A stretch of DNA of 64,000 nucleotides from Gemmatimonadaceae bacterium. GTDB taxonomy: Bacteria > Gemmatimonadota > Gemmatimonadetes > Gemmatimonadales > Gemmatimonadaceae. The stretch lies in NCBI GenBank assembly GCA_016742275.1, contig JACVCD010000002.1, positions 248,001-312,000 of the forward strand, given 5' to 3'. The notes under the pieces were generated by a model, which saw only the letters and a program-made list of their open reading frames with translations, was not told where the DNA came from and ran no database searches. Shown here piece by piece: positions 1 through 64,000 of the stretch (its first letter is position 1; each line of letters starts with the position of its first letter). The position numbers and the translations under genes are program-made.

Positions 1-2417
1 TGATCACTCGAATGGAGTCCGCCGCCGACGGATGTGGCGCGGTTGTTGACGATGGTGCTGTTGCTGATCGTCACGGCACGTCGCGTGGCCACTCCAGCAC
101 CGATGGACGCCGTGTTGCCGGAGACGGTGCTATTGCTCAGGGTCACCGTACCGAAGTTGGTGACAAAGATGCCACCACCGGAGCTCGCCGAGTTGCCGGA
201 GATCGTGCTGTTGGAGATGGCCAGCGAGCCGGCTGCGGCAAATCCTGCGACTGCGATACCACCACCACCGTCTTCAGAGCCCGACGCACCCGTTGGCACC
301 ACGTTGTCGGAAACAACTGAATTGGTGAGTGTTGATGTGACCAGACTGCCAATGTAGATGCCCGCGCCTACTGTTCCCGATCCGGCGGATGGTACGGTAG
401 AAAGGAGTCGATTGCCGATCACGCGCAGATTGCTCATGGAGATGGTGGTATTGCGCGTGACCTGAATGCCTCCACCCTGCGAAAAAGCTTCGTTGTTTTC
501 GAGCGTCGTGCCGTTGATCGTGACGGTGGCGCGTTCAGACAACGTCGTGGTACCAGCGCCAATGAGTATGCCGCCGCCGACACTGCTGGTTCCGGTGCCG
601 ATGTTGTTACTCACCACACCACCTTCCACCTCCAATGTGCTGCGGGACCAGGCCGCGATTCCGCCGCCGCCAAACGCGGAACGATTCCCGGTGATGGTGA
701 CATTGCTGAGGCGAATCGTGCCACCTTCGGTACCGATGCCACCTGCGCCACCAATCGTCGCCACGTTGTTGGTGATGGATCCACCGCGCACAATGATCGT
801 GGCGCCTTCGATGGCACCCATACCACCGCCGCCGATGGTCGTGGGTGTTTCAGACCGATTCTCGGTCACGATGCAGTTGGTAGCGGTGAGTGTGGCGCCA
901 CTGCGCACCGCAACGCCGCCGCCGCCGATGAACAGCGCCGTATTGTTTCGTATGACGGCGTCGTTCAGTGTCACATTCGACGTGGCGCCGCGTATCCGCA
1001 TTCCCGCGCCTTCATCAGAAATGCCACCGCGCAGCGTGACTCCGGAGATGAGCACTGCGCCCGCGCTATTCACGTCGAAAACCCGTCGCTGCGCGCCATT
1101 GGTCGCACCGGCATCGATCGTGAGTTGTGCTGCGCCTGGGCCGATGATGGCCATTGGTGTGGCAATCGTGGGCAGTGTCGCCGTGAGTGTGATCGTGCCT
1201 GTCAGGGGTGCTGCGGTGATGCCGAGCCGGATGGTATCTGCATCGATGGCCTGACTGGCCACGGTGAGCGCTTCACGCAGTGTGCAATGCGTCCACGTGC
1301 AAGTGCCGTCATTCGTGTCGCCAGTGTTGTTCACGACGAGATCCGGACGTACCGACAGCGTGGTGGTCGTGCGACGGCTGGTATCACTGCGGCTCGTTGC
1401 GGTCACGGTGCAGTTGCCCGCTTCAGCCGGCGCATTTACGACAAATCGCTGATGTGTGGTGGTGCCATTGCCGCAGGTGGACGCCCATGACACGGAGTCG
1501 TACGCGGCCGCCGCGCCCGTTACCGTGGCGGTGAGTGTCACCGGCTGACCGCGGAACGGTGTGGTCGTGCTCGACGCAATTGTGAGCGCTATGGGCGTAA
1601 CGGCGAGACTCACACTATCGCGGCGCGTGGCGTCGAGCGCGCTGATGGCACGCACGACGTAACTGCCGCTGCGACTCGGCGCTTGCCATGTGGTCGTGCG
1701 GCCGGAGCCAACGATCGTCCCACCGGTGGTCTGCCAGGTAACTGACGAGTCCGCACTGCCCGAGACCGTGGCCGTGAGCGCGGTCGTACCACCGGTCGGA
1801 ACTGTGGCAGACTGCGCAGCGAGGCTGATCACAACCGGTGTGACCGTGACCGTCGCCGTGGCAGAGCGCGTGGGATCTGCCACGCTGGTGGCCGTAATGG
1901 TGGCCGCGCCGCCGGTCGGTTGTGCGGTCCAGGAGACGGTGGCACCACTGGTGGCGCTCAACGTGCCATTGGAAGCCATCCAGCGGAGCTCGGTATTGCT
2001 GCTGCCGCTCACCGTGGCGGTGAATGTTCTCGTCGCGCCGGACGCCACGGTGACCGTGGCGGGGTTCATCGTCACGCCAACAGCATTGACGGTGAGTGTC
2101 GCGCTGGCGGATTTGGTGGCATCGTCTGCACTGGTGGCCGTCACCGAGTAACTGCCGGCGGCTGATGGTGCGGTCCAGGTGGCGCTCAGACCGGAACTTG
2201 TGAGCGCACCACCGGTGCTGGTCCATGTGACGTTACCCGACCGTCCGTTGGTTACGGAGGCGGTCAGGGTTTGTGTGGCGCCTGCGTTGACCGAGGCGGT
2301 GGTCGGCGTGATGGACACGACGACGGGCTGCGAGGGGGGCGGTTCCGTCGAGCCATCCCCGCCGCCGCATGCGACGAGGAGGAGGACGGCGGTCAACGGG
2401 AGCAGGGAGACCTTCAT
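1..2417 (-). CDS. Large surface lipoprotein: Ig-like repeats, CSLREA-type motif, Pmp-like beta-helix (C-terminus beyond window)
   Basis: An uninterrupted minus-strand frame starts at the ATG at 2417 and is still open at base 1, so only about 805 N-terminal residues are visible. Residues 1-17 form a lipoprotein signal with lipobox LVAC (Cys17), followed by a Ser/Pro-rich spacer. Residues about 30-360 are four or so Ig-like (BIG-type) repeats of about 85 residues with recurrent 'ATVSG', 'SWTA' and 'SYSVTATS' strands. Around residues 363-383 lies NNTGDTNDGTC followed by CTLREAL, matching the CSLREA-type motif that precedes beta-helix domains. From about 400 on, repeats of the type GGGI...N.T.SGN.A resemble polymorphic outer-membrane protein / right-handed beta-helix repeats. 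A GAGG stretch about 9 nt upstream supports the start. The likely role is a surface-exposed adhesin or passenger; the ligand is unknown. Several long open frames on the opposite strand here are high-GC shadows. Confidence 0.88.
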   Translation of the reverse strand, partial: MKVSLLPLTAVLLLVACGGGDGSTEPPPSQPVVVSITPTTASVNAGATQTLTASVTNGRSGNVTWTSTGGALTSSGLSATWTAPSAAGSYSVTATSADDATKSASATLTVNAVGVTMNPATVTVASGATRTFTATVSGSSNTELRWMASNGTLSATSGATVSWTAQPTGGAATITATSVADPTRSATATVTVTPVVISLAAQSATVPTGGTTALTATVSGSADSSVTWQTTGGTIVGSGRTTTWQAPSRSGSYVVRAISALDATRRDSVSLAVTPIALTIASSTTTPFRGQPVTLTATVTGAAAAYDSVSWASTCGNGTTTHQRFVVNAPAEAGNCTVTATSRSDTSRRTTTTLSVRPDLVVNNTGDTNDGTCTWTHCTLREALTVASQAIDADTIRLGITAAPLTGTITLTATLPTIATPMAIIGPGAAQLTIDAGATNGAQRRVFDVNSAGAVLISGVTLRGGISDEGAGMRIRGATSNVTLNDAVIRNNTALFIGGGGVAVRSGATLTATNCIVTENRSETPTTIGGGGMGAIEGATIIVRGGSITNNVATIGGAGGIGTEGGTIRLSNVTITGNRSAFGGGGIAAWSRSTLEVEGGVVSNNIGTGTSSVGGGILIGAGTTTLSERATVTINGTTLENNEAFSQGGGIQVTRNTTISMSNLRVIGNRLLSTVPSAGSGTVGAGIYIGSLVTSTLTNSVVSDNVVPTGASGSEDGGGGIAVAGFAAAGSLAISNSTISGNSASSGGGIFVTNFGTVTLSNSTVSGNTASIGAGVATRRAVTISNSTIVNNRATSVGGGLHSSD

Positions 2418-2551
2418 GAACAGAGCCTCGACGGTGAGCTTGAGAGGAGGGCCCCGAAGGGGGACCCTAGACACGCGTAGGACTCACCCGAAATGGCTCA
2501 CGGGATGCAGGTTTTCGCGAAACGTGCGTTCACACTCGGCGTAGTGCTGCC

Positions 2552-4483
2552 ATGACGTCTTCGACCCAGGAATTCCTGTCGCTTCAGTCGGCATTGGCCG
2601 GCGAATATTCCCTCCAGCGGGAGCTGGGGCGTGGCGGCATGGGCATTGTGTATCTCGCCCGCGATGTGCAGCTCGATCGTGATGTCGCGATCAAGGTGCT
2701 GCCGCAGCCCATGGCTGAGAATACGGCATCCCGTCAGCGATTCCTGCGGGAGGCGCGAACGGCCGCCGGATTGTCACATCCGCACATCGTGCCCATTCAT
2801 CGCGTGGGCGAAGCGAGCGGCTTCGTGTACTTCGTCATGAGCTACGTCGAAGGCGAAACGCTGGGTGAGCGACTGCGCACACGAGGTCCGCTGTCGTCGG
2901 TCGATGCGGCGCGCGTGATGCGCGAGGTGGCCTGGGCGCTGGCGTACGCGCACGGGCGCGGCGTGGTGCACCGCGATGTCAAACCGGACAACATTCTGCT
3001 CGAAGCCGGCACGGGGCGCGCATTGGTCACCGACTTCGGTATTGCGAGTACGACCGCCGCCGAAGCATCCGACATGTCGTCTGCCATATCGTCTGCTGGT
3101 GCGCTTGCTCCGGTGATGGGCACAGCGCACTTCATCAGCCCGGAGCAGGCGGCAGGAGAAACCATCGACGGGCGGAGTGATCTGTACGCGCTCGGCGTTG
3201 TGGGGTATCTCGCGACCAGTGGGCGTTTGCCATTCGATAGTCGTACGGTACCAGCGTTGTTATTGCGACAGGCTACGGAAGTAGCACCGGGTGTTCGTAC
3301 GGTCGCGCCGGGATTGTCTTCGGCGCTGGCGTCAGTGATTGACCGCTGCCTGCTTCGCGATCCTGTCGCAAGATTTCCGGATGGTGAGACGCTGGCAGCC
3401 GCGCTTGCCCCGACATCCGATGCGCGACCATCACTTCCGCCCACACTGCGTGCATGGCTAAATGCGCGCAATCCGTTGCTGGTTCCGTATGCCGGATGGG
3501 GTACAGCATTTGGTGCGCTGACCCTCGCGAATTTCATCGCCTGGATTTCAGGGAACCGACCGGCCGGCCCAGCCGACATCGGCATTCTGGCGGCGATTAC
3601 GTCGGCCCCATTGTTGCCGCTGGTTGGCTATCACGTGAATCAGGCAGTACGGCAGTTTCGTGCGGGACACACGTTGGCTGATCTACGAGCGGCTATTGAG
3701 GTGGCCCGTCGAGAACGAACGGAAGCCGCTGCGCTCACGGAGAGTACGTATCGAGAAACCGTGTGGCATCGCGCGCTACGCGTCCTCACCGTCGCATCGG
3801 CTCCCTGGTTTGCCGTAACGATCGGACTCTTGATGGCCGGTGTCATCCATGAAAATCGCACGAACCTCGTGTGGATTTTCCTGCCGTTGTTCTCGACGTT
3901 GTTCTTCGGCGCGATCAGCAATGCACTCGATGTGCCCTTTGTGCCGGCGCGGGTACGCGAGTGGTGGCAAAGCGGAATTCGTGATCGTTTGTGGAACAGT
4001 CGGGTTGGTGCATGGCTGGCAAAACGTCTCGGTGCACCGGAGCGTTCGCGTGTCGTTGAGGCGGGAGCATTCCGTGCCACGGAGGCCGCATTGAGTGTTG
4101 CTGCCTCTGATCTGTATGCGGCTTTGCCTGCTGCACACCGCACACAGTTGGCGGATTTGCCAGCCACGGTGGCGGCGCTCGAAGCCCGCGCTGCGGAAGC
4201 GCGGGCCGAACTCGATGTGCTGGATGCCATGGCCGCTGCGGCGCCGACCGATGCCGAGTTGATGACGAATCGTCGCGCAGTCGCCACGGCGCATCTCACC
4301 AAGAGTGTAGCGGCACTCGAAGGCATTCGCATCGATCTGCTGCGGTTGCACGCCGGTGCGAACGATCTGGCGCCACTGACCACGCTTATCGACGCGGCGC
4401 GTCAGCTGGGCGACGAGGTGAGTCGGCTGGCTGATGCGCAGCAGGAAGTGGAAGGGATTGTGCGGGGTCGCGACACGCCTTGA
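2552..4483 (+). CDS. Membrane Ser/Thr protein kinase (PknB/Hanks type) with coiled C-terminal region
   Basis: This 643-residue protein has an N-terminal Hanks-type kinase domain (about residues 19-285). Visible motifs are the Gly-rich loop GRGGMGIVYLA (26-36), the ATP-anchoring Lys48 in VAIKVL, the catalytic loop HRDVKPDN (140-147), DFG (161-163) and SPEQ (196-199). The domain looks active. Hydrophobic stretches at about 317-360 and 413-460 suggest about four membrane segments, followed by an Ala/Glu/Arg-rich probable coiled coil, so the kinase head is probably cytoplasmic. It is divergent from the large lipoprotein gene, with 134 bp between their starts. No PASTA or TPR domain is seen, so the input signal is unknown. 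Confidence 0.92.
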   Translation: MTSSTQEFLSLQSALAGEYSLQRELGRGGMGIVYLARDVQLDRDVAIKVLPQPMAENTASRQRFLREARTAAGLSHPHIVPIHRVGEASGFVYFVMSYVEGETLGERLRTRGPLSSVDAARVMREVAWALAYAHGRGVVHRDVKPDNILLEAGTGRALVTDFGIASTTAAEASDMSSAISSAGALAPVMGTAHFISPEQAAGETIDGRSDLYALGVVGYLATSGRLPFDSRTVPALLLRQATEVAPGVRTVAPGLSSALASVIDRCLLRDPVARFPDGETLAAALAPTSDARPSLPPTLRAWLNARNPLLVPYAGWGTAFGALTLANFIAWISGNRPAGPADIGILAAITSAPLLPLVGYHVNQAVRQFRAGHTLADLRAAIEVARRERTEAAALTESTYRETVWHRALRVLTVASAPWFAVTIGLLMAGVIHENRTNLVWIFLPLFSTLFFGAISNALDVPFVPARVREWWQSGIRDRLWNSRVGAWLAKRLGAPERSRVVEAGAFRATEAALSVAASDLYAALPAAHRTQLADLPATVAALEARAAEARAELDVLDAMAAAAPTDAELMTNRRAVATAHLTKSVAALEGIRIDLLRLHAGANDLAPLTTLIDAARQLGDEVSRLADAQQEVEGIVRGRDTP

Positions 4484-4487
4484 CGCT

Positions 4488-5546
4488 TTATCGTCGTGAA
4501 AAGCGGCTGACCCGTTCGATATCGTCCTGATCGCCGTGCACGGTGTAGATGGCATTGGATGTCACGAGCAGCAGGCGGTAGCCCTTGGGGAAAGAAATCG
4601 TCGACGTACTGCCGTTCCGTACATCGGTGACATCCCAGTCGGAGCGGGAAAGACTGTCGGCCGCGGTGCGCTGCATCCATAGCTCGTGGTCCGATCCGGT
4701 CATCATCGACTGTGCGACATAGACCGGCTTGAACTTCGGCATGAGATCGCGGATCGCCTGAACTTCCTCGTTACGCTCCGCATCGCTAACGGGAATTGAA
4801 GGAGCGGCTGTGGCGCGAATGACTTTCGTGGAATCAGAGCGCCCGATCCATTCGATCGTATGCTGTTCGCTGCGTCGTGCGACGACTTCTCCGTCTGGCA
4901 TGAGCACCCAGTCATCGGATGGCGAGTAAGGGACGATCTGAAACATCACACTCGGTGGTCCGTTGCCCCGTCGTATCACGCCCGCACCGAACTGGCGCGC
5001 AGCGAGACTGCCGATGGTATCCACCGCACCTTTCGCCGCAGACCAGTGAAGCAGGAACACATGCTTGGCCGGCTCAGGGAAGTTGGGGAATGTCTCCGCC
5101 AGTACATCACCATTGCTGGCGAAGGCCACACGATTCCCCACATGCCCCGCAATCCCTTCCGGAAGCGAATCGAGGCGAACGAATTGCAGCTTGCTGTCGA
5201 AGACGGAGACACGGCGCAATGTGGGGTCAACGAGTCGCGTGCTGTCATTTGGCATCGCGGAAAGAATCCGCCCGTCCATGTACTCACCCGGCCCCTGTCC
5301 CTTGCGGCCAACAGTGGAGAGGCGAGTCCCGTTCGAATCCAGCAGCACCAGTGCGTCCTCGCCGACATCGGCCACCAGGATTCGCCCATCGGACAATACG
5401 CGCATACTGGAGATGCTGGTGAATTCCTCTGTGCTGGTCCATTCCGGTGCATCAAAGGTCCGATTCGTCAGCACAGCAGGTCCGTCAGAACTGCAGCCAA
5501 TAGTTGCGGCCAAACCAAGGGGCAAAAGCAGAAAGACGTTTCTCAT
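4488..5546 (-). CDS. 6-bladed beta-propeller lipoprotein
   Basis: The 352-residue protein begins with a lipoprotein signal (hydrophobic 4-16, lipobox-like TIGC at about 15-18). The mature part has repeated blade-like segments: 'GRILVADVGEDALVLLDSNG', then 'GKGQGPGEY', then 'RRVSVFDSKLQFVR'. These are typical of the 6-bladed beta-propeller (NHL-like) proteins common in Bacteroidota and Gemmatimonadota. GKGQGPGEY is a hallmark of this group. A cell-envelope binding or scaffold role is likely, but the ligand is unknown. It is convergent with the kinase gene, with only 4 bp between the stops. Confidence 0.85.
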   Translation of the reverse strand: MRNVFLLLPLGLAATIGCSSDGPAVLTNRTFDAPEWTSTEEFTSISSMRVLSDGRILVADVGEDALVLLDSNGTRLSTVGRKGQGPGEYMDGRILSAMPNDSTRLVDPTLRRVSVFDSKLQFVRLDSLPEGIAGHVGNRVAFASNGDVLAETFPNFPEPAKHVFLLHWSAAKGAVDTIGSLAARQFGAGVIRRGNGPPSVMFQIVPYSPSDDWVLMPDGEVVARRSEQHTIEWIGRSDSTKVIRATAAPSIPVSDAERNEEVQAIRDLMPKFKPVYVAQSMMTGSDHELWMQRTAADSLSRSDWDVTDVRNGSTSTISFPKGYRLLLVTSNAIYTVHGDQDDIERVSRFSRR

Positions 5547-5614
5547 CGATGAGCCATTGATGTGGAAAGTAGGTCGATTGTAAGGTTCGATAATCTTCCG
5601 CCGAGTTATCGATC

Positions 5615-5842
5615 ATGCCATCTCCGAAGTCCAACGAAAAAACACACCCGAATGCAGTGGCCTTTCCAGCTATTGGCGGGCCCGCGTTGCGTGCACTCGC
5701 TACGGCAGGTATCACGTCCATGGCGTCAGTTGCCAAGTGGCGTGAGCGGGATCTGCTCGCATTGCATGGCATGGGTCCCAAGGGTGTCCGGATGCTCAAG
5801 GATGCACTGGCTGGTGAAGGGCGTTCGTTTCGCGCGGATTGA
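5615..5842 (+). CDS. Small helix-hairpin-helix DNA-binding protein
   Basis: A 75-residue protein. Residues 17-70 resemble the helix-hairpin-helix fold seen in the RNA polymerase alpha C-terminal domain: 'PALRALATAGI' followed by 'DLLALHGMGPKGVRMLKDAL'. The GMGPKG turn is a classic HhH DNA-backbone contact. A Lys/Asn-rich N-terminal tail precedes it. Stand-alone proteins of this kind are usually annotated only as HhH domain proteins, and the target is unknown. It is divergent from the beta-propeller gene. Confidence 0.75.
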   Translation: MPSPKSNEKTHPNAVAFPAIGGPALRALATAGITSMASVAKWRERDLLALHGMGPKGVRMLKDALAGEGRSFRAD

Positions 5843-5908
5843 TCGTAAACGTTCTCAGTACGTGACGTATATGTGGTACTGGCGAATCCATTGACCGGAA
5901 TACATGAC

Positions 5909-6355
5909 ATGTCCCTCTACGATCCGTCGAATCCCGTGGTGGCGTTGTGTGCAGAAGGCATGCAACATGAGGGCGAGCCGCCAAAGGCGCGCGCGTGTTT
6001 CGAGCGCGCATGGGCTGCGCGCGTCAATGATTTTGATGCCAGTATCGCCGCGCACTATCTCGCACGTCACCAGGCCACGCCAGCGGAAACGTTGCGGTGG
6101 AACGCCATCGCCATGCATCACGCCGAGCAATTGCCGGCCGAGCAGGCGGTTCAGCTGTTGCCATCCCTGTGCCTCAATCTGGGCGACAGCTATGCCAGCG
6201 TTGGGCGACTGGCGGAAGCGGAGATCATGATTGAACGCGCATTGGAAGCGCTGTCTGCGCTCCCGCCGGATGGCTACGGCGAGTTCGTGCGTGGTGGCGT
6301 GGAGCGCCTGCGTGATCGCGTGGCGGCCGCACGCGGTTCAACACTGATGGTGTGA
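5909..6355 (+). CDS. TPR-like protein of unknown function
   Basis: A 148-residue, mostly helical protein. 'PPKARACFERAWAARVNDFDA' and 'LGDSYASVGRLAEAEIMIER' look like TPR-type helix pairs. I chose the ATG at 5909 because the protein then starts 'MSLYDPSNPVV', which looks like a genuine N-terminus; an upstream in-frame start at 5873 has no better ribosome-binding site. No catalytic motif is visible. It is convergent with the cyclophilin gene, one base between stops. Confidence 0.65.
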   Translation: MSLYDPSNPVVALCAEGMQHEGEPPKARACFERAWAARVNDFDASIAAHYLARHQATPAETLRWNAIAMHHAEQLPAEQAVQLLPSLCLNLGDSYASVGRLAEAEIMIERALEALSALPPDGYGEFVRGGVERLRDRVAAARGSTLMV

Positions 6356-6356
6356 G

Positions 6357-6995
6357 CTACTTGATTCGCACGACTCGGCGAATTTCAACTGGCGGTGTGA
6401 GTGATTGAGCGTTCACTGGCCGTCGCTGAATCGCGCGCACAACGTCCATGCCGCCTGTGACCTGACCAAACGCGGCGAATCCTTGACCGTCCGGGTTGCG
6501 ACGTCCACCGAAATCGAGCGCGGGTTGATCACCGACGCAGATAAAGAAGTCGGAAGTCGCAGTGTCCGGGCCACCTCGAGCCATGGACAGCGTGCCATCA
6601 CGATGGCGCAGACCAGTCACGGAGGTGCGCTCGAGGGGAATTGCCGGGAATCGGGCACCAATACGATCAGGATTGGCGCCTCCCTGAATCACCTCGATGC
6701 GCACACTGTCTCGTGGCTGATTGGCCATGGTTACGGCGCGGTGAAAGCGTCCGCCAATGTAGGCCAATGAATCCACGTAGCGGAGGAAATTCGCAGCGCT
6801 CACTGGTGCGTGTGCGCTATCGATGTCGGCGGTGATTGCGCCAAGCGACGTTTCAATACGCACCGAAATGATTCCTGCGCGCTTCGGCTGCGCCGACTTG
6901 TTTTGCGCTACCGCCTTGGTCGAGATGGCAACCAGGCCAACGCCGAGTATCAGCGCAAGCAGGCCTTCGCGACTGAACCACGAATGAGCTGTCAT
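6357..6995 (-). CDS. Exported cyclophilin-type peptidyl-prolyl cis-trans isomerase
   Basis: A 212-residue protein with an N-terminal signal peptide or anchor (hydrophobic about 12-30, ending in KAVAQ). The cyclophilin core follows: ISVRIETSLGAI, 'APVSAANFLRYVDSLAYIGG', RFHRAV, a V-I-Q-G-G strand, 'GTLSMARGGPDTATSDFFIC' and GFAAFGQVTGGMDVV. These match bacterial secreted cyclophilins, which catalyse prolyl isomerisation during folding in the periplasm. The catalytic Arg of the FHR motif is present. It is monocistronic in appearance. Confidence 0.92.
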   Translation of the reverse strand: MTAHSWFSREGLLALILGVGLVAISTKAVAQNKSAQPKRAGIISVRIETSLGAITADIDSAHAPVSAANFLRYVDSLAYIGGRFHRAVTMANQPRDSVRIEVIQGGANPDRIGARFPAIPLERTSVTGLRHRDGTLSMARGGPDTATSDFFICVGDQPALDFGGRRNPDGQGFAAFGQVTGGMDVVRAIQRRPVNAQSLTPPVEIRRVVRIK

Positions 6996-7177
6996 GAACG
7001 CAAATATTGCACCTCAGGTGACAGACCGCACGCCAACCGGGTAAATTGCAGGGATAAGCGCCCGATACGCGGGCGCGGCTCTGGATGTGAGGGACATGAT
7101 GGATCGGAATCAGACCGTTCAACTCTTTAGCGCGCATCAGGCCGATGCGTCGCGCCGAACGCCTGTCTGGTTTCCCT

Positions 7178-8827
7178 ATGTCGCGTCCAGTTTCTCCGTG
7201 GCTGAGTGCCACGTCCCTTTCCTGCCGTCAACCTGACGGCAGTCCGCTTCTTTCCGATGCATCGCTCGGTATTGCCAACGAGCGTGTGGGTCTTGTTGGT
7301 CCCAACGGTTCCGGAAAGAGCACCCTACTTGCAATCCTGAGCGGCGCACGAGCGCCAGAGCATGGCCAGGTGGAGCGCGCTGGACGACTCGGTGTGCTGT
7401 CGCAACATGGCCACCTTGCAGCACATGCCACCATTGCTGATGTCCTCGGAAAATCCGCAGTGCTCGAGGCGCTCGCGCGCTGCGAGCAGGGCATAGGCAC
7501 CAGCGAAGACATTCAGATCGTCGGTGATGATTGGGATATCGCCCAGCGGCTGACGGTGGCGCTTGGCGAATTCGGATTGGAATACCTGCCGCTCGATCGA
7601 CCGGTGCACGCGGTCAGCGGTGGAGAGCTGACGCGATTGCGATTCGCCGCGTTGTTGCTGCACTCTCCCGATATGCTGCTGTTGGATGAACCCACGAACG
7701 ACCTCGATGTCGAGCATCGTGAGGCCGTGCATTCTCTCGTGCGGACATGGCCTCGCGGATTGCTCGTGGCCACCCATGACCGTGAACTGCTCATGCAGGT
7801 AGATCGCATTATCGCCATTGAACAGCATTCACTGGTGAGTTACGGCGGCAATTGGGAACACTATCGAGCGGAACGTGAGGCCCAACAGCAGGCAGCGGCG
7901 CAGGAGCATGCGAGTGCCATTGCCGCACGTGAGCGAACCCGTCGGGCACAGCAGGAGACCAAGGAGCGACAGGATCGCCGTGATGCGGCGGGGCGCAAGG
8001 CGCGCGCACGTGGTGGTCAGGCCCGCATTCTGCTTGGCATGCAGGCCGAACGCAGCCAGGGAACTGGCGCACGACTGCTCGACACCCGCGAACGTGCGAA
8101 TGCGGAAGCGGGTGCGCGCGTGCGTTCGGCGCATGCACGCCTGGATACCTTCGAGTCGTTGAATCTTCCCACGATGTCGAGCGGGCTTGCTGCGGGCACA
8201 TTGGTCGTGTCATTGCGCAACGCATCCGTACATGTAGTTCCCGAAGCACCACTGCTGCAGCATGTCACGCTCGAAATTCGCGGACCGGAACGAGTGGCGC
8301 TTGTTGGCCCGAATGGTAGTGGGAAGTCCACGCTGCTTCGGGTCCTGGCTGGTGTGCCATCAGGCCCCGCGGTTTCGGCCGAGTCCTGGCATCGCGGCGT
8401 GACACCAAGGGAGATCGTGTATCTCGATCAGCACGTCACAGTGATGTCGCGTCATGGCACGGTGCTCAATGCCATGCGCGCCATGGCATCTGACAGGGGA
8501 ATGGACCTGACCGACGAAACACTACGCAGTGCGCTGGCCCGTTTTGGATTTCGCACGGAAATGGCGCTCAGGCGTGCCGACGCGTTAAGTGGTGGTGAGC
8601 GCATGCGCGCAGCATTGGCATGCGTGCTTGGCACGCCAGTGCAGGCCGCACCCAAGCTGCTGGTGCTCGATGAGCCGACCAATCATCTGGATCTGGACAG
8701 TCTCACGGCCATCGAATCGGCACTACGTCGTTATGACGGAGCGTTGGTGGTGGTATCGCACGATGCCCATTTTCTCGAGCAAATCGGGGTCACACGACTA
8801 CTAGATGTACGCAAATGGTACATCTAG
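7178..8827 (+). CDS. ABC-F family ATPase (ribosome-associated type)
   Basis: The 549-residue protein has two ABC ATPase domains and no membrane segment. Each has a Walker A motif GPNGSGKST (41-49 and in the second half), a signature SGGEL or SGGER, and a Walker B LLLDEPTNDLD or LLVLDEPTNHLD. A charged Arg/Gln/Ala-rich linker joins them. This is the ABC-F layout, whose members act on ribosomes in translation rescue or antibiotic protection (Uup, EttA, VmlR types). The ATG at 7178 was preferred over 7145 because the extra residues do not look family-like. Subfamily and possible drug resistance cannot be settled by eye. Confidence 0.92.
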   Translation: MSRPVSPWLSATSLSCRQPDGSPLLSDASLGIANERVGLVGPNGSGKSTLLAILSGARAPEHGQVERAGRLGVLSQHGHLAAHATIADVLGKSAVLEALARCEQGIGTSEDIQIVGDDWDIAQRLTVALGEFGLEYLPLDRPVHAVSGGELTRLRFAALLLHSPDMLLLDEPTNDLDVEHREAVHSLVRTWPRGLLVATHDRELLMQVDRIIAIEQHSLVSYGGNWEHYRAEREAQQQAAAQEHASAIAARERTRRAQQETKERQDRRDAAGRKARARGGQARILLGMQAERSQGTGARLLDTRERANAEAGARVRSAHARLDTFESLNLPTMSSGLAAGTLVVSLRNASVHVVPEAPLLQHVTLEIRGPERVALVGPNGSGKSTLLRVLAGVPSGPAVSAESWHRGVTPREIVYLDQHVTVMSRHGTVLNAMRAMASDRGMDLTDETLRSALARFGFRTEMALRRADALSGGERMRAALACVLGTPVQAAPKLLVLDEPTNHLDLDSLTAIESALRRYDGALVVVSHDAHFLEQIGVTRLLDVRKWYI

Positions 8828-8917
8828 CTGGCGTTCATCCGGGGCATGCAACGTTTCCCACATTCGTCCTGTCGCAATCAATGTCCTCGATGATCTTGCC
8901 CTCTTGCGTGCCATTCC

Positions 8918-11900
8918 ATGCTCCGTGCTCCTGTTTCGATCGCGCTGTCGCTCGGGTTGTCGCTCGGCGCGATCGTATCTCCGTTGTCAGCTCAGCCCGA
9001 GACACTTCGCGGGCGTGTCACATCGGATAGCGGTCGCGTCGTCACCGGTGCCACGGTCTTCGTGACCCGTGGCCCGGACCGGCTGCTGCAGCAGTCCGTC
9101 ACCAACGACAGCGGACGGTTCGCAATCACGTTCGAGCAAGGCACGGGCGACTATCTGGTGGCCGTGCAGGCCACCGGATTCAAACCGGCGCGTCGTCGTG
9201 TGACACGTGTGGGAACGGAGCGGGAATACACGGTGGATTTTGTGTTGTCGAGCAATGTGACGACGCTCGATGCCGTGAAGGTGAATGCGAGTCAGCCAGT
9301 GCGTGCCACGACGGGAGTCAGCCCAAACACGCAGGAGACCGGTGCATCGGAGGCCTGGCGGCAGGGCGTGGCTGCCGGATTGCCACCAAGTGCTGCCGGT
9401 GATGTGAACACCACCGTGTCCACGATACCAGGCGTTGTGATGGGTCCTGGTGGTCCATCCATGCTGGGTGCGTCCGGCAGCAGCAATCTCACCACGCTGA
9501 ATGGCATGGCCATGGGTGCGGGCAGTGTGCCGCGTGCCGCGCGAGTGGAGACACGAGTCACTGGCGCGACATATGATGCCACGCGTGGTGGATTCTCAGG
9601 AGCGAACATCGACATGCGATTGTCGGCGGGCAGCCGCGACTATCAGAATCGTTCGTTCTTTGCGACTGGTGATACTCGTGCGCTGCAGTATACCGATGCC
9701 GTAGGTCGCGCACTTGGCGCCACGAATCAATTCTGGCGGGCCTCCGGTGGCATTGATGGTGAGGCCATTCGTGGCGTGCTCACCTACAATGTGGCACTCG
9801 ATGTTTCGCGCAATGAACGGGCACTGGTGAATCTCACGAGTGCCAGTCCACTGGCATACGAACGTTCCGGTGTGGCGCTGGATTCGGTGCAGCGCGCGCG
9901 ACAGGTAGCGGCGCAGCGTGGATTGTCGTTGGTCGCAGCGGGGACGCCAGCAGCCGTGCAGCGCGACGCGCTGGGATTGCTGGCGCGATTCGATCTCACG
10001 ACAGATACCAGTCGTTCGCGTTCGTTGACGCTCTACGCCAATGCGTCGCAGGCGGACAACGAAGGCATTGCACCGCTCATGGCCTCCAGCGCTGGAACGG
10101 AGCGCCAGGATGCATCGTACGGCGGCATTCTCGCGCTTGGGCGCTGGTCGGGACCGTCGTTCAGCACATTCAACATGACCCGTTTCAATTTTGGCGTAGT
10201 GAGTGGACGGGGCACGCCCTATCTCGACGCACCGGCGGTGGATGTCCTGGTGCGAACCACCGGTGATGCCACGGCCAACGACGCAGGTATTGCATCATTG
10301 TCTCTTGGTGGTCGGGGAACTGATGCGTCGGAATCGACGCGGTGGACGGCCGAGGCCAATCACGAATTCCTGCGGAATGTTCAGGGACGTCGCCACGCTC
10401 TGCGCGCCATCGCCTGGGGTCGCGTGGATGATGTCGTGTTGTCCGGCGGTGCCAGTGAGTTCGGGCGATACAGTTTTGCCTCGCTTGATGATCTGCTGGC
10501 GAATCGTCCGGCGTCGTATACGCGCACGCTCGCCAATCCCGATCGAACGGGACGCGTGTGGAATGGCGCGATCGCGGCGTCGGACACCTGGGCTCCATCA
10601 CGCTTCTTCTCGCTGCTCTACGGTGTGCGAGTGGAAGGCAATGGAGCGTTGAGTAACCCCGCACGCAACCCAGCTCTTGAGGATGCCCTGGATGTGCACA
10701 CCGGTGGTGTGGGGTCGCGATTGCATGTGAGTCCGCGCGTGGGCTTTACCTATTCGTTCAGCAGGGCGCGCGACAATGGCACCGGCTCGTCATTCAGCCA
10801 GTTCGGCAATTGGTACCGCTATCCGACCGGTGTGCTGCGTGGCGGTATCGGTGAGTTCCGCGATCTGTGGCGTCCCGATGTACTGGCCGACGCTGCTGCT
10901 CGCACGGGGCTGCCTGGCAGCTCGCTGGCACTATCGTGTGTTGGTGCGGCCGCACCAACGCCCACGTGGCCGATTTCCTCCATGCCGTTGCCATCGCAAT
11001 GTGCCGATGGCAGTGGTCCACTGGCCGAACGCGCTCCAGCCGTAACGGTGCTCGACAAGCAGTACGACGTGCCGCGCAGCTGGCGCGCGTCGCTCGACTA
11101 CAACACGTCGCGTTGGAAGATGATCCTTCGCGCCAGTGCATTGGCATCGCTCGATCTCAATCAGCCGTCGATTGTGGATCGCAACTTTGGCGGCACTTCG
11201 CAGTTCACACTGACCGGTGAAGGTGGGCGGCAGGTGTTCGTGTCACCCTCGGCTATCGATGCCGGATCCGGTGCCTTGTCGGCCGCAGAGGCCCGTCGGA
11301 CCAATTCCTTCAGTCGGGTCGATGTGTTGTCGAGCGATCTGCGCGGGCGCGGCGGGCAGATGACGCTTTCACTCGGCATGGATCGTTTCGATCGTCGGTG
11401 GCGTGGCTGGCCGTTCATGACCGCCACCTACACGCTCCAGCGAGTGGATCGTCAGCAGCGCGGCTTCGATGGTGCGGCGTGGGGTGATCCGAATGCGGTG
11501 GAATGGGCGCCTGCGGCAACCGATGCGCGCCATGTATGGCTGCTGCAGGTTGGACACAACACCCGGCTCGGCACCTTCTCCGTGTTTTCGCGATTGCAGT
11601 CCGGACTACCATTCACGCCGCTCGTACAGGGCGATGTGAACGGTGATGGACGTGGTGGTGATCGAGCGTTTGTACCCGATCCGGCTACTGCGTCGGACCC
11701 GGCACTCGGGGCCGCATTGCGTTCGCTGCAGACATCGGGAAGTTCGGTTGCACGTGAATGCCTTGATGCGACGATGGGGCGCACGGATACGCGTATGGCG
11801 TGCCGCGGTCCGTGGACTCGCACTCTGTCGGCCAGCTGGACACCGCCCTTCAGCTATCGTCGCAATAGCTGGCTCAATCGGGTAGTGATGACAGTGTTTG

Positions 11901-12628
11901 CCAACAACATTCTTGCCGGCGTGGACCAGTTGGTGCACGGCAGCGATGACATGCGTGGCTGGGGGGGCGTGTCCGCTCCAGATCCCACATTGCTCGTACC
12001 GCGCGGGTTTGATGCCAATGCACGAGCGTTCCGTTACGATGTGAATCCGCGGTTCGCGGAAATACGTCCATCGCGACTGTCATTCCGTGACCCGTTCCGT
12101 ATCACGCTGGATGTGAATCTTCGCCTGCACACCGACTACGACCTGCAGGCGCTGCGCCGGAATCTCGAACCGGTGCGCATGCGTGGGGAGTGGGTGCGCC
12201 GCGGTGAGGATTCATTGCTCACGCGCTATCTGCGGGAAACGTCGAGCATTCATCGGGTGCTGGTGGAGGAAGGCGACACGCTGTTGCTCACACCGCCGCA
12301 GGTGGAGCAACTCCGCAAGCGCGACTCCGTATTCAGCGACAGTGTGCGCATGCTCTTCCGTCCGCTGGCACGCTATCTCGCCGCGCAGCCCAATGGTGTG
12401 GCCAGCAAGGCTGCACTCGATTCGGTGAAGGCGACGCAGACGATCTACTGGAAGCTCTTCTGGCGGCAGCCTGAGATCGCCGCAGAAGTTCTCATGCCGC
12501 AGCAGGCTGAGGTGATGCGATTGTTGCGCGACATGATGACCACATCGGCGCAAGCGCGACAGACGAGTCGCTACCACTTCGGTAGCAATGTCACGTTTGC
12601 GCACACCGTGCCGCAGGTGCGTAAATAG
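8918..12628 (+). CDS. TonB-dependent receptor with carboxypeptidase-regulatory-like N-terminus and helical tail
   Basis: A 1236-residue outer-membrane protein. Residues 1-26 are a signal peptide ending PLSAQ. Residues about 29-110 form a carboxypeptidase-regulatory-like beta-sandwich (LRGRVTSDSGRVVTGATVFV). A plug region follows at about 150-260, with 'STIPGVVMGPGGPS' and 'YDATRGGFSGANIDMRL' resembling the Oar-like receptor plug. A long beta-barrel runs to about 1070. Residues about 1100-1215 look alpha-helical and contain LTPPQVEQLR and LMPQQAEVMRLL before a last strand ending in PQVRK. The substrate is unknown. It is followed after 5 bp by a DUF1801 gene. Confidence 0.88.
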   Translation: MLRAPVSIALSLGLSLGAIVSPLSAQPETLRGRVTSDSGRVVTGATVFVTRGPDRLLQQSVTNDSGRFAITFEQGTGDYLVAVQATGFKPARRRVTRVGTEREYTVDFVLSSNVTTLDAVKVNASQPVRATTGVSPNTQETGASEAWRQGVAAGLPPSAAGDVNTTVSTIPGVVMGPGGPSMLGASGSSNLTTLNGMAMGAGSVPRAARVETRVTGATYDATRGGFSGANIDMRLSAGSRDYQNRSFFATGDTRALQYTDAVGRALGATNQFWRASGGIDGEAIRGVLTYNVALDVSRNERALVNLTSASPLAYERSGVALDSVQRARQVAAQRGLSLVAAGTPAAVQRDALGLLARFDLTTDTSRSRSLTLYANASQADNEGIAPLMASSAGTERQDASYGGILALGRWSGPSFSTFNMTRFNFGVVSGRGTPYLDAPAVDVLVRTTGDATANDAGIASLSLGGRGTDASESTRWTAEANHEFLRNVQGRRHALRAIAWGRVDDVVLSGGASEFGRYSFASLDDLLANRPASYTRTLANPDRTGRVWNGAIAASDTWAPSRFFSLLYGVRVEGNGALSNPARNPALEDALDVHTGGVGSRLHVSPRVGFTYSFSRARDNGTGSSFSQFGNWYRYPTGVLRGGIGEFRDLWRPDVLADAAARTGLPGSSLALSCVGAAAPTPTWPISSMPLPSQCADGSGPLAERAPAVTVLDKQYDVPRSWRASLDYNTSRWKMILRASALASLDLNQPSIVDRNFGGTSQFTLTGEGGRQVFVSPSAIDAGSGALSAAEARRTNSFSRVDVLSSDLRGRGGQMTLSLGMDRFDRRWRGWPFMTATYTLQRVDRQQRGFDGAAWGDPNAVEWAPAATDARHVWLLQVGHNTRLGTFSVFSRLQSGLPFTPLVQGDVNGDGRGGDRAFVPDPATASDPALGAALRSLQTSGSSVARECLDATMGRTDTRMACRGPWTRTLSASWTPPFSYRRNSWLNRVVMTVFANNILAGVDQLVHGSDDMRGWGGVSAPDPTLLVPRGFDANARAFRYDVNPRFAEIRPSRLSFRDPFRITLDVNLRLHTDYDLQALRRNLEPVRMRGEWVRRGEDSLLTRYLRETSSIHRVLVEEGDTLLLTPPQVEQLRKRDSVFSDSVRMLFRPLARYLAAQPNGVASKAALDSVKATQTIYWKLFWRQPEIAAEVLMPQQAEVMRLLRDMMTTSAQARQTSRYHFGSNVTFAHTVPQVRK

Positions 12629-12633
12629 GAGGC

Positions 12634-13029
12634 ATGAAACGTGTCCCGCCGCCAGCGTCTCCTGATGCCTACGTCAACGCACTCACTGGTTGGCAGGCCC
12701 AGCTGGTGCCGCCCATTCGTGCAGCGATTCGTGCCGCCATTCGCAAGAGTGGTGAACTCGAGGAAGTGATCAAGTGGGGCCATCTCGTCTACATCGGCGA
12801 TGGTCCCGTGCTGTTGCTGCGTATCGAAGAAGAACGGGTGCTACTGGGCTTCTGGCGTGGGCAGCGTCTGGGCGATCTCGAGCCGCGTCTCAAGCCCGGT
12901 GGCAAGTACGAAATGGCTACGGTCATTCTGCGCGAGGGTGACAAGATTGCCGCTGCGCAGGTCCGTCGACTGGTTGAGCGGGCAGTTGCCCTCATGCGTG
13001 AATTGGGCGACGCGACAGATCTGTCGTAA
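12634..13029 (+). CDS. DUF1801 family protein (YdhG-like)
   Basis: A 131-residue cytoplasmic protein. It shows the DUF1801 pattern: an N-terminal helix pair (PIRAAIRAAIRKSGELEEVIKW), the GHLVYIG strand, a charged LLLRIEEERVLLGFW strand, and a C-terminal helix RRLVERAVALMREL. The biochemical function of the family is not established. It lies 5 bp after the receptor gene and leads a run of small co-directional genes. A second DUF1801 protein is at 27781. Confidence 0.8.
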   Translation: MKRVPPPASPDAYVNALTGWQAQLVPPIRAAIRAAIRKSGELEEVIKWGHLVYIGDGPVLLLRIEEERVLLGFWRGQRLGDLEPRLKPGGKYEMATVILREGDKIAAAQVRRLVERAVALMRELGDATDLS

Positions 13030-13109
13030 TAATGGCGCTATTGACATTCACCGAATAAAACCCGAAGTTCGGTCGCTCCACCGGCTCTCCCCTTTCCCGA
13101 GTGTACCGA

Positions 13110-13577
13110 ATGTCCACGACCGCCGTTCTTTCGCCCGCCGATCTGCTCGCCCACTGGCAGGGGCATCGCAAGCTCACGCGCCGCGTTATTGAAGCATTTC
13201 CCGAGGAATCGCTGCTCACGTTCAGCATTGGCGGTATGCGCCCCTTTGCTGCGCTGGCCACTGAACTGACGGTGATCGCGGCACCCATGGTGCGCGAAAT
13301 CGTGAGCGGCGAAGGCACACCGTATTCCGAGAATGTTCCCAAGTCGAAGGCGGAGGTTCTGGCGAATTGGGACGCCGCCACGGCAGAACTCGATGCGTGG
13401 TTTGCCAAGGTACCGCCCGCTAAGTTCGAAGAGACACTCACGGTGTTTGGCCAGTACACCGGTCCGGTGTGGAGTCACTTCTTCTACGCGATCGACAACG
13501 AAGTGCACCACCGGGCGCAGGGGTACGTGTACCTACGCGCTCTCGGCATCGAGCCGCCGCCATTCTGGGAGCGCTGA
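13110..13577 (+). CDS. DinB superfamily protein
   Basis: A 155-residue four-helix-bundle protein of the DinB/YfiT-like superfamily. Visible are the first-helix HWQGHRKLTRRVIEAFPEE, 'FAALATELTVIAAPMVREIV', and the C-terminal HFFYAIDNEVHHRAQGYVYL with the conserved His pair that usually helps bind a divalent metal. Some members are thiol transferases or stress proteins; no specific substrate can be assigned here. The ATG at 13110 is preferred over the GTG three codons upstream. The next gene starts 12 bp downstream. Confidence 0.8.
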   Translation: MSTTAVLSPADLLAHWQGHRKLTRRVIEAFPEESLLTFSIGGMRPFAALATELTVIAAPMVREIVSGEGTPYSENVPKSKAEVLANWDAATAELDAWFAKVPPAKFEETLTVFGQYTGPVWSHFFYAIDNEVHHRAQGYVYLRALGIEPPPFWER

Positions 13578-13589
13578 ATCTGACTGTTT

Positions 13590-14039
13590 ATGGACCCACG
13601 TGACCTGTTGCCGCATCGGTACCCGTTTCTGTTGCTCGATCGCATTGAGTCGGTGCAACGCGGTCGTCGTGCGGTGGGAATCAAGCAGGTTACCGGATCC
13701 GAATGGCTGATTGTGGGGACCCGGCATGGCGCAGCACCGCGCGCCATGCCGCATCTCCTGATTGTCGAGGCCTTGGCGCAACTCTCGGCGGCCGTTGTCG
13801 ATGGTGTGCACGACTACGGGCCTGGTGCCATCGGCTACTTCATGGGTTTTGATCGCGTGCGTTTTCGCGGTGAAGCCGTCCCCGGAGACACGTTGGTGCT
13901 CACGGTGGAACTGCTGCAGTTCCGGCGCGGTATCTGCCGCACGCGCGGTACGGCAACGGTGGATGGTCGAGACTTGGTGCGCGCACATCTCACCACCGTG
14001 GTTCGTGCGCCTGCTCCGGCCACAGCTACCAGTCCCTGA
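13590..14039 (+). CDS. FabZ-like hotdog-fold hydroxyacyl dehydratase
   Basis: A 149-residue hotdog-fold protein. It begins with LLPHRYPFLLLDR, the FabZ active-site motif with its catalytic His, and continues with MPHLLIVEALAQLSA, containing the catalytic Glu on the central helix. GYFMGFDRVRFRGEAVPGD is the matching next strand. FabZ removes water from 3-hydroxyacyl-ACP in fatty-acid elongation. No other fatty-acid genes are nearby and the MPG of the usual MPGVL motif is MPH here, so this may be a paralogue rather than the housekeeping enzyme. Confidence 0.8.
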   Translation: MDPRDLLPHRYPFLLLDRIESVQRGRRAVGIKQVTGSEWLIVGTRHGAAPRAMPHLLIVEALAQLSAAVVDGVHDYGPGAIGYFMGFDRVRFRGEAVPGDTLVLTVELLQFRRGICRTRGTATVDGRDLVRAHLTTVVRAPAPATATSP

Positions 14040-14045
14040 CCTGAC

Positions 14046-14507
14046 ATGACTTCTGATCTTCGTGTCGATCTGCTGACATCGACTCAGGCATCGGTGCTGC
14101 GCCAGATGCTGGGCATGTTTGCCGCAGCGTTCGAAGACGCCGAGCACTATCTGAGCAATCAGCCGGACGACACGTATCTCACCAATCTGCTGGTGAGCGA
14201 TACGTTCCTGGCTGTTGCCGCCATGGATGGCGATCAGGTGATTGGTGGGCTTGCTGCGTACATACTCCCGAAATTCGAACAGGCGCGTCGCGAGTGTTAC
14301 ATCTATGATCTCGCGGTAGATGAAGCGTATCGGCGCCGCGGGATTGCGACAGCGCTCATCAACACGCTGCAGCGTGTCGCGAGTGAGCGCGGGATCTATG
14401 TGATTTTTGTGCAGGCGGACTATGGCGACGATCCGGCGGTCGCGCTGTATACATCGCTTGGTACGAGAGAAGACGTCATGCATTTCGACATTCTGCCCAT
14501 GCCCTGA
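14046..14507 (+). CDS. AAC(3)-I-like aminoglycoside 3-N-acetyltransferase (GNAT)
   Basis: A 153-residue GNAT acetyltransferase. The motifs LAAYILPKFEQARREC, YIYDLAVDEAYRRRGIATAL and FVQADYGDDPAVALYTSLG, plus the ending EDVMHFDI, match from memory the AAC(3)-I family, which uses acetyl-CoA to acetylate the 3-amino group of gentamicin-type aminoglycosides. RRRGIATAL is the acetyl-CoA pyrophosphate-binding loop. It starts 6 bp after the FabZ-like gene and ends 8 bp before the VOC gene, so it is part of a chromosomal run rather than a cassette; no integron site is visible. Whether it confers resistance is untested. Confidence 0.85.
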   Translation: MTSDLRVDLLTSTQASVLRQMLGMFAAAFEDAEHYLSNQPDDTYLTNLLVSDTFLAVAAMDGDQVIGGLAAYILPKFEQARRECYIYDLAVDEAYRRRGIATALINTLQRVASERGIYVIFVQADYGDDPAVALYTSLGTREDVMHFDILPMP

Positions 14508-14514
14508 GGAATTC

Positions 14515-14892
14515 ATGGAACGCGCCATTCCTGTGCTCCCTGTGACTGATCTCGATGTGGCGAAGGCGTTCTATGTTGATGGATTAGGCTTTGATGTCCG
14601 GTTCAATGTTCGGACAGGCGAAGACGGTGACACCACTACCGGTCTCCTTGGTGTCGAGCTTGGCGGCATTGTTGTCACGCTCGACTGCCCGATGTCGGGT
14701 CATGGACGCGATGCGTGCGTGTCGCTTGAAGTGGCCGATGCGGACGTCTACTACAATCGGTGGCGAGAGCGTGTGTCGATCGAGCGCGCGCCGCAGAATG
14801 AGCCGTGGGGCGCACGCACCTTCAGTGTGCACGATCCCTTCGGTAACACGATCTTCGTGATGGGGCCGGTGAAGGATGATACGGATGCCTGA
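14515..14892 (+). CDS. VOC (glyoxalase/bleomycin-resistance) family protein
   Basis: A 125-residue protein with one VOC repeat pair: 'AIPVLPVTDLDVAKAFYVDG', GLGFDVRF, GGIVVTLDC, VSLEVADADVYYNRW, and the terminal FSVHDPFGNTIFVMG. The family covers glyoxalases, dioxygenases and drug-binding proteins; residues resemble the bleomycin-resistance-type binders but the ligand is unclear. A GAGGA ribosome-binding site overlaps the stop of the acetyltransferase gene, supporting the ATG at 14515 and translational linkage to it. Confidence 0.82.
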   Translation: MERAIPVLPVTDLDVAKAFYVDGLGFDVRFNVRTGEDGDTTTGLLGVELGGIVVTLDCPMSGHGRDACVSLEVADADVYYNRWRERVSIERAPQNEPWGARTFSVHDPFGNTIFVMGPVKDDTDA

Positions 14893-15451
14893 ATCAGGCC
14901 AAGCATCCGCAAGCTTTGCGCGCGGGCTCGATCGGGTGGCGAATCTAGTGCAGGCGCTCGAAGCACTGCCGACCGTATCGTGGCGCACATTGCAGCGGAG
15001 GTGTCAGTCACTCGATGGCAATATGCCTTCGCAGCTTGCCGCCAGAGCGCGACTTCAGGCGGCATCAATGGTGCCTGATGGGTGGATGTGCAAATCCGAC
15101 AAGTTGTTGCTGCGTGGGATTGGAACCGGATTGCGGTTGCTGGCGCACGGCCTGGCTTTGGCGGGTGAGGTCGCCGTCGCAGTCTCACGTGATGAGCCGT
15201 TCTACTTGTCGGGGAATCGGCAGTCGAGCGGTAAGGCCTATGTCGATCGCTACATGGAGTTGCGATACGGACTGCAGCAGGCCATGGTCACGGCTATCGG
15301 CAAGGATACGATGACGCTTCTGGTGCTCCAGGCAGTGATGGAAACACTTCTGCACGCTGAAGAACAAAGTCGGTCCGACTTTTCTGTCATCTATTCTTGG
15401 ATCGCCCCGGAAGTCCCGTTGTCACAAGTGGACGCGTCACTGGCGGTGTAG
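14885..15451 (+). CDS. Conserved-looking helical protein, function unknown
   Basis: The 188-residue protein overlaps the end of the VOC gene by 8 bp when started at the ATG at 14885. It looks mostly alpha-helical (LDRVANLVQALEALP, LLRGIGTGLRLLAHGLALAGEVAVAV, ELRYGLQQAMVTAIG). The central hydrophobic helix may be buried or membrane-associated. I recognise no family or catalytic motif. Tight coupling to the acetyltransferase/VOC pair suggests co-expression. Confidence 0.6.
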   Translation: MPESGQASASFARGLDRVANLVQALEALPTVSWRTLQRRCQSLDGNMPSQLAARARLQAASMVPDGWMCKSDKLLLRGIGTGLRLLAHGLALAGEVAVAVSRDEPFYLSGNRQSSGKAYVDRYMELRYGLQQAMVTAIGKDTMTLLVLQAVMETLLHAEEQSRSDFSVIYSWIAPEVPLSQVDASLAV

Positions 15452-15539
15452 TGTGCACCGCGTGGTAGATTAACAATCGCTGCACCACCCGTTGTTTCCA
15501 CGCCACCGCCCGGTGGCGACGCGTCGACCCAGGGCCCGG

Positions 15540-16409
15540 ATGTCGCAGGAAACGATCGTCTATCTCGTCAATCTGATCATCGGTCTGATTCTCGCCGGTG
15601 TGATGAGTCAGTACTGGCGCCTCGAAGCGGCAGGGATGTCGTTGCGCCCCTGGATTGTTGCGGCGTGGACACTGTCCGCTGCCGATCTGTTGTTCGTTCT
15701 GCGCTCAGGGCTGCCGGCCGATGTGGTGCCCCGGATGTTGCCCACCCTGATGGTCACCGTGGGCCACATCACCCTGTTGATTGCCGCGCAGCGCAGCGCC
15801 GAGCGCGCGGTTTCCCGACGGTTGTCGATCGCCATCGTGGCTGGCCATTTCGCACTGCTGCTGGTCATTCGCATGGTGCCGGAACTCGTACCATGGCGCG
15901 CTGTGACGAACGGCATTGTCTGGGGCGTACTGTCGCTGTCGGCGGCGCTGACACTCTGGCGCGGCAGTGACCGGATGCGTCAGGTGATGGTGTTTCCGGC
16001 ATTCGTGCTGGCCATTCAGGGCATCTTTCACGCTGTGCGTTCCCTGTTGGCCACGCAGGCTGTTGTGACACCGGACGCGGATCGCAGTGCGGTCGTCCAG
16101 ATGCTTGGCGACGTGGAAGTAAGCCTCTTCATGGTCGCCCTGTTTGTCGGTGTGCTGGTCGCCTATCTGCGGCAGAGCAACACCGAGTTGCGGCTGGCGC
16201 TCGATAGCGTGCGACAGCTGTCGTCAATGCTGCCGCTCTGCTCCTGGTGCAATAAGGTGCGCGATGACGACGGGTACTGGCGTCGCATCGAGGAGTATCT
16301 CTCGGAGCACAAGGTCAGCGTGACACATGCGCTCTGTGAGAACTGTGCGGCCAAGCACTTCGACGGTTCTCCGGCGTCACACGATCACGGATCGATGGCG
16401 CCGCGTTGA
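15540..16409 (+). CDS. 7-TM membrane protein with C-terminal CxxC...CxxC zinc-type motif
   Basis: The 289-residue protein has about seven hydrophobic segments (residues 5-22, 36-55, 66-84, 94-111, 122-140, 148-166, 190-210), a short coiled linker, then LPLCSWCNKVRDDDGYW (232-247), 'EEYLSEHK' and HALCENCAAKHF (263-274). Cys234, 237, 266 and 269 are placed to bind one metal ion. Tails of the 'CxWCxKVRDDxGYW...CxxC' type occur at the ends of sensor proteins in many bacteria, so a membrane sensor role is plausible. No kinase domain is present. The ATG at 15540 was chosen over a TTG at 15492. Confidence 0.7.
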   Translation: MSQETIVYLVNLIIGLILAGVMSQYWRLEAAGMSLRPWIVAAWTLSAADLLFVLRSGLPADVVPRMLPTLMVTVGHITLLIAAQRSAERAVSRRLSIAIVAGHFALLLVIRMVPELVPWRAVTNGIVWGVLSLSAALTLWRGSDRMRQVMVFPAFVLAIQGIFHAVRSLLATQAVVTPDADRSAVVQMLGDVEVSLFMVALFVGVLVAYLRQSNTELRLALDSVRQLSSMLPLCSWCNKVRDDDGYWRRIEEYLSEHKVSVTHALCENCAAKHFDGSPASHDHGSMAPR

Positions 16410-16431
16410 CGCGAGGTATCAGGCGTCACCG

Positions 16432-17388
16432 TTAGCCGAAGCTGACAGCTTCTTCCGGCGCAAAACGAAACGGGTCGTTGCGGGACTCCATATCGCGGCG
16501 GCGGTATTCCCCAGGCGAAAGCGTCGTGGCCTTTTTGAAAGCTTTGGAGAAACTGAATGCGTCGTGATATCCCACGGCCGACGCGATCTGCTCAAGGGTG
16601 AATGTGCTGGTGGTGAGCAGGTGTGTGGCACGCTGCAACCGAACCGTGCGCAAATAAGCCAGCGGAGTGGTGCCCATCTGGTCCCGAAACCGTTCGGCCA
16701 GCACGCTGCGTGACAACCCGACTTCGCGCGCCAGCGATTCGAGCGTCCAGGGTGACGCACATTCGTCGTGGAGACGCGACACCGCACAGTGCACCTGCGG
16801 ATCACGAATGGCGTGGCTCCAGCTCCCTCGATCGGTCGGCTGTTCGGCGACCACGGCGCGTAGCAGCATGGTGAACGCCACATCGAGCAGACCATGCAGC
16901 ACCGAGTCGCGCCCCAGATCATCGCGACGACTCTCATCGGCCAGCATCGCGACCACCAACGCCAGGGGTTCGAGAGAAGCGGAGGATCGTGCCCGCATCA
17001 CGAACCACGGCGGCAGTTCAGTGAAAAACGGATGCAGCGGGGCGTTCCAGAGTTGGTATGCCCCACTGATGACCGTGCTGGTGCGCGCGGGAGTCGGGGT
17101 TGGGATCTGTCCGGTTGCAATGGTTTCCACCGGCAACCCCCGAATGCTGTCATGAGCGGCCAGGCGATGATCGCAACCACGCCCCATCACTGCGACATCA
17201 CCGGCGGCCAGATGCAGCGGTGCTTCGAGACCATCCGCATGCACAAACACATCGCCAGCGAGCGCCACATGAAAGCCGATGCTGCGGTCACAGGGGAATC
17301 GCAGAGCCACGCCATTGGGCACGGCTCGCAGATCCAGCAGCCGCCGGCGCATGCCGGATTCACGGAATAGTGTTCCCAAAAGATCCAT
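16432..17388 (-). CDS. AraC family transcriptional regulator with cupin-type N-terminus
   Basis: The 318-residue protein has an N-terminal cupin-like effector domain ('GVALRFPCDRSIGFHVALAG', LHLAAGDVAVMGRGCDHRLAAH) and a C-terminal AraC double HTH at about 205-300: LESLAREVGLSRSVLAERFRDQMG and then IASAVGYHDAFSFSKAFKKATTLSPGEYRR. It is divergent from an NAD(P)-binding reductase gene 115 bp away, which is the usual layout for an AraC/Cupin_6 regulator and its target. The inducer is unknown. Confidence 0.9.
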   Translation of the reverse strand: MDLLGTLFRESGMRRRLLDLRAVPNGVALRFPCDRSIGFHVALAGDVFVHADGLEAPLHLAAGDVAVMGRGCDHRLAAHDSIRGLPVETIATGQIPTPTPARTSTVISGAYQLWNAPLHPFFTELPPWFVMRARSSASLEPLALVVAMLADESRRDDLGRDSVLHGLLDVAFTMLLRAVVAEQPTDRGSWSHAIRDPQVHCAVSRLHDECASPWTLESLAREVGLSRSVLAERFRDQMGTTPLAYLRTVRLQRATHLLTTSTFTLEQIASAVGYHDAFSFSKAFKKATTLSPGEYRRRDMESRNDPFRFAPEEAVSFG

Positions 17389-17503
17389 ATCCCAAACATG
17401 GCACAGGCAGGACTCCAGGACAAACAATGCCGATTGCAAGCCATTCGAAGTCCTGATCTACTGGGCAATGATTGATCCACACCATTCGAACTGGAGCAAA
17501 GAG

Positions 17504-18355
17504 ATGTCGACGATTCTTGTAGTAGGTGCCAACGGCACCGTGGGGAGCGCACTGGCGGCGCAGCTGGAAGCGGCAGGACACCAGGTGCGACGCGGCACCA
17601 GTCAGGTGGCCGGCGCCGGACAGGTGCAGCTCGATCTCGTTTCAGGGAATGGATTGGCCGAAGCCGTGGCAGGCGCGGACGCCGTATTTCTGATGGCGCC
17701 GCCGGGATACGTGCCGCAGGACACGCTGCTTGTTCCGGTCATTGATGCCGCGCGTGGTGCTGGTGTGAAGAAGGTGGTGCTCATGACCGCAATGGGTGCA
17801 GATGCCGATCCCACGTCACCGCTCCGCCGCGCCGAACTGCATCTCGAAGTATCCGGCATTGCGTGGAACGTCATCCGTCCAAACTGGTTCATGCAGAATT
17901 TCCGCACATTCTGGCTGCATGACATTCTCACGCAGGGCGCAGTGCGTCTGCCGACCGGTCAGGGCAAGGGCAGTTTCATCGATGCGCGCGATATTGCCGA
18001 TGTCGCGGCCGTGCTGCTGACCTCCGATTCCTACGTGAATCAGGCGTTCAATCTGACCGGTGATGAAGCCCTCGATCACGATGAAGTCGTGGTGCTGCTG
18101 TCCAATGCGTCAGGAACGTCCATTCGCTACGAAGACATCACGCCGGATGCGATGCGCGCCGGACTCCTCGCCGCTGGATTGCCTGTCGGCTACGCTGATT
18201 TCCTGGTCATGATTCTCGGCTACTTCAAGCTTGGCTACTCCGCCGCCGTTTCACCGGCTGTTCAGCAGATCACGGGCCATGCGCCGCGTCGATTTGTCGA
18301 CTTCGCCAATGAGTTTGCCACAACCTGGCAGCGGGATACCGCCGATGTCGGCTGA
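17504..18355 (+). CDS. NmrA-like NAD(P)-binding (SDR atypical) protein
   Basis: The 283-residue protein starts STILVVGANGTVGSALAAQL, a Rossmann GxxGxxG nucleotide-binding loop. Later segments 'GADAVFLMAPPGY', VKKVVLMTAMGADAD, IRPNWFMQNF and FIDARDIADVAAVLL match NmrA/YtfG-type NAD(P)H-binding proteins, which reduce quinones or sense redox state. The start at 17504 is set by the Rossmann fold; in-frame sequence upstream lies under the divergent regulator and is not coding. It is probably controlled by that AraC regulator. Confidence 0.88.
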   Translation: MSTILVVGANGTVGSALAAQLEAAGHQVRRGTSQVAGAGQVQLDLVSGNGLAEAVAGADAVFLMAPPGYVPQDTLLVPVIDAARGAGVKKVVLMTAMGADADPTSPLRRAELHLEVSGIAWNVIRPNWFMQNFRTFWLHDILTQGAVRLPTGQGKGSFIDARDIADVAAVLLTSDSYVNQAFNLTGDEALDHDEVVVLLSNASGTSIRYEDITPDAMRAGLLAAGLPVGYADFLVMILGYFKLGYSAAVSPAVQQITGHAPRRFVDFANEFATTWQRDTADVG

Positions 18356-18437
18356 TCGATCACATGCAGATGTGATAGCAGTTGCGTGAAAGGCGGGCGT
18401 GGTGCGAAGATGGAATCCACACCTCGCCCGCCTTCCC

Positions 18438-19004
18438 ATGCGCACGCAGTACTTCACGGCCACGAGCCTCGACGGTTTCATTGCCACCGAAGAAGATTCG
18501 CTCGACTGGCTGTTCCCGCTCGGCGATATCAATGACACGTCTTATAGCACGTTCATCGCGGGAGTCGGCGCGCTGACGATGGGCGCATCCACGTATGAGT
18601 GGATACTGCGACATGGTGAGCAGGTCGAAGGGGAGACCGGTTCGCGGTGGCCTTACACGCAGCCCACTTGGGTGTTCACCAATCGTACGCTCGATGTGCC
18701 GACTGGCGCGGACGTGCGATTCGTACGCGGTGATGTGCGTCCTGTACATGCCGAAATGGTAAAGGCCGCCGGAGATCGCAATGTCTGGATCGTTGGTGGT
18801 GGTGATCTCGCAGGGCAATTTCACGACGCCGGTCTGCTGGATGATCTGCTGATATCCGTGGGTTCCGTCACGCTCGGCCGTGGCAAGCCACTGCTGCCGC
18901 GACGCATCGTGTCTCCGTCGCTCCGACTGACAAAGGTGCGTCAGGTGGGTGAAGGCTTCGCCGAGTTGACGTACGAAGTGCGACGCGAGGGTGGTGCGAC
19001 GTGA
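18438..19004 (+). CDS. Dihydrofolate reductase / RibD C-terminal-domain family protein
   Basis: The 188-residue protein shows the RibD-C/DHFR-like fold: 'YFTATSLDGFIATEEDSLDW', GVGALTMGASTYEW, 'PTWVFTNRTLDVP', then VWIVGGGDLAGQFHDAGLLDDLLIS and GRGKPLLPRR. Such stand-alone YyaP/YwjB-like proteins are NADPH-dependent reductases of unproven substrate. Its TGA stop overlaps the GTG start of the DUF1697 gene, so the two are probably translationally coupled. Confidence 0.88.
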   Translation: MRTQYFTATSLDGFIATEEDSLDWLFPLGDINDTSYSTFIAGVGALTMGASTYEWILRHGEQVEGETGSRWPYTQPTWVFTNRTLDVPTGADVRFVRGDVRPVHAEMVKAAGDRNVWIVGGGDLAGQFHDAGLLDDLLISVGSVTLGRGKPLLPRRIVSPSLRLTKVRQVGEGFAELTYEVRREGGAT

Positions 19005-19570
19005 GATGGCTCGCGCTGCTGCGTGGCATCAACGTTGGTGGCAATAACATCATTCCGATGGCCGATCTGCGCGCCTGCATCGAGGAACTCGGCTACGAAG
19101 ACGTGGCGACGTACATTCAGAGCGGCAATGTACTGTTCGATGGTCCGGCAACACACGCCAAAGTTGTTGCCAAAGTCGAAAAGGCGCTGAAGAAGAACTT
19201 CGACTATGAAGCGAAGCTCGTGCTGCTGTCAGCAGATCAGCTGGCTGAAGTGATTGCCGAGGCACCGCGAGGATTTGGCAGCAAGCCGGACGAGTATCGC
19301 TACGATGTCATGTTTCTTCGGCCTACGGTGAATGCAGAAGAGTTGGTGAAAGATTTTCCAGTCAATCCTGAGGTAGATGCGTGCTGGGCCGGCTCACATG
19401 CCGTGTACTATCGGCGTCTCATCGCCAAGGCGGACCAAACCTATCTCGATCGAGCGATTCGGCTTCCGGCCGGCAGAGAGATGACTGTGCGTAACTGGAA
19501 CACCACATCGCGTTTGGCTGCCATGGCAGCGACGGAAGCACCGAAGAAACGGGTGACTCGCAAGTCATGA
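19001..19570 (+). CDS. DUF1697 family protein
   Basis: The 189-residue protein carries the diagnostic DUF1697 opening 'RWLALLRGINVGGNNIIPMA', ELGYEDVATYIQSGNVLF, and later 'EYRYDVMFLRP' and MTVRNWNTTSRLAAMA. Function of the family is not established. The start is GTG, lying within the GTGA that also holds the stop of the preceding gene. Its own stop overlaps the start of the next gene (ATGA). Confidence 0.9.
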   Translation: MRWLALLRGINVGGNNIIPMADLRACIEELGYEDVATYIQSGNVLFDGPATHAKVVAKVEKALKKNFDYEAKLVLLSADQLAEVIAEAPRGFGSKPDEYRYDVMFLRPTVNAEELVKDFPVNPEVDACWAGSHAVYYRRLIAKADQTYLDRAIRLPAGREMTVRNWNTTSRLAAMAATEAPKKRVTRKS

Positions 19571-20058
19571 AATTTCGCGACGCGACGGCAGACGATGCGC
19601 CCGTGCTGGCGGCGCTGCACAATGCCACCGCCGGTGCACTGGTGGCGCGATTTGGTGACGGCCCGTGGAATGGTGTTTCTACCGAGCGTGGGGTGTTGAA
19701 CGAAATGCGCCATGCACGCATTCGCGTGGGAATAGAAGCGAAGAAGATTGTCTGCAGCCTGCGTTTGGCAACGAAGAAGCCATGGGCTATCGACGTTTCG
19801 TACTTCACACCGGTACCGCGGGCCATCTATCTCACCGGCATGGCAGTAGCAGTGGCGCATCAGGGACGCGGTGTTGGTCGTCTGGCGCTCGTTGATGCGC
19901 TCGAGGTTGTGCGGGAATGGCCTGCAACAGCGATTCGACTCGACGCATGGGATGCAACGGCGGGCGCCGGAGGATTCTACGGAAAGTGCGGTTATGCCAA
20001 TCGTGGGCATGCGGTGTATCGCGGCACACCACTCGTATACTACGAAATGCTGGTGTGA
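19567..20058 (+). CDS. GNAT family N-acetyltransferase
   Basis: The 163-residue protein has a GNAT fold: 'MKFRDATADDAPVLAALHNA', IYLTGMAVAVAHQGRGVGRLALVDAL (acetyl-CoA binding QGRGVGR) and 'FYGKCGYANRGHAVYRG'. The substrate is not predictable. It is the last gene of the coupled DHFR-like/DUF1697/GNAT set (4-bp ATGA overlap) and its 3' end overlaps the convergent AraC gene by 19 bp. Confidence 0.85.
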   Translation: MKFRDATADDAPVLAALHNATAGALVARFGDGPWNGVSTERGVLNEMRHARIRVGIEAKKIVCSLRLATKKPWAIDVSYFTPVPRAIYLTGMAVAVAHQGRGVGRLALVDALEVVREWPATAIRLDAWDATAGAGGFYGKCGYANRGHAVYRGTPLVYYEMLV

Positions 20059-21107
20059 CGCTGTCGCTGTGACGGCTGCTGTGATCGCCAGCTTTGCACG
20101 GTGCCACCGGTCCATCGGCGAAATGCGCGAAAGAACGGTGCCGGTTCACTGAAGCCAAGCAGGAACGCCACTTCACTGGCCGTAAGTCGGCCTTCGTTTA
20201 GCAGGAGCTCGGCTCGCTCGCGACGCACATCGTCCACAATCATGGCGAACGTGGTGGACTCAGTCGACAACCGACGCTGCAGTGTGCGCGCAGACATGCC
20301 GAGTCGCTTGGCCACGCCGTCCTGACGCGGCTCTCCATCGGCAAGTGCCATGGCCACGTCGCGGCGCACCTGCGCGGTAACGGAGTCGTTGTCGGCGATG
20401 TTGTCGAGCAATCGCTGCGCCTGCTGTGTGAGATAGCCAGACAGACGGGCATCCTGCTTGGGCAGCGGCCAATCAAGCCACGACGCATCGAAGGCCATCT
20501 CGAAGACGGCGCCACCCCACGCCACGGGACAGGTGAACCACTGTTCGTGTTCGGCAGCATTCGCAGGGCGCGGCAAGGGGTACGTCACTGAACGCACCGT
20601 GACGGCTTCACCGGTCAATCCCCGCATGAGTGCGCGCATGCCGCTGGCAAATGCAAAGACGGGTTCACGCAGTTGAGCGAACGGCCCCGCCATAACCTTG
20701 CTGAATACCAACCGATCACCCGCTGCTGTGGAGCGGACTTCAGTAGTTGGTACGAGACCTGGATGCAGTACCGCGCGAAATCGGTGCAGCCATTCCAGTG
20801 CTTCACGGACGGTACGTCCATGCTGCATGGCATAACCCACGGCTCCAAGACTGGTAGCGCCCAGTCGTTCACCAATAGCCAGTCCCATGGGACGATCCTG
20901 CAGGGCGCGCCAGACGGCGACGTCGGCGGCGACAGGCACACGCGCGTCGGGGTCTGACAGCTGCGCCGCAGTAAGTCCGCTCGCCTCCAGCAGGGCCTGA
21001 TGCGATGCGCCGAGTGCAACGGCGGCCTCGATCACATCGGCCACCACAGCCGCGAGCACCGTGCCTTCGATGGTTGCTGCGGCCGTGGCTGGAGGAGGCG
21101 TGGTCAT
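20040..21107 (-). CDS. AraC family transcriptional regulator (Arabinose_bd/OruR type)
   Basis: A 355-residue regulator. The N-terminal two thirds look like the AraC-type arabinose-binding domain family of OruR/ArgR-like regulators ('LGASHQALLEASGLTAAQL', MGLAIGERLGATSLGAVGYAMQH). The C-terminus (about 245-345) holds the AraC HTH: VAKRLGMSARTLQRRLSTESTTF and ASEVAFLLGFSEPAPFFRAFRRWTG. It is divergent from the FAD monooxygenase gene 125 bp away, its probable target. ATG at 21107 is preferred over a GTG five codons upstream. Confidence 0.88.
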   Translation of the reverse strand: MTTPPPATAAATIEGTVLAAVVADVIEAAVALGASHQALLEASGLTAAQLSDPDARVPVAADVAVWRALQDRPMGLAIGERLGATSLGAVGYAMQHGRTVREALEWLHRFRAVLHPGLVPTTEVRSTAAGDRLVFSKVMAGPFAQLREPVFAFASGMRALMRGLTGEAVTVRSVTYPLPRPANAAEHEQWFTCPVAWGGAVFEMAFDASWLDWPLPKQDARLSGYLTQQAQRLLDNIADNDSVTAQVRRDVAMALADGEPRQDGVAKRLGMSARTLQRRLSTESTTFAMIVDDVRRERAELLLNEGRLTASEVAFLLGFSEPAPFFRAFRRWTGGTVQSWRSQQPSQRQRHTSIS

Positions 21108-21232
21108 GCTGGATGCTGGCACGGTGATCAGGACGGCGCAACCAGGGCGCGCCAGCAGTTGGCGTCGTTGGTCAGAACGATGGCGCGCGCGGTCACGGCG
21201 CAGGCGACCCGGGCTTGCGACTGTACGTCACT

Positions 21233-22597
21233 ATGAATCTCTCAACATTTCGCATACTGGTCGTCGGCGCCGCAGCCGGTGGCGCTTCTACCGCACTGTT
21301 GCTCGCGCGCGCCGGCGCGCAGGTCACACTCATTGATCGTGTCGCGGAGTTTCGCGCTGTTGGCGCAGGTCTGTCGCTGGCGGCCAATGGGCGCGCCGTA
21401 CTGGAAGCATTGGGGCTCTGGCCGGCACTTATTGGCGATGGCTCCGGTGCTCGCGCCATTCGTGGCGCGCGTTTGATCGATCAAGTCGGTCGTACGCTCA
21501 TGACACCACCTGATGGTGCGGAGCTGGCTGTTGTGACACGCGCTCGACTGCAGGAAGTGCTGCTTGATGCGGTAATGGCAGAACCCCGAATCACTTGCCG
21601 ATTTGGTGTGTCACTGGAGCGCGCTGGACCTGATGGTATTGTCACCTTGCACGACGATAGTGAAGAGGGGCGCAAGCATCCCATTCCCGCCCCATTGACG
21701 ATGGATGCGTTCGATCTCGTCATCGGTGCGGATGGTGTGCATTCACAGGTCCGTGCGTGCGGAAACTTTGGTGCACAGGTTACGGATACGGGTATCACGT
21801 ACCTGCGGGCGCTCACGACCGGAACGGGGCCTGGTATTCCCGGGGTGGGTGGACGGAGCAGCGAGTCTGCCAGTGATGCAGTGGAAGCATGGACACCGGC
21901 TGGATTATTCGGTGCACTGCCCACCTCCGAAGGGCACTACATCTACGGCAGTGCTGATGCGCCCGATGTGCGTGAAGCGATTGTGCAGCGCGATCTCGAA
22001 GGCGTGGCGCGCGCATGGGGACTGGCGTGGCGCCCTGCGGCTGCACTACTGCGCGCGGTGGATACGATTGAATCGTTGCTGGTGAATCGTGTTCTGCATG
22101 TGAACTGCACGCGCTGGCACGATGGTCGTCTCGTGTTGCTGGGAGACGCGGCGCACGCGATGGCGCCCAACTTGGGGCAGGGAGCAAACAGCGCACTCGT
22201 GGACGCGGCCGTTCTTGTAGATGCGCTGCGTCATGCCGCCACCCTCGAAGAAGGGTTGATTGCTTACACGGTCCGTCGCCGCGAGGCTGTTGGTCGTGTT
22301 GCACGTTCGTCGGCGGCGTTGGGCTGGCTCGCCGAGCGCCGACACGTCGTCGCGCGATTCCTGCGCGACCGCCTGCTGTGGCCGATCGCGGCGCGACTCA
22401 CGACGTCACGTCAGCTGAATCAGCTATTGCAGGAATCACCCGAGGTGTTGCGGCGCATGGTCACGGAAGCCATGCAACAACATCCGAACCACGAAGCGGG
22501 TCAGGGCGCGCCGGTGTTGGACGCACGGGCCGATCGCGCCGCTTCAATGGTGCGTTCCCATTTGGCGGCTTCCGCTGGACGTCCCCAGGCACGATAG
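21233..22597 (+). CDS. FAD-dependent monooxygenase (PHBH-like)
   Basis: The 454-residue flavoprotein has an N-terminal FAD-binding Rossmann motif (ILVVGAAAGGASTALLLARAGAQVTLID). Its second conserved Gly is Ala, a mild deviation. It also has the DG motif LVIGADGVHSQVR and the second FAD motif LVLLGDAAHAMAPNLGQGANSAL. These define group A aromatic hydroxylases and related epoxidases. Substrate is unknown. It is divergent from an AraC regulator. The last 97 bp overlap the convergent kinase-TPR gene on the other strand. Confidence 0.9.
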   Translation: MNLSTFRILVVGAAAGGASTALLLARAGAQVTLIDRVAEFRAVGAGLSLAANGRAVLEALGLWPALIGDGSGARAIRGARLIDQVGRTLMTPPDGAELAVVTRARLQEVLLDAVMAEPRITCRFGVSLERAGPDGIVTLHDDSEEGRKHPIPAPLTMDAFDLVIGADGVHSQVRACGNFGAQVTDTGITYLRALTTGTGPGIPGVGGRSSESASDAVEAWTPAGLFGALPTSEGHYIYGSADAPDVREAIVQRDLEGVARAWGLAWRPAAALLRAVDTIESLLVNRVLHVNCTRWHDGRLVLLGDAAHAMAPNLGQGANSALVDAAVLVDALRHAATLEEGLIAYTVRRREAVGRVARSSAALGWLAERRHVVARFLRDRLLWPIAARLTTSRQLNQLLQESPEVLRRMVTEAMQQHPNHEAGQGAPVLDARADRAASMVRSHLAASAGRPQAR

Positions 22598-25134
22598 AGC
22601 TCGACGAGTCGTCGCCACACATCCTGCACGGGTTCTAGTTCGTGTGGCAGTTCGGCACTGAGTTGTTTTTCGGCGGGAAGCAGCAGCGACTCTGCTTCCT
22701 GATACTTTCCGCCCTGCGTGAGCACTTCACCGAGTGAGCTGCGCGTGGACGAAAGAATCCAGTGACCGGCCGGCAGCGCAGCGGTACGCACGGCGAGTGC
22801 TTCCCGAACCCAGCGCTCGCCGACGCTGGCGGAGTCCATGCGTGAGAGGGCGACACCGAGATGCATCATGGCAGCGCCAAGGGCCGTGTGTGTGGGCTCG
22901 AGTGTGCGCCCACGGAGCGCGATGACACGTCGTGTCCATTGTGTGGATTCGAGATACCGACCACGCCGACGCAGGTGATCGCCGAAGTTGAGCATCGACA
23001 TGGCGAGATTGGGGTGCTCAGCGCCGAGCAATCGCTCACGCATGCCGATGACTTCACGATAGATGGCTTCCGCGGAGTCGAGCTGTCCCATGCGTTCGAG
23101 CGCACCGGCACGAACAGCAAGAATGGGGGGCAATCCACTGCCATCCGGCGCACCGGCGCGTTTCTCGAGAGCCAGTGCGGCTTTGAGCAGCGTGTCCGCT
23201 GCCGTGGGATTGGCGAGATCACTTTCGACGACGGCGGCTGAGACATACGTGGGTACGCCAGCGGTCGCGTCATCCGGATAGTGCTGACGATGCAGATCGA
23301 GTGACTGGTAGAACAGCGGCAGTGCCTCGGCGTTGCGGCCAAGACGTGCCAGGGTTTGCGCGCGCGTGTCGAGCAGGGTCGCGCGATCCGTGACGGGAAC
23401 ATCCTCTCGTATGCGATACAGACTGTCTACGATGCGCAGTACGGAATCGGCGGATTCGTACCGCCCTTCTTCCCAGCGGACCACACCGAGATCCAGCAGA
23501 GCGCGATCAGAGCGTGTGTTCCCTTCGGGGACAGCGCGCGCGTATGCGGTAAGGCTTCGCTGATACTGTGTATCGGCAGCGGCGTACTCGCCGAGCGCGA
23601 CATAAGTGCCACCGATGATGTGGCGCAATTCCGCTTCGAGCGCTGGTGACGATCGCGAACGCTCAAGACGCACAGCCGCGGAGTCGAGTACATCGCGCAC
23701 CTTGGCTTCGGGGCCGAGCACGCCCGGCTTGGCCGCACCCAACATGTCGGTAAGGAAGGTCTGTACTTCCGTGGCGCGCGCTGCTTCAGCGCTGGCGCGT
23801 GTTGCCTGCTGCATCGCGGCGGTTGCGCCAAGCACCAGCGACGCCAGTGCAACGGATGTACCCAGTGTTTCAGCGCGACGTCGACGAATGAACTTGCCGA
23901 CGCGATAACCCAGACTGTCGGGACGTGCGCGCACCGGCCGTCCGGCCAGATGGCGCGACACATCTTCCATGAAAGCGTCAACAGACTGATAGCGACGATC
24001 CGGTTCCTTGCGGAGCGCCATGCCCACAATGGCATCGAGATCGCCATGCACTGCACGACGCAAGCGCTCGAGTGAACGTGCATGCATGGTCTGCACACGC
24101 GATGCGTTCACTGCACTACTCACGCGGGGAGCCGGCGTCTGCTCCACGGTGCGCTCCATGGCCGTGAGCGAGAGACCGTTGAGTGCAAATGGCCGCTTAC
24201 CGGCAATCAATTCGAACAGCAGCACACCGAGCGCATACACATCGGCGGCCGTACCAACCGGTTCACCGCGAATCTGTTCTGGCGCCGCATACTCCGGCGT
24301 AAACACGCGCGCGCCAATCGCTGTCTGTGGTACTTCGCCATCCACCCCGCCGTCCGCGTCACTCAGCAGGCGGGCAATCCCGAAGTCGAGCAGCTTTACG
24401 GCACCATCCGCGGTGACGAGAATGTTGCCTGGCTTGAGATCGCGATGCACCACGAGCTGCCGATGCGCCACTCGCACCGCATCACCTACTTCGAGAAAGA
24501 GGCGCAGTCGTGCATCGATATCGAGCTGACGATCGTCGCACCATGTCGTGATGGGTGCGCCATCGATGAACTCCATCACGAAGTACGGCTGTCCGTCTGG
24601 TGTGACACCACCATCGAGCAGCGCCGCAATACGTGGATGTTGTAGTGTGGCGAGGATCTGCCGCTCGGTGCGGAATCGCCGTGCGGCCGCATCACCGTCG
24701 GCAATACGCCGGAGGAACTTGATGGCTACGCGCTGGCGATACTGGTCGTCGGCGCGCACGCCTTCATGCACCGTGCCCATACCACCGGCGCCAATGCGAC
24801 GTCCCACGGCCCAGGGACCAAGTCGCAGGCCATTGTGGTCGGTGTCACGGGCTGCGTCGCGCGCCGCGGCAACAATTGGGGCCGCGCCAAGTGAGCGACC
24901 GCTGTCATGAGCGGCCAGCAACGCCGAGAGTTCTTCGCCCAGCGAACGGTCACGACGCGACGCCTGTGAGACGATGGCTTCACGCTCGTCGGCCGTGACC
25001 TGCAGAGCGTCGTGAAACAGGGCCTCAAGTTCAGCGACCCGCGCCGGAGAGAGTGTGGCGGGTCGCTGAGAATCGTCCTGCGCCGACGACTGTTCGTTGG
25101 AATCGGCCTCTCCGGATTCTGAATTGGCGCTCAT
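22501..25134 (-). CDS. Ser/Thr protein kinase with C-terminal TPR repeats
   Basis: The 877-residue protein has an N-terminal helix (SPARVAELEALFHDALQV), a Hanks kinase domain at about 108-380 with GAGGMGTVHEG (115-125), Lys139, HRDLKPGN (230-237), DFG (250-252) and APEQ. One transmembrane helix follows at about 422-442. The C-terminal half is a TPR array (repeats such as 'DTQYQRSLTAYARAVPEG' and 'AEAIYREVIGMRERLLGAEH'). This kinase/TM/TPR layout is common in Gemmatimonadota and Acidobacteriota. The TPR part is probably periplasmic and senses proteins. The gene's 3' end overlaps the FAD monooxygenase gene by 97 bp. Confidence 0.93.
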   Translation of the reverse strand: MSANSESGEADSNEQSSAQDDSQRPATLSPARVAELEALFHDALQVTADEREAIVSQASRRDRSLGEELSALLAAHDSGRSLGAAPIVAAARDAARDTDHNGLRLGPWAVGRRIGAGGMGTVHEGVRADDQYRQRVAIKFLRRIADGDAAARRFRTERQILATLQHPRIAALLDGGVTPDGQPYFVMEFIDGAPITTWCDDRQLDIDARLRLFLEVGDAVRVAHRQLVVHRDLKPGNILVTADGAVKLLDFGIARLLSDADGGVDGEVPQTAIGARVFTPEYAAPEQIRGEPVGTAADVYALGVLLFELIAGKRPFALNGLSLTAMERTVEQTPAPRVSSAVNASRVQTMHARSLERLRRAVHGDLDAIVGMALRKEPDRRYQSVDAFMEDVSRHLAGRPVRARPDSLGYRVGKFIRRRRAETLGTSVALASLVLGATAAMQQATRASAEAARATEVQTFLTDMLGAAKPGVLGPEAKVRDVLDSAAVRLERSRSSPALEAELRHIIGGTYVALGEYAAADTQYQRSLTAYARAVPEGNTRSDRALLDLGVVRWEEGRYESADSVLRIVDSLYRIREDVPVTDRATLLDTRAQTLARLGRNAEALPLFYQSLDLHRQHYPDDATAGVPTYVSAAVVESDLANPTAADTLLKAALALEKRAGAPDGSGLPPILAVRAGALERMGQLDSAEAIYREVIGMRERLLGAEHPNLAMSMLNFGDHLRRRGRYLESTQWTRRVIALRGRTLEPTHTALGAAMMHLGVALSRMDSASVGERWVREALAVRTAALPAGHWILSSTRSSLGEVLTQGGKYQEAESLLLPAEKQLSAELPHELEPVQDVWRRLVELYRAWGRPAEAAKWERTIEAARSARASNTGAP

Positions 25135-25205
25135 GTGCCAACGCTACCGTCTCCTGTCGGCATCCGATAGACGGGAGCCCGATAGACGGCAGCCCGTCCG
25201 GGGCT

Positions 25206-26327
25206 CTATGTGGACATCGAGATCTCGGTCGAGAACCCCTCCGTTGGGAATCGCAGTCCCGCCGCGACCCCACCATGGGCATCGAGACGGGCGCGGGCCG
25301 GACCATCCACTTCAAGCACATCGGCGCCCTGGGCCAGCGCGGCTCGAATGAGCGCGCGAGCCTCGGCCGGGTGTTCATGCACGAACCGCTCGGTGACGAT
25401 CAGATCGCTGACCTGAGCGCGCTCGAGCGCCCGCTCGGTATCTGCCGGACCCATGACCCCGCGGGCCAGACTGGCGGCCTGATTCTCGATGGCCACCACG
25501 CGATCCATTTCCCATGCAGCGCGCATGGCCAGCGCGGCATCGAGTGCCACTCGTGTGCGATCGGCGGCACTCGCGGTCATATCCAATGACGCCGCTGTGT
25601 CGGTGCGGGCGGCCAGACGCGGTGGCAGCATACTTCGCAGTCGCTGCAATAACTGCGTATTGCCGCCCAGCACGACCCACTCACCTGATTCATCAAGTCG
25701 TGTGATACGCGCCGCTACATCGCGAAGGAGATGTTCGGTGGCGTCTCGCCAAGCGCGCTGGGCGACATCCGTGCGCGCGGTGCCTCGGGTTCCGGCATGG
25801 AAACCCTGCCTGGGTGCATCACCCATGTGCGGCGTGATGTCGATGTCGACGTCGGTGGTGATCGTGTCGAGTGGTTCCAGGGCGCCGTGCCGGATGCGTG
25901 CGATTTCCGCATGACGCTGATCGGTCATCACGAGTAGCACAGGCAGGTCGCGACGCAGGACATGCAGGTATGGCACGGTATCCGGACCCTGCTGCCACGT
26001 GACGACTGTACCCGTGTCGACTGGCAGGCGGGCCGTGTGCTGTACGCCGCGTCGGGTGATCATCATGACCCACCCGGGAGCGCCCGCCGGGTCATTTCCC
26101 GCAGCGAGTTCGTCGTACAGGGTTGTGAGACACGCCGCGAAGCGGTCGTGCTCGTGCGGTGCTTCGCGCGCGACGCGTTGTGCTTCATCGCGCAGTCGGG
26201 ACTCGAGGCGTCTTTGCCATACATGACGCTCAGCGGGATCGCGCGCGGCGCCCGCAACGTACACCGTGAGAACCTGTTCGCCGTGCAACGCACGTTCGAG
26301 CGCGGCGAGCGTCTGTGACGTCAACAT
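25206..26327 (-). CDS. baeRF family protein (bacterial eRF1-like fold)
   Basis: The 373-residue protein resembles the bacterial archaeo-eukaryotic release factor (baeRF) family. 'ALERALHGEQVLTVYVAGAA' opens an N-terminal domain; the middle domain reads HMGDAPRQGFHAGTRGTART followed by a long charged helix; the C-terminal L7Ae-like domain has VSDLIVTERFVHEHPAEAR and GVAAGLRFPT. The GGQ tripeptide used by true release factors for peptidyl-tRNA hydrolysis is absent, so ordinary release activity is unlikely. The family has been linked to ribosome-targeting or conflict roles. It lies just upstream of the kinase-TPR gene, same strand, 71 bp apart. Confidence 0.75.
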   Translation of the reverse strand: MLTSQTLAALERALHGEQVLTVYVAGAARDPAERHVWQRRLESRLRDEAQRVAREAPHEHDRFAACLTTLYDELAAGNDPAGAPGWVMMITRRGVQHTARLPVDTGTVVTWQQGPDTVPYLHVLRRDLPVLLVMTDQRHAEIARIRHGALEPLDTITTDVDIDITPHMGDAPRQGFHAGTRGTARTDVAQRAWRDATEHLLRDVAARITRLDESGEWVVLGGNTQLLQRLRSMLPPRLAARTDTAASLDMTASAADRTRVALDAALAMRAAWEMDRVVAIENQAASLARGVMGPADTERALERAQVSDLIVTERFVHEHPAEARALIRAALAQGADVLEVDGPARARLDAHGGVAAGLRFPTEGFSTEISMST

Positions 26328-26478
26328 GCCGGCCTCCAGTCCACAGCCAAGGGAAGGATATGGGGGAAGCTAGGCGATATGTGTCTCTTTGCGAGTGGGA
26401 AGAACCCTGACACGAGCACAGCCGCTACCGCCTGCTGCGCGTGACGCCGGACCTTTTGGTGATGTTGATGAGGTACAC

Positions 26479-26913
26479 ATGGCATCACCTCGAACACTCT
26501 TCGCTATGATGAAACGCTTCGTCCCTGTCGCCCTGCTGCTCGCAGCAGTTGGTGGATTCACCGGCTGCATGAACGTATCCGTCCGGGACACCAGCGGTGC
26601 GCTCTATGCACGCGTCCAAGGTACCGTGACGCGCGCGAATGGTTCGGTGGTTCCCAACGTGACGGTCGGGCTGTCCTGTGTTGGCAAGACGGCTGATGCA
26701 TTCGGCCAGACGACGCAGGCAAACTCGAGCGGTGTATTCGAATTCCCTATCACGTCGCCGATCGGTTTCGAGCCGCTTCCTGGCTTCACGAGCGTTTGTC
26801 GCGTGCTCACGCCCGTAGAGGGAACGGCCCAGGCGGAAGTCAGCGTCACGGTCACGTATGGTGAGTCTTCATCGTCCCGACCCACCACACAGGTGACGCT
26901 CGTCATTCCCTAG
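26479..26913 (+). CDS. Small lipoprotein with carboxypeptidase-regulatory-like fold
   Basis: About 144 residues. The N-terminus has a basic region, the hydrophobic FVPVALLLAAVGG and a lipobox-like GFTGC. The mature part reads ARVQGTVTRANGSVVPNVTVGLSCVG, then 'QANSSGVFEFPITSPIG', a single beta-sandwich of the carboxypeptidase-regulatory type. The start at 26479 is favoured by a GAGG five bases upstream; ATGs at 26506/26509 remain possible. Its TAG stop and that of the convergent DUF4159 gene share a CTAG palindrome. Confidence 0.7.
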   Translation: MASPRTLFAMMKRFVPVALLLAAVGGFTGCMNVSVRDTSGALYARVQGTVTRANGSVVPNVTVGLSCVGKTADAFGQTTQANSSGVFEFPITSPIGFEPLPGFTSVCRVLTPVEGTAQAEVSVTVTYGESSSSRPTTQVTLVIP

Positions 26914-27638
26914 TGCGTGAGGCCGTACACCACGTAGTTGGTGGCGAATTTGTAGGCGTCATTGGAGAGGTTTACGGGATACCATCCGTCACCTGACCAC
27001 TCCATGTAGTCACCGATGTCGTTGTTGTAGTTGATGACCACCTGCAGACGCTTGTTGGGATCGTTGTCCTCATGAATGCCGAGGTATACGGCGCGTGCTT
27101 CCGGCGTGGCCGGATGATGCATCCCATCAAGCGTCTTGATGCTGAAGAATGAATTGAAGACGGGGTGCGAGACATTGAGCGGTGTGATGCGACCTTCGGG
27201 CATCACCTTGCGCATACCGGCTTCGAAGACTTGCCACTGACGTTCGAAGTAGAAGTCATCCACGATCAGGAATCCGCCTTTGAGAATCCACTTGCGAAGC
27301 GCCAATGCTTCTTCGTCGGTGGGATACCAGTAGCCCGGTTCCGTGAGATAGGCCACCGGATAGTGTGCGAGCTCCGGGTCGTCCAGCACATGCACATTGC
27401 TGGTGTTCTTGTGCAAACGCAGCGTGGACAGGTCTCCCAGAATGGCCATGAAGTTGCGCTCCATCTGGGGATAGTCGGCATTCCAAGCCAGACGATAGCC
27501 CTGCGTGTAGCGCAGTCGCACAAACGTGAAACGACCGTCGTATTTTTCGTTCGGTAGCACGTAGGCGCGTCGCTGCGACCAGGCAATGGGCGCGGCAATC
27601 AGGACGAACAACGCGGCCAGCAGAAGGGAGCGGCGCAT
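26910..27638 (-). CDS. Exported DUF4159 protein
   Basis: The 242-residue protein has a signal peptide ending APIAWSQ. It then shows DUF4159 features: FTFVRLRYTQGYRLAWNADYP, MAILGDLSTLRLH, 'DPELAHYPVAYLTEPGYWYP', LRKWILKGGFLIVDDFY and VYLGIHEDNDPNKRLQVVINYNNDIGDYMEWS. This looks like a glutamine-amidotransferase-like fold lacking an obvious catalytic Cys. DUF4159 genes are often near MoxR/DUF58 clusters; none is present here. The upstream in-frame stretch to 27800 is not part of the protein. Confidence 0.85.
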   Translation of the reverse strand: MRRSLLLAALFVLIAAPIAWSQRRAYVLPNEKYDGRFTFVRLRYTQGYRLAWNADYPQMERNFMAILGDLSTLRLHKNTSNVHVLDDPELAHYPVAYLTEPGYWYPTDEEALALRKWILKGGFLIVDDFYFERQWQVFEAGMRKVMPEGRITPLNVSHPVFNSFFSIKTLDGMHHPATPEARAVYLGIHEDNDPNKRLQVVINYNNDIGDYMEWSGDGWYPVNLSNDAYKFATNYVVYGLTH

Positions 27639-27780
27639 GGAGCGGCGGCCCGGGGGAAGGGTTCGGATGCCCGGGAGCGGGAATCCGCACGGCGCACTAC
27701 GTTCTAGGCTCTCGTCAAAGATACGGCGGAACCCCGACCGACGTTCCGCCAGGTTGTTTTCGTTGTTTCCGGAGCATCGC

Positions 27781-28206
27781 ATGTACGAACTCAAGACCAA
27801 GGCTACCGCTGCAGGAGTCGAGGCCTACATCGACGCCATCGAGGATCCGACGCGCCGCGCGGACTGCCGTACCCTCGTGGACATGATGTCCAAGGCCACC
27901 GGATGTCCGCCCAAGATGTGGGGACCGACCATCGTGGGTTTCGACCAATACCACTATCGGTATGAAAGCGGTCACGAAGGCGATATGTGCATCATCGGCT
28001 TCGCCAATCGGAAGTCTGAGGTTGTGTTGTATCTGCTGGATGGCTCGGCGGACCCCAAGGCGAATGCGCTACTCGAGAAAGTGGGTAAGCATCGCCGCGG
28101 CAAATCGTGTCTGTATTTCAAGAAGTTGGCGGGACTGGATCTGGGGGCGCTGGAACAACTGATCGATCACTCTGTCGCGCAAGCGCGCGCCCGCTATCCG
28201 GGTTGA
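27781..28206 (+). CDS. DUF1801 family protein
   Basis: The 141-residue protein shows 'VEAYIDAIEDPTRRADCRTL', MWGPTIVGFDQYHYRYESGHEGDM and 'SCLYFKKLAGLDLGALEQLI'. This is the DUF1801 subfamily with the GFGxYHY-like strand. Function is unknown. It sits 8 bp upstream of the ankyrin gene, suggesting an operon. It differs clearly from the other DUF1801 protein at 12634. Confidence 0.85.
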   Translation: MYELKTKATAAGVEAYIDAIEDPTRRADCRTLVDMMSKATGCPPKMWGPTIVGFDQYHYRYESGHEGDMCIIGFANRKSEVVLYLLDGSADPKANALLEKVGKHRRGKSCLYFKKLAGLDLGALEQLIDHSVAQARARYPG

Positions 28207-28214
28207 GTGCGATC

Positions 28215-29471
28215 ATGAGCACTGAGGATTCGGTCGCAGTATTTGATCAAATGCTCGATGTCATCGAGCAGCAGGATGCCGCGCAGCTCATTGCCCTGGC
28301 CAAGGCGCATCCGGAGATCACGGTCACCAACCTGCACATTGCGGCAGCGCTGGGGCGTGCGGATATCGTGTCAGCATTGCTCGCAGGTGCACCGGATACC
28401 GTGAATAACACGGCCGGTCCGCAGTCGGTGACGCCACTCTTCGTGGTGTGCGGCTCCCCGCTGCATGGTGCATCCGATGTGCACGATGCGGCATTGCTGG
28501 AGACGGTGCGCCGTCTGTTGGAAGGTGGAGCGGACCCGAATATCCGCGAGACGAAGTTCGGCGTGTCCGCGTTGTATCTCGTGACCGGTATGCGGGAGAT
28601 ACTGCCGATTGCGACGCTGCTGCTCGACGCCGGTGCGTTGCCGAACGATGGTGAGTCGGTATTTCACGCAGCGGAGAAGTTCCACGAAGCGTCACTCGAG
28701 CTGCTGTTGGCGCGTGGTGCGGATCTGAACTACGTGGGAGAGTGGGGCAACACGCCGCTGTACTTTTTGCTGCGGTGGTTCGACGTCGGTGTCGACGACC
28801 GGATGTTCCGCGGCTTCACGTGGCTGCTCACACATGGTGCCAGCCCCGATGTGCGGTGCACCGAGGCTCAGGAAACGTCACTGCATGTGGCAGTGCGAAC
28901 GGGCCAGGATGCTGGGGTCGTCGAGGCGCTGCTGGAGCACGGTGCGTCGGTGAATGCAAAACGCGGCGATGGTGCCACGCCCTGGCGACTTGCCGCGCGC
29001 GCCGGACAGGATGCTTTGGCGATACAACTCGAAGCGGCTGGTGCCACGCGCGAAAAACTCACGGCCTTTGAACAGTTGATGGCCGCGTGTGGTCGCGGTG
29101 ATGCGTCGACTGCGGCCGCGTTGGCGGCTAACGTCGACTGGTCGACATGCTCTGCGGATGATCTGCAGTTTCTGCCGTGGTCGGCTTCACGACTTAGATG
29201 GGAGGTCGTGCGTGCCTGCATGGCTGCGGCGTGGCCGCTGAGTGCAGGGGATGGCACCGATGCGACGGCCCTGCATTGGGCGGCCTTGCACGGCGCAGCC
29301 GAAACGGTCAAGACACTGCTCGAGGCTGGTGCGCCAACGGATGGTCGCGACAATGAGCATCAGGCGACACCACTACAGTGGGCGCAGTTCGGCGCCGATC
29401 ATGTGCAAAGTGATGGTGGAAACTATGGTGCGACGTTGCAGGCGTTTGCAGCTGCTGGGGTGACGGCTTAG
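28215..29471 (+). CDS. Ankyrin-repeat protein
   Basis: The 418-residue protein consists largely of ankyrin repeats: TNLHIAAALGRADIVSALLAG, LEGGADPNIRE, HAAEKFHEASLELLLARGADLN, ETSLHVAVRTGQDAGVVEALLEHG and ATALHWAALHGAAETVKTLLEAG. No signal peptide is present, so it is probably cytoplasmic and binds proteins. It begins 8 bp after the DUF1801 gene. Its TAG stop overlaps the TAA of the convergent E1-like gene. Confidence 0.9.
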   Translation: MSTEDSVAVFDQMLDVIEQQDAAQLIALAKAHPEITVTNLHIAAALGRADIVSALLAGAPDTVNNTAGPQSVTPLFVVCGSPLHGASDVHDAALLETVRRLLEGGADPNIRETKFGVSALYLVTGMREILPIATLLLDAGALPNDGESVFHAAEKFHEASLELLLARGADLNYVGEWGNTPLYFLLRWFDVGVDDRMFRGFTWLLTHGASPDVRCTEAQETSLHVAVRTGQDAGVVEALLEHGASVNAKRGDGATPWRLAARAGQDALAIQLEAAGATREKLTAFEQLMAACGRGDASTAAALAANVDWSTCSADDLQFLPWSASRLRWEVVRACMAAAWPLSAGDGTDATALHWAALHGAAETVKTLLEAGAPTDGRDNEHQATPLQWAQFGADHVQSDGGNYGATLQAFAAAGVTA

Positions 29472-30601
29472 TCGGTCGTCTCCCAGTGCTGCATGCCGCC
29501 GGTCAGTGAGTACACTTGAGAAAAACCCGCGTCGCTGAGTTGTTGCGCGGCGCGTTTGCTGCGCATGCCGCTGGCACAAACACAAACAACTGCATGATCG
29601 GGAGTCAGTGCCTGGTGTTCGTTGGCGAGCGTGCCCAGCGGAATGCAGCGCGCGCCCTCAATTACCCCAAGTGCGGTCTCGTGAGGTTCGCGCACATCGA
29701 GAATCTGCACATCGCGCCTGTTGGCTAACCAGCGGCGGAGTTCGTCCGGCGAAATCTCCTGCACTTCATCCGGTGTAATTGACTCGATGGTCGATGTCGT
29801 GCCGCAAAACGCGTCGTAATCGACCAGTGCAGTCAGCGTGCGTGTGCCGCAGGCGATGCAGGACGGATCACGCGAGATGGGCACCACGCGTGGCTGCATG
29901 TCGAGCGCATCGAGCATGAGCAGACGACCAATGAGTGGTTCGCCGATACCGAGCAACAGCTTGAGTGTTTCCGTGGCTTGAATAGTGCCGATGAGTCCTG
30001 GCAATACGCCCAGCACACCACCGGCAGCGCAGCTTGGTACAAGGTCCGCCGGTGGTGGTTCGGGATAGAGACAGCGGTAGCACGGACCGTTCGTCGTGCA
30101 GAACACCGATACCTGGCCATCAAAACGAAATACTGAGCCATGCACATTGGGTTTGTCCAGCAGCACGCACGTGTCATTCACCAGGTAACGTGTGGCGAAC
30201 GTATCGGCGCCATCCACGATGAGGTCGTACGGTGCACACAGCGCGAGCGCATTGTCTGACGTGAGCCAGGCATCATGTGTCTCGATCTGCACATGCGGAT
30301 TCACATCGCGCAGGCGGTCGCGCGCGGAATCCACCTTGGGGCGTCCAACGTCGGCTGTACCGTGCAAAAGCTGCCTATGCAGATTGCTTGCATCGACGCG
30401 GTCATGATCTATGAGACCGATTGTGCCAATGCCTGCCGCTGCGAGGTAGAGTGCGGCTGGTGAGCCGAGGCCACCCGCTCCTACCAGCAGTACACGGGCC
30501 TGCTTGAGCCGCTGTTGCCCTTCGAGGCCAACCTCCGGCAGTGTCAGCTGCCGCTGATAGCGAGCGCGTTCCGCTGTGCTGAGGGGCTCAGTCCGAGACA
30601 T
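29468..30601 (-). CDS. moeB: MoeB/ThiF E1-like adenylyltransferase fused to rhodanese
   Basis: The 377-residue protein has an E1-like domain: GAGGLGSPAALYL (41-53) binds ATP, 'LIVDGADTFATRYLVND' carries the conserved Asp130, Cys174/Cys177 and Cys248/Cys251 form the zinc site, and Cys191 lies in SCAAGGVLGV. The C-terminal rhodanese domain (about 290-377) has active-site Cys342 in VCASGMRSKRA. This layout matches MoeZ/MOCS3-type enzymes, which adenylate the C-terminal Gly-Gly of ubiquitin-fold sulfur carriers and transfer sulfur to it. It is divergent from the BNR/MoaD-like pair, which encodes a candidate partner. Confidence 0.9.
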   Translation of the reverse strand: MSRTEPLSTAERARYQRQLTLPEVGLEGQQRLKQARVLLVGAGGLGSPAALYLAAAGIGTIGLIDHDRVDASNLHRQLLHGTADVGRPKVDSARDRLRDVNPHVQIETHDAWLTSDNALALCAPYDLIVDGADTFATRYLVNDTCVLLDKPNVHGSVFRFDGQVSVFCTTNGPCYRCLYPEPPPADLVPSCAAGGVLGVLPGLIGTIQATETLKLLLGIGEPLIGRLLMLDALDMQPRVVPISRDPSCIACGTRTLTALVDYDAFCGTTSTIESITPDEVQEISPDELRRWLANRRDVQILDVREPHETALGVIEGARCIPLGTLANEHQALTPDHAVVCVCASGMRSKRAAQQLSDAGFSQVYSLTGGMQHWETTD

Positions 30602-30690
30602 GTGACGCACCGATGAGTTTCGATCTGCGGGAAAGTCCAAGCTTGATCAACATTCGGTAGTTTCTCTGTATCCTCAAGTCCGGAGCGACG

Positions 30691-31806
30691 ATGACCGGGG
30701 TTCGTGTTTTGGTGGGGACGCGCAAGGGTGCGTTCATTCTGACCAGTGATGCTGCACGCACGAAGTGGACGGTAGACGGACCACACTTTCCTGGGTGGGA
30801 GATGTACCACCTCAAAGGATCTCCTGTAGACCCGGATCGCATCTGGGCATCACAGTCGAGCGGATGGTTCGGCCAGCTCGTGCAGCGCAGTGACGATGGT
30901 GGGTGCACGTGGACGGCCGTCGACAATGCATTTGCGTACGATGGTGTGCCTGGCACACATCAGTGGTACGATGGCACGCCGCATCCTTGGGAATTCAAGC
31001 GTGTGTGGCACTTCGAGCCGTCGCTTACGGAGCGCGACACGGTATATGCCGGTGTCGAAGATGCCGCGCTGTTCAAGTCCACTGATGCCGGTGCTTCGTG
31101 GCAGGAATTGTCCGGTCTTCGCGGACATGGATCGGGGCCACATTGGCAGCCCGGCGCGGGAGGCATGTGTCTGCATACCATCATGATCGATCCCGCCGAT
31201 GCCAATCGCCTCTATGTCGCCATCTCAGCGGCCGGTGCCTTTCGTTCACTCGATGGTGGCACGACGTGGCAGCCCATCAACAAGGGTTTGCGAAGCGGCG
31301 AAATCCCCGAGGGAGATGCCGAAGTGGGACACTGCGTGCATCGTCTGGCCATGCATCCCTCCAATCCCAAGCGTCTCTACATGCAGAAGCACTGGGATGT
31401 GATGCGCAGCGACGATGGTGGTGATTCGTGGTACGAGGTCAGTGGCAATCTGCCAACCGATTTTGGATTCCCGATCGATGTGCATGCACACGAGCCGGAA
31501 ACGATATATGTCGTGCCCATCACGAGTGACGCGCATCATTTTCCTCCGGATGGCCGCTTGCGAGTGTGGCGTAGCAAATCCGGTGGAAATGACTGGGAAG
31601 AGCTGTCGCGCGGACTACCGGAAAAGAACTGCTACGTGAACGTGCTGCGTGATGCCATGGCGGTGGATCGCCTCGATACCTGTGGTGTGTACTTTGGCAC
31701 CACCGGTGGCCAAGTCTATGTGTCACCCGATGGCGGTGACAACTGGCAGGCCATCGTGCACGATCTGCCGCCGGTCCTGTCCGTCGAGGTGCAGACGTTT
31801 GCCTGA
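30691..31806 (+). CDS. BNR/Asp-box beta-propeller protein (sialidase-fold, cytoplasmic)
   Basis: The 371-residue protein has six Asp-box turns: [45 protein letters not shown] and VSPDGGDNW. These define a six-bladed sialidase/VPS10-like propeller. No signal peptide is visible and the sialidase catalytic triad cannot be identified, so it is more likely a scaffold or binding protein than a glycosidase. A GGAG five bases before the ATG supports the start. The next gene begins inside its last codons. Confidence 0.85.
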
Positions 31807-32116
31807 TGCGACCACGCAAACGCTGCGTGTTGTGTTGCCGTCACCACTCCGGGCTCTGGCGTCGTTGGAGGCCGAGGTCTCGGTCGTGGTGACGGCGCCG
31901 GCATCGATTGCGCGCGTGCTTGATGTCGTGGAGCATACATGGCCCATGCTGCGCGGTACCATTCGTGATCATGGCGGCGGCAAGCGTCGCGCATTCGTTC
32001 GCTTCTACGCATGCGGACGTGATCTGTCGCATGATCCGGTGGATTCCCCATTGCCGGCCGCCGTGCAGCAGGGTGATGAACCGCTGTTGGTGGTGGGCGC
32101 GATGGCCGGCGGGTAG
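31799..32116 (+). CDS. MoaD/ThiS-like ubiquitin-fold protein with C-terminal Gly-Gly
   Basis: A 105-residue protein. A TTG at 31799, nine bases after a GAGG, overlaps the end of the BNR gene (TGA at 31804-31806). The sequence opens [20 protein letters not shown], continues with a helix ('[18 protein letters not shown]') and ends [11 protein letters not shown] followed by the stop. That is a beta-grasp sulfur-carrier layout with an exposed diglycine. Expected chemistry is adenylation and thiocarboxylation at the Gly-Gly by an E1-like enzyme such as the MoeB-rhodanese protein at 29468. No MoaE, MoaA or thiamin gene is nearby, so the pathway is open. The start codon is the least certain part. 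Confidence 0.8.
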
Positions 32117-32128
32117 TACTGCCGCGCG

Positions 32129-32605
32129 CTACGGCTTGATCGCGTCGAGTGCCGCCTTGATCTCGGCGTCACCTACCCGATTGGGTTTGCCGAGTGTGAA
32201 GCCGGGCTTGGTGTACTCCATGCGCTGCAGGGCGCCAGTTGGCGAGACAGAGATTACGGCTTCCACGATGCCATGTGCGCCATCGGTTCCCTGCATGGCG
32301 GTCACGATCACCACCCAGGGCGTGCCCTTGTCGAGATTGACGGGCACGAAGAACTCTTCATTCGCGCTTCGGTTCACTGGCATCGTGCGCACGACACGTT
32401 GTGCGTTGTCTGTGGTGCCGCGCCGTGATTCTGCGCGTGCCGTCACGGTCAGCTTCTCCGGTTCCACGTGGTGCTCCACATGTACCGCCAACTTGGCGAG
32501 TGTGGTGCCGTCGGTTGCGTTGACGGCTTTCACGGTCATGTGCGGCGGACCAGATGCGGCCAGGGCGATGGCGCCGACGACCGTGAGCGTTGCGGTGCGA
32601 AACAT
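32129..32605 (-). CDS. Exported protein of unknown function
   Basis: A 158-residue protein with a signal peptide (FRTATLTVVGAIALAASG). The mature part looks beta-rich: MTVKAVNATDGTTLAKLAVHV, 'VEPEKLTVTARAESRRGTT', WVVIVTAMQGTDGAHGIVEAVISV. I recognise no family; the sequence hints at a single Ig-like or transthyretin-like domain. It is co-directional with the sigma/anti-sigma/DUF4097 operon, 107 bp downstream of it. Confidence 0.65.
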   Translation of the reverse strand: MFRTATLTVVGAIALAASGPPHMTVKAVNATDGTTLAKLAVHVEHHVEPEKLTVTARAESRRGTTDNAQRVVRTMPVNRSANEEFFVPVNLDKGTPWVVIVTAMQGTDGAHGIVEAVISVSPTGALQRMEYTKPGFTLGKPNRVGDAEIKAALDAIKP

Positions 32606-32712
32606 GTCGACCTCCCTTGCAGGAAACGGTTGAAGTCTCAGGCAGTGTTGAGGACTGCACTGCATGGATGCCGGTTCCGCGGGAAGCGTTTAGTGCATTC
32701 GGTTTGTGCCGT

Positions 32713-33552
32713 TCAGGGCGTGCGCACTACCAGTACATCACCTTTGAACGAACGCGCCACGATGTGGCCGTTCTTTGCGTCACCGCGCACACCCTGATCG
32801 CTCACGGTGCCTCCGCGCGAGGACAGTTCGAGCAGCGGGGGGCGCTTGGGTGGAACCGATATGCGTAGCGTACCGCTGTGCGATTGCAACTCGAGAGTCG
32901 AGCCCGCACGCACACCATCGATGGCGATACCGCCACCAATGGATTCAATTCGTCCTTCCGCCTGTGAACGCACAAGAGCAACACCGCCGCTGACCGTTGT
33001 GACAGACAACGTGGCGTCGAGCTGTTCGAGTGTCACCAGGCCGCGGCTGCCGCGAATTCGTACATCGCCGGTGGCGCGTGCCAGTGTGACTGGTGCGTCG
33101 ATGGATTCGATGGAAATGGTGCCAGCAACATCACGAACATCCATACGTCCACGCACGGTGTAGGCCTCAAGCTCCTGCTGGATACCCGTCACGGTGAGTG
33201 TGCCGTCCACCATCTTGACCCACAGTCGCGCGCGGCGCGGTACATGCACACGCAGTTCAGCGTTTGGGAGCGTGCCGTCCTTCGTGGAGCGCGCTTCGAT
33301 ACCGAGTTTGATGTGCGTGCGCGCACCACCGCCAAAGAGTGAGGCATTGCTGCCAAGGGTGCCTTCCACATGCACTGAGTCGCGGTCCCACGCCTCGATA
33401 CGCAGGGCGCCGGCCGGAATGTAGAGGCGCATGGTCACATCGGACGTAGCCGTAAAACCGCGCACGACGTTCTGGGCCACACTCACATGTGGCATGATCA
33501 CGTGTGCGGCAAGCAACGCCGCGGCAATTCGAACGTGGCGCATCACGTTCAT
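32713..33552 (-). CDS. Exported DUF4097-like beta-helix protein
   Basis: The 279-residue protein has a signal peptide (MRHVRIAAALLAAHVIMPHVSVAQ). The rest is a succession of short beta-strands such as GALRIEAWDRDSVHVEG, 'GTLTVTGIQQELEAYTVRG', GDVRIRGSRGLVTLEQL and SHSGTLRISVPP, matching the DUF4097 family. It is the third gene of an operon with an ECF sigma and its anti-sigma factor, joined by an ATGA overlap. DUF4097 proteins often sit beside anti-sigma genes and may act in envelope sensing; this is inference. Confidence 0.82.
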   Translation of the reverse strand: MNVMRHVRIAAALLAAHVIMPHVSVAQNVVRGFTATSDVTMRLYIPAGALRIEAWDRDSVHVEGTLGSNASLFGGGARTHIKLGIEARSTKDGTLPNAELRVHVPRRARLWVKMVDGTLTVTGIQQELEAYTVRGRMDVRDVAGTISIESIDAPVTLARATGDVRIRGSRGLVTLEQLDATLSVTTVSGGVALVRSQAEGRIESIGGGIAIDGVRAGSTLELQSHSGTLRISVPPKRPPLLELSSRGGTVSDQGVRGDAKNGHIVARSFKGDVLVVRTP

Positions 33553-34193
33553 TCCGACACACTCTTGATGCGTTGCGCCAGTTCTTCGCGCCGCGCATCG
33601 AGGGACGAACGAAACGCGCGCAACTCTCGATCGTTCGGTGCACTGGCGATCGCTGCATCGAGTTCATCGGCTGCCGCATCGAGTGCGGCGAACTCCGGTG
33701 CGGCTTGGGCATTGGCCAGTTGCATGGCCGTCACGATGGGAGCGGGGCGGTCATCCGCGAACTCCGGACGAGATGCGATATCTGGTGGTGTGGTGGGTTC
33801 GGTAGAGGACGGATCACGATTGACCAACATGAAGGTGAGAGCCGCCGCTGCTGCCAGTCCCACGGGAGCCAGCCAGCGCAGTGCGCCGCGTCGTTCTGAC
33901 CGGGTGGTCTGTTTGTTGGCCGCCGCCACGGCGTTGAGCACAGTGGCGCGCATGGCGGCGTGTTCAGCAGCTGTGGGCTTAAGCGCAGCAAGGAGCGCAT
34001 CCGGTGAGGCAACGACCGGTACACTCTGGGCGAGCCTGGTCTCGCACTCAACGCAATGCGCCGCATGCCACTCGAGGCGCCACGCGTCGGCATCCGCCGT
34101 GACTCCGGCGAGATATGCTGGCAACAACGCCGCAAACTCGTCGCATGTGAGCGAGGGCGGTGTTGGTGGGCGATCGTGTGTGGAATCAGTCAT
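33549..34193 (-). CDS. Membrane anti-sigma factor with zinc-finger (zf-HC2/ZAS) domain
   Basis: The 214-residue protein has an N-terminal zinc-binding anti-sigma motif: TCDEFAALLPAYLAG, then WHAAHCVECETRL (HxxxCxxC). A single transmembrane helix follows (LAPVGLAAAAALTFMLV, about 107-123). The C-terminal part is predicted periplasmic and helical, ending SSLDARREELAQRI. It overlaps the sigma gene (ATGA) and the DUF4097 gene (ATGA). It should hold the ECF sigma factor inactive at the membrane until an envelope signal arrives. Confidence 0.87.
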   Translation of the reverse strand: MTDSTHDRPPTPPSLTCDEFAALLPAYLAGVTADADAWRLEWHAAHCVECETRLAQSVPVVASPDALLAALKPTAAEHAAMRATVLNAVAAANKQTTRSERRGALRWLAPVGLAAAAALTFMLVNRDPSSTEPTTPPDIASRPEFADDRPAPIVTAMQLANAQAAPEFAALDAAADELDAAIASAPNDRELRAFRSSLDARREELAQRIKSVSE

Positions 34194-34861
34194 CGGTCGA
34201 GCATCCCACGCAGCAGACGCCGCGCGCGAAAGAGATGGGCCTTGCAGGTGCCTTCAGCAATACCGAGATGATCGGCGATCTCACCGTGTGTGTAGCCACC
34301 CAGATCGTGCATGACAAAAACAGCGCGGGCACCGGCTGGCAGTCGCGACATGGCTTCCTCGAGGTCGAGCCGGAGCAGCGTATCCGTGCCTGATGCAGCC
34401 GCACTCTCAAGAACTGATGATTCGCTTCCGGTCTGGATATCGGCTTCAATAGCCACTCGCAACGCACGACGCTTATTCGTGCGTGCTTCGGTCAGCATCT
34501 GATTCACCGCAATACGATGGAGCCACGTGCCAAAAGCACTGTCACCACGAAACGACGACAACGCCTGCCACGCGCGCACGAACGTGTCTTGTACCAGCTC
34601 GGCGGCAGATTGCCGATCACTGGTCAGTCCCACGCAGGCGGCAAAGAGTGCACTGACATGCTGGTCGTAGAGACGCGCAAACGCCTCCGCGTCGCCGGCT
34701 TGCGCGGCGCGGACATCGGCGGCGATCGGTGTCGTCGACGAGACCAGTGTCAGTTCAGGCGTCAGATCGGGTGAAGCGGCCAGGGGCCGGTTCAGGGACA
34801 GGGAAAGGGCACACGAGCTTGGATGCCGGTCGGGTGATCTGAGTTTATCCTCTGACTGCAT
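34190..34861 (-). CDS. ECF RNA polymerase sigma factor (RpoE-like)
   Basis: About 223 residues from the ATG at 34861. Region 2 reads DAEAFARLYDQHVSALFAAC, then 'AAELVQDTFVRAWQALSSF' and GTWLHRIAVNQML. Region 4 reads LPAGARAVFVMHDLGGYTHGEIADHLGIAEGTCKAHLFRARRLLR. It is translationally coupled to the zinc-finger anti-sigma gene. The first 50 or so residues have low similarity to sigma factors and the start is uncertain. The frame remains open into an inverted repeat upstream, so an ATG at 34930 would place repeat sequence in the protein. Confidence 0.88.
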   Translation of the reverse strand: MQSEDKLRSPDRHPSSCALSLSLNRPLAASPDLTPELTLVSSTTPIAADVRAAQAGDAEAFARLYDQHVSALFAACVGLTSDRQSAAELVQDTFVRAWQALSSFRGDSAFGTWLHRIAVNQMLTEARTNKRRALRVAIEADIQTGSESSVLESAAASGTDTLLRLDLEEAMSRLPAGARAVFVMHDLGGYTHGEIADHLGIAEGTCKAHLFRARRLLRGMLDR

Positions 34862-35001
34862 TAACTGCGCACGCAGAGCCGCAGAGGGTCGCAGAGACGC
34901 AGAGGTGAGCCGCAAGACCATATCCATCAACTATTTGCGGATATGCTCCGGTCTTTCCTCTGCGTCTCTGCCTTCCTCTGCGGCTCTGCGTGCGCTGTTA
35001 A
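34861..35001. repeat. Long inverted repeat with 45-bp arms (GCAGAG type)
   Basis: The left arm 34861-34905 and right arm 34957-35001 are inverted copies, matching at about 41 of 45 positions. Both contain the units GCAGAGCCGCAGAGG and GCAGAGACGCAGAGG, and both end in TTAAC. The 51-bp loop has its own smaller stems (AAGACC/GGTCTT, TATCC/GGATA), so the whole can fold into one long hairpin. It lies between the phoD stop and the sigma factor gene, where the sigma promoter should be. GCAGAG-type repeats are scattered in several phyla; no transposase is present here. Confidence 0.85.
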
Positions 35002-35024
35002 ACGGTCTAGCCAATAAAGCGGAA

Positions 35025-36641
35025 CTAGCGTGAAGGCTCCCCCGCCGGCACCTCCACCTGCCACAACCGCTTCCCCGTCACATCCCAGATGCCGGCTGTA
35101 AGAGCCCGCGTCCGCGCATCCACATCCAGCGTCCCATAGAACTGGAGATCATCACTCGGCGGCCGATTCGGCTTGGGAGCCGTGCTCGCAAACCGTACTT
35201 CGGGCCCGAACGTGGCATCCAGCGCATTCGGGCCAAATGTCCCCGAATGCATGGGGCCGGCCACGAACTCCCAGAACGCATCGAACTGCGTGAACTGCGC
35301 ACGCTCCGGGGCATAGTGATGGGCCGCCGCGTAGTGCACGTCGGCCGTGATCCATACCACGTTCTGCACCGAAGCCTGTTGCAGCTCCCGCAGCAACTGC
35401 GCGACTTCAAGTTCACGACCCAGCGGCGCACCACCCTCGGCGTTGGCAATGGCTTCGAAATTGCGCTCGCCATTCCGCATGCGGTCTGGCACCACGAGTC
35501 CAATGGGCATGTCGCAGGCCACGATCTTCCACACGGCCTGGCTTTCACGTAGCGATCGCGACAACCAAGTCAGTTGTTCATCACCGAACATGGCGGATGC
35601 CGGTGAACGCTCGCTCTGCTTATTGCCGGAGTTGGCACCGCGATGGCTCCGAAGATCCACTACGAACAGTTCGAGCATCGGACCGTAGGAGAACTTTCGA
35701 TAGATGCGCTTGCTGTCGGTCTCGTGTCTGCGAATTGGCAGGAACTCGAAAAACGCCTGCTGCGCGCGTTCGGCCAACACACGAACACGCTTCTCCGTGT
35801 AACGCGGATCGTTTTCGAGTACGAGATCGTGGAACCAGTTGTCGACGACTTCGTGATCATCCCACTGGGAAATGATAGGCACACTGGCGCCGAACCGTTG
35901 TGCGTTGGCGTCCAGCAGGTTGTAGGCAAAGGCGCCGCGATACTCATCGAGCGTTTCGGCCACCTTGCGCTTACCGTCGGTCACGAGATTACGCCACACC
36001 GAGCCGTCGTCGAGTTTGACCTCGGGGAGCAACGGCTGATCAGCATAGATGTTGTCGCCGGAATGCACGAAGACATCGGGCTCTGCCCGACGCAGCGCTT
36101 CGTACATCCGAATACCACCGCGCGACTCGTCGATGCCCCAGCCCTGACCCACCATGTCTCCGGACCAGGCGAGACGCACCGAACGTGGCTTTCGTGGTGC
36201 CGTACGAAACGTACCAGTAATCGGTTCACTAAAGACGCCAGGTGACTGCTCGTTTTCGTATCGCGCGCGATACCAGATGTCCTGACCGTCAGGCAAATCG
36301 GTGAGATCGAGATGCGTGGTAAATGCGGATTCGGCGCTTGTCACCACACTTTGCACGCGACGCACATTGCGGAAGCGGTCCGTGGTATCCCACTCCACGT
36401 GCAATCGGGCCGGGCGATCAGCACGAGCCCACAGCAGACCGCGATCAGGGAGTGGGTCGCCCAACTGTACGCCATTGGGCAGTACCGGGCGTTGACGCTC
36501 GCTCGGTATGATGGCTGGCGCGCCCATGGCCGGTGTCCACAGCAGCTGCGAGGGGACAACGAGGGCGGCACCCGCCGCGAGCGTGCCTTGCACGAACTCG
36601 CGACGGGTGAGTGATGAATCAGGAGTACGAGGCACGTTCAC
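35025..36641 (-). CDS. phoD: PhoD-like alkaline phosphatase/phosphodiesterase, Tat-exported
   Basis: The 538-residue protein has a twin-arginine signal (LTRREFVQGTLAAGAALVV, Arg13-Arg14). An N-terminal Fn3-like PhoD_N domain follows, then the metallophosphatase core with metal-binding motifs LAWSGDMVGQGWG, FVHSGDNIYAD, IISQWDDHEVVDNW and WITADVHYAAAHHY. PhoD enzymes hydrolyse phosphate mono- and diesters outside the cytoplasm with Ca/Fe cofactors. The gene starts 12 bp after the SusD-like gene on the same strand, so it is the third gene of a susC-susD-phoD operon. Confidence 0.93.
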   Translation of the reverse strand: MNVPRTPDSSLTRREFVQGTLAAGAALVVPSQLLWTPAMGAPAIIPSERQRPVLPNGVQLGDPLPDRGLLWARADRPARLHVEWDTTDRFRNVRRVQSVVTSAESAFTTHLDLTDLPDGQDIWYRARYENEQSPGVFSEPITGTFRTAPRKPRSVRLAWSGDMVGQGWGIDESRGGIRMYEALRRAEPDVFVHSGDNIYADQPLLPEVKLDDGSVWRNLVTDGKRKVAETLDEYRGAFAYNLLDANAQRFGASVPIISQWDDHEVVDNWFHDLVLENDPRYTEKRVRVLAERAQQAFFEFLPIRRHETDSKRIYRKFSYGPMLELFVVDLRSHRGANSGNKQSERSPASAMFGDEQLTWLSRSLRESQAVWKIVACDMPIGLVVPDRMRNGERNFEAIANAEGGAPLGRELEVAQLLRELQQASVQNVVWITADVHYAAAHHYAPERAQFTQFDAFWEFVAGPMHSGTFGPNALDATFGPEVRFASTAPKPNRPPSDDLQFYGTLDVDARTRALTAGIWDVTGKRLWQVEVPAGEPSR

Positions 36642-36653
36642 GTCAGCCTTGCA

Positions 36654-38126
36654 TCAGTTGGCGAACGGCATCACCAACGGCGACGTGCGATTGGCGACAA
36701 GGATAGTGTTGAGATCGTGACGCATCACGACAGTGCGCGCAGCTGCATTGAGCGTAAAGCCATCCATCTGCGAATCCGGCGGCAGGAAAGAGGGAATCAC
36801 GGCGGTCATGTAGTCGGCACCGGCATCGAGATTGCGGTTGGACTGCGCTTCGGCGAGCGGCACCGGGTAACGCATGCCAAGATCGGACATCCGGCGGCCT
36901 TCAGCGAGGAAGACTTCCTGACGCATGAGATACAGCACGTAGTACGCATCGGCAATCGTGCTGATGGCGTCGATACGGGCAGCCGTGACTGATGTTCCCG
37001 AGATAGTTGGCACGCGTACGGTCGCGGACCGACGCCACATCACCAACCCGCTCACGAACGGCTGATCCGGGGCGAACGCAATGCGGTAGTCGTTGGTGTC
37101 GGGATAGATGACCTGACCCCCAGCGCGGCCACGCTGCTGCGTGCGCGAGTCCACCAGTTCGGTCGTGCGCGACTGCACCAGCGTGAGCAACGTCTTGAGA
37201 CGATCGCGTGCACCGGCAATGTCGTTCGATGCCAGCAGCGCTTCGGCCAGAATGAAGTGCGACTCTTCGGCCTTGAATACTGCCAACGGGCTGGTCTGCT
37301 GCGCCCCGCGATTGGGATACTTGGGGTCGAGGAACTCCATGCGCGGCAACACCTGGTAGTTGTTGGTCGCGCTGGTGGTCAGCCCCTGAAAGCTGTTCGA
37401 TGGACCGTTCACGGCATCGAATGCCGCGTTGCGAATGAATGTCGGAGCAGCGGCAAGCAATGCTGTCGCCTCGGTCGTGGCCTCGGTACGCTGGCCAAAA
37501 CGATAGTAGGCACGAGCCAGTCCGGCGGTGCACGCGTTGCGGAACGCCGCGTCGGTGGACAGGGTGCGAGCGCGCTTCAGATCTTCGATCGCGAGCAGTA
37601 GGTGCCCACGCCAGTCCACGAATGCTCCGAGAGCCGAAGATGGCATGCCGGTGAAGTGTTCACCAACCAGCAGTGAACCAATGGCGCGGTAGTAGAGCAG
37701 ATCCGCTTCGTTGCGAACTTGCGCTACCGTGTCGGCCTTGATCACCACGTCGATGCCATACGTTGCACTTTCGCGAAGACGAGCCAACGCCGTGAACATG
37801 GTGCGCACATCGAGATCCTGATTGTCGAGGCGCGGGATATCAAAAACCTTGCTCTGCGTGGTGTAGTTGTTGAAGTAGTTGTCCGACGTGATCTCCACGT
37901 TGTCCATCATCGCATTGATGGCCTGGAGATACGAACGCTCGGTGCCTCGGACCCACGTGCGCGCGGCATCGGGTGTGCGCAGGAAGGCGTTGGTCGTCAC
38001 GTTCGGGTTTTCGACACCCGTCACATCGAACTGATCGCAAGCACCAACACCAGCGAGCATCGAAATCAGCGTCAACCCGCGCATGGTGCGCGTGGTCGTC
38101 TGCATGGAAGGAAGCATGGGGCGCAT
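36654..38126 (-). CDS. SusD/RagB-like outer-membrane lipoprotein
   Basis: The 490-residue protein has a lipoprotein signal (RGLTLISMLAGVGAC, lipobox near VGAC) and the SusD-type start 'TNAFLRTPDAARTWVRGTER'. TPR-like helices follow (FRNACTAGLARAYYRFGQ, 'FKAEESHFILAEALLASNDI'). The C-terminal FLAEGRRMSDLGMRYPVP corresponds to the SusD 'GRRxxDLxR' region. SusD-like proteins form a lid over a SusC channel and bind the ligand. Its start lies 2 bp after the stop of the SusC-like gene. Confidence 0.9.
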   Translation of the reverse strand: MRPMLPSMQTTTRTMRGLTLISMLAGVGACDQFDVTGVENPNVTTNAFLRTPDAARTWVRGTERSYLQAINAMMDNVEITSDNYFNNYTTQSKVFDIPRLDNQDLDVRTMFTALARLRESATYGIDVVIKADTVAQVRNEADLLYYRAIGSLLVGEHFTGMPSSALGAFVDWRGHLLLAIEDLKRARTLSTDAAFRNACTAGLARAYYRFGQRTEATTEATALLAAAPTFIRNAAFDAVNGPSNSFQGLTTSATNNYQVLPRMEFLDPKYPNRGAQQTSPLAVFKAEESHFILAEALLASNDIAGARDRLKTLLTLVQSRTTELVDSRTQQRGRAGGQVIYPDTNDYRIAFAPDQPFVSGLVMWRRSATVRVPTISGTSVTAARIDAISTIADAYYVLYLMRQEVFLAEGRRMSDLGMRYPVPLAEAQSNRNLDAGADYMTAVIPSFLPPDSQMDGFTLNAAARTVVMRHDLNTILVANRTSPLVMPFAN

Positions 38127-38128
38127 GA

Positions 38129-41059
38129 TCAGAATCCGAGGCCGAAGGAAAGCAGGAAGGAGCGGGCGGCCGAATCGGTCGAGTAGTTGAAACCACCGAC
38201 AGCGGCAGAGCCCTGCGACATGCCACCGGACAGGTCGACTTCCGGATCGAACGAGGATGCGGACCACGCCCACGGGTTCGTCACGGAGAATCCGATGCGA
38301 GCCGAACGGGCACCGCGCGGTACAAAGCGCTCAGGGAGACGGTAGTCGAGCGACAACGTGCGCATCTTCACGTAGTCCGTCTTCTCGACGAAGCGATCGA
38401 ACACATCGAGCCAGATGTTGGCGCGGCTGCCGCGCTGGTCGATGGCGGCCTGCGGGATGATCGTTTCCGGAAGTCCGTACTGGAAACGGAAGTGACGATC
38501 GAACGAGTGTGACGAGGCACCAAACTGGTAGTCCGCGTCCGCGCTCAACGTGAGACTGCTGCCCAGTTGCAACTGCGCGGAGAACGCACCGAATGCATCC
38601 GGATGTGGCTTGCCGAGGTACTGCAGGTACTGCGTTTCGCGAATGGTGCCGTCGGAGTTGAACAGCGTGCGCGCGCCACGCAGATAGCCCACTGGCTGTC
38701 CGGCTTCGACAACAGCCTGAATGGTGCGCTCGCTGAGTCCACCGAGATTGAAGACCGGAGTACCGCCCGTCTCCACCATGCGGTTGCGCAGCGTGTTGTA
38801 AGAACCCGTCAGTGTGAGGCGAGCGGCAGTGGTGGCCACCGGAACCACCGTAGCACGCAGTTCGATACCACGATTTTCGATCACACCCACATTGCGAAGC
38901 TGCGCCGGCTGGCCCGTGGACGGCGGCGACGGTGCATTCAGCAACGCATCGTCGGTGCGTGCCTGATAGCGCGTGAAGCCGATCGTGGCGCGATCACCGG
39001 CCAAGCCGAGATCAAATCCACCTTCGTACGTGGTCGTGCGCTCGGGGCGCAGATCGGGATTGCCGGGCTGGCCGTAGGTAGCGGCGAGCTGTCCACCAAG
39101 CGAGTTGAAAGCGACTGTCTGGTCGTTGGCGAATGGACGCGGGAAGTTGCCGGCCACACCATAGTTGCCGCGCAGCCGCAGCGTGGGCACGATGGAGGCA
39201 GGCACCACCGAGCGCAACCATGATTCATCCGATAGCGCGTAGACCAAACCAACCTTCGGGTAGTACTGTGTGCCAACCGTGCTGCCAAACGCCGTGTTCT
39301 GGTCGGCACGCAGGCCCAACTCAACGAAGTAGCGATCGGACAGACCGATATTGGTCTGCGCGAAGAGACCATAGTTGGCCACGCGGAACGTGGCGTCCTG
39401 ACTGGCGGTGACACCGGCGCCGGTTACGGTCCGTGCACCATCGCGCACATTGGTGGCCGTGAACGCCACCTGTTCATCATCGTTGCGAAAGATCTGTCCG
39501 CCAGCGACCGAGATGAACGACCAGGCGCCAAGCGTCTTGCGGTGTTGCGCCGTGAGCTCTGCTGTCAAACCAACGTACGAACGATCAAAATTCGATATGC
39601 TGCCGCGGTCCGCAGTGCCGGCAGGGAAACTACGAATGTGAATGAGATACTCGTTCGTGGTGATCGAGCGCTCACGCGTGATGCGCTGATCGAGGCCTAC
39701 GTTGCCTTTGAGCGAAAATCCTTCTCCCAACTGCCAGGTGAGACCGTGTGCAGTGGAGAAGCGGCGCACACGCACCGAATTGTCCTGAAGCGCTTCAGCG
39801 CGCGAAACGAACTGCTGTAGGGCCGTCCAGGCCGAATCACCGAGTTCATCGATGTTCGGATTGAAGCCAAACGCGTTGGACCGGCCACCCTCGATGAACC
39901 ACAACGAGTTGTAGCCGCCGGCGTTGCCGTTACGGAAGCGCGGGTACTGATCCTGATTGTAGCTCAGTGATCCGGTGTAACGACCGTTGCGTCCGACCTC
40001 TGCGGCAACGCCACTGCGGAACGACAACGCACTGTTTTCCGATTCTACGCGGTGACTTTCCGACGCGCGGGCACTGCCGGAGAGGCTGAATGTGAAACCA
40101 CCATTGCCACCTTCGACGCTGCCGCTGTACTGCTGCGTCATGCCGTTTCGGTACAGCAGATCACGGGTGCGATCGAAGTGATGCCACTGTGTCTGCGGTG
40201 TCTCGACACCGGTTTGCACATTGAGCGTAGCGCGCGTCGCGCCCGACGAACCCTTGCGTGTGAAGATCTGAATCACGCCATTGGCCGCGTCCGAACCATA
40301 CAGCGTGGTCGCCGCACCACCCGGTACGTACTCGATGCGATCGATATTCTCGAGCGGCAGATCGGCAATGGCGCTGGTGGCGTTACCCTGATGGGAACCG
40401 CCGCCAAGGTTCATGCTGAGTGCTGCAGCGGTATTGATGTTGTCCACGCGTACGCCATCGACATAGATGACCGGCGTGGAGTTGGTGCTGACAGAATTGA
40501 GTCCCCGCGTGCGAATAAGCGACGTTGAACCCGGCTGGCCCGACGTGAGACGAATCTGTGCACTGGGCAGTTTGGCCTGAAGCAACTGATCGAGACGGGT
40601 GACCGGCGCATTGTCGATCTGTTCGCGCGGAATCACATCAATAGTCGTGCTGAGACGCTTCTTTTCGATTTCACCACCCTGACCGGTGACAACGACATTG
40701 TTCAGCGCAAGAGCCGATCGTGTCAGTGTGACATTGACGGTATTGGTGCCTGCACGCAGGGTCTGCTCGATGCGTGTGGGTGTGAAACCAATACGACGTA
40801 CTTCAATGGTCACGGTACCGGCCATGAATCCGGACAATGTGAAACGACCACGCTCATCGGTTTGCGTGGCACGAGTGCCAGTCGTGGTGCGCACCTGCGC
40901 ATTGGCCACCGGTGCGCCGGTTTCATCGCGCACGATACCGGATAGCGCGATGGTGTTTGCTGTGGCGCTGGCGGATGACGCTTGTGGCGTACCCTGCGCC
41001 ACCGCGAGCACCGGTGACAGACAGAGCGCTGCAAGCAACGCAGCAGTTGTGGTAGACAC
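38129..41059 (-). CDS. SusC/RagA-type TonB-linked outer-membrane receptor
   Basis: The 976-residue protein has a signal peptide (LLAALCLSPVLAVAQG), a carboxypeptidase-regulatory-like domain ('IALSGIVRDETGAPVANAQV'), the TonB-linked segment ALNNVVVTGQGGEIEKK, and a plug with IRTRGLNSVSTNSTPVIYVDGV and 'IEYVPGGAATTLYGSDAANG'. A beta-barrel follows, ending in the aromatic strand RSFLLSFGLGF. The features place it in the SusC/RagA group. With the adjacent SusD and PhoD genes it probably imports a phosphorylated or phosphate-linked substrate; that is inferred from context only. Confidence 0.93.
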   Translation of the reverse strand: MSTTTAALLAALCLSPVLAVAQGTPQASSASATANTIALSGIVRDETGAPVANAQVRTTTGTRATQTDERGRFTLSGFMAGTVTIEVRRIGFTPTRIEQTLRAGTNTVNVTLTRSALALNNVVVTGQGGEIEKKRLSTTIDVIPREQIDNAPVTRLDQLLQAKLPSAQIRLTSGQPGSTSLIRTRGLNSVSTNSTPVIYVDGVRVDNINTAAALSMNLGGGSHQGNATSAIADLPLENIDRIEYVPGGAATTLYGSDAANGVIQIFTRKGSSGATRATLNVQTGVETPQTQWHHFDRTRDLLYRNGMTQQYSGSVEGGNGGFTFSLSGSARASESHRVESENSALSFRSGVAAEVGRNGRYTGSLSYNQDQYPRFRNGNAGGYNSLWFIEGGRSNAFGFNPNIDELGDSAWTALQQFVSRAEALQDNSVRVRRFSTAHGLTWQLGEGFSLKGNVGLDQRITRERSITTNEYLIHIRSFPAGTADRGSISNFDRSYVGLTAELTAQHRKTLGAWSFISVAGGQIFRNDDEQVAFTATNVRDGARTVTGAGVTASQDATFRVANYGLFAQTNIGLSDRYFVELGLRADQNTAFGSTVGTQYYPKVGLVYALSDESWLRSVVPASIVPTLRLRGNYGVAGNFPRPFANDQTVAFNSLGGQLAATYGQPGNPDLRPERTTTYEGGFDLGLAGDRATIGFTRYQARTDDALLNAPSPPSTGQPAQLRNVGVIENRGIELRATVVPVATTAARLTLTGSYNTLRNRMVETGGTPVFNLGGLSERTIQAVVEAGQPVGYLRGARTLFNSDGTIRETQYLQYLGKPHPDAFGAFSAQLQLGSSLTLSADADYQFGASSHSFDRHFRFQYGLPETIIPQAAIDQRGSRANIWLDVFDRFVEKTDYVKMRTLSLDYRLPERFVPRGARSARIGFSVTNPWAWSASSFDPEVDLSGGMSQGSAAVGGFNYSTDSAARSFLLSFGLGF

Positions 41060-41342
41060 GTCGGGATGGGGCTAAAGGATCGGAGGCATACGCGCCATGC
41101 AGCGCGACGTTTGCACCTTAGTCCCGCGTTCATGATGCCTCGCGACAACCGCGTCACGAAGTCGGCACGCCGTTGTCAGCGTCCAGCAACGCGTCTGTGG
41201 TGTGCCGTCGATTGCGCGTGCCCGTCCGTCGATCCCATTCAATCCTCCATTCATCACAGAGAGCAACGCTCATTTGATGCTATGGGACACACAGTGAGAT
41301 GTACTGCAGTTCCCGTAGTTTCACTCCCTTCCAATCCCTCCC

Positions 41343-41837
41343 ATGTTTCCCATCATTCCCCAGTCGTTCGCTGCCGTTCGATTCACCGCATTGTTTGGTG
41401 TAGCGGTGATGACTCTCTCGCCACGCGATGCATCAGCACAAAGCACATCACGCAACGGCACGTTCAACATGGAATGGAGTCCGGAGGCGAACGATGGCAG
41501 CATTCGCCTGTCCGGGGCAGCCAAAGGCAACTTGCGTGTGGAGAGTCGCGGTGACTCGGCGCGTGTGCGACTGGAACTCACGCAGCGACCGGATGGTCAA
41601 CCTGAATCGACCGTGCACGATCTCGTTGGTTCGTGGCAAGGCGACACGCTGACCTTTGTGCAGCCCCTGTCACCGCAGGTGCAAGCCGGTGGACAGTCCA
41701 CTTCAATGAGTGGGCACTCTGCATGGCGCATCGTGGTGAATGGCGACGCGGTCACCGGGACCATGCAGATGCAGCTGGATCAGATGAATATCGCCATTCC
41801 GCGGATGCTGATTACGGGCAAGCGGGCCACACCGTGA
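41343..41837 (+). CDS. Exported protein of unknown function
   Basis: A 164-residue protein with a signal peptide (VRFTALFGVAVMTLSPRDASAQ). The mature part is beta-rich (SIRLSGAAKGNLRVESRGDSA, STVHDLVGSWQGDTLTF, WRIVVNGDAVTGTMQMQL). The 'GSWQGDTLTF' and 'GDAVTGTMQM' pattern resembles small lipocalin-like/avidin-like proteins, but the assignment is weak. The 283 bp between it and the divergent SusC gene contain no evident gene or recognised operator. Confidence 0.65.
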   Translation: MFPIIPQSFAAVRFTALFGVAVMTLSPRDASAQSTSRNGTFNMEWSPEANDGSIRLSGAAKGNLRVESRGDSARVRLELTQRPDGQPESTVHDLVGSWQGDTLTFVQPLSPQVQAGGQSTSMSGHSAWRIVVNGDAVTGTMQMQLDQMNIAIPRMLITGKRATP

Positions 41838-41876
41838 TGTGAGAGCACGGTGTGCGCCCGCTGCCTGTCGCTTCAT

Positions 41877-42449
41877 TCATGAGCCGGATGCGTCATACGC
41901 AATGCGGAGCCAGGCAATCAGTTCCGCATCAACTTCGGTAGCATTCGTGAGGCGTACCTTGTACTGACACATCTGTCCTGCCGGTAACGCTTCGAGACGA
42001 TCCGTTGCCGGCACGTCTTTCATGTTGAGTCCGACTTCAACACGGGTGTTGGTTGCAGGACCCACCATGCAGAACTGCTTCTTCCGGCGATAGCTCACGT
42101 ACGTCTTCTTGGGTGCCGCTTCAAAGGCGCCCAAGTCGCGGAGAACCGCCAGCACCGCATCATGTATGGGACGCAGCTCACTCTTTGCGCCCGTATAGAG
42201 CCCATCCAGAACAGAAGCCTCGCTGTCCGCGACAGGCGCTGCGGGGCCCGCTGTCTGTCGAACGGTATGGACCACCGTGTTGGCATCGCCGTGACCCATG
42301 CCCAGGGTGCTCTTGAGCATGCTTACCAGTTCGCCGTGCTTACTGAGTCCACTGGCCTGCACGATCTGCGTGAGTTCCTGCAGGGTCTTTCCCGTGCGCT
42401 TCTCGATGTTGGCCAGTTGCGTGGCGATCGCCTTGTCGACGTCAGACAT
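41877..42449 (-). CDS. DUF4287/DUF5655 domain protein
   Basis: A 190-residue cytoplasmic protein. The N-terminal 'AIATQLANIEKRTGKTLQEL' and KHGELVSMLKSTLGMGHGDAN match DUF4287, and the rest (RPIHDAVLAVLRDLGAFEAAPKKTYVSYRRKKQF, NTRVEVGLNMK) matches DUF5655. Function is unknown. The DUF5655 half shares a 'DNA/RNA or ligand binding' reputation without a demonstrated activity. The start at 42449 lies 2 bp after the stop of the upstream membrane protein gene. Confidence 0.8.
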   Translation of the reverse strand: MSDVDKAIATQLANIEKRTGKTLQELTQIVQASGLSKHGELVSMLKSTLGMGHGDANTVVHTVRQTAGPAAPVADSEASVLDGLYTGAKSELRPIHDAVLAVLRDLGAFEAAPKKTYVSYRRKKQFCMVGPATNTRVEVGLNMKDVPATDRLEALPAGQMCQYKVRLTNATEVDAELIAWLRIAYDASGS

Positions 42450-42451
42450 GA

Positions 42452-42802
42452 TCAAGCCGCGCGAGCGCGAACGCCGTACTTCTGCGTGGCAAATCCCACG
42501 ATGGCGCCGAGTGCACAACCTGGCAGCATCATCTGCCACCAGTAGCCACGGCCATCCATCCACGCCACCATCGCCGCGAAGGAACCGGCTACGAGCAAGC
42601 CGAATGCAATGCCGGCGCCAACATTGTCCACCTTGCGTGCGAACCACCCGATCAAGGCACCGGCCAGCAATCCCTTGAAAGTGGAGCCGATCACGATGCT
42701 GGTGATCTCCGGTGCCACACTGGGTTCCGATATCAGAGCGGATAGACCATCGAAGATGCCTAGAATGCCGCCAAGGATGGTGCCAAGCAGAGGTTTGTTC
42801 AT
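42452..42802 (-). CDS. Small membrane protein
   Basis: A 116-residue protein with about four hydrophobic segments: LLGTILGGILGIFDGLSALI, 'FKGLLAGALIGWFARKV', GAGIAFGLLVAGSFAAMVAW and MMLPGCALGAIVGFATQ. Gly-rich helices suggest close packing. I recognise no family. It is translationally close to the DUF4287/DUF5655 gene (2 bp) and probably co-transcribed. Confidence 0.75.
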   Translation of the reverse strand: MNKPLLGTILGGILGIFDGLSALISEPSVAPEITSIVIGSTFKGLLAGALIGWFARKVDNVGAGIAFGLLVAGSFAAMVAWMDGRGYWWQMMLPGCALGAIVGFATQKYGVRARAA

Positions 42803-42884
42803 GGGAGTTTCCTGTGAAGGACTTGGGAAATGCCGACGTGCTTCATAGCGGACACCATTCTGTTCACCATCCAGAAGAAATCCT

Positions 42885-43826
42885 TTAAATCCGATTGAAA
42901 TACGCCACTGCCACCCGCATCACGAGGTAGGCGGCGATAAGCAGAATCGGGGTGCGCCATGGCTTGAGGACACGAGCCACACGAGCCAGCCAGCTTTCCT
43001 CGTGGGCCAGTACCCGCTCACCATTTCGGTGGCGGCGGAGCTCTTCAAGCAACTCACCGGCATCGCGGTACCGACGCTGCGGATCGGATTCCATACACCG
43101 CGCAATCACACTGCGAATGGCGGGTGGAGTGTCTGGTCCGCCAATCCATCGCAGGACAGCACCAAGCGCATACACATCGGCCGAAGGACCAAGCGCTTCC
43201 GCTTTGCCCTGCGCCTGCTCGGGAGCCATGTAACCGGGCGTGCCAAGAACAGTGTCTGCGTCAATGGATCCTGCATCTCCCATCACCTTCGCAACGCCCC
43301 AGTCGGTGACAAGGACTTCGCCGAAATCACCGATCATGACATTCGACGGCGAAAGATCTCGGTGCACCACACCCTGGTCATGGGCAAATGCCACCGCCTC
43401 AGCGACGCGCTCCACCATGTCCAGACGACGCGAAAGTGGTGGTCGATTGTCACCGTCCGACATCATGGCCGCAAGTGTGCGCCCATGAATGCGTTTCATG
43501 ATGTAGAACACGCGACCATCAGGCAGTCTGCCCGCGTCATGCACTGGCACAATGCCCGCATGTTCGAGTCGCGCCAGCACCCGGGCTTCCGTGCGCAGTC
43601 GATCGGCAAGTTCGGCGCTGCCTGGGCCCGTTGGCGCGAGTGTGACCTTCATGGCCACCTCACGTTCCAGAACAGCATCCCAGCATCGATATACGACGCC
43701 CATGCCGCCCTGACCCAGGGCTTCGTGTATGACGTAGCGCGCGTCGGGGTCAGTCGCTGTATCACCCGTGAGCAAACGCAGTCGAGCGATCGCGGAATCG
43801 GACAATACGGAATCGGTGTGATTCAC
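42885..43826 (-). CDS. Membrane Ser/Thr kinase coupled to ECF sigma factor (atypical catalytic loop)
   Basis: The 313-residue protein is a kinase domain (about 30-285) with one C-terminal transmembrane helix (TPILLIAAYLVMRVAVAYF). Motifs are GQGGMGVVYR (38-47), Lys60, HRDLSPSN (155-162), DWG (175-177) and GTPGYMAPEQ. The catalytic-loop Lys is Ser159 and the DFG Phe is Trp176. The DWG form is known in related bacterial kinases; the Lys-to-Ser change is unusual. Its start overlaps the sigma stop by 4 bp (ATGA), which implies that the two act together. No extracytoplasmic sensor domain is present. Confidence 0.9.
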   Translation of the reverse strand: MNHTDSVLSDSAIARLRLLTGDTATDPDARYVIHEALGQGGMGVVYRCWDAVLEREVAMKVTLAPTGPGSAELADRLRTEARVLARLEHAGIVPVHDAGRLPDGRVFYIMKRIHGRTLAAMMSDGDNRPPLSRRLDMVERVAEAVAFAHDQGVVHRDLSPSNVMIGDFGEVLVTDWGVAKVMGDAGSIDADTVLGTPGYMAPEQAQGKAEALGPSADVYALGAVLRWIGGPDTPPAIRSVIARCMESDPQRRYRDAGELLEELRRHRNGERVLAHEESWLARVARVLKPWRTPILLIAAYLVMRVAVAYFNRI

Positions 43827-44557
43827 GGAACCTGCACACCCAGGAGGTCACGCGCTTCGTCACGATACTCATCATCACTTGCGCAGAGTTCTCGTAGCTC
43901 ATCGAGCGTAAGCTCGCGAAACAATCGACGCGCCGCGTGCAGGTGATTGGTCACCTGTACCACCGAGATATCCAATGATTCGGCGATCTGTGCATATCGC
44001 GCCGGTGTTTCCGCTTCCAGGTCGTAGCGTCGGAACACTTCGAACACGACCGCGCGGCCGCGGGCCGCGAGTTGTTGCTCGAGACGCACTACGGCACGTG
44101 TATACAGCGCACGTACGAACTCGTCGCGAAATGCCGCATCGAGTTCCTGTTCGGATGATGGCGTAGCTACTGCATGCACTGCAGACGGATCGGCATCGAG
44201 TGAAACAGCAACGCGAGATCCTTCGCGTTTTTCTGCCTGCTCGTTCCGCTGATGATTCATGACGTGCCGATCAAGGCAGACACGCATGAACGTGCGGAAT
44301 CGTGCGCGATCCGGATCAAATTGCGATAGGAACCCACGACTCCATGCGCTTGCCAGAAAACTCTGCGTCAGATCTTCGGCATCCGCCGACTGAAACGACC
44401 ACCGAAGACACAGGTATCGGTGGACGGGAGTCCAATAGGCGCGGGTAAGGGCATCGAACGCCGCAGCGTCCTGCGCGCCCTGGTCGTCACCACGACGCAG
44501 GCGCTGGATGAGGGAATGCTGTGTGGCCGGAAACGCGGCCTCACGCTCGTGAGTCAT
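43823..44557 (-). CDS. ECF-type sigma factor paired with a Ser/Thr kinase
   Basis: A 244-residue protein. Region 2 reads 'FDALTRAYWTPVHRYLCLRW', SADAEDLTQSFLASAW and ARFRTFMRVCLDRHVMNH; region 4 reads LEAETPARYAQIAESLDISVVQVTNHLHAARRLFRELTL. An extra charged segment sits between them. No anti-sigma gene follows; instead the kinase gene does. ECF factors regulated by phosphorylation by a neighbouring Hanks kinase are known (for example EcfP/PknT in Vibrio), so phospho-control is likely here. The start at 44557 matches the N-terminus of related proteins; the in-frame extension to 44716 runs under another gene. Confidence 0.87.
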   Translation of the reverse strand: MTHEREAAFPATQHSLIQRLRRGDDQGAQDAAAFDALTRAYWTPVHRYLCLRWSFQSADAEDLTQSFLASAWSRGFLSQFDPDRARFRTFMRVCLDRHVMNHQRNEQAEKREGSRVAVSLDADPSAVHAVATPSSEQELDAAFRDEFVRALYTRAVVRLEQQLAARGRAVVFEVFRRYDLEAETPARYAQIAESLDISVVQVTNHLHAARRLFRELTLDELRELCASDDEYRDEARDLLGVQVP

Positions 44558-44656
44558 GGCAGGAACGTGCGGCGTCGCCCAGGAGGTCGGCAAGACGTCC
44601 GGCGCATTCTGACTCCGTTCTGAATCCGGGGGCTCCGGGAACTCGTTGTATTTCCT

Positions 44657-45118
44657 ATGAGACGAATCCTGGCACTCCTGATCGGGCTCACCTTGGCGGG
44701 TCCGGCCGCAGCACAATCGAAACCAAGGAACGACGTTCGGCAGACCTTGAGTACCGAACAGCTTACGGGCGAGTGGACTGGCACCGTGAAGTTTTTCGAT
44801 GCGGCGCTATCGGAGCGTGTCGGTGAGCTCCCCATCTCGCTCAAGCTCACACCGCCAGCGCGTGGTATTGGACGCATTGGTTCGGCGGCAGTGCAGGTAA
44901 CCGAAGTCAAACCGCATCGCGATCGGCTGGAGGTGCTGGCCACACTCGACAATCCGCCGCATATCGACGACGCACTGTCGAAGACACATGTCGTACTGCT
45001 GATCACGAGCGTCACACCCGGGCAACTCACCGGTGAAGTGCATCTCAAGTCGAACAGCCGGTTCGATCCGCGGATGCGTGAAGGTTATCTTGTGCTCAAG
45101 CGCACGGGCGATCGCTGA
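44657..45118 (+). CDS. Exported protein of unknown function
   Basis: A 153-residue protein with a signal peptide (RRILALLIGLTLAGPAAAQ). The mature part has 'LTGEWTGTVKFFDAALSERV', LPISLKLTPP, RDRLEVLATLDNPP, THVVLLITSVTPGQLTGEVHL and 'REGYLVLKRTGDR'. The GEWTG/LTGEV strand pattern is like that of small secreted lipocalin-like proteins, but no family can be named. It is divergent from the ECF/kinase pair and could be a target of that sigma factor. Confidence 0.65.
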   Translation: MRRILALLIGLTLAGPAAAQSKPRNDVRQTLSTEQLTGEWTGTVKFFDAALSERVGELPISLKLTPPARGIGRIGSAAVQVTEVKPHRDRLEVLATLDNPPHIDDALSKTHVVLLITSVTPGQLTGEVHLKSNSRFDPRMREGYLVLKRTGDR

Positions 45119-45167
45119 TCGGCAGGCATCGACCGGAAACCGAAGTGCCGGGAGATGCGGAGACGGT

Positions 45168-45530
45168 ATGTCGGAACAGCACGCTGAAGTGCGTCAGGAA
45201 ATCACGTGGGATGATTTCATGAAGGTGGAGATTCGTGTGGGCCGTGTACTGGCCGTCGAAGAATTTCCCGAGGCACGACGACCTGCGTTCAAGTTGCAGG
45301 TCGACTTCGGTCCCGAAGTCGGCATTCGCAAGTCCAGCGCCCAGATCACGAAACTCTACACGCCGGAAACACTGGTCGGACGTCTCGTGGTCGCGGTGGT
45401 GAATTTTCCGCGCAAGCAGATCGGACCCTTCATGTCCGAGTGTCTCGTGACGGGCTTTCACAATGCCGATGGGCACATCGCGCTTTGCATTCCCGAACAG
45501 GACGTACCACTCGGCTCGCGTCTCCTCTGA
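45168..45530 (+). CDS. csaA: CsaA-type tRNA-binding protein
   Basis: The 120-residue protein consists of one EMAP/tRNA-binding OB-fold: ITWDDFMKVEIRVGRVLAVEEF, RPAFKLQVDFG, 'GIRKSSAQITKLYTPETLVG', VVAVVNFPRKQIGPFMSECLVTGF and the end EQDVPLGSRLL. It matches CsaA, which binds tRNA and has been described as an export chaperone. The start at 45168 fits the usual length. A perfect hairpin begins within its last codons. Confidence 0.92.
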   Translation: MSEQHAEVRQEITWDDFMKVEIRVGRVLAVEEFPEARRPAFKLQVDFGPEVGIRKSSAQITKLYTPETLVGRLVVAVVNFPRKQIGPFMSECLVTGFHNADGHIALCIPEQDVPLGSRLL

Positions 45531-45546
45531 TAGAGAGACGCGAGCC
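45513..45546 (+). terminator. Hairpin terminator overlapping the csaA stop
   Basis: GGCTCGCGTCTC at 45513-45524 and GAGACGCGAGCC at 45535-45546 form a perfect 12-bp stem with a 10-base loop that includes the csaA TGA. No T-run follows on the plus strand. It lies between convergent genes, so it may serve both strands. Confidence 0.7.
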
Positions 45547-45562
45547 GCGCTACAGCAAACGG

Positions 45563-46213
45563 TTACTTGTGCTTGAAGTGCAGTCGCAGCTGCTTCGCTG
45601 ATAGCACAAAGCCTGTGCCATTGGTGCTGAGTGACTTGAGTGCCTTGTCGAACCAGAACTTGTCGGAGACTTCGCCCTTCTGATTCGTGCTACGGTAGTT
45701 CACACCGTCCGCGATCGAACTGGCCTTGATCTCCGTGGGATGCACACACTGGCCCCACGGCTTATACAGGATGGACACATCGTCGAATACGCGACGGTAT
45801 TCCACGTACGCCGAGTCGGAGGTCGAGGATCCGATACCACCTGGCCAGTTCGGGATCGAGCTTAGGTCGAAACCACTGCAGGGGCCTTTGAAACCGATGG
45901 CATCGGCGTAGAACTTGAGCTCACGCTTCCAGGCATCCTTCCCGCCGGGGCTCCAGCCGCGCTTCTTGTGAAAGCAGGTGCTGTACATGTGCACGAACTC
46001 TTGACCCTGCGTATGGGTCCTCACGAACTCGCCGAATGCCGTAGACTCTTTCTCCATCGCTCTGCCGATGTGATTGAAGGCGTCGCACCCGTAAACGTGA
46101 ATGCCGAACAGTCCGGTCTTGGTCTGCAGGCAGATGGCGTTGCACCCGTCGATACTCGGGAAGCCGAGCGCGAGCGAGTGATAGCCGAGTTGGTGTTCGT
46201 ATAGGTAGTACAC
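45563..46213 (-). CDS. Protein of unknown function, Cys/aromatic-rich
   Basis: About 216 residues with a GTG start at 46213 preceded by AGGAG at 5-base spacing. The protein opens YYLYEHQLGYHSLALGF and has no export signal. It is rich in Cys, His and aromatic residues (DGCNAICLQTKTGLFGIHVYG, 'STCFHKKRGWSPGGKDAWKR', YRRVFDDVSILYKPWGQCVHP). I cannot name a family. A longer in-frame start at 46276 would overlap the divergent LuxR gene. Base composition is slightly lower in GC than the neighbours, hinting at transfer. Confidence 0.65.
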   Translation of the reverse strand: MYYLYEHQLGYHSLALGFPSIDGCNAICLQTKTGLFGIHVYGCDAFNHIGRAMEKESTAFGEFVRTHTQGQEFVHMYSTCFHKKRGWSPGGKDAWKRELKFYADAIGFKGPCSGFDLSSIPNWPGGIGSSTSDSAYVEYRRVFDDVSILYKPWGQCVHPTEIKASSIADGVNYRSTNQKGEVSDKFWFDKALKSLSTNGTGFVLSAKQLRLHFKHK

Positions 46214-46284
46214 GGGCACTCCTGGGAGGGGAAAGGTAGAGCCGTCTCTTTGCGGGTCGGATGTACTCCGGCACAAGTTACCGC

Positions 46285-46746
46285 ATGCGCCGCCATGTGT
46301 TGTTGTACGGACTTGCCGCTGGTGCCCTGATCGCGATCCTCCGGATGGTGGAGTATCGCTGGCTGGTGGTCACCCATTCATTTGAGATCTACGGCGCACT
46401 GTTGGCCGTGATCTTTGCCGGCGTTGGTATCTGGGTCGGATTGCGTCTGACGACACCCAAGGTTGTGGTCGAGGAGCGCGTGGTGGTGCGCGAGGTCCCG
46501 ATCACTGGTGGCGACACGCCCTTCGTGAGGGATCAACAGCAGGTCGACGCGCTCGGCGTCACGCCGCGCGAGCTCGAGATACTCGGCCTGCTCGCCGATG
46601 GCCTCAGCAACCGCGAAATCGGCGAACGCCTGTTTGTCAGCGAGAACACAGTGAAGACACACACCAGCCGGCTGTTCGAGAAGCTGGACGTTCGTCGGCG
46701 AACACAGGCGGTGCAAAGGGGACAGCAGTTGGGGCTGATACCCTAG
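46285..46746 (+). CDS. Membrane-anchored LuxR-family transcriptional regulator
   Basis: The 153-residue protein has two N-terminal hydrophobic helices (LLYGLAAGALIAILRMV and FEIYGALLAVIFAGVGIWVGL), a charged linker, and a C-terminal LuxR/GerE HTH: LGVTPRELEILGLLADGLSNREIGERLFVSENTVKTHTSRLFEKLDVRRRTQAV. No receiver domain is present, so it is a one-component membrane regulator. DUF4199 genes often follow such genes; the one at 47128 is the likely target. An ATG at 46261 is an alternative start. Confidence 0.85.
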   Translation: MRRHVLLYGLAAGALIAILRMVEYRWLVVTHSFEIYGALLAVIFAGVGIWVGLRLTTPKVVVEERVVVREVPITGGDTPFVRDQQQVDALGVTPRELEILGLLADGLSNREIGERLFVSENTVKTHTSRLFEKLDVRRRTQAVQRGQQLGLIP

Positions 46747-46817
46747 TTTGCCTCCGGATTTTGAAATCTCTGTTCTGGGTTCTGAGTTCCAAGAGCTCAG
46801 AGTGCGAGAGTAGGAGA

Positions 46818-46950
46818 TGGAAATAGACAATGAGAGGGTCAGCAACTCAGGAGTCGAGCATTCGGAGTCTCGGCGGACAGGACTGCAGTTCGTGCGGCAT
46901 GAGCTTCCGAATGCCCGGCTCGTTGCTGACCCTCTCATTGTCTATTTCCA
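46818..46950. repeat. Dispersed palindromic element, copy A
   Basis: The arms 46818-46846 and 46922-46950 form a perfect 29-bp inverted repeat (TGGAAATAGACAATGAGAGG...). The 75-bp interior contains a second stem (GCATTCGGA/TCCGAATGC) and the block GGCGGACAGGACTGCAGT, also present in copy C at 60.1 kb. The right arm motif GTTGCTGACCCTCTCA plus GTCTATTTCCA recurs in copy B. It fills the gap between the LuxR and DUF4199 genes (46747-47127) together with the hairpin pair at 47.0 kb. No transposase is present. Confidence 0.88.
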
Positions 46951-47016
46951 ACTGACCCTCTGGCACTCTCGGTGTCTGGACTCTCGTGCAACTCAGCGCC
47001 GAGAGCGCCAGACCAG

Positions 47017-47070
47017 TCACCCAAAAGGGTGAAATCTCCGAAAAAGCATCAGAATCACCCGTTCGGGTGA
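47017..47070. promoter_or_regulatory. Pair of identical-stem hairpins upstream of DUF4199 gene
   Basis: TCACCCAAAAGGGTGA (47017-47032) and TCACCCGTTCGGGTGA (47055-47070) share the 6-bp stem TCACCC/GGGTGA with different 4-base loops. They lie 58-111 bases before the DUF4199 start. They could be paired operator half-sites for the upstream membrane LuxR regulator or RNA hairpins in the leader. Neither role is shown by the sequence alone. Confidence 0.5.
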
Positions 47071-47127
47071 CTGTCTTGCCTCTCATCTCCGATTACGATC
47101 GGCCGTCAACCTGAACCTGGAGATCGG

Positions 47128-47649
47128 ATGCGCAGAATCGTTGTCACGTTTGGCCTGATTGCAGGCGCCATCATGTCGGCCATGATGGTGGTGTTGGTCC
47201 CCTTCGAGGGGGACTTCTGGATGGAGTACGGGGCGTACTTCGGTTACACCGGCATGGTCATGGCCTTTCTGCTGGTGTACGTCGGGGTGCGTCGCTACCG
47301 CGATACGGAGGCCGGTGGGCGTATCGGTTTTTGGTCCGCAGCCAAGGTGGGCGCGCTGATCGTGTTCGTCGCCACCTGCTGCTACGTCGCCACCTGGGAA
47401 GTGATCTTCTACGGCTTCAAGCCGGCCTTCGCCGAGGTCTATGGCAACTATACAGTGCGCAAGATGCGCGAAGCGGGGGCCAGTGACTCGCTGATCACGG
47501 CCAAGCAGCAGGAGATGAATGAGTTCGCGGTGATGTACAAGAATCCGCTCGTGAACATCGGCTTCACCTTCCTCGAGCCGCTGCCGGTTGGTCTCCTCGC
47601 CGTGCTGTTCTCGGCCGGCATCCTCAGTCGCACGAGACGTACGACGTAG
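47128..47649 (+). CDS. DUF4199 membrane protein
   Basis: The 173-residue protein has four hydrophobic helices: IVVTFGLIAGAIMSAMMVVLV, YFGYTGMVMAFLLVYVGV, AAKVGALIVFVATCCYVATW and FTFLEPLPVGLLAVLFSAGIL. The arrangement and the 'RYRDTEAGGRIGFWSA' segment are typical of DUF4199, whose function is unknown. A membrane LuxR regulator gene lies upstream, separated by the palindromic element and the hairpin pair. Confidence 0.88.
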   Translation: MRRIVVTFGLIAGAIMSAMMVVLVPFEGDFWMEYGAYFGYTGMVMAFLLVYVGVRRYRDTEAGGRIGFWSAAKVGALIVFVATCCYVATWEVIFYGFKPAFAEVYGNYTVRKMREAGASDSLITAKQQEMNEFAVMYKNPLVNIGFTFLEPLPVGLLAVLFSAGILSRTRRTT

Positions 47650-47667
47650 CCGAGCAACGACGAGCCG

Positions 47668-48618
47668 CTATTTCGCTTTGTCCAACCGTTCCTGCACCAT
47701 GCGACGCAGCGTGCCATCCTCGAGATAGCGTCGCAGGTGCACACCGGGGCATCCGGTGCTGGCATAGTGGTAGTGACCACCAATGCGATCGACTGGCAGG
47801 TTGTTGGTGCGCAGCGCCCATGTCATCAGATCGGCGATCGCGGCCAGCTGCTGCGCGCTCGGCTCCTGCTGGTCGTAGTTGCCGATCATGCTGATAAGGA
47901 AATGTCCCGACGGATCATAGGTGGTGTTGGTCTCGCCCATGAATCGCCAGTCGCGTCCCTCGTACACGTCGCCTTCCAGGTCGAGCAGGAAGTGGTAGGG
48001 CAGGTCCCACCAATTGCGATCGCGCGCGCCCCACGACTGCAGATTGCGAAGCCGCTGCGCCGGATCTTCCTCCGCCCGCAGCGGACGCGCGTCGCCGGTG
48101 TGATGCAGCGTGACATGCGTGATGGTGTGCGGGATGCGAAGCCGCATATTCGCGCCGCCTGCGGTCGTGGCGGTGGCAATGTTCGCGGGCAACGACGCAA
48201 TGTCTGACACTTCGAGCGCCACCAGACCGGCGCCGAGCTCGCCCGGTCCGTAGATGGCGACGATCGCGAGATGTCGTCCATTCCAGTTGAAAGCGCTGCC
48301 CTCGCGCACCGTGCGCTCATCGCGCGACGAACCGGCGACCAACTGTAGTGTGGCGACATCGATCGGTGCAGAACCACTTGAGTCCACGGCCACCGATTTC
48401 ACGGTGACAGTGAGATCGTGGAACTGCAGCGATTCCCCCGCCTTCTTGTTTCGGCGCACCGCATCGGCCGGGTAACCCACGGGCGGCGTCGCCTGCCAGG
48501 TATCGTGGGCAATCACGCCGGGCGGTACGCGCTTCTGTGCCGGTGGCTGCGAGCTAGCGGTCGGTACCGACGTGTATCCGGTGGCCAACAGCCACCATAT
48601 CATCCAGGAGGACAGCAT
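47668..48618 (-). CDS. N-acetylmuramoyl-L-alanine amidase-like (Amidase_2/PGRP) exported protein
   Basis: The 316-residue protein has an N-terminal anchor or signal (SSWMIWWLLATGYTSVPT), a beta-rich middle part, then an Amidase_2/PGRP domain: ITHVTLHHTGDARPL (zinc His), 'WDLPYHFLLDLEGDVYEGRD', HFLISMIGNYDQQEPS, and GGHYHYASTGCPGVHL with further zinc ligands. It should cleave the MurNAc-L-Ala bond in peptidoglycan in the periplasm. The start at 48618 is the first that gives a plausible signal; the in-frame stretch to 48840 lies under the divergent GNAT gene. Confidence 0.87.
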   Translation of the reverse strand: MLSSWMIWWLLATGYTSVPTASSQPPAQKRVPPGVIAHDTWQATPPVGYPADAVRRNKKAGESLQFHDLTVTVKSVAVDSSGSAPIDVATLQLVAGSSRDERTVREGSAFNWNGRHLAIVAIYGPGELGAGLVALEVSDIASLPANIATATTAGGANMRLRIPHTITHVTLHHTGDARPLRAEEDPAQRLRNLQSWGARDRNWWDLPYHFLLDLEGDVYEGRDWRFMGETNTTYDPSGHFLISMIGNYDQQEPSAQQLAAIADLMTWALRTNNLPVDRIGGHYHYASTGCPGVHLRRYLEDGTLRRMVQERLDKAK

Positions 48619-48695
48619 CCCCGACGTTAGCGCGCCCGTGTCTGGCGTGGGAGGGGATGGTGGACGGAGATCACCGCATTCACCACGAGGGTTGC

Positions 48696-49283
48696 ATGAA
48701 TTGGTTCGAGTTGCCGATGCCGGATCTCGAAACGGAGCGGCTGACGCTGCGGAGCTATAAGGCGACGGATGCGAAGGAGCTGCAGCGGTTGGCAGGGCAG
48801 TGGGAGGTTGCCGATACCACGCAGCGCATACCGCATCCATATCCTGATGGTGCCGCCGAAGAGTGGATTGCCAAGCTGCCGGGCAATTGGAAGGCGGGAG
48901 AACAGGCGATATGGGCCATCACGGTTACCGAGACCGGCGCGCTGCTGGGCTCCATGGGGCTGACGCTGGCGCCCGCGCACCGAAGTGCGGAGCTGGGCTA
49001 CTGGATCACACCCTCCGAATGGGGGAAGGGCTATGCCACGGAAGCGGCCCAGGCCGCCCTGACCTTTGGCATGTCGACACTCGGCTTGTGGCGCGTCCAT
49101 GCCCACTATCTGGTGCGCAATCCGGCCTCCGGGGCCGTGCTGCGCAAGCTGGGCATGACGCATGAGGGCACGTTGCGGGCGGGCGTCTGGAAGTGGGATC
49201 GCCCGGAAGATCTGATCGTGTGCTCCATTCTTGCTCCCGAATGGCGAGTGCAGGACAGCATTGGTTCGGCAGCGAACGAGTGA
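48696..49283 (+). CDS. GNAT acetyltransferase (RimJ/RimL type)
   Basis: The 195-residue protein has the RimJ/RimL-type acetyltransferase layout: LETERLTLRSYKATDAKEL, 'AIWAITVTETGALLGSMGL', AELGYWITPSEWGKGYATEAAQAAL and HAHYLVRNPASGAVLRKLGM, then HEGTLRAGVWKWDRPEDLIV. Such enzymes acetylate protein N-termini or small molecules; the substrate is unknown. Divergent from the amidase gene with 77 bp between starts. Confidence 0.88.
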   Translation: MNWFELPMPDLETERLTLRSYKATDAKELQRLAGQWEVADTTQRIPHPYPDGAAEEWIAKLPGNWKAGEQAIWAITVTETGALLGSMGLTLAPAHRSAELGYWITPSEWGKGYATEAAQAALTFGMSTLGLWRVHAHYLVRNPASGAVLRKLGMTHEGTLRAGVWKWDRPEDLIVCSILAPEWRVQDSIGSAANE

Positions 49284-49437
49284 TCGTTGCCCACTGGGAC
49301 GGCCTTCGGCGCATATTGAACCGCGTTACGCCATCGTGACGCCGCGCACCCCATGGGTGCATGTCAGTCCGTTTGCTTTCGGCGGCCAGCGGGTGAGGTC
49401 ACCTGTTGGACGAATCGAGGCTTTTTCCAACTCACGT

Positions 49438-51345
49438 ATGACTTTCCCAACTCCTCCTGCGGGTGCTGCACGTCGGCGTCTGTGGGGTCGTGCCCTGCCT
49501 GCGGGGCTCCTGGGCGCTGCCGCCCTGGTTTTCTCCGCCTGCGATGAAGCGGTAGCGCCAGCCGGCAAGTCCGCCGCGGTGAACATCCGCGTCTATCTGG
49601 ATCGCGACAACAGCGGTTCGTTCACTGCCGCCGATAGTGGTCTCACCGGTGTGGCGCTGACGCTAACGCCGACCGATGCCGCCACTGCGCCATACAGCGC
49701 AACCTCCGGTGCCAACGGTGTCGCCGCATTCGCAGACGTTACACCAGGTGCCTATACACTTGCTGTGCCGACCACGGCGCCCGCCGGTGCGGTTCTCGCC
49801 ACGGCTGCGGTGCCGCGTGTCGTAGTCAGTGCACTGGGTGACGTGCGCGCGGACGATGTGCGCTACGGATGGCTGCCGGGCACGATCAGTGGTCGCATTT
49901 TCCGCGACGATGATGGCAATGGCTCATTCAGCGCCGGTGATACACCGGGTGATGGTATGTACGCCGTGTTGCGTCGTGGTACGGTGCTGGTGGACTCGGT
50001 GCTGGCCGACGCGCAGGGCGCCTTCACCTTCCGATTCCTCACGCCTGGCAGTTACTCGGTCGGTCTCGAGAATCCGGGAACGATTTCCTACGCTGACGGG
50101 GCCACGCGCACGGTCACAGTTGCTGCCGGTGCGACGGCTTCCGTGAATGGCGTGTTCACGGGCGCACTCATTGTCACCATCGCCGACGCGCGTGCGCGGG
50201 CGGTCGGTGCAACGGTGGCCGTTGTCGGCAATCTCACGGTGCGTCCGGGTCGCTTCACTTCGGGCACGAACGGTGTGAACTCCGAGATCTGGGTGCAGGA
50301 TGCCACTGGTGGTATCGCAGCGTTCTCGGTGCTGACCGCAGACAGCGCCCAGTATCGTCTTGGTGATCGCATCGAAATCACTGGTGCCCGCAGCGTGTTC
50401 AGTGCGCAGTCGCAGATCACGATTTCGCGCGCGCGCAACTTGGGCGCCGGAACGGCGGTCGTGCCGGCCGCGCAGAGTGCCGCGCAGGCCAAGGCACTGA
50501 CGCGCGATGGTCAGCTCGTACGCGTGCCGAATCTCACCGTGGTCAACATTCCCACAGGCACGGGTGCGGCATTCACCGTGTTGGGCGTGGACGCCGCAGG
50601 TGATACGCTCGAACTCCGCATCGCCGGCACGGGCACGGGTCTTTCGCGCGCGAGCTTTACACTTGGTGCGCGCTACAACGTGACGGGCATTCTCACGCGC
50701 TTCAACGCGGTCGCGCAGCTCAAGATTCGCGAGACCACCGATGTCGAAGTCGGTGTACCGCTCACGCCGATCGGCACCGTGCGGACGTCGGGCACGAACA
50801 ACACGACGTACACGATCAGCGGCCGCGTCAGTGTGTCGCCGGGTGCGTTCACGAGTGGCACGAACAACGTGAACTCGGAAATCTGGGTGCAGGATGCGAC
50901 CGGTGGCATCGCGGTGTTCAGTGTGCTGACCGCCGACAGCGCCACGTTCCCGGTCGGTGCACTGGTTGAAGCCACGGGTGTTCGTGGTCTCTTCAGTGGT
51001 CAGTTGCAGCTTGGTACACCCACCGTGGTGCGCACCGGTGCGGTTGCACCGATCACTCCCATTGTGGTGACTGGCGCGCAGGCGGCGGCACGCACGAGCG
51101 AAGGGTTGCTGGTGCAGATGGCCGGCTTCCGTGTGACATCGGTTGCCACGGGAACCGCCACTGCCTTCACCGTCACCGGCACGGTGGATGGTATCGAATT
51201 GCAGGTGCGTGTGGGCGGTCCGCTCCGTGGACTCTCGCGCACCAATTTCGTCGTCGGCTCGACCTACACGGTGACCGGCGTTTTGACCCAGTTCAACGGC
51301 ACGGCGCAGATCAAGCCGCGTTCGGCCGCGGATGTGACTCCATGA
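49438..51345 (+). CDS. Lipoprotein with SdrD-B-like and OB-fold repeats, upstream of a TonB receptor
   Basis: The 635-residue protein has a lipoprotein signal ending LVFSAC. Two SdrD-B-like beta-sandwiches follow at about 40-130 and 140-225 ('INIRVYLDRDNSGSFTAADS'-type and 'GRIFRDDDGNGSFSAGDTPG'). Two OB-fold-like units then each contain NSEIWVQDATGGIA.FSVLTADSA, each followed by a related ITGARSVFSAQ or ATGVRGLFSGQ strand. Similar OB repeats occur in secreted nucleases, but no nuclease catalytic motif is seen. Its stop overlaps the start of the next lipoprotein gene (ATGA). A surface ligand-binding partner of the downstream receptor is likely. Confidence 0.82.
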   Translation: MTFPTPPAGAARRRLWGRALPAGLLGAAALVFSACDEAVAPAGKSAAVNIRVYLDRDNSGSFTAADSGLTGVALTLTPTDAATAPYSATSGANGVAAFADVTPGAYTLAVPTTAPAGAVLATAAVPRVVVSALGDVRADDVRYGWLPGTISGRIFRDDDGNGSFSAGDTPGDGMYAVLRRGTVLVDSVLADAQGAFTFRFLTPGSYSVGLENPGTISYADGATRTVTVAAGATASVNGVFTGALIVTIADARARAVGATVAVVGNLTVRPGRFTSGTNGVNSEIWVQDATGGIAAFSVLTADSAQYRLGDRIEITGARSVFSAQSQITISRARNLGAGTAVVPAAQSAAQAKALTRDGQLVRVPNLTVVNIPTGTGAAFTVLGVDAAGDTLELRIAGTGTGLSRASFTLGARYNVTGILTRFNAVAQLKIRETTDVEVGVPLTPIGTVRTSGTNNTTYTISGRVSVSPGAFTSGTNNVNSEIWVQDATGGIAVFSVLTADSATFPVGALVEATGVRGLFSGQLQLGTPTVVRTGAVAPITPIVVTGAQAAARTSEGLLVQMAGFRVTSVATGTATAFTVTGTVDGIELQVRVGGPLRGLSRTNFVVGSTYTVTGVLTQFNGTAQIKPRSAADVTP

Positions 51346-52361
51346 CGAACATGACTATCAGTCTTTCATCACTTCGTCGTCATGCCCGTGTGTTGGCAGT
51401 GACGGCGGCGGCGCTCGCCAGTGTGAGCTGCGTCGAAGATCCAGCGCCGGTGACGGCCCTCGAAGGAACGGGACAGGTTTCCGGTATCCTGTTCTTCGAT
51501 CGCGATAACAACAACGTGTTCACGCCAACGGCCGGTGACTCGCTGATGCCTGGCGTCACGGTGCGTGTGCTCGATCGTGGCACGTCGACGGTGCTCGGCA
51601 CCGCCACGACCGGCGCCAATGGACGCTATGAGATCACGGTGCCCATCGGCACGCATGATCTGGACGTCGTGCGCAGCTCGGCCATCGTGGCCGGCAACTT
51701 CATCTGGTGCGGTGCCACGCCGAGTGTGTATCGCAACGAAGCCACGTTCGTGCCCACGGCACTCAAGTTCGGCTGTGTGGTGCGTATCAACGCGGCCAAG
51801 CTGGTGGCACTCAACGGCAGCGTGACCATCGCGGGTATCGTGACGGCGCAGCCTGGTCGCTACCGCGCGGCCAACGACAATCTCTATCTACAGGATCCGA
51901 CCGGCGGCATTCAGGTGTTCGGTGTGCCGGCGAGCCTGGGTCTTCAGGAAGGAGACAGCATCGAAGTGACCGGTACGATGGCGGCATTCAACACGCAGCT
52001 GCAGATCACGTCGCCGCGTATTGCGCCGAACATCAAGCGTGGTGCTGATGTGCCGGATCCGGTGCAGGTCACGACGGGCGCTCTCGCTGCCACCACCAAC
52101 GCATTGGCGCCGAACGTTGGCCGCCTGGTGCGCGTGCGGAAGGTGACTGTGGGTGCATTCGCCAGCGGCAACGCACCGATGAATGATGGCAGTGGCGCGG
52201 CGCAGGTGCGCCTCGATGGTAACGCCGCCACGACTATCGGAACTACTCGCTTCGAAACCGGCAAATGCTATGACATCACCGGTATCGTGGGCTTCTTCAA
52301 CAATGCAACGCAGCTTCAGCCGCGTGGCGCGTTTGATGTGACGGAGGTCTCGTGCTCGTAA
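51342..52361 (+). CDS. Lipoprotein with SdrD-B-like and OB-fold domains
   Basis: The 339-residue protein has a lipoprotein signal ending LASVSC. One SdrD-B-like domain follows (SGILFFDRDNNNVFTPTAGD), then an OB-type unit with NLYLQDPTGGIQVFGVPASLG and GDSIEVTGTMAAFNTQLQI, and a second OB-like part ending GKCYDITGIVGFFNNATQL. It is a shorter relative of the upstream lipoprotein. It overlaps that gene by 4 bp and the TonB receptor gene by 10 bp, so all three are translationally coupled. Confidence 0.82.
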   Translation: MTNMTISLSSLRRHARVLAVTAAALASVSCVEDPAPVTALEGTGQVSGILFFDRDNNNVFTPTAGDSLMPGVTVRVLDRGTSTVLGTATTGANGRYEITVPIGTHDLDVVRSSAIVAGNFIWCGATPSVYRNEATFVPTALKFGCVVRINAAKLVALNGSVTIAGIVTAQPGRYRAANDNLYLQDPTGGIQVFGVPASLGLQEGDSIEVTGTMAAFNTQLQITSPRIAPNIKRGADVPDPVQVTTGALAATTNALAPNVGRLVRVRKVTVGAFASGNAPMNDGSGAAQVRLDGNAATTIGTTRFETGKCYDITGIVGFFNNATQLQPRGAFDVTEVSCS

Positions 52362-55300
52362 AGTTCGCTCGTACCGCACTCCCGCTTCTGGGTGTGCTGA
52401 CCGTGGTGTCACCGCTCGTGGAGACACCCTTTGCTCCCGCGTACGCTGTGGCGCAGGAAACCACCGGTTCCATTCGTGGTGTCGTCACCGGTGCGGATAA
52501 CCGTCCGCTGGCTGGCGCCACGGTGACGGCCACCAACACGGAAACCGGACTCGCGCGCAACGCCATTGCCGGTGACGATGGCGCGTACGTGATTCGCCTG
52601 CTGCCTTCGGGCACATATCGCGTGAGCGTGCGTCGCCTGGGCAGTCAGCAGCAGGATCGCGCCGGCATTCGGGTCACTGTCGGCACCACCACCCCGGTCA
52701 ATTTCGCGCTCACCGAGGCGGCTGCGCAGCTTGGCGCCGTACAGGTACGAGCCGCGCAGCAGCAGGTGGACGTGGCAGATGGTGGTGTGAAGCAGGCCGT
52801 GACGCAGGAAGAAATTCAGAATCTTCCCACGCTTGGCCGCGACTTCACCGACTTCATCAATCTCTCCGGTCTGGTGAGTCCGACGCCGGAAACCACCACG
52901 GGTGGTCAGTTCTCGATCGCCGGTGCACGTCCGTCGCAGACCAACGTGCAGCTCGATGGTGTGGATGCCAACAACAGCTTCTTCGGTGAGAACCGTGGCG
53001 GCAGCCGCATCCCGTTCAACTTCTCGATCGAGTCGGTGAAGGAGTTCCAGATCATCACCAACGGCTTCGACGTGGAGTACGGCAACTACGCCGGCGGTAT
53101 CATCAACATCATCTCCAAGGGCGGTACCAACCGCCGCAAGGTGACGGCGTACGGCAACTATCGCGGTGATGCGCTTACGGCGCAGAACTTCAATGGCACG
53201 CCGGTCAACAACTTCAACGTGCAGCAGTACGCCTTCCAGGCAGAAGGACCGCTGGTGAAGGACAAGCTGTTCTGGATGGTGTCGGCCGACGGTCAGCGTC
53301 GTCGCGAGCCGTATGTTCCCGCCGGCCCAGGCGCGCTGCAGGCACAGGCCATTGACCTCGAGCGGCGTGCCGACGCAGCCGCGACGCCTGCAGAGGCGGC
53401 TACGCTTCGCGCATCAGCCGTGCGTGCGCGTCAGACGGCTGACTCGCTGGGTCGCTTCTTCAATATCCTTGGCGAGCGCTACGGGATTTCCAACGCGGCC
53501 GGTGCGTACGACGAGTTTGCCACGCGCAACGACGTGCTCACGCTGTTCGCACGTATCGACTGGAACATCAACGACAAGCACCGGCTGTCGGTGCGCAACA
53601 ACTGGTCCAACTACGACAACGGCAACGAAACATTTGCCGGAACGGCGTTGGGTGGTTTGTCGCAGACCGAGGCGTTCAAGAATCGCACGAATTCGCTGGT
53701 GGGTGAACTCAACAGCGTACTTGGTGATCGGGCCTCGAACGTGTTCCGCTTCCAGTACTCCGGCGAAGACCGTCCGCGCGTTGGCGCCGACCTCAAGCCG
53801 CAGCTGCGCGTGAACAACATCATTCCCGGCACCGCGTATGCCTGGGGTGGTAACAGCCTCGCGTTCCGCAACAGCATGATCGAAAACAAGATCCAAATCG
53901 TGAACAACACGACCGTGGATCTTGGACGCCACACGCTCAAGTTCGGTACGAACAACATCTTCGCGCACTACGAGAACGACTTCTGGAACCAGGGATCGGG
54001 TTTCTACACGTTCGACAACCTCGCGGCGCTCGAGACGTATCGTCCGCTGCAGTACACGCGTAACGTGCGCTCCGACGGTCAGGTGCCGCGTGCGGTGTTC
54101 GACACGTACGAGTACTCGGTGTATGCGCAGGATCAGTGGCGCATTACGCCGCGCCTTCTGGCCACCATCGGTGCGCGCTACGATCTCTCGCGTTTCGGTG
54201 ACGCACCGGGTCGTGTGATCGACGCCGAGCGTGCATTCGGTATCCAGACGGGTGTGGCGCCGATCGACAAGAACAATATCTCGCCGCGTCTGTCGCTGGC
54301 GTGGGATCGTCGCGGCGATGCCACCGAAGTGTGGCGCGCGGGAACTGGTCTGTTCTACGGCCGTCTGCCTGGTGTGCTTGGTTCGAACGTGGGCATCACC
54401 GATGTGCCGCTGCAGAACCTTGCGTGCACGGGTAGCGCAGCCGATGGCGATGCCAACGCGCCGCCAGCGGTGAACGGCTATCGCGATTGGGCGGCCAACG
54501 GCGACAACAATCCGTTCAACTGCGCGGGCTCGGCCGGTATCGGTGGTATTCCGGAATACTCATTCTGGACGCAGGGCTTCGAGATTCCGGAGACGTATCG
54601 CGGCAATTTCGGCTACGAGCGTCAGCTCGGCCGCAGCACCCGCTTCTCGGCTGACTACCTGTACACGTTCACGTCGAACCTGTACACGGTGCGCAACACG
54701 AATCTGCGCGCGTCGGTCTTTTCGCTGGCCAACGAAGGTGGTCGTCAGATCTTTGTGCCGACGGCAGCGTTCCGTCCGGCCGCAGCGGCGGGCAATGAGC
54801 GTCTGATCAACACCGACTTCGGCAACCTGTTCCAGAACTACTACGATGGTCGTGCGCGTTCGCAGTCGCTGACGTTCAACCTCGATCATCGCTTTGCGCA
54901 GGAATCGTCGGTACGTGCCTCGTACACGTGGACCACGGCTGACGACAACGGCTCCTTCTCCTGCTGCACGTCGTTCGCCGGCTGGAGCGAATCGCGCATC
55001 GGCGCCACGGGTCCGAACGACATCGGTGGCATTGGTGACACGGACAAGGCGTGGGGCCCGTCGGGCTTCGTGCGCAATCACACCATCATTCTGTCCGGCT
55101 TCACCAAGCTTCCCCTTGGCTTCCGCCTCAGCGGCATCTTCCGCATGCAGAGCGGCACGCCGTGGGGTCCGGAGCAGGGTGGTGACCTGAACGGCGACGG
55201 TCTCACGTTCAACGACCGTCCGTTCATCTTCGCACCGGAAGATTTCCCGGTGGCCATCCCGACGAACATCACGGGATCCGCCGAACAGGCCACGTATGTG

Positions 55301-55690
55301 GCGGCGCAGCGCGAGATCTATCGCGGTTACCTGAATGACAACCCGTGCGTGGGCGACTACGTCGGCCAGATCATTCCGCGTAACACCTGCCGTCAGCCGT
55401 GGTTCAACCGCCTCGACCTCTCGCTGCGGAATCGCATTCCGACGCGCGCGGGCCAGTCGGCGGAAATCTCGCTCGACTTCTTCAACGTGCTCAACGGTCT
55501 GAGCTCCAAGTGGGGCCGCTACGAGTCGATCGCGTCGAACCGTCGCAATCTGATGGTGCCGGTGTCGTACGATCCAACGGGTGAGACGATCCGCTACAAC
55601 CTCACCGACTTCTTCGGCGACAAGACGCCGCTCGGAACGAATTTGCTCCTGCAATTCTCGATGCAGTTGGGAATCCGATACACCTTCTGA
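52352..55690 (+). CDS. Oar-like TonB-dependent receptor coupled to two OB lipoproteins
   Basis: The 1112-residue protein begins with GTG (GGAGG six bases upstream) and a signal peptide ending AYAVAQ. A carboxypeptidase-regulatory-like domain follows (GSIRGVVTGADNRPLAGATV), then the Oar-type plug: TQEEIQNLPTLGRDFTDFIN, FSIAGARPSQTNVQLDGVDA, FDVEYGNYAGGIINIISKGG. The barrel ends LLLQFSMQLGIRYTF, with the expected C-terminal Phe. The substrate is unknown. Coupled lipoproteins upstream suggest a SusD-like or button-lid partner role. A 12-bp hairpin follows the stop. Confidence 0.92.
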   Translation: MLVKFARTALPLLGVLTVVSPLVETPFAPAYAVAQETTGSIRGVVTGADNRPLAGATVTATNTETGLARNAIAGDDGAYVIRLLPSGTYRVSVRRLGSQQQDRAGIRVTVGTTTPVNFALTEAAAQLGAVQVRAAQQQVDVADGGVKQAVTQEEIQNLPTLGRDFTDFINLSGLVSPTPETTTGGQFSIAGARPSQTNVQLDGVDANNSFFGENRGGSRIPFNFSIESVKEFQIITNGFDVEYGNYAGGIINIISKGGTNRRKVTAYGNYRGDALTAQNFNGTPVNNFNVQQYAFQAEGPLVKDKLFWMVSADGQRRREPYVPAGPGALQAQAIDLERRADAAATPAEAATLRASAVRARQTADSLGRFFNILGERYGISNAAGAYDEFATRNDVLTLFARIDWNINDKHRLSVRNNWSNYDNGNETFAGTALGGLSQTEAFKNRTNSLVGELNSVLGDRASNVFRFQYSGEDRPRVGADLKPQLRVNNIIPGTAYAWGGNSLAFRNSMIENKIQIVNNTTVDLGRHTLKFGTNNIFAHYENDFWNQGSGFYTFDNLAALETYRPLQYTRNVRSDGQVPRAVFDTYEYSVYAQDQWRITPRLLATIGARYDLSRFGDAPGRVIDAERAFGIQTGVAPIDKNNISPRLSLAWDRRGDATEVWRAGTGLFYGRLPGVLGSNVGITDVPLQNLACTGSAADGDANAPPAVNGYRDWAANGDNNPFNCAGSAGIGGIPEYSFWTQGFEIPETYRGNFGYERQLGRSTRFSADYLYTFTSNLYTVRNTNLRASVFSLANEGGRQIFVPTAAFRPAAAAGNERLINTDFGNLFQNYYDGRARSQSLTFNLDHRFAQESSVRASYTWTTADDNGSFSCCTSFAGWSESRIGATGPNDIGGIGDTDKAWGPSGFVRNHTIILSGFTKLPLGFRLSGIFRMQSGTPWGPEQGGDLNGDGLTFNDRPFIFAPEDFPVAIPTNITGSAEQATYVAAQREIYRGYLNDNPCVGDYVGQIIPRNTCRQPWFNRLDLSLRNRIPTRAGQSAEISLDFFNVLNGLSSKWGRYESIASNRRNLMVPVSYDPTGETIRYNLTDFFGDKTPLGTNLLLQFSMQLGIRYTF

Positions 55691-55705
55691 TTTCTCAACT
55701 CTGAA

Positions 55706-55744
55706 CTCTCGTCTCTCAAGCTTCGGTGGTGAGAGAGACGAGAG
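55706..55744 (+). terminator. Hairpin after TonB receptor gene
   Basis: CTCTCGTCTCTC at 55706-55717 and GAGAGACGAGAG at 55733-55744 form a perfect 12-bp stem 15 bases after the stop. There is no following T-run. It sits next to palindromic element copy B, so the two hairpins together may insulate convergent genes. Confidence 0.6.
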
Positions 55745-55753
55745 TGTCGGGGG

Positions 55754-55838
55754 GAGAGGGTGAGAGTACGGGCTGGAGATAGACGCTGAGTTGCTGACCC
55801 TCTCAACGTCTATTTCCAGCTCATTCTCTCACCCTCTC
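55754..55838. repeat. Dispersed palindromic element, copy B (short form)
   Basis: Arms 55754-55785 and 55807-55838 are 32-bp inverted copies with few mismatches (GAGAGGGTGAGAG and CTGGA/TAGACG shared). The 21-bp loop holds TTGCTGACCCTCTCAA, followed by GTCTATTTCCA in the right arm, as in copies A and C. The 75-bp interior of copy A is missing. It separates the convergent receptor and Ig-lipoprotein genes. Confidence 0.8.
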
Positions 55839-55843
55839 AACTT

Positions 55844-56695
55844 TCAGAGCTTCTTACTCAGCTGGAGTTCGAGTTTGAGTGTGCTGGAGTACGGCGCGGA
55901 GTACTCGAATGTGCGGGCGGCCCAAGAGCTCGATGCCGGTGGTTGCACTTCAAGTCGAAAGCGTGCGACCGGCATGTCGGGTAGCGTGAATCGTCCATCG
56001 CTGCCGGTGGTGGCGGTCGCAATGAGTGTTGGGGTACTGACTGGTGTTCCCACGGGCGGCAGTGTGTCGCCGGCGAGTGGCGGGAGTTGCACAAATCGTA
56101 CGATCGCACCGGAGATGTTCGTGAGCACCCATCGGGTCGTATCCTGACCGGACTGCGGAGCCATATCCAACCCCGAAACCCGAGCCGTAAGCTCGAATCG
56201 CGTCGGCCGCGTGACAGGTCCCGGTCCGCTCGTGTCTTGCCGCGCCGGGGTGATGGTGAAGCGAGCGGTGTCGGCTTGCCCCTGGTAAGATGCAATGATC
56301 ATGGCCTGACCTGGAGCGCGGCCTGCCACGGCGGCGCGCAGGACATTGTTTGACACGGTGCTCGCAAAGCTGGAGTCAGGAAATGGTGCCACCGTGGCAA
56401 TGTTCGCATCCGAGGTCGTCCAGGCAGGCTTTGCTCCCGGTACGGGATTTCCGGCGGCATCGAGAATGGCCACCGAGATGATCGCGCCGTATCCCGATTC
56501 AAGCGTCGCGGTTCGCGGATCAACGCGAACAGATTCGCCGCTCACATCGCTGATGGTGAGTTGGATGTTGAGCGGCTGACTATTGCCGGCTGTTGGCGGA
56601 GAATCCGAGCACGCCGAGAGAAAGGCGACACCTGTCAGCGCGATCGCGACCGAGGTGCGCAGCGATCTGCGGCGAGATGCAAATACATGAGACAT
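55844..56695 (-). CDS. Lipoprotein with Ig-like domain
   Basis: The 283-residue protein has a lipoprotein signal (LRTSVAIALTGVAFLSAC). A BIG2-like Ig domain follows (LESGYGAIISVAILDAAGNPV, PAWTTSDANIATVAP, AGRAPGQAMIIASYQGQADTA). A C-terminal carboxypeptidase-regulatory-like domain comes next ('ATATTGSDGRFTLPDMPVAR'). The ligand is unknown. Its 3' end abuts palindromic element copy B. Confidence 0.8.
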   Translation of the reverse strand: MSHVFASRRRSLRTSVAIALTGVAFLSACSDSPPTAGNSQPLNIQLTISDVSGESVRVDPRTATLESGYGAIISVAILDAAGNPVPGAKPAWTTSDANIATVAPFPDSSFASTVSNNVLRAAVAGRAPGQAMIIASYQGQADTARFTITPARQDTSGPGPVTRPTRFELTARVSGLDMAPQSGQDTTRWVLTNISGAIVRFVQLPPLAGDTLPPVGTPVSTPTLIATATTGSDGRFTLPDMPVARFRLEVQPPASSSWAARTFEYSAPYSSTLKLELQLSKKL

Positions 56696-56857
56696 GAGAC
56701 GACTCCGTTGCATGACGTGGTGCAGAATTCCGATGGAGATGTCGCGGTCGCGACATTCGCGATGGAGACGGCATGTTGGCCATCTGCGCGTGATACCTGT
56801 CGGTTCTGCTATCAGGTCACTTACCGGGTCATTGTCGACTGTGCACTACGGCACACA

Positions 56858-57496
56858 TTACGGTGTGCGATTCATCCCGTTCAATGTCGTGCGCACTCCG
56901 GTCGATACGGCATCACGGGGTGTCTTCCCTTGCTGAAGATCGCGCTCGATTCCGCGACGGAAGGCATTGAGATCCCTATCGAGTGCACCACCTTCCAATA
57001 ACGACTCCATGGACGATGTGGCGATGTCGAGAGGAACTCGCTGCATGGCAAGATCGGTCACGATAGTCATCGGCACCGTGAGTGATGTCCCACTTCCCCG
57101 TTTACGTCGGGCCTCGGCAAGTCGGACAATGGCGCGCCTGTCTACACCAACAAACAATGCGCTGGCTGTCGCCTTGAGCTCATCACTGTCGGACCCTGGG
57201 CCGAGCAGGCCACGTGCATCGCGCAGGCGTGAGGCCAATGATCGCACGGCAATCAGAATGCGTTGATCGTCGGCACCTTTCAGAACCCCCTCCGCCATCT
57301 TGTCGCGTAACGCATCACCAGGGAGTCGTTCCGACGTAAGCGAATCGACGAGCAGTTCTATCGCGGCACGTGTTGCTGGAGCAATACCTGCCGCCGGTGA
57401 ATCTCGGCGCGCTTGCGCAGGCAGTTCTTCAAGTGCGGTGGCCAGAGCGAATGCCACGAGCAAATGACGCAGTTGGTGTGGAAGTACCATGGTCAT
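56858..57496 (-). CDS. Exported helical protein of unknown function in sigma operon
   Basis: A 212-residue protein with a signal peptide (LRHLLVAFALATALEELPAQA). The mature part is helical and charged ('AAIELLVDSLTSERLPGDAL', 'RILIAVRSLASRLRDARGLL', VDRRAIVRLAEARRKRG, VPMTIVTDLAMQRVPLDIA). I recognise no family. It begins within the stop of the glycogen-binding-module gene (ATGA overlap), making it the last gene of the 59.97-56.86 kb operon. Confidence 0.7.
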   Translation of the reverse strand: MTMVLPHQLRHLLVAFALATALEELPAQARRDSPAAGIAPATRAAIELLVDSLTSERLPGDALRDKMAEGVLKGADDQRILIAVRSLASRLRDARGLLGPGSDSDELKATASALFVGVDRRAIVRLAEARRKRGSGTSLTVPMTIVTDLAMQRVPLDIATSSMESLLEGGALDRDLNAFRRGIERDLQQGKTPRDAVSTGVRTTLNGMNRTP

Positions 57497-58065
57497 CGGG
57501 CACTGCTCACGAGCACGATCGAGTTGGGGACACCAAAATCCTCTTCCGCCTCTGCAGGTGCACCGGGGTCGCGCACCACCTGACCGTCGATCACGAATGC
57601 ATATGCATGTCGTCCAGCAGGAAGTGGCAGCAAGGTGCTCCAGGTTCGACCATCCGAGCCTAACTCGAGTGGTGTTGCATCTGCGTTCCATGCATTGAAG
57701 TCACCAACGAGACTCACGCGTCGCACACCGGCAGCCATGACGGAAAAACGCACACCCATCGTGGATGTGGTTGGGGACATCGGGGCGGCGGACTCGTCGA
57801 CTATGGGCAAGGAAGCCGCGCGTGCACGTTGTACGAGATGCTGAAGCGAAGCACCAACGCACATGAAGGCAATGGCGGCGGCCGCTGCGACAGGCCGTGA
57901 TACATGCCAACCGCGTGCGAGTGTTACGGGATCGGGGGCCGTCTGCGCCAATGCTTCATCGAGAGCGGCATGCCAGGCGTCCCGAACGGGCACATCCTGT
58001 CGCATCTCGACAATCGCACGGGCCAGTGGGCCAGTGGGCTCGTTATCGTCCTGCGGTGCCGTCAT
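57493..58065 (-). CDS. Membrane protein with glycogen-binding (CBM48/AMPK-beta-like) module, in anti-sigma position
   Basis: The 190-residue protein has a cytoplasmic N-terminus (APQDDNEPTGPLARAIVEMR), one transmembrane helix (VAAAAAIAFMCVGASL), and an Ig-like glycogen-binding module at about 105-188: VRRVSLVGDFNAWNADATPLEL, WSTLLPLPAGRHAYAFVIDG, DPGAPAEAEEDFGVPNS. These are the core motifs of the AMPK-beta/CBM48 (E-set) fold. Its start overlaps the end of the ECF sigma gene by 23 bp, the place where an anti-sigma gene is expected. No zinc finger is present, so anti-sigma activity is inferred from position. Confidence 0.82.
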   Translation of the reverse strand: MTAPQDDNEPTGPLARAIVEMRQDVPVRDAWHAALDEALAQTAPDPVTLARGWHVSRPVAAAAAIAFMCVGASLQHLVQRARAASLPIVDESAAPMSPTTSTMGVRFSVMAAGVRRVSLVGDFNAWNADATPLELGSDGRTWSTLLPLPAGRHAYAFVIDGQVVRDPGAPAEAEEDFGVPNSIVLVSSAR

Positions 58066-58588
58066 AGTCCTCGAGCTCCTGCTGCAGGCGCGTGCATGCA
58101 CGTTGCACTCGCATTTTGAGCGCCGAAACGCCGACGCCCGTTATGCGCGCCATCTCCACATACTCCAGTTGTTCCACATGCTTGAGCAAGAAGGCCTCGC
58201 GTTGTTCGGCTGGCAACACTTCGAGTGCGCGCGCCAGTTCGACACGCAGCTCCGTATCCGGGCCATGCGATGGAACAGCGGCCTGGGTCAGTGCATCGGA
58301 ATCTGTTCGAACCCAACGGGCCCGCCGGCTTCTGGACAGCAGCGCTGTTCGGCAGCGATTGACCAGAATGGAGAACAGCCATGTGCGAAACGCCGTGCGT
58401 GAATCGTATGCGGCGAGCGATCGGTATGCTCTGATCAATGAATCCTGCGTAGCCTCTTCGGCATCCTGAGGTGACCCCAGCATGCGCGTGGCGAATCGCA
58501 GGCACGACGACATGTGTCGATGCACCAGCTCCGTGAATGCATGGGCATTCCCGTCGAGCGCGTGGCGTACGAGATCGGCATCGGTCAT
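58043..58588 (-). CDS. ECF RNA polymerase sigma factor
   Basis: The 181-residue protein has region 2 ('VRHALDGNAHAFTELVHRHM', DAEEATQDSLIRAYRSLAAY, FRTWLFSILVNRCRTALL) and region 4 (LEVLPAEQREAFLLKHVEQLEYVEMARITGVGVSALKMRVQRACTRLQ). The start at 58588 gives the usual length. It overlaps the downstream membrane glycogen-binding gene, arguing for coordinated expression. The upstream gene (58683-59972), same strand, also encodes a glycogen-binding module. Confidence 0.92.
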   Translation of the reverse strand: MTDADLVRHALDGNAHAFTELVHRHMSSCLRFATRMLGSPQDAEEATQDSLIRAYRSLAAYDSRTAFRTWLFSILVNRCRTALLSRSRRARWVRTDSDALTQAAVPSHGPDTELRVELARALEVLPAEQREAFLLKHVEQLEYVEMARITGVGVSALKMRVQRACTRLQQELEDYDGTAGR

Positions 58589-58682
58589 GTGACATGCGTT
58601 ATACCTCGCGACCGTCATGCGGGGTCACTCTGGTATCGGCAGTCGTCATCAGCGTCTGCCGTCGGCGTCTGCTACTGGCGCA

Positions 58683-59972
58683 TCACCGTACGGTGACGAG
58701 CCCGACCTGTCCTCCGAATTCGTCTCGCGCCACAGGTACGCCGGGCGGCGGCGACCAAGCGGCTCCGTCAATGCTCACGTTTATGCGATAGGTGCCCGGA
58801 GCCACAGTCAGTGCCGTTTCCCACCATCCGTCCACTCCACGTAGCATGGAGACCGGTGCCCAATGCGTGGGTTCACCGCTCACGCGCACGGCCGACGCCT
58901 TGGGCAATCGCATACGGAAACGCACTTGCGTTGAGTCATCGCGAACGGCAACGAAGACCGGGGATACTTCCGTCGCATGCGCGTGCTCCTTCGGTCGGCT
59001 CGGCCAACGGGCAAGACTCACTCCCAGTGAGTACACACCGCGGACATTTGCATCGAGTGTCGGTTGTCTGGGTAGCGCAGCGACTCCGGCAACAACGGTG
59101 ACTCCGTTGACTATCGGGACATGCGCATCGAGACGACTCCATAGCTGCGTGCGGCGCAAGGAGCCTCTGCGTTGTGCAATCTCGGATATCGTTGAATCAC
59201 TTGGCGAACCGGAATCACCCAATACCTGGCGCCCCGTCGTCCCACCGCCTGATAGCGCGAAGTGCAACCGGCCCACTGCGAACTGCACATGCGTTCGGAA
59301 ATCGAGTGTGTGTCGGATAGCGTGGGAGGTCACGCGCTGATAGGTCGTATCCAGACGCCAAGTGGCGGTATCAACTCCCTGCGGAGGACCCGGCACCATA
59401 CGAGGAACTGCGACTTTGCGAGTGATCGCCCAATTCCGGCCACTCGAACGCATATCGAATGCCACCTGCACAGACCGAAACTGTTGCTGAACGATGACGC
59501 CGAGTCCCTGCATGTCGCGTGACGGGTCCAGGTTGGACAGGCCGCGATATCCGTAGGCCAGCGCCACTTCGCCTCGACCCACGGTCCGGCTGAGTCGAGC
59601 ATACGCGCGAGTCATTTCCGAAAGCATGATGCAATCCTGCGTGGCATGCCCAACGGTTCCAGAGGCTGCCACGCGCCACGGATGACGATCAGGGGATCGT
59701 GCGCCGAGCGAAACCACCGGTGTATTGGTCCCGAATTGTGTCGCCTGGGCAATGGGAGCCGAGTGTATCGAGAACGACAGATTCGGCGTCTGCGCGGCCG
59801 TGGAGACCATTGAGTTTGCCAGACACTCCAAGCCATTGCCGTTGGTGGTCATCCCGGCCGCCCGGGTCACGAAGGCTCGGGCCCCAACCTCATGTAGTCC
59901 TTGCTGACTTGCGGCGAATCGGAATGGAAGCAAACCGATGATCGTCAGGAGGGCAGTGCGATGGACGCGCAT
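58683..59972 (-). CDS. Exported beta-rich protein with C-terminal glycogen-binding module
   Basis: The 429-residue protein has a signal peptide (TALLTIIGLLPFRFAASQ). A long amphipathic beta-strand region follows (residues about 60-320; 'RGEVALAYGYRGLSNLDPS', 'RLHFALSGGGTTGRQVLG', VYSLGVSLARWPS), resembling an outer-membrane barrel. A C-terminal E-set/CBM48-like module at about 335-425 reads 'QVRFRMRLPKASAVRVSGEP', THWAPVSMLRGVDGWWETALTVAPGTYRINVSIDG. It is upstream of and co-directional with the ECF sigma gene (94 bp apart). The match to a specific barrel family is uncertain. Confidence 0.72.
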   Translation of the reverse strand: MRVHRTALLTIIGLLPFRFAASQQGLHEVGARAFVTRAAGMTTNGNGLECLANSMVSTAAQTPNLSFSIHSAPIAQATQFGTNTPVVSLGARSPDRHPWRVAASGTVGHATQDCIMLSEMTRAYARLSRTVGRGEVALAYGYRGLSNLDPSRDMQGLGVIVQQQFRSVQVAFDMRSSGRNWAITRKVAVPRMVPGPPQGVDTATWRLDTTYQRVTSHAIRHTLDFRTHVQFAVGRLHFALSGGGTTGRQVLGDSGSPSDSTISEIAQRRGSLRRTQLWSRLDAHVPIVNGVTVVAGVAALPRQPTLDANVRGVYSLGVSLARWPSRPKEHAHATEVSPVFVAVRDDSTQVRFRMRLPKASAVRVSGEPTHWAPVSMLRGVDGWWETALTVAPGTYRINVSIDGAAWSPPPGVPVARDEFGGQVGLVTVR

Positions 59973-60108
59973 GTGTTGTACTGGAGAAACACGAAGGCTG
60001 CTGCACGGGATCTGGCCGGTACACAGGCTGCACTACGACTGTACCCACCGATCCGGGTCCGAGGTCACATGGTCAGAACTGGGAGATGAGAGGCCAGTTG
60101 TCAGAGTT

Positions 60109-60266
60109 GAGAGGGGGAGATGGAAATAGACATTGAGAGGGTCAGCAACGAAGGAATCGAGTATTCAGAGGCTTGGCGGACAGGACTGCAGTCCTTGCGG
60201 CCGAGCTTCCGAGCACCAGTTCCTTCGTTGCTGAACTCCCAATGTCTATCCCCATCTCCCCCTCTC
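60109..60266. repeat. Dispersed palindromic element, copy C
   Basis: Left arm 60109-60156 and right arm 60220-60266 are inverted copies of about 47 bp with a few mismatches and one indel. The inner part GCAACGAAGGAA/TTCCTTCGTTGC is a perfect stem specific to this copy. The interior has AGGACTGCAGTCCT (60183-60196), a perfect 14-bp palindrome, and shares GGCGGACAGGACTGCAGT with copy A. The gene-free stretch 59973-60358 is filled by this element and short CTCAGAACT-like low-complexity sequence. Confidence 0.87.
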
Positions 60267-60358
60267 GAACTCCCATCGTCCTACAGCCCAGAACTGAGAA
60301 CGTTAGTTCTGGGTCTCAAGAAGTGAGAGCTGAGAAACCAGAGGCCAGACTCCAGAGA

Positions 60359-61237
60359 TCAGAGCGCTGGTGTCGGCAGCAGGTCCAGCAGTTCTGGCCA
60401 GTCGATGAATGGATTCCGATTGCCTTGTGCTCTGAACACCGCGTCGTTTCGCAGGCGCTCCCATGCGTCCACGGGGTCTTCGCGTGCCCACGCCAGCAGC
60501 ATGTCGCGTTCAAACGCGAAGTTGAGCAGGCTGAAGCCACTCGGGCGATCGGCGTTATACCGGAGGTGGAAGTACAGCAGCGCCCGTGCGATGTCACCGC
60601 GTACACTGGCGCGTGGTTCGAACACAATGGTTCCACTGGTGCCGGTGGCGTATCCCAGTCGGCTGACTTCCGTCGTGCCGGCAATGGGTGTCCCCGTCCA
60701 CAGCACGGTTCCGCGCACGAGCCCGTACGGGTAATTGCTGCGGCGTTCATTGGCGGCCGAGTCGGAGCTGAAGAGGTGGTGCAGATCGCTCAGTGCGGGA
60801 TCGAGCTCTGCACCGCGACTGCGGGGCCAGGTATGCTCGGTATTGATTCGGCTTTGTGCTGCAGTGGCGCGCGTCGTCACGCCGATCGCTTCACGTCCGG
60901 TATAAAGATCGATAATCCACGGGCGCGTCCCGCGATCGACATAGGCGTACAGCGAGTCGCGCGCTGATGTGTAGCCCAGTGTGCGTTGTGTGCGCACGGT
61001 CTGCTGCAGCGCCGAAAGCAACGCCGCGTCACACCGGTTGGCAGCGCCCGAGTAATACGACGACTGTGCCGCCGGCGGTGCGGTGACGCAGGTATTGGGC
61101 GGCGGAGGCGTGGTGGTGCCATCGTCGCTTGCGCAGGCGCCAAACAGCGCCAGCGATGCGATAAGGACAACGGATCGTGCCGGCGACCGTGTGGCCGTGC
61201 GTGGCACGAAATCGTGAACGCGCGTACAGTGAGTCAT
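60359..61237 (-). CDS. Secreted endonuclease I family nuclease (lipoprotein)
   Basis: The 292-residue protein has a lipoprotein-type signal (SVVLIASLALFGACAS). A nuclease core follows with RINTEHTWPRSRGAE, SDLHHLFSSDSAANERRSNYPYG, RGDIARALLYFHLRY and GNRNPFIDWPELLD. These are the motifs of the bacterial endonuclease I/ExeM-type family; the His in EHTWP is the general base and acidic/His residues bind a metal ion. It probably degrades extracellular DNA for nutrients. Copy C of the palindromic element lies downstream. Confidence 0.9.
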   Translation of the reverse strand: MTHCTRVHDFVPRTATRSPARSVVLIASLALFGACASDDGTTTPPPPNTCVTAPPAAQSSYYSGAANRCDAALLSALQQTVRTQRTLGYTSARDSLYAYVDRGTRPWIIDLYTGREAIGVTTRATAAQSRINTEHTWPRSRGAELDPALSDLHHLFSSDSAANERRSNYPYGLVRGTVLWTGTPIAGTTEVSRLGYATGTSGTIVFEPRASVRGDIARALLYFHLRYNADRPSGFSLLNFAFERDMLLAWAREDPVDAWERLRNDAVFRAQGNRNPFIDWPELLDLLPTPAL

Positions 61238-61286
61238 CCCTCAAGATGACATCGGAACCGATGTCCCCGACACCCCGGAGAGACGT

Positions 61287-61817
61287 ATGAATTCTTCACG
61301 TCATATGCTGCAGCACCTGCTGGCGGCACTCGCCTATCGGACGCAGAAAGCGTTACGAGACGCACCTGAAGACTTCGGCACGTTTCGCGCTGGGACGAAC
61401 GTTCGGACTCCGCACGAATTGCTGTGGCATATGACTGGGCTCATGGGCTATGCGCGTACCATGTTGCGGGGCGGCGACTTTGCGCCGCCGGCCACGGAGA
61501 CGTGGCGTGAGGAGGTCGAGCGCTTCCATGCCGAGCTGGCGTTGCTGCGTGACGATTTCGCCGATCCCAGTCTCCAGGCGAGCATTTCCGACGAGCAGTT
61601 CCTGCATGGACCATTGTCCGATTGCATGACGCATGTTGGGCAACTGGCCATGTTACGGCGTTTGCACGGTCAGCCGGTGCCCAGCGAAAACTTCATCTTC
61701 GCCGATATCGGGGCCGCAAATGTCAGCAGCGCTCAGGCGCTTCCGGTGAAGCCCGATCACTGGTGGCGCCCCGATCAGGCGCCGCAGGCCCCAGGGCCTA
61801 ACCCGGGCCAGGACTGA
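61287..61817 (+). CDS. DinB superfamily protein
   Basis: The 176-residue protein has a DinB-like four-helix layout: 'MLQHLLAALAYRTQKALRDA', TPHELLWHMTGLMGYARTML, 'FHAELALLRDDFADPSLQAS', and SDCMTHVGQLAMLRRLHGQP with the conserved His positions HM and THVGQ. The C-terminus adds a Pro-rich extension. Substrate unknown. A second, distinct DinB protein lies at 13110. It is followed by a 120-bp gap without a recognisable feature, then yccF. Confidence 0.82.
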   Translation: MNSSRHMLQHLLAALAYRTQKALRDAPEDFGTFRAGTNVRTPHELLWHMTGLMGYARTMLRGGDFAPPATETWREEVERFHAELALLRDDFADPSLQASISDEQFLHGPLSDCMTHVGQLAMLRRLHGQPVPSENFIFADIGAANVSSAQALPVKPDHWWRPDQAPQAPGPNPGQD

Positions 61818-61937
61818 CCCAGTGGCGGAAACAGTTGAATCTCGCGCCCCGTAGTGTGTCGACACGCATCATGTCGTGAGATCATGCTCCAAGGCTGATG
61901 CTGCTCTCTTTGACCCACAGCGCGCGGTTCACTGCAC

Positions 61938-62327
61938 ATGGCTCTGATCGGCAATATCCTGTGGTTCATCCTCGGCGGCGGATTCTTTGCCTGGCTGGGA
62001 TGGATGTTTTCCGGCCTACTGTTGGCGTTGACGGTGGTGGGCCTGCCGTGGGCATTTGCGGCCTTTCGCATTGCCGGTTTTGCGGCGTTCCCTTTCGGCA
62101 GGACACTGGTAGATGCTCGTGATCTCGGCGAGCTGCGTGTGCCGGGTACGTCGATTGCCAATCTGTTGTGGGTGATCTTCGCCGGTGTCTGGTTGTGGAT
62201 TGCGCACGCGCTGGCCGGTATCGCCTACTGCATCACCATCATCGGCATTCCGTTCGGATTGGCGCATTTCAAGCTGGCCACCATTTCATTTGCTCCGCTT
62301 GGCAAGCGGTCCATGCCAACGGCGTGA
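61938..62327 (+). CDS. yccF: YccF family membrane protein
   Basis: The 129-residue protein has about four hydrophobic helices with the duplicated YccF signature: GNILWFILGGGFFAWLGWMF...LTVVGLPWAFAAFRIAGF and IANLLWVIFAGVWLWIAHALAGIAYCITIIGIPFGLAHFKLA. The family's function is unknown (suspected small membrane adaptor). A strong hairpin terminator follows. Confidence 0.92.
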   Translation: MALIGNILWFILGGGFFAWLGWMFSGLLLALTVVGLPWAFAAFRIAGFAAFPFGRTLVDARDLGELRVPGTSIANLLWVIFAGVWLWIAHALAGIAYCITIIGIPFGLAHFKLATISFAPLGKRSMPTA

Positions 62328-62345
62328 ACTGATCTTCAATCGATA

Positions 62346-62399
62346 GCAAACAAAGCGCCGCCGCTTCCGAAATGAGAAGCGGCGGCGCTTGTTGTTTGC
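62346..62399. terminator. Strong bidirectional terminator hairpin
   Basis: AAGCGCCGCCGCTTC (62353-62367) and GAAGCGGCGGCGCTT (62376-62390) form a perfect 15-bp stem with an 8-base loop. Flanking CAAACAA and TTGTTTG-like sequences extend the pairing and supply A- and T-rich sides for both strands. It lies between the yccF and TonB-plug genes, which converge here. Confidence 0.92.
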
Positions 62400-62430
62400 G
62401 ACAGCTATGAGCGGAGTACGTTGAGCGGGT

Positions 62431-63840
62431 TCAGCGTGTCCACACCACGATGCTGCCACACTCCTGCATGCCCGTCTGGAACTGGGCCGGCGTTGTGCCG
62501 ACGTGATAGACCTCGATGGCGAGGATATTGCTCGGGCTGTAGAACGAATCGAGATCCTGAACCGTGAAGCCCTGAATGGGGAAGCCATTCACGAAGAACA
62601 ACGGACTGCAGCGAGCAGTGAAGGCGCCGCGCATTTCCAGCCTGTTGCCGAGTCCTCCGCCAGGTTCAACGAACACACCACGTGTCATGCGTAGTGCATC
62701 GGAAACAACCATGGCCTGCTTCAGCATGGGATCGTTGAACGTAAGAAAAATGCCCATCGTGCTGCGGCTACGTGCTTTGATCTCCTCGGCAATATTGAAG
62801 CGCGAGAACATGGCGATGGTCTTGACCGTGTCGAGCACCGACTTGAGTGAATTGAGCTCCACCGACATCGGTTCCACGGTACCTGCTACGTCGATGGCCT
62901 GACGCTGCGGGAAGAAGCCGACGGCGCGTACATCGAGCAGACGCGTTCCCGCCGGGGCGTCCACAATGCGCCATTCGCCGTTGGCATTGGTGCGGGTGCG
63001 TGGACCATTCACCAAACCGACTTCGGCGTCAGCCAGTGGCTTGTTGCTATCGGCGCGACGCACCACACCACTCAAGGTGCCAGTGCCGGCGCCGAGATAC
63101 AGCTCGCGGCGCATGAACCCTTCTTCGGTCATCTGCGCTTCAATCAGATCGGTGCTGTCGTTGCCCACAAACGCGCGCAGTCCGACCATGCCAGGGCTCG
63201 GGACACCGCAGATGGCGAACCAGCCATCGTCCTGCGTGGTGACGGTGCGGCGTGGTGAGCGCTTGTTGAGACCATTCTTGTCGAGCGAGTACTCCAACCA
63301 CTCGCCACTCACCGTGGCACCCTTGACCGGATTGCCGGTGGCCGGATCACGCACGAGACCCATGAGTACCGAACCGCCACGCCCTTCACCGCACACCGCC
63401 GCCCGCACACGCGCTGCAGAAGGCACGGCAAGTTCGGTCGTGATGCTGTCGGGGGCGGAGATGTTCAGTGCCCGCGCCACCGGAGCCAGTCCAAGCGAGT
63501 CGAGCTTGGGATGATGAAAGCCGATGGCGTAGCGCCCGCTCGGAATGTCGCGGAAGCTGAATTGCCCGAGGGAGTCTGACCGAACGGTCTGACCGTAATT
63601 GGAGTCGTCGTTGGCGGAGCGAAGTTGCACCCACGCGTCGCGCAGTGGGCCGCCACGCAAGCTGTCGTAGACCACGCCGGTGACGCGGGCCGCCTGTCGC
63701 GCGGCGATCGGGAGGGTGCGTGCATTTGGTGCCAATGCCAGCGTGGATTGTGCTGCCAGACTTGCGGGCATGACCGCGAGCGCGACGGGGAGGGAAGCCG
63801 TCGCCAGTGCAGCGAACCACCGGCTGGGAGGGAGAGCCAT
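62431..63840 (-). CDS. Stand-alone TonB plug protein with carboxypeptidase-regulatory domains, no barrel
   Basis: The 469-residue protein has a signal peptide (LATASLPVALAVMPASLAAQ). Two or three carboxypeptidase-regulatory-like domains follow (TGVVYDSLRGGPLRDAWVQL, LMGLVRDPATGNPVKGATVSG, LSGVVRRADSNKPLADAEVG), then a C-terminal TonB plug-like segment ('MRTRG'-type region replaced by GGGLGNRLEMRGAFTARCSP, FFVNGFPIQGFTVQDLD, ILAIEVYHVGTTPAQFQ). The protein stops where a beta-barrel would begin. Two Cys (CSPLFF and MQECGSIV) may form a disulfide. Such proteins occur in Gemmatimonadota; their role is unknown. Confidence 0.85.
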   Translation of the reverse strand: MALPPSRWFAALATASLPVALAVMPASLAAQSTLALAPNARTLPIAARQAARVTGVVYDSLRGGPLRDAWVQLRSANDDSNYGQTVRSDSLGQFSFRDIPSGRYAIGFHHPKLDSLGLAPVARALNISAPDSITTELAVPSAARVRAAVCGEGRGGSVLMGLVRDPATGNPVKGATVSGEWLEYSLDKNGLNKRSPRRTVTTQDDGWFAICGVPSPGMVGLRAFVGNDSTDLIEAQMTEEGFMRRELYLGAGTGTLSGVVRRADSNKPLADAEVGLVNGPRTRTNANGEWRIVDAPAGTRLLDVRAVGFFPQRQAIDVAGTVEPMSVELNSLKSVLDTVKTIAMFSRFNIAEEIKARSRSTMGIFLTFNDPMLKQAMVVSDALRMTRGVFVEPGGGLGNRLEMRGAFTARCSPLFFVNGFPIQGFTVQDLDSFYSPSNILAIEVYHVGTTPAQFQTGMQECGSIVVWTR

Positions 63841-63904
63841 GGGAGTTGCCTCAGTGGAGGATTGACACCAAGGTACCCCGCAAATGCAAAAGGAGCCATT
63901 CGTG

Positions 63905-64000
63905 ATGCCTCGGAGGGGACGGTCCGGTTTGACGCGACGTGCTGCCCAACTGGTCGTGGGCGGAGTCCTGCTGATCGGCCCCCAGGTTGGCGGCGCTCAG
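63905..64000 (+). CDS. N-terminus of an exported protein (cut by window end)
   Basis: The visible 32 residues are a typical signal peptide: basic PRRGRSGLTRR, hydrophobic AAQLVVGGVLLIGP, then QVGGAQ. AGGAG at 63891-63895 lies 9 bases before the ATG at 63905 (6 before an in-frame GTG at 63902). The mature protein is outside the window, so no function can be given. It is divergent from the TonB-plug gene. Confidence 0.6.
   Translation, partial: MPRRGRSGLTRRAAQLVVGGVLLIGPQVGGAQ

Follow-up and report, generated by a model that had tools for sequence, protein, structure and literature searches.

Four adjacent genes of a Gemmatimonadaceae bacterium form a tight cluster, read in one direction from the minus strand (positions 56858-59972 of the window, which is the whole stretch of 64,000 nucleotides that was analysed), and with moderate confidence we favor a relay model in which the operon as a whole would be a trans-envelope signalling module. 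It is best viewed as a variant of ECF/anti-sigma signalling, and a search of the open literature gave no account of it. Following the order of transcription in the window, a barrel gene precedes the sigma gene, the gene of a membrane protein with a CBM48 module and the gene of a helical protein (genes 1 to 4, Table 1). The sigma gene overlaps gene 3 by 23 nt, its stop lying inside gene 3, and gene 3 ends and gene 4 begins in a shared ATGA, thus genes 2, 3 and 4 are probably coupled in translation.

Table 1. Features of the four-gene cluster, in window positions.
Feature	Position	Strand	Remarks
Gene 1: secreted barrel-like protein with C-terminal CBM48/AMPK-beta-like module	58683..59972	-	429 aa
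Gene 1, CBM48 module; sugar-platform tryptophans W371 and W406 both present	58686..58940	-	
Gene 2: ECF sigma factor	58043..58588	-	181 aa from ATG at 58588
Gene 3: putative anti-sigma factor with a single TM segment between a predicted cytoplasmic N-terminus and a predicted periplasmic CBM48	57493..58065	-	190 aa
Predicted TM segment of gene 3 (aa 60-78)	57832..57888	-	hydropathy 1.71
Gene 3, CBM48 module; W126 retained, Val at the position equivalent to AMPK beta1 W133	57505..57756	-	
Gene 4: secreted all-helical repeat-like protein	56858..57496	-	212 aa, no Pfam match

The product of gene 2 matched Sigma70_r2 (59.5 bits, aa 31-99) and Sigma70_r4_2 (49.2 bits, aa 126-178 of the 191-aa sigma ORF), both above the Pfam cut-off; with only the sigma-2 and sigma-4 regions and a short linker, it is of the ECF type. 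An alternative start for the sigma gene is the ATG at 58618. The C-terminus of gene 3 matched AMPK1_CBM with 38.2 bits (cut-off 26.8) and CBM_48 with 35 bits (cut-off 22.4). An earlier note on this DNA had described an ECF sigma gene overlapping the gene of a membrane protein with a CBM48-like module, a description confirmed by the extent of the overlap and by Pfam matches above the cut-off.

Sixty-four annotated Gemmatimonadota loci, representing about 45 genera, were surveyed for the arrangement, and in 58 of them the gene immediately after the sigma gene was that of the membrane-CBM48 protein; such a recurrence shows that the arrangement is not due to chance, and the synteny of the pair across genomes, raised as a check in the earlier note, is kept. 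The helical and barrel genes nearly always accompany this pair, the commonest order being sigma, anti-sigma, helical, barrel (42 loci); the barrel gene may also stand at the first or third place or on the opposite strand, and one other genus has the barrel-first order of the window (locus L061). Two loci of the survey have the barrel and helical genes without a sigma gene, and three have sigma, anti-sigma and helical genes without a nearby barrel.

Moreover, the module is present in about 60% of the sampled Gemmatimonadota genomes, often in several copies. An alignment-based search detected the helical family in 122 of 200 genomes, AMPK1_CBM was found in 120 of the 200 and both together in 118 (p 1.6e-47, a value that is descriptive only since the genomes are related). 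Within the 4.57-Mb genome of the window, PF16561 gave six matches and three complete four-gene clusters were located (contigs C4, C19 and C17, the barrel module of C17 falling below the Pfam search), together with a partial copy consisting of an orphan barrel and helical pair on contig C13. The identity of the other copies to that of the window is low (22-36%), which indicates that the copies are old. Beyond the phylum, named records were scanned with a 14-member alignment as query: the scan gave Gemmatimonadota records and one Candidatus Eisenbacteria record with all four genes; a deltaproteobacterial record had the sigma factor and the CBM48 protein, along with a weak match to the helical family, and the pair alone was present in two records labelled Acetothermia and Thermotoga. 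A set of 47 Eisenbacteria-group genomes included 7 with the helical family, and in this group four further loci hold sigma, membrane-CBM48, helical and barrel genes together.

Gene 3 very probably encodes an anti-sigma factor, as suggested by its fixed adjacency to the sigma gene, its predicted topology and the domains of its distant homologues. The protein has a single hydrophobic segment; among the membrane-CBM48 proteins hydropathy exceeds 1.6 in 48 of 58 TM segments, and the mean net charge of the 15 residues before the segment is +2.6, against +0.4 after it. This positive-inside bias predicts that the N-terminus lies inside and the CBM48 module outside the inner membrane, in the periplasm. 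Two homologues (L202 and L205), coming from genomes sampled around the deltaproteobacterial record, combine zf-HC2 (a zinc finger characteristic of anti-sigma factors) above the gathering score, a TM segment and AMPK1_CBM in one protein encoded beside an ECF sigma gene; zf-HC2 is weak in 2 of 11 intermediate members. No Pfam anti-sigma domain was matched in the N-terminus of gene 3 of the window, nor any zinc finger in the Gemmatimonadota membrane-CBM48 proteins scanned whole. By profile comparison the N-termini of the Gemmatimonadota anti-sigma factors are related subtypes (probability 96%), and the comparison of one of these subtypes with the zf-HC2 homologues was not significant.

The failure of the Gemmatimonadota members to match any anti-sigma domain in Pfam would fit another reading, namely that gene 3 encodes a glycan-binding membrane protein and is a sigma target, merely co-transcribed with the sigma gene. 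We regard this as very improbable in view of the fixed-order adjacency in the surveyed loci, the homologues carrying zf-HC2, the N-in topology of the family and the N-terminal patterns that its members have in common with the ORFs adjoining the closest ECF relatives. The latter are two ECF genes of the same genome, the nearest to the module sigma factors, one followed by a membrane protein and the other by a short soluble protein, both anti-sigma-like ORFs whose N-terminal patterns resemble those of the module anti-sigma factors. A definition of the module sigma factors as one clade was discarded, being not clean: two other ECF factors of this genome fall inside. An anti-sigma role of gene 3 is thus retained, binding of its product to the sigma factor being highly likely from the sequence features described, and the earlier proposal that the membrane protein takes the place expected for an anti-sigma factor gains from synteny, topology and zinc-finger homologues alike.

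Gene 1 begins with a signal-peptide-like segment followed by some 13 predicted long beta strands (aa 36-320) and by a CBM48-like module at about aa 345-429. Taken alone, the module scored 22.2 bits with AMPK1_CBM, under the cut-off, reaching 26.8 bits with its neighbours in frame; its model (pLDDT ~84) superposed on the AMPK beta1 glycogen-binding domain 1z0n with a TM-score of 0.87 and an rmsd of 1.6, a modelled fold by which we take it to be a real module of the CBM48 type. The earlier observation that the upstream gene ends in a module similar to that of gene 3 is therefore upheld by the model. Of note, the barrel nature of this protein went unmentioned there. The model of the barrel part, of low confidence (mean pLDDT 54.5), matches OmpG, OMPLA, FapF and NalP. 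In a test on 65 barrel domains the alternation of hydrophobicity was stronger than expected (mean z 1.9; z above 2 in 27 of them), an effect absent from the sigma and helical controls, and the barrel domain of the window itself gave a z of only 1.4. Judging from these data, the barrel is likely to sit in the outer membrane, and with an N-terminal export signal its CBM48 module would face the periplasm, provided that the strands are even in number. No STN domain or TonB-dependent receptor was found by Pfam in the four proteins of the window.

The product of gene 4 was modelled with high confidence as an all-helical protein (pLDDT 89.1), and an export signal is seen by eye; it is probably a periplasmic adaptor. 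Neither a Pfam family nor an enzyme motif was matched, and no solved structure related by sequence was found. Its best fold matches were designed helical-repeat proteins (Z 9-11.5) and MTERF4 (~8); they were rejected as fold relatives, since the mere arrangement of helical repeats can account for such scores. The gene belongs to the module and lies inside the span covered by the earlier note but is absent from its account. With a helical protein and a probable barrel taking part, an envelope relay of several components becomes a likelier mechanism than a simple sensor of glucans.

In the relay that we favor, the cytoplasmic N-terminus of gene 3 would hold the ECF sigma factor, its single helix would span the inner membrane and its CBM48 module would lie in the periplasm, where the C-terminal CBM48 module of the outer-membrane barrel and the secreted helical-repeat protein would also be found. 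A trigger, which may be an alpha-glucan, another saccharide or a change in the envelope, would alter the contact between the two CBM48 modules, or that of the modules with the helical protein; the anti-sigma factor would then be inactivated, probably by regulated proteolysis, a release step known from ECF systems, and the sigma factor set free.

The nature of the trigger was approached through the ligand residues of the modules. Residues W100, W133, K126 and L146 are given in AMPK beta numbering, with the ligand roles that they have in that protein. The first platform tryptophan (W100) is invariant, in 58/58 anti-sigma and 64/64 barrel modules, and the second (W133) is present in 46/58 and 59/64, respectively. 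In the window the barrel module keeps both and the anti-sigma module has the first only, with Val at the second position, so that the aromatic glucan-binding residues looked for in the earlier note are complete in gene 1 but not in gene 3. The equivalent of K126 is replaced by Ala or Asn, and that of L146 is Phe or Tyr in most modules. Four loci have lost the second tryptophan in both modules, and it was never lost in the barrel alone (Fisher p 0.0016 for joint loss, among related sequences). GH13 was found in 79/122 module-bearing and 22/78 other genomes; 43 of the 122 carriers (35%) have no detectable GH13, and the genome of the window gave only two matches, both weak. No glucan-metabolism gene recurs beside the module in the 64 loci; recurrent flanking ORFs, considered as linked metabolic genes, were dismissed as shadow frames or local synteny.

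These data bear on two other readings. According to the first, the anti-sigma CBM48 module binds a periplasmic alpha-glucan (starch, glycogen or maltodextrin), the sigma factor is released and glucan use is switched on, gene 1 being a glucan porin or surface binder. The CBM48/AMPK1_CBM identity with its match to the cyclodextrin-bound AMPK beta CBM, the platform tryptophans kept in most copies and their joint loss, the higher frequency of GH13 among carriers and the precedent of RsgI, an anti-sigma factor that bears a CBM and senses polysaccharides (PMC12203970), all speak for it. We nevertheless hold it to be unlikely, given the carriers without GH13, the weak matches in the genome itself, the missing second tryptophan and K126-type residues, and flanks in which glucan-metabolism genes do not recur. 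According to the second, CBM48 is a protein-protein module only, the barrel and the helical protein monitor how the outer membrane is assembled or loaded, and the sigma factor drives an envelope response like that of RpoE. The absence of linked metabolic genes, the several paralogous copies per genome, the partial loss of ligand residues and the carriers without GH13 are in line with this reading, as is a C19-type promoter-like pattern before two lipoprotein-like ORFs, with few matches; the tryptophan platform kept in most copies and the first tryptophan, invariant in both modules, argue against it, although the latter may be structural. It seems to us about as improbable as the first. A saccharide ligand is plausible, with even chances in our estimate, and the use of starch or glycogen as the role of the module is not established. 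Thus, of the earlier proposal of a sigma factor under glucan-sensing control, the conserved pair and the likely anti-sigma factor stand, whereas a glucan as the signal is not established, given the Val in gene 3 and the proportion of carriers without GH13.

Regulatory sequences were also searched. A TGACG-N16-TGTTG pattern is conserved only before sigma genes of the C19 type, and no regulon motif was found for the operon of the window. Genome-wide, the pattern gave 7 matches in this genome against 1 in the reversed control, and 85 against 23 in 13 genomes; being too unspecific, it was rejected as a basis for naming a regulon. Consensus sigma-70 promoters and terminators gave nothing above shuffles.

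Among known systems, FecI-FecR-FecA and PupI-PupR-PupB likewise combine an ECF sigma factor, a single-pass anti-sigma factor and an outer-membrane partner with a homologous periplasmic domain (PMC7186176). Here, however, the paired domain is a CBM48 at the C-terminus of a small barrel instead of STN, there is an extra helical protein, and gene 1, a smaller barrel, has no Pfam match to a TonB-dependent transducer with N-terminal STN. The STN subdomain of the anti-sigma factor PupR is homologous to the signalling domain of the receptor PupB and contacts it (PMC7186176), and such a contact can protect the anti-sigma factor from proteolysis (PMC11637429). By comparison with these cases the CBM48 modules of genes 1 and 3 might be direct partners across the periplasm, a possibility to which we give slightly less than even chances. 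SigI-RsgI of Clostridium thermocellum also has a single-pass anti-sigma factor, with a carbohydrate-binding module as its outer domain in some cases (PMC12203970), whereas the sigma factor here is an ECF, the module is CBM48 and not CBM3, CBM42 or PA14, and the setting is a Gram-negative envelope with a barrel partner; no RsgI Pfam match was found in gene 3. Sequence data do not decide between a relay through CBM48 partners and a direct reading of polysaccharide as in RsgI.

With the zf-HC2 (ZAS-type) anti-sigma factors the likeness lies in L202 and L205, although no zinc finger was matched in the protein of the window or in the scanned Gemmatimonadota members. The AMPK beta glycogen-binding domain has the same fold, the first tryptophan and, in most members, the second, but the modules here would be periplasmic and differ at K126 and L146, and in the window at the second tryptophan of the anti-sigma factor. 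In ECF52 (SCO4117) an ECF sigma factor is similarly tied to a periplasmic carbohydrate-binding domain, there fused to the sigma protein itself (PMC8999054) and here on a separate protein. No paper reporting a CBM48, glycogen-binding or early-set domain in an anti-sigma factor was found in the open PMC literature, the 2021 ECF reclassification lying outside this search, and the module sigma factors may already have a place in a numbered ECF group. That the operon represents a new trans-envelope class, in which mutual recognition of barrel and anti-sigma factor runs through a pair of CBM48 modules, whether bridged by a saccharide or not, and involves a helical adaptor, is a tentative proposal that we hold to be somewhat doubtful. 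If true, CBM48 pairing would be convergent with the pairing of STN domains in iron-uptake signalling, and the module would be a main envelope-sensing system of Gemmatimonadota.

ECF systems are a main bacterial route for reading the surroundings, and for most of them the signal is unknown. The present module has two parts absent from the described systems compared, namely CBM48 modules at either face of the periplasm and a helical family that Pfam does not name. It provides concrete partners for tests of envelope signalling in an abundant and little-studied phylum of soil and freshwater, and it indicates how a metabolic fold that binds glycans may have come to serve in signalling.

Directly before the start codon of the sigma gene, the pattern TGACG-N16-TGTTG is kept in the C19 copy, another complete four-gene cluster of this genome (L007), and in its orthologues L031, L033, L036 and L037; the C19 copy may be autoregulated from this site, which would be a near-leaderless promoter. 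The pattern, as GTGACG-N16-TGTTG, is also found at window 26441-26467, with a lipoprotein-like ORF (MASPRTLFAMMKRF...GFTGC) starting 11 nt downstream of it; the C19 sigma factor may control this ORF, or the match may be due to chance.

The operon itself is preceded by nested inverted repeats, with arms of 31 nt (90% complementary) and 15 nt (100%), possibly a mobile or REP-like element. Adjoining the operon is a gene for an Endonuclease I family protein (window 60359-61237, 129 bits), with a lipoprotein-like signal at its N-terminus.

Coordinates of the promoter-like pattern and the inverted repeats
Feature	Position	Remark
TGACG-N16-TGTTG	L007 around 8190-8240 (own genome C19:109217-109243)	conserved in orthologues
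Nested inverted repeats	window 60109-60266	just upstream of operon

The top AMPK1_CBM match in the genome was the CBM48 of an orphan barrel gene, paired with a helical protein gene and lacking sigma and anti-sigma genes (L008, 5559-7619). Loci L047, L065 and L072 carry a second helical paralogue 3' of the module. At L280 (1898-2503) a close ECF relative is followed by a membrane protein with a similar N-terminus, whose C-terminal domain may be a degenerate CBM48. Directly upstream of the ECF sigma and membrane-CBM48 pair of L197 lies a CBM48-bearing lipoprotein-like ORF (1300-1746); thus the arrangement with two CBM48 modules is seen again here, a lipoprotein standing in for the barrel.
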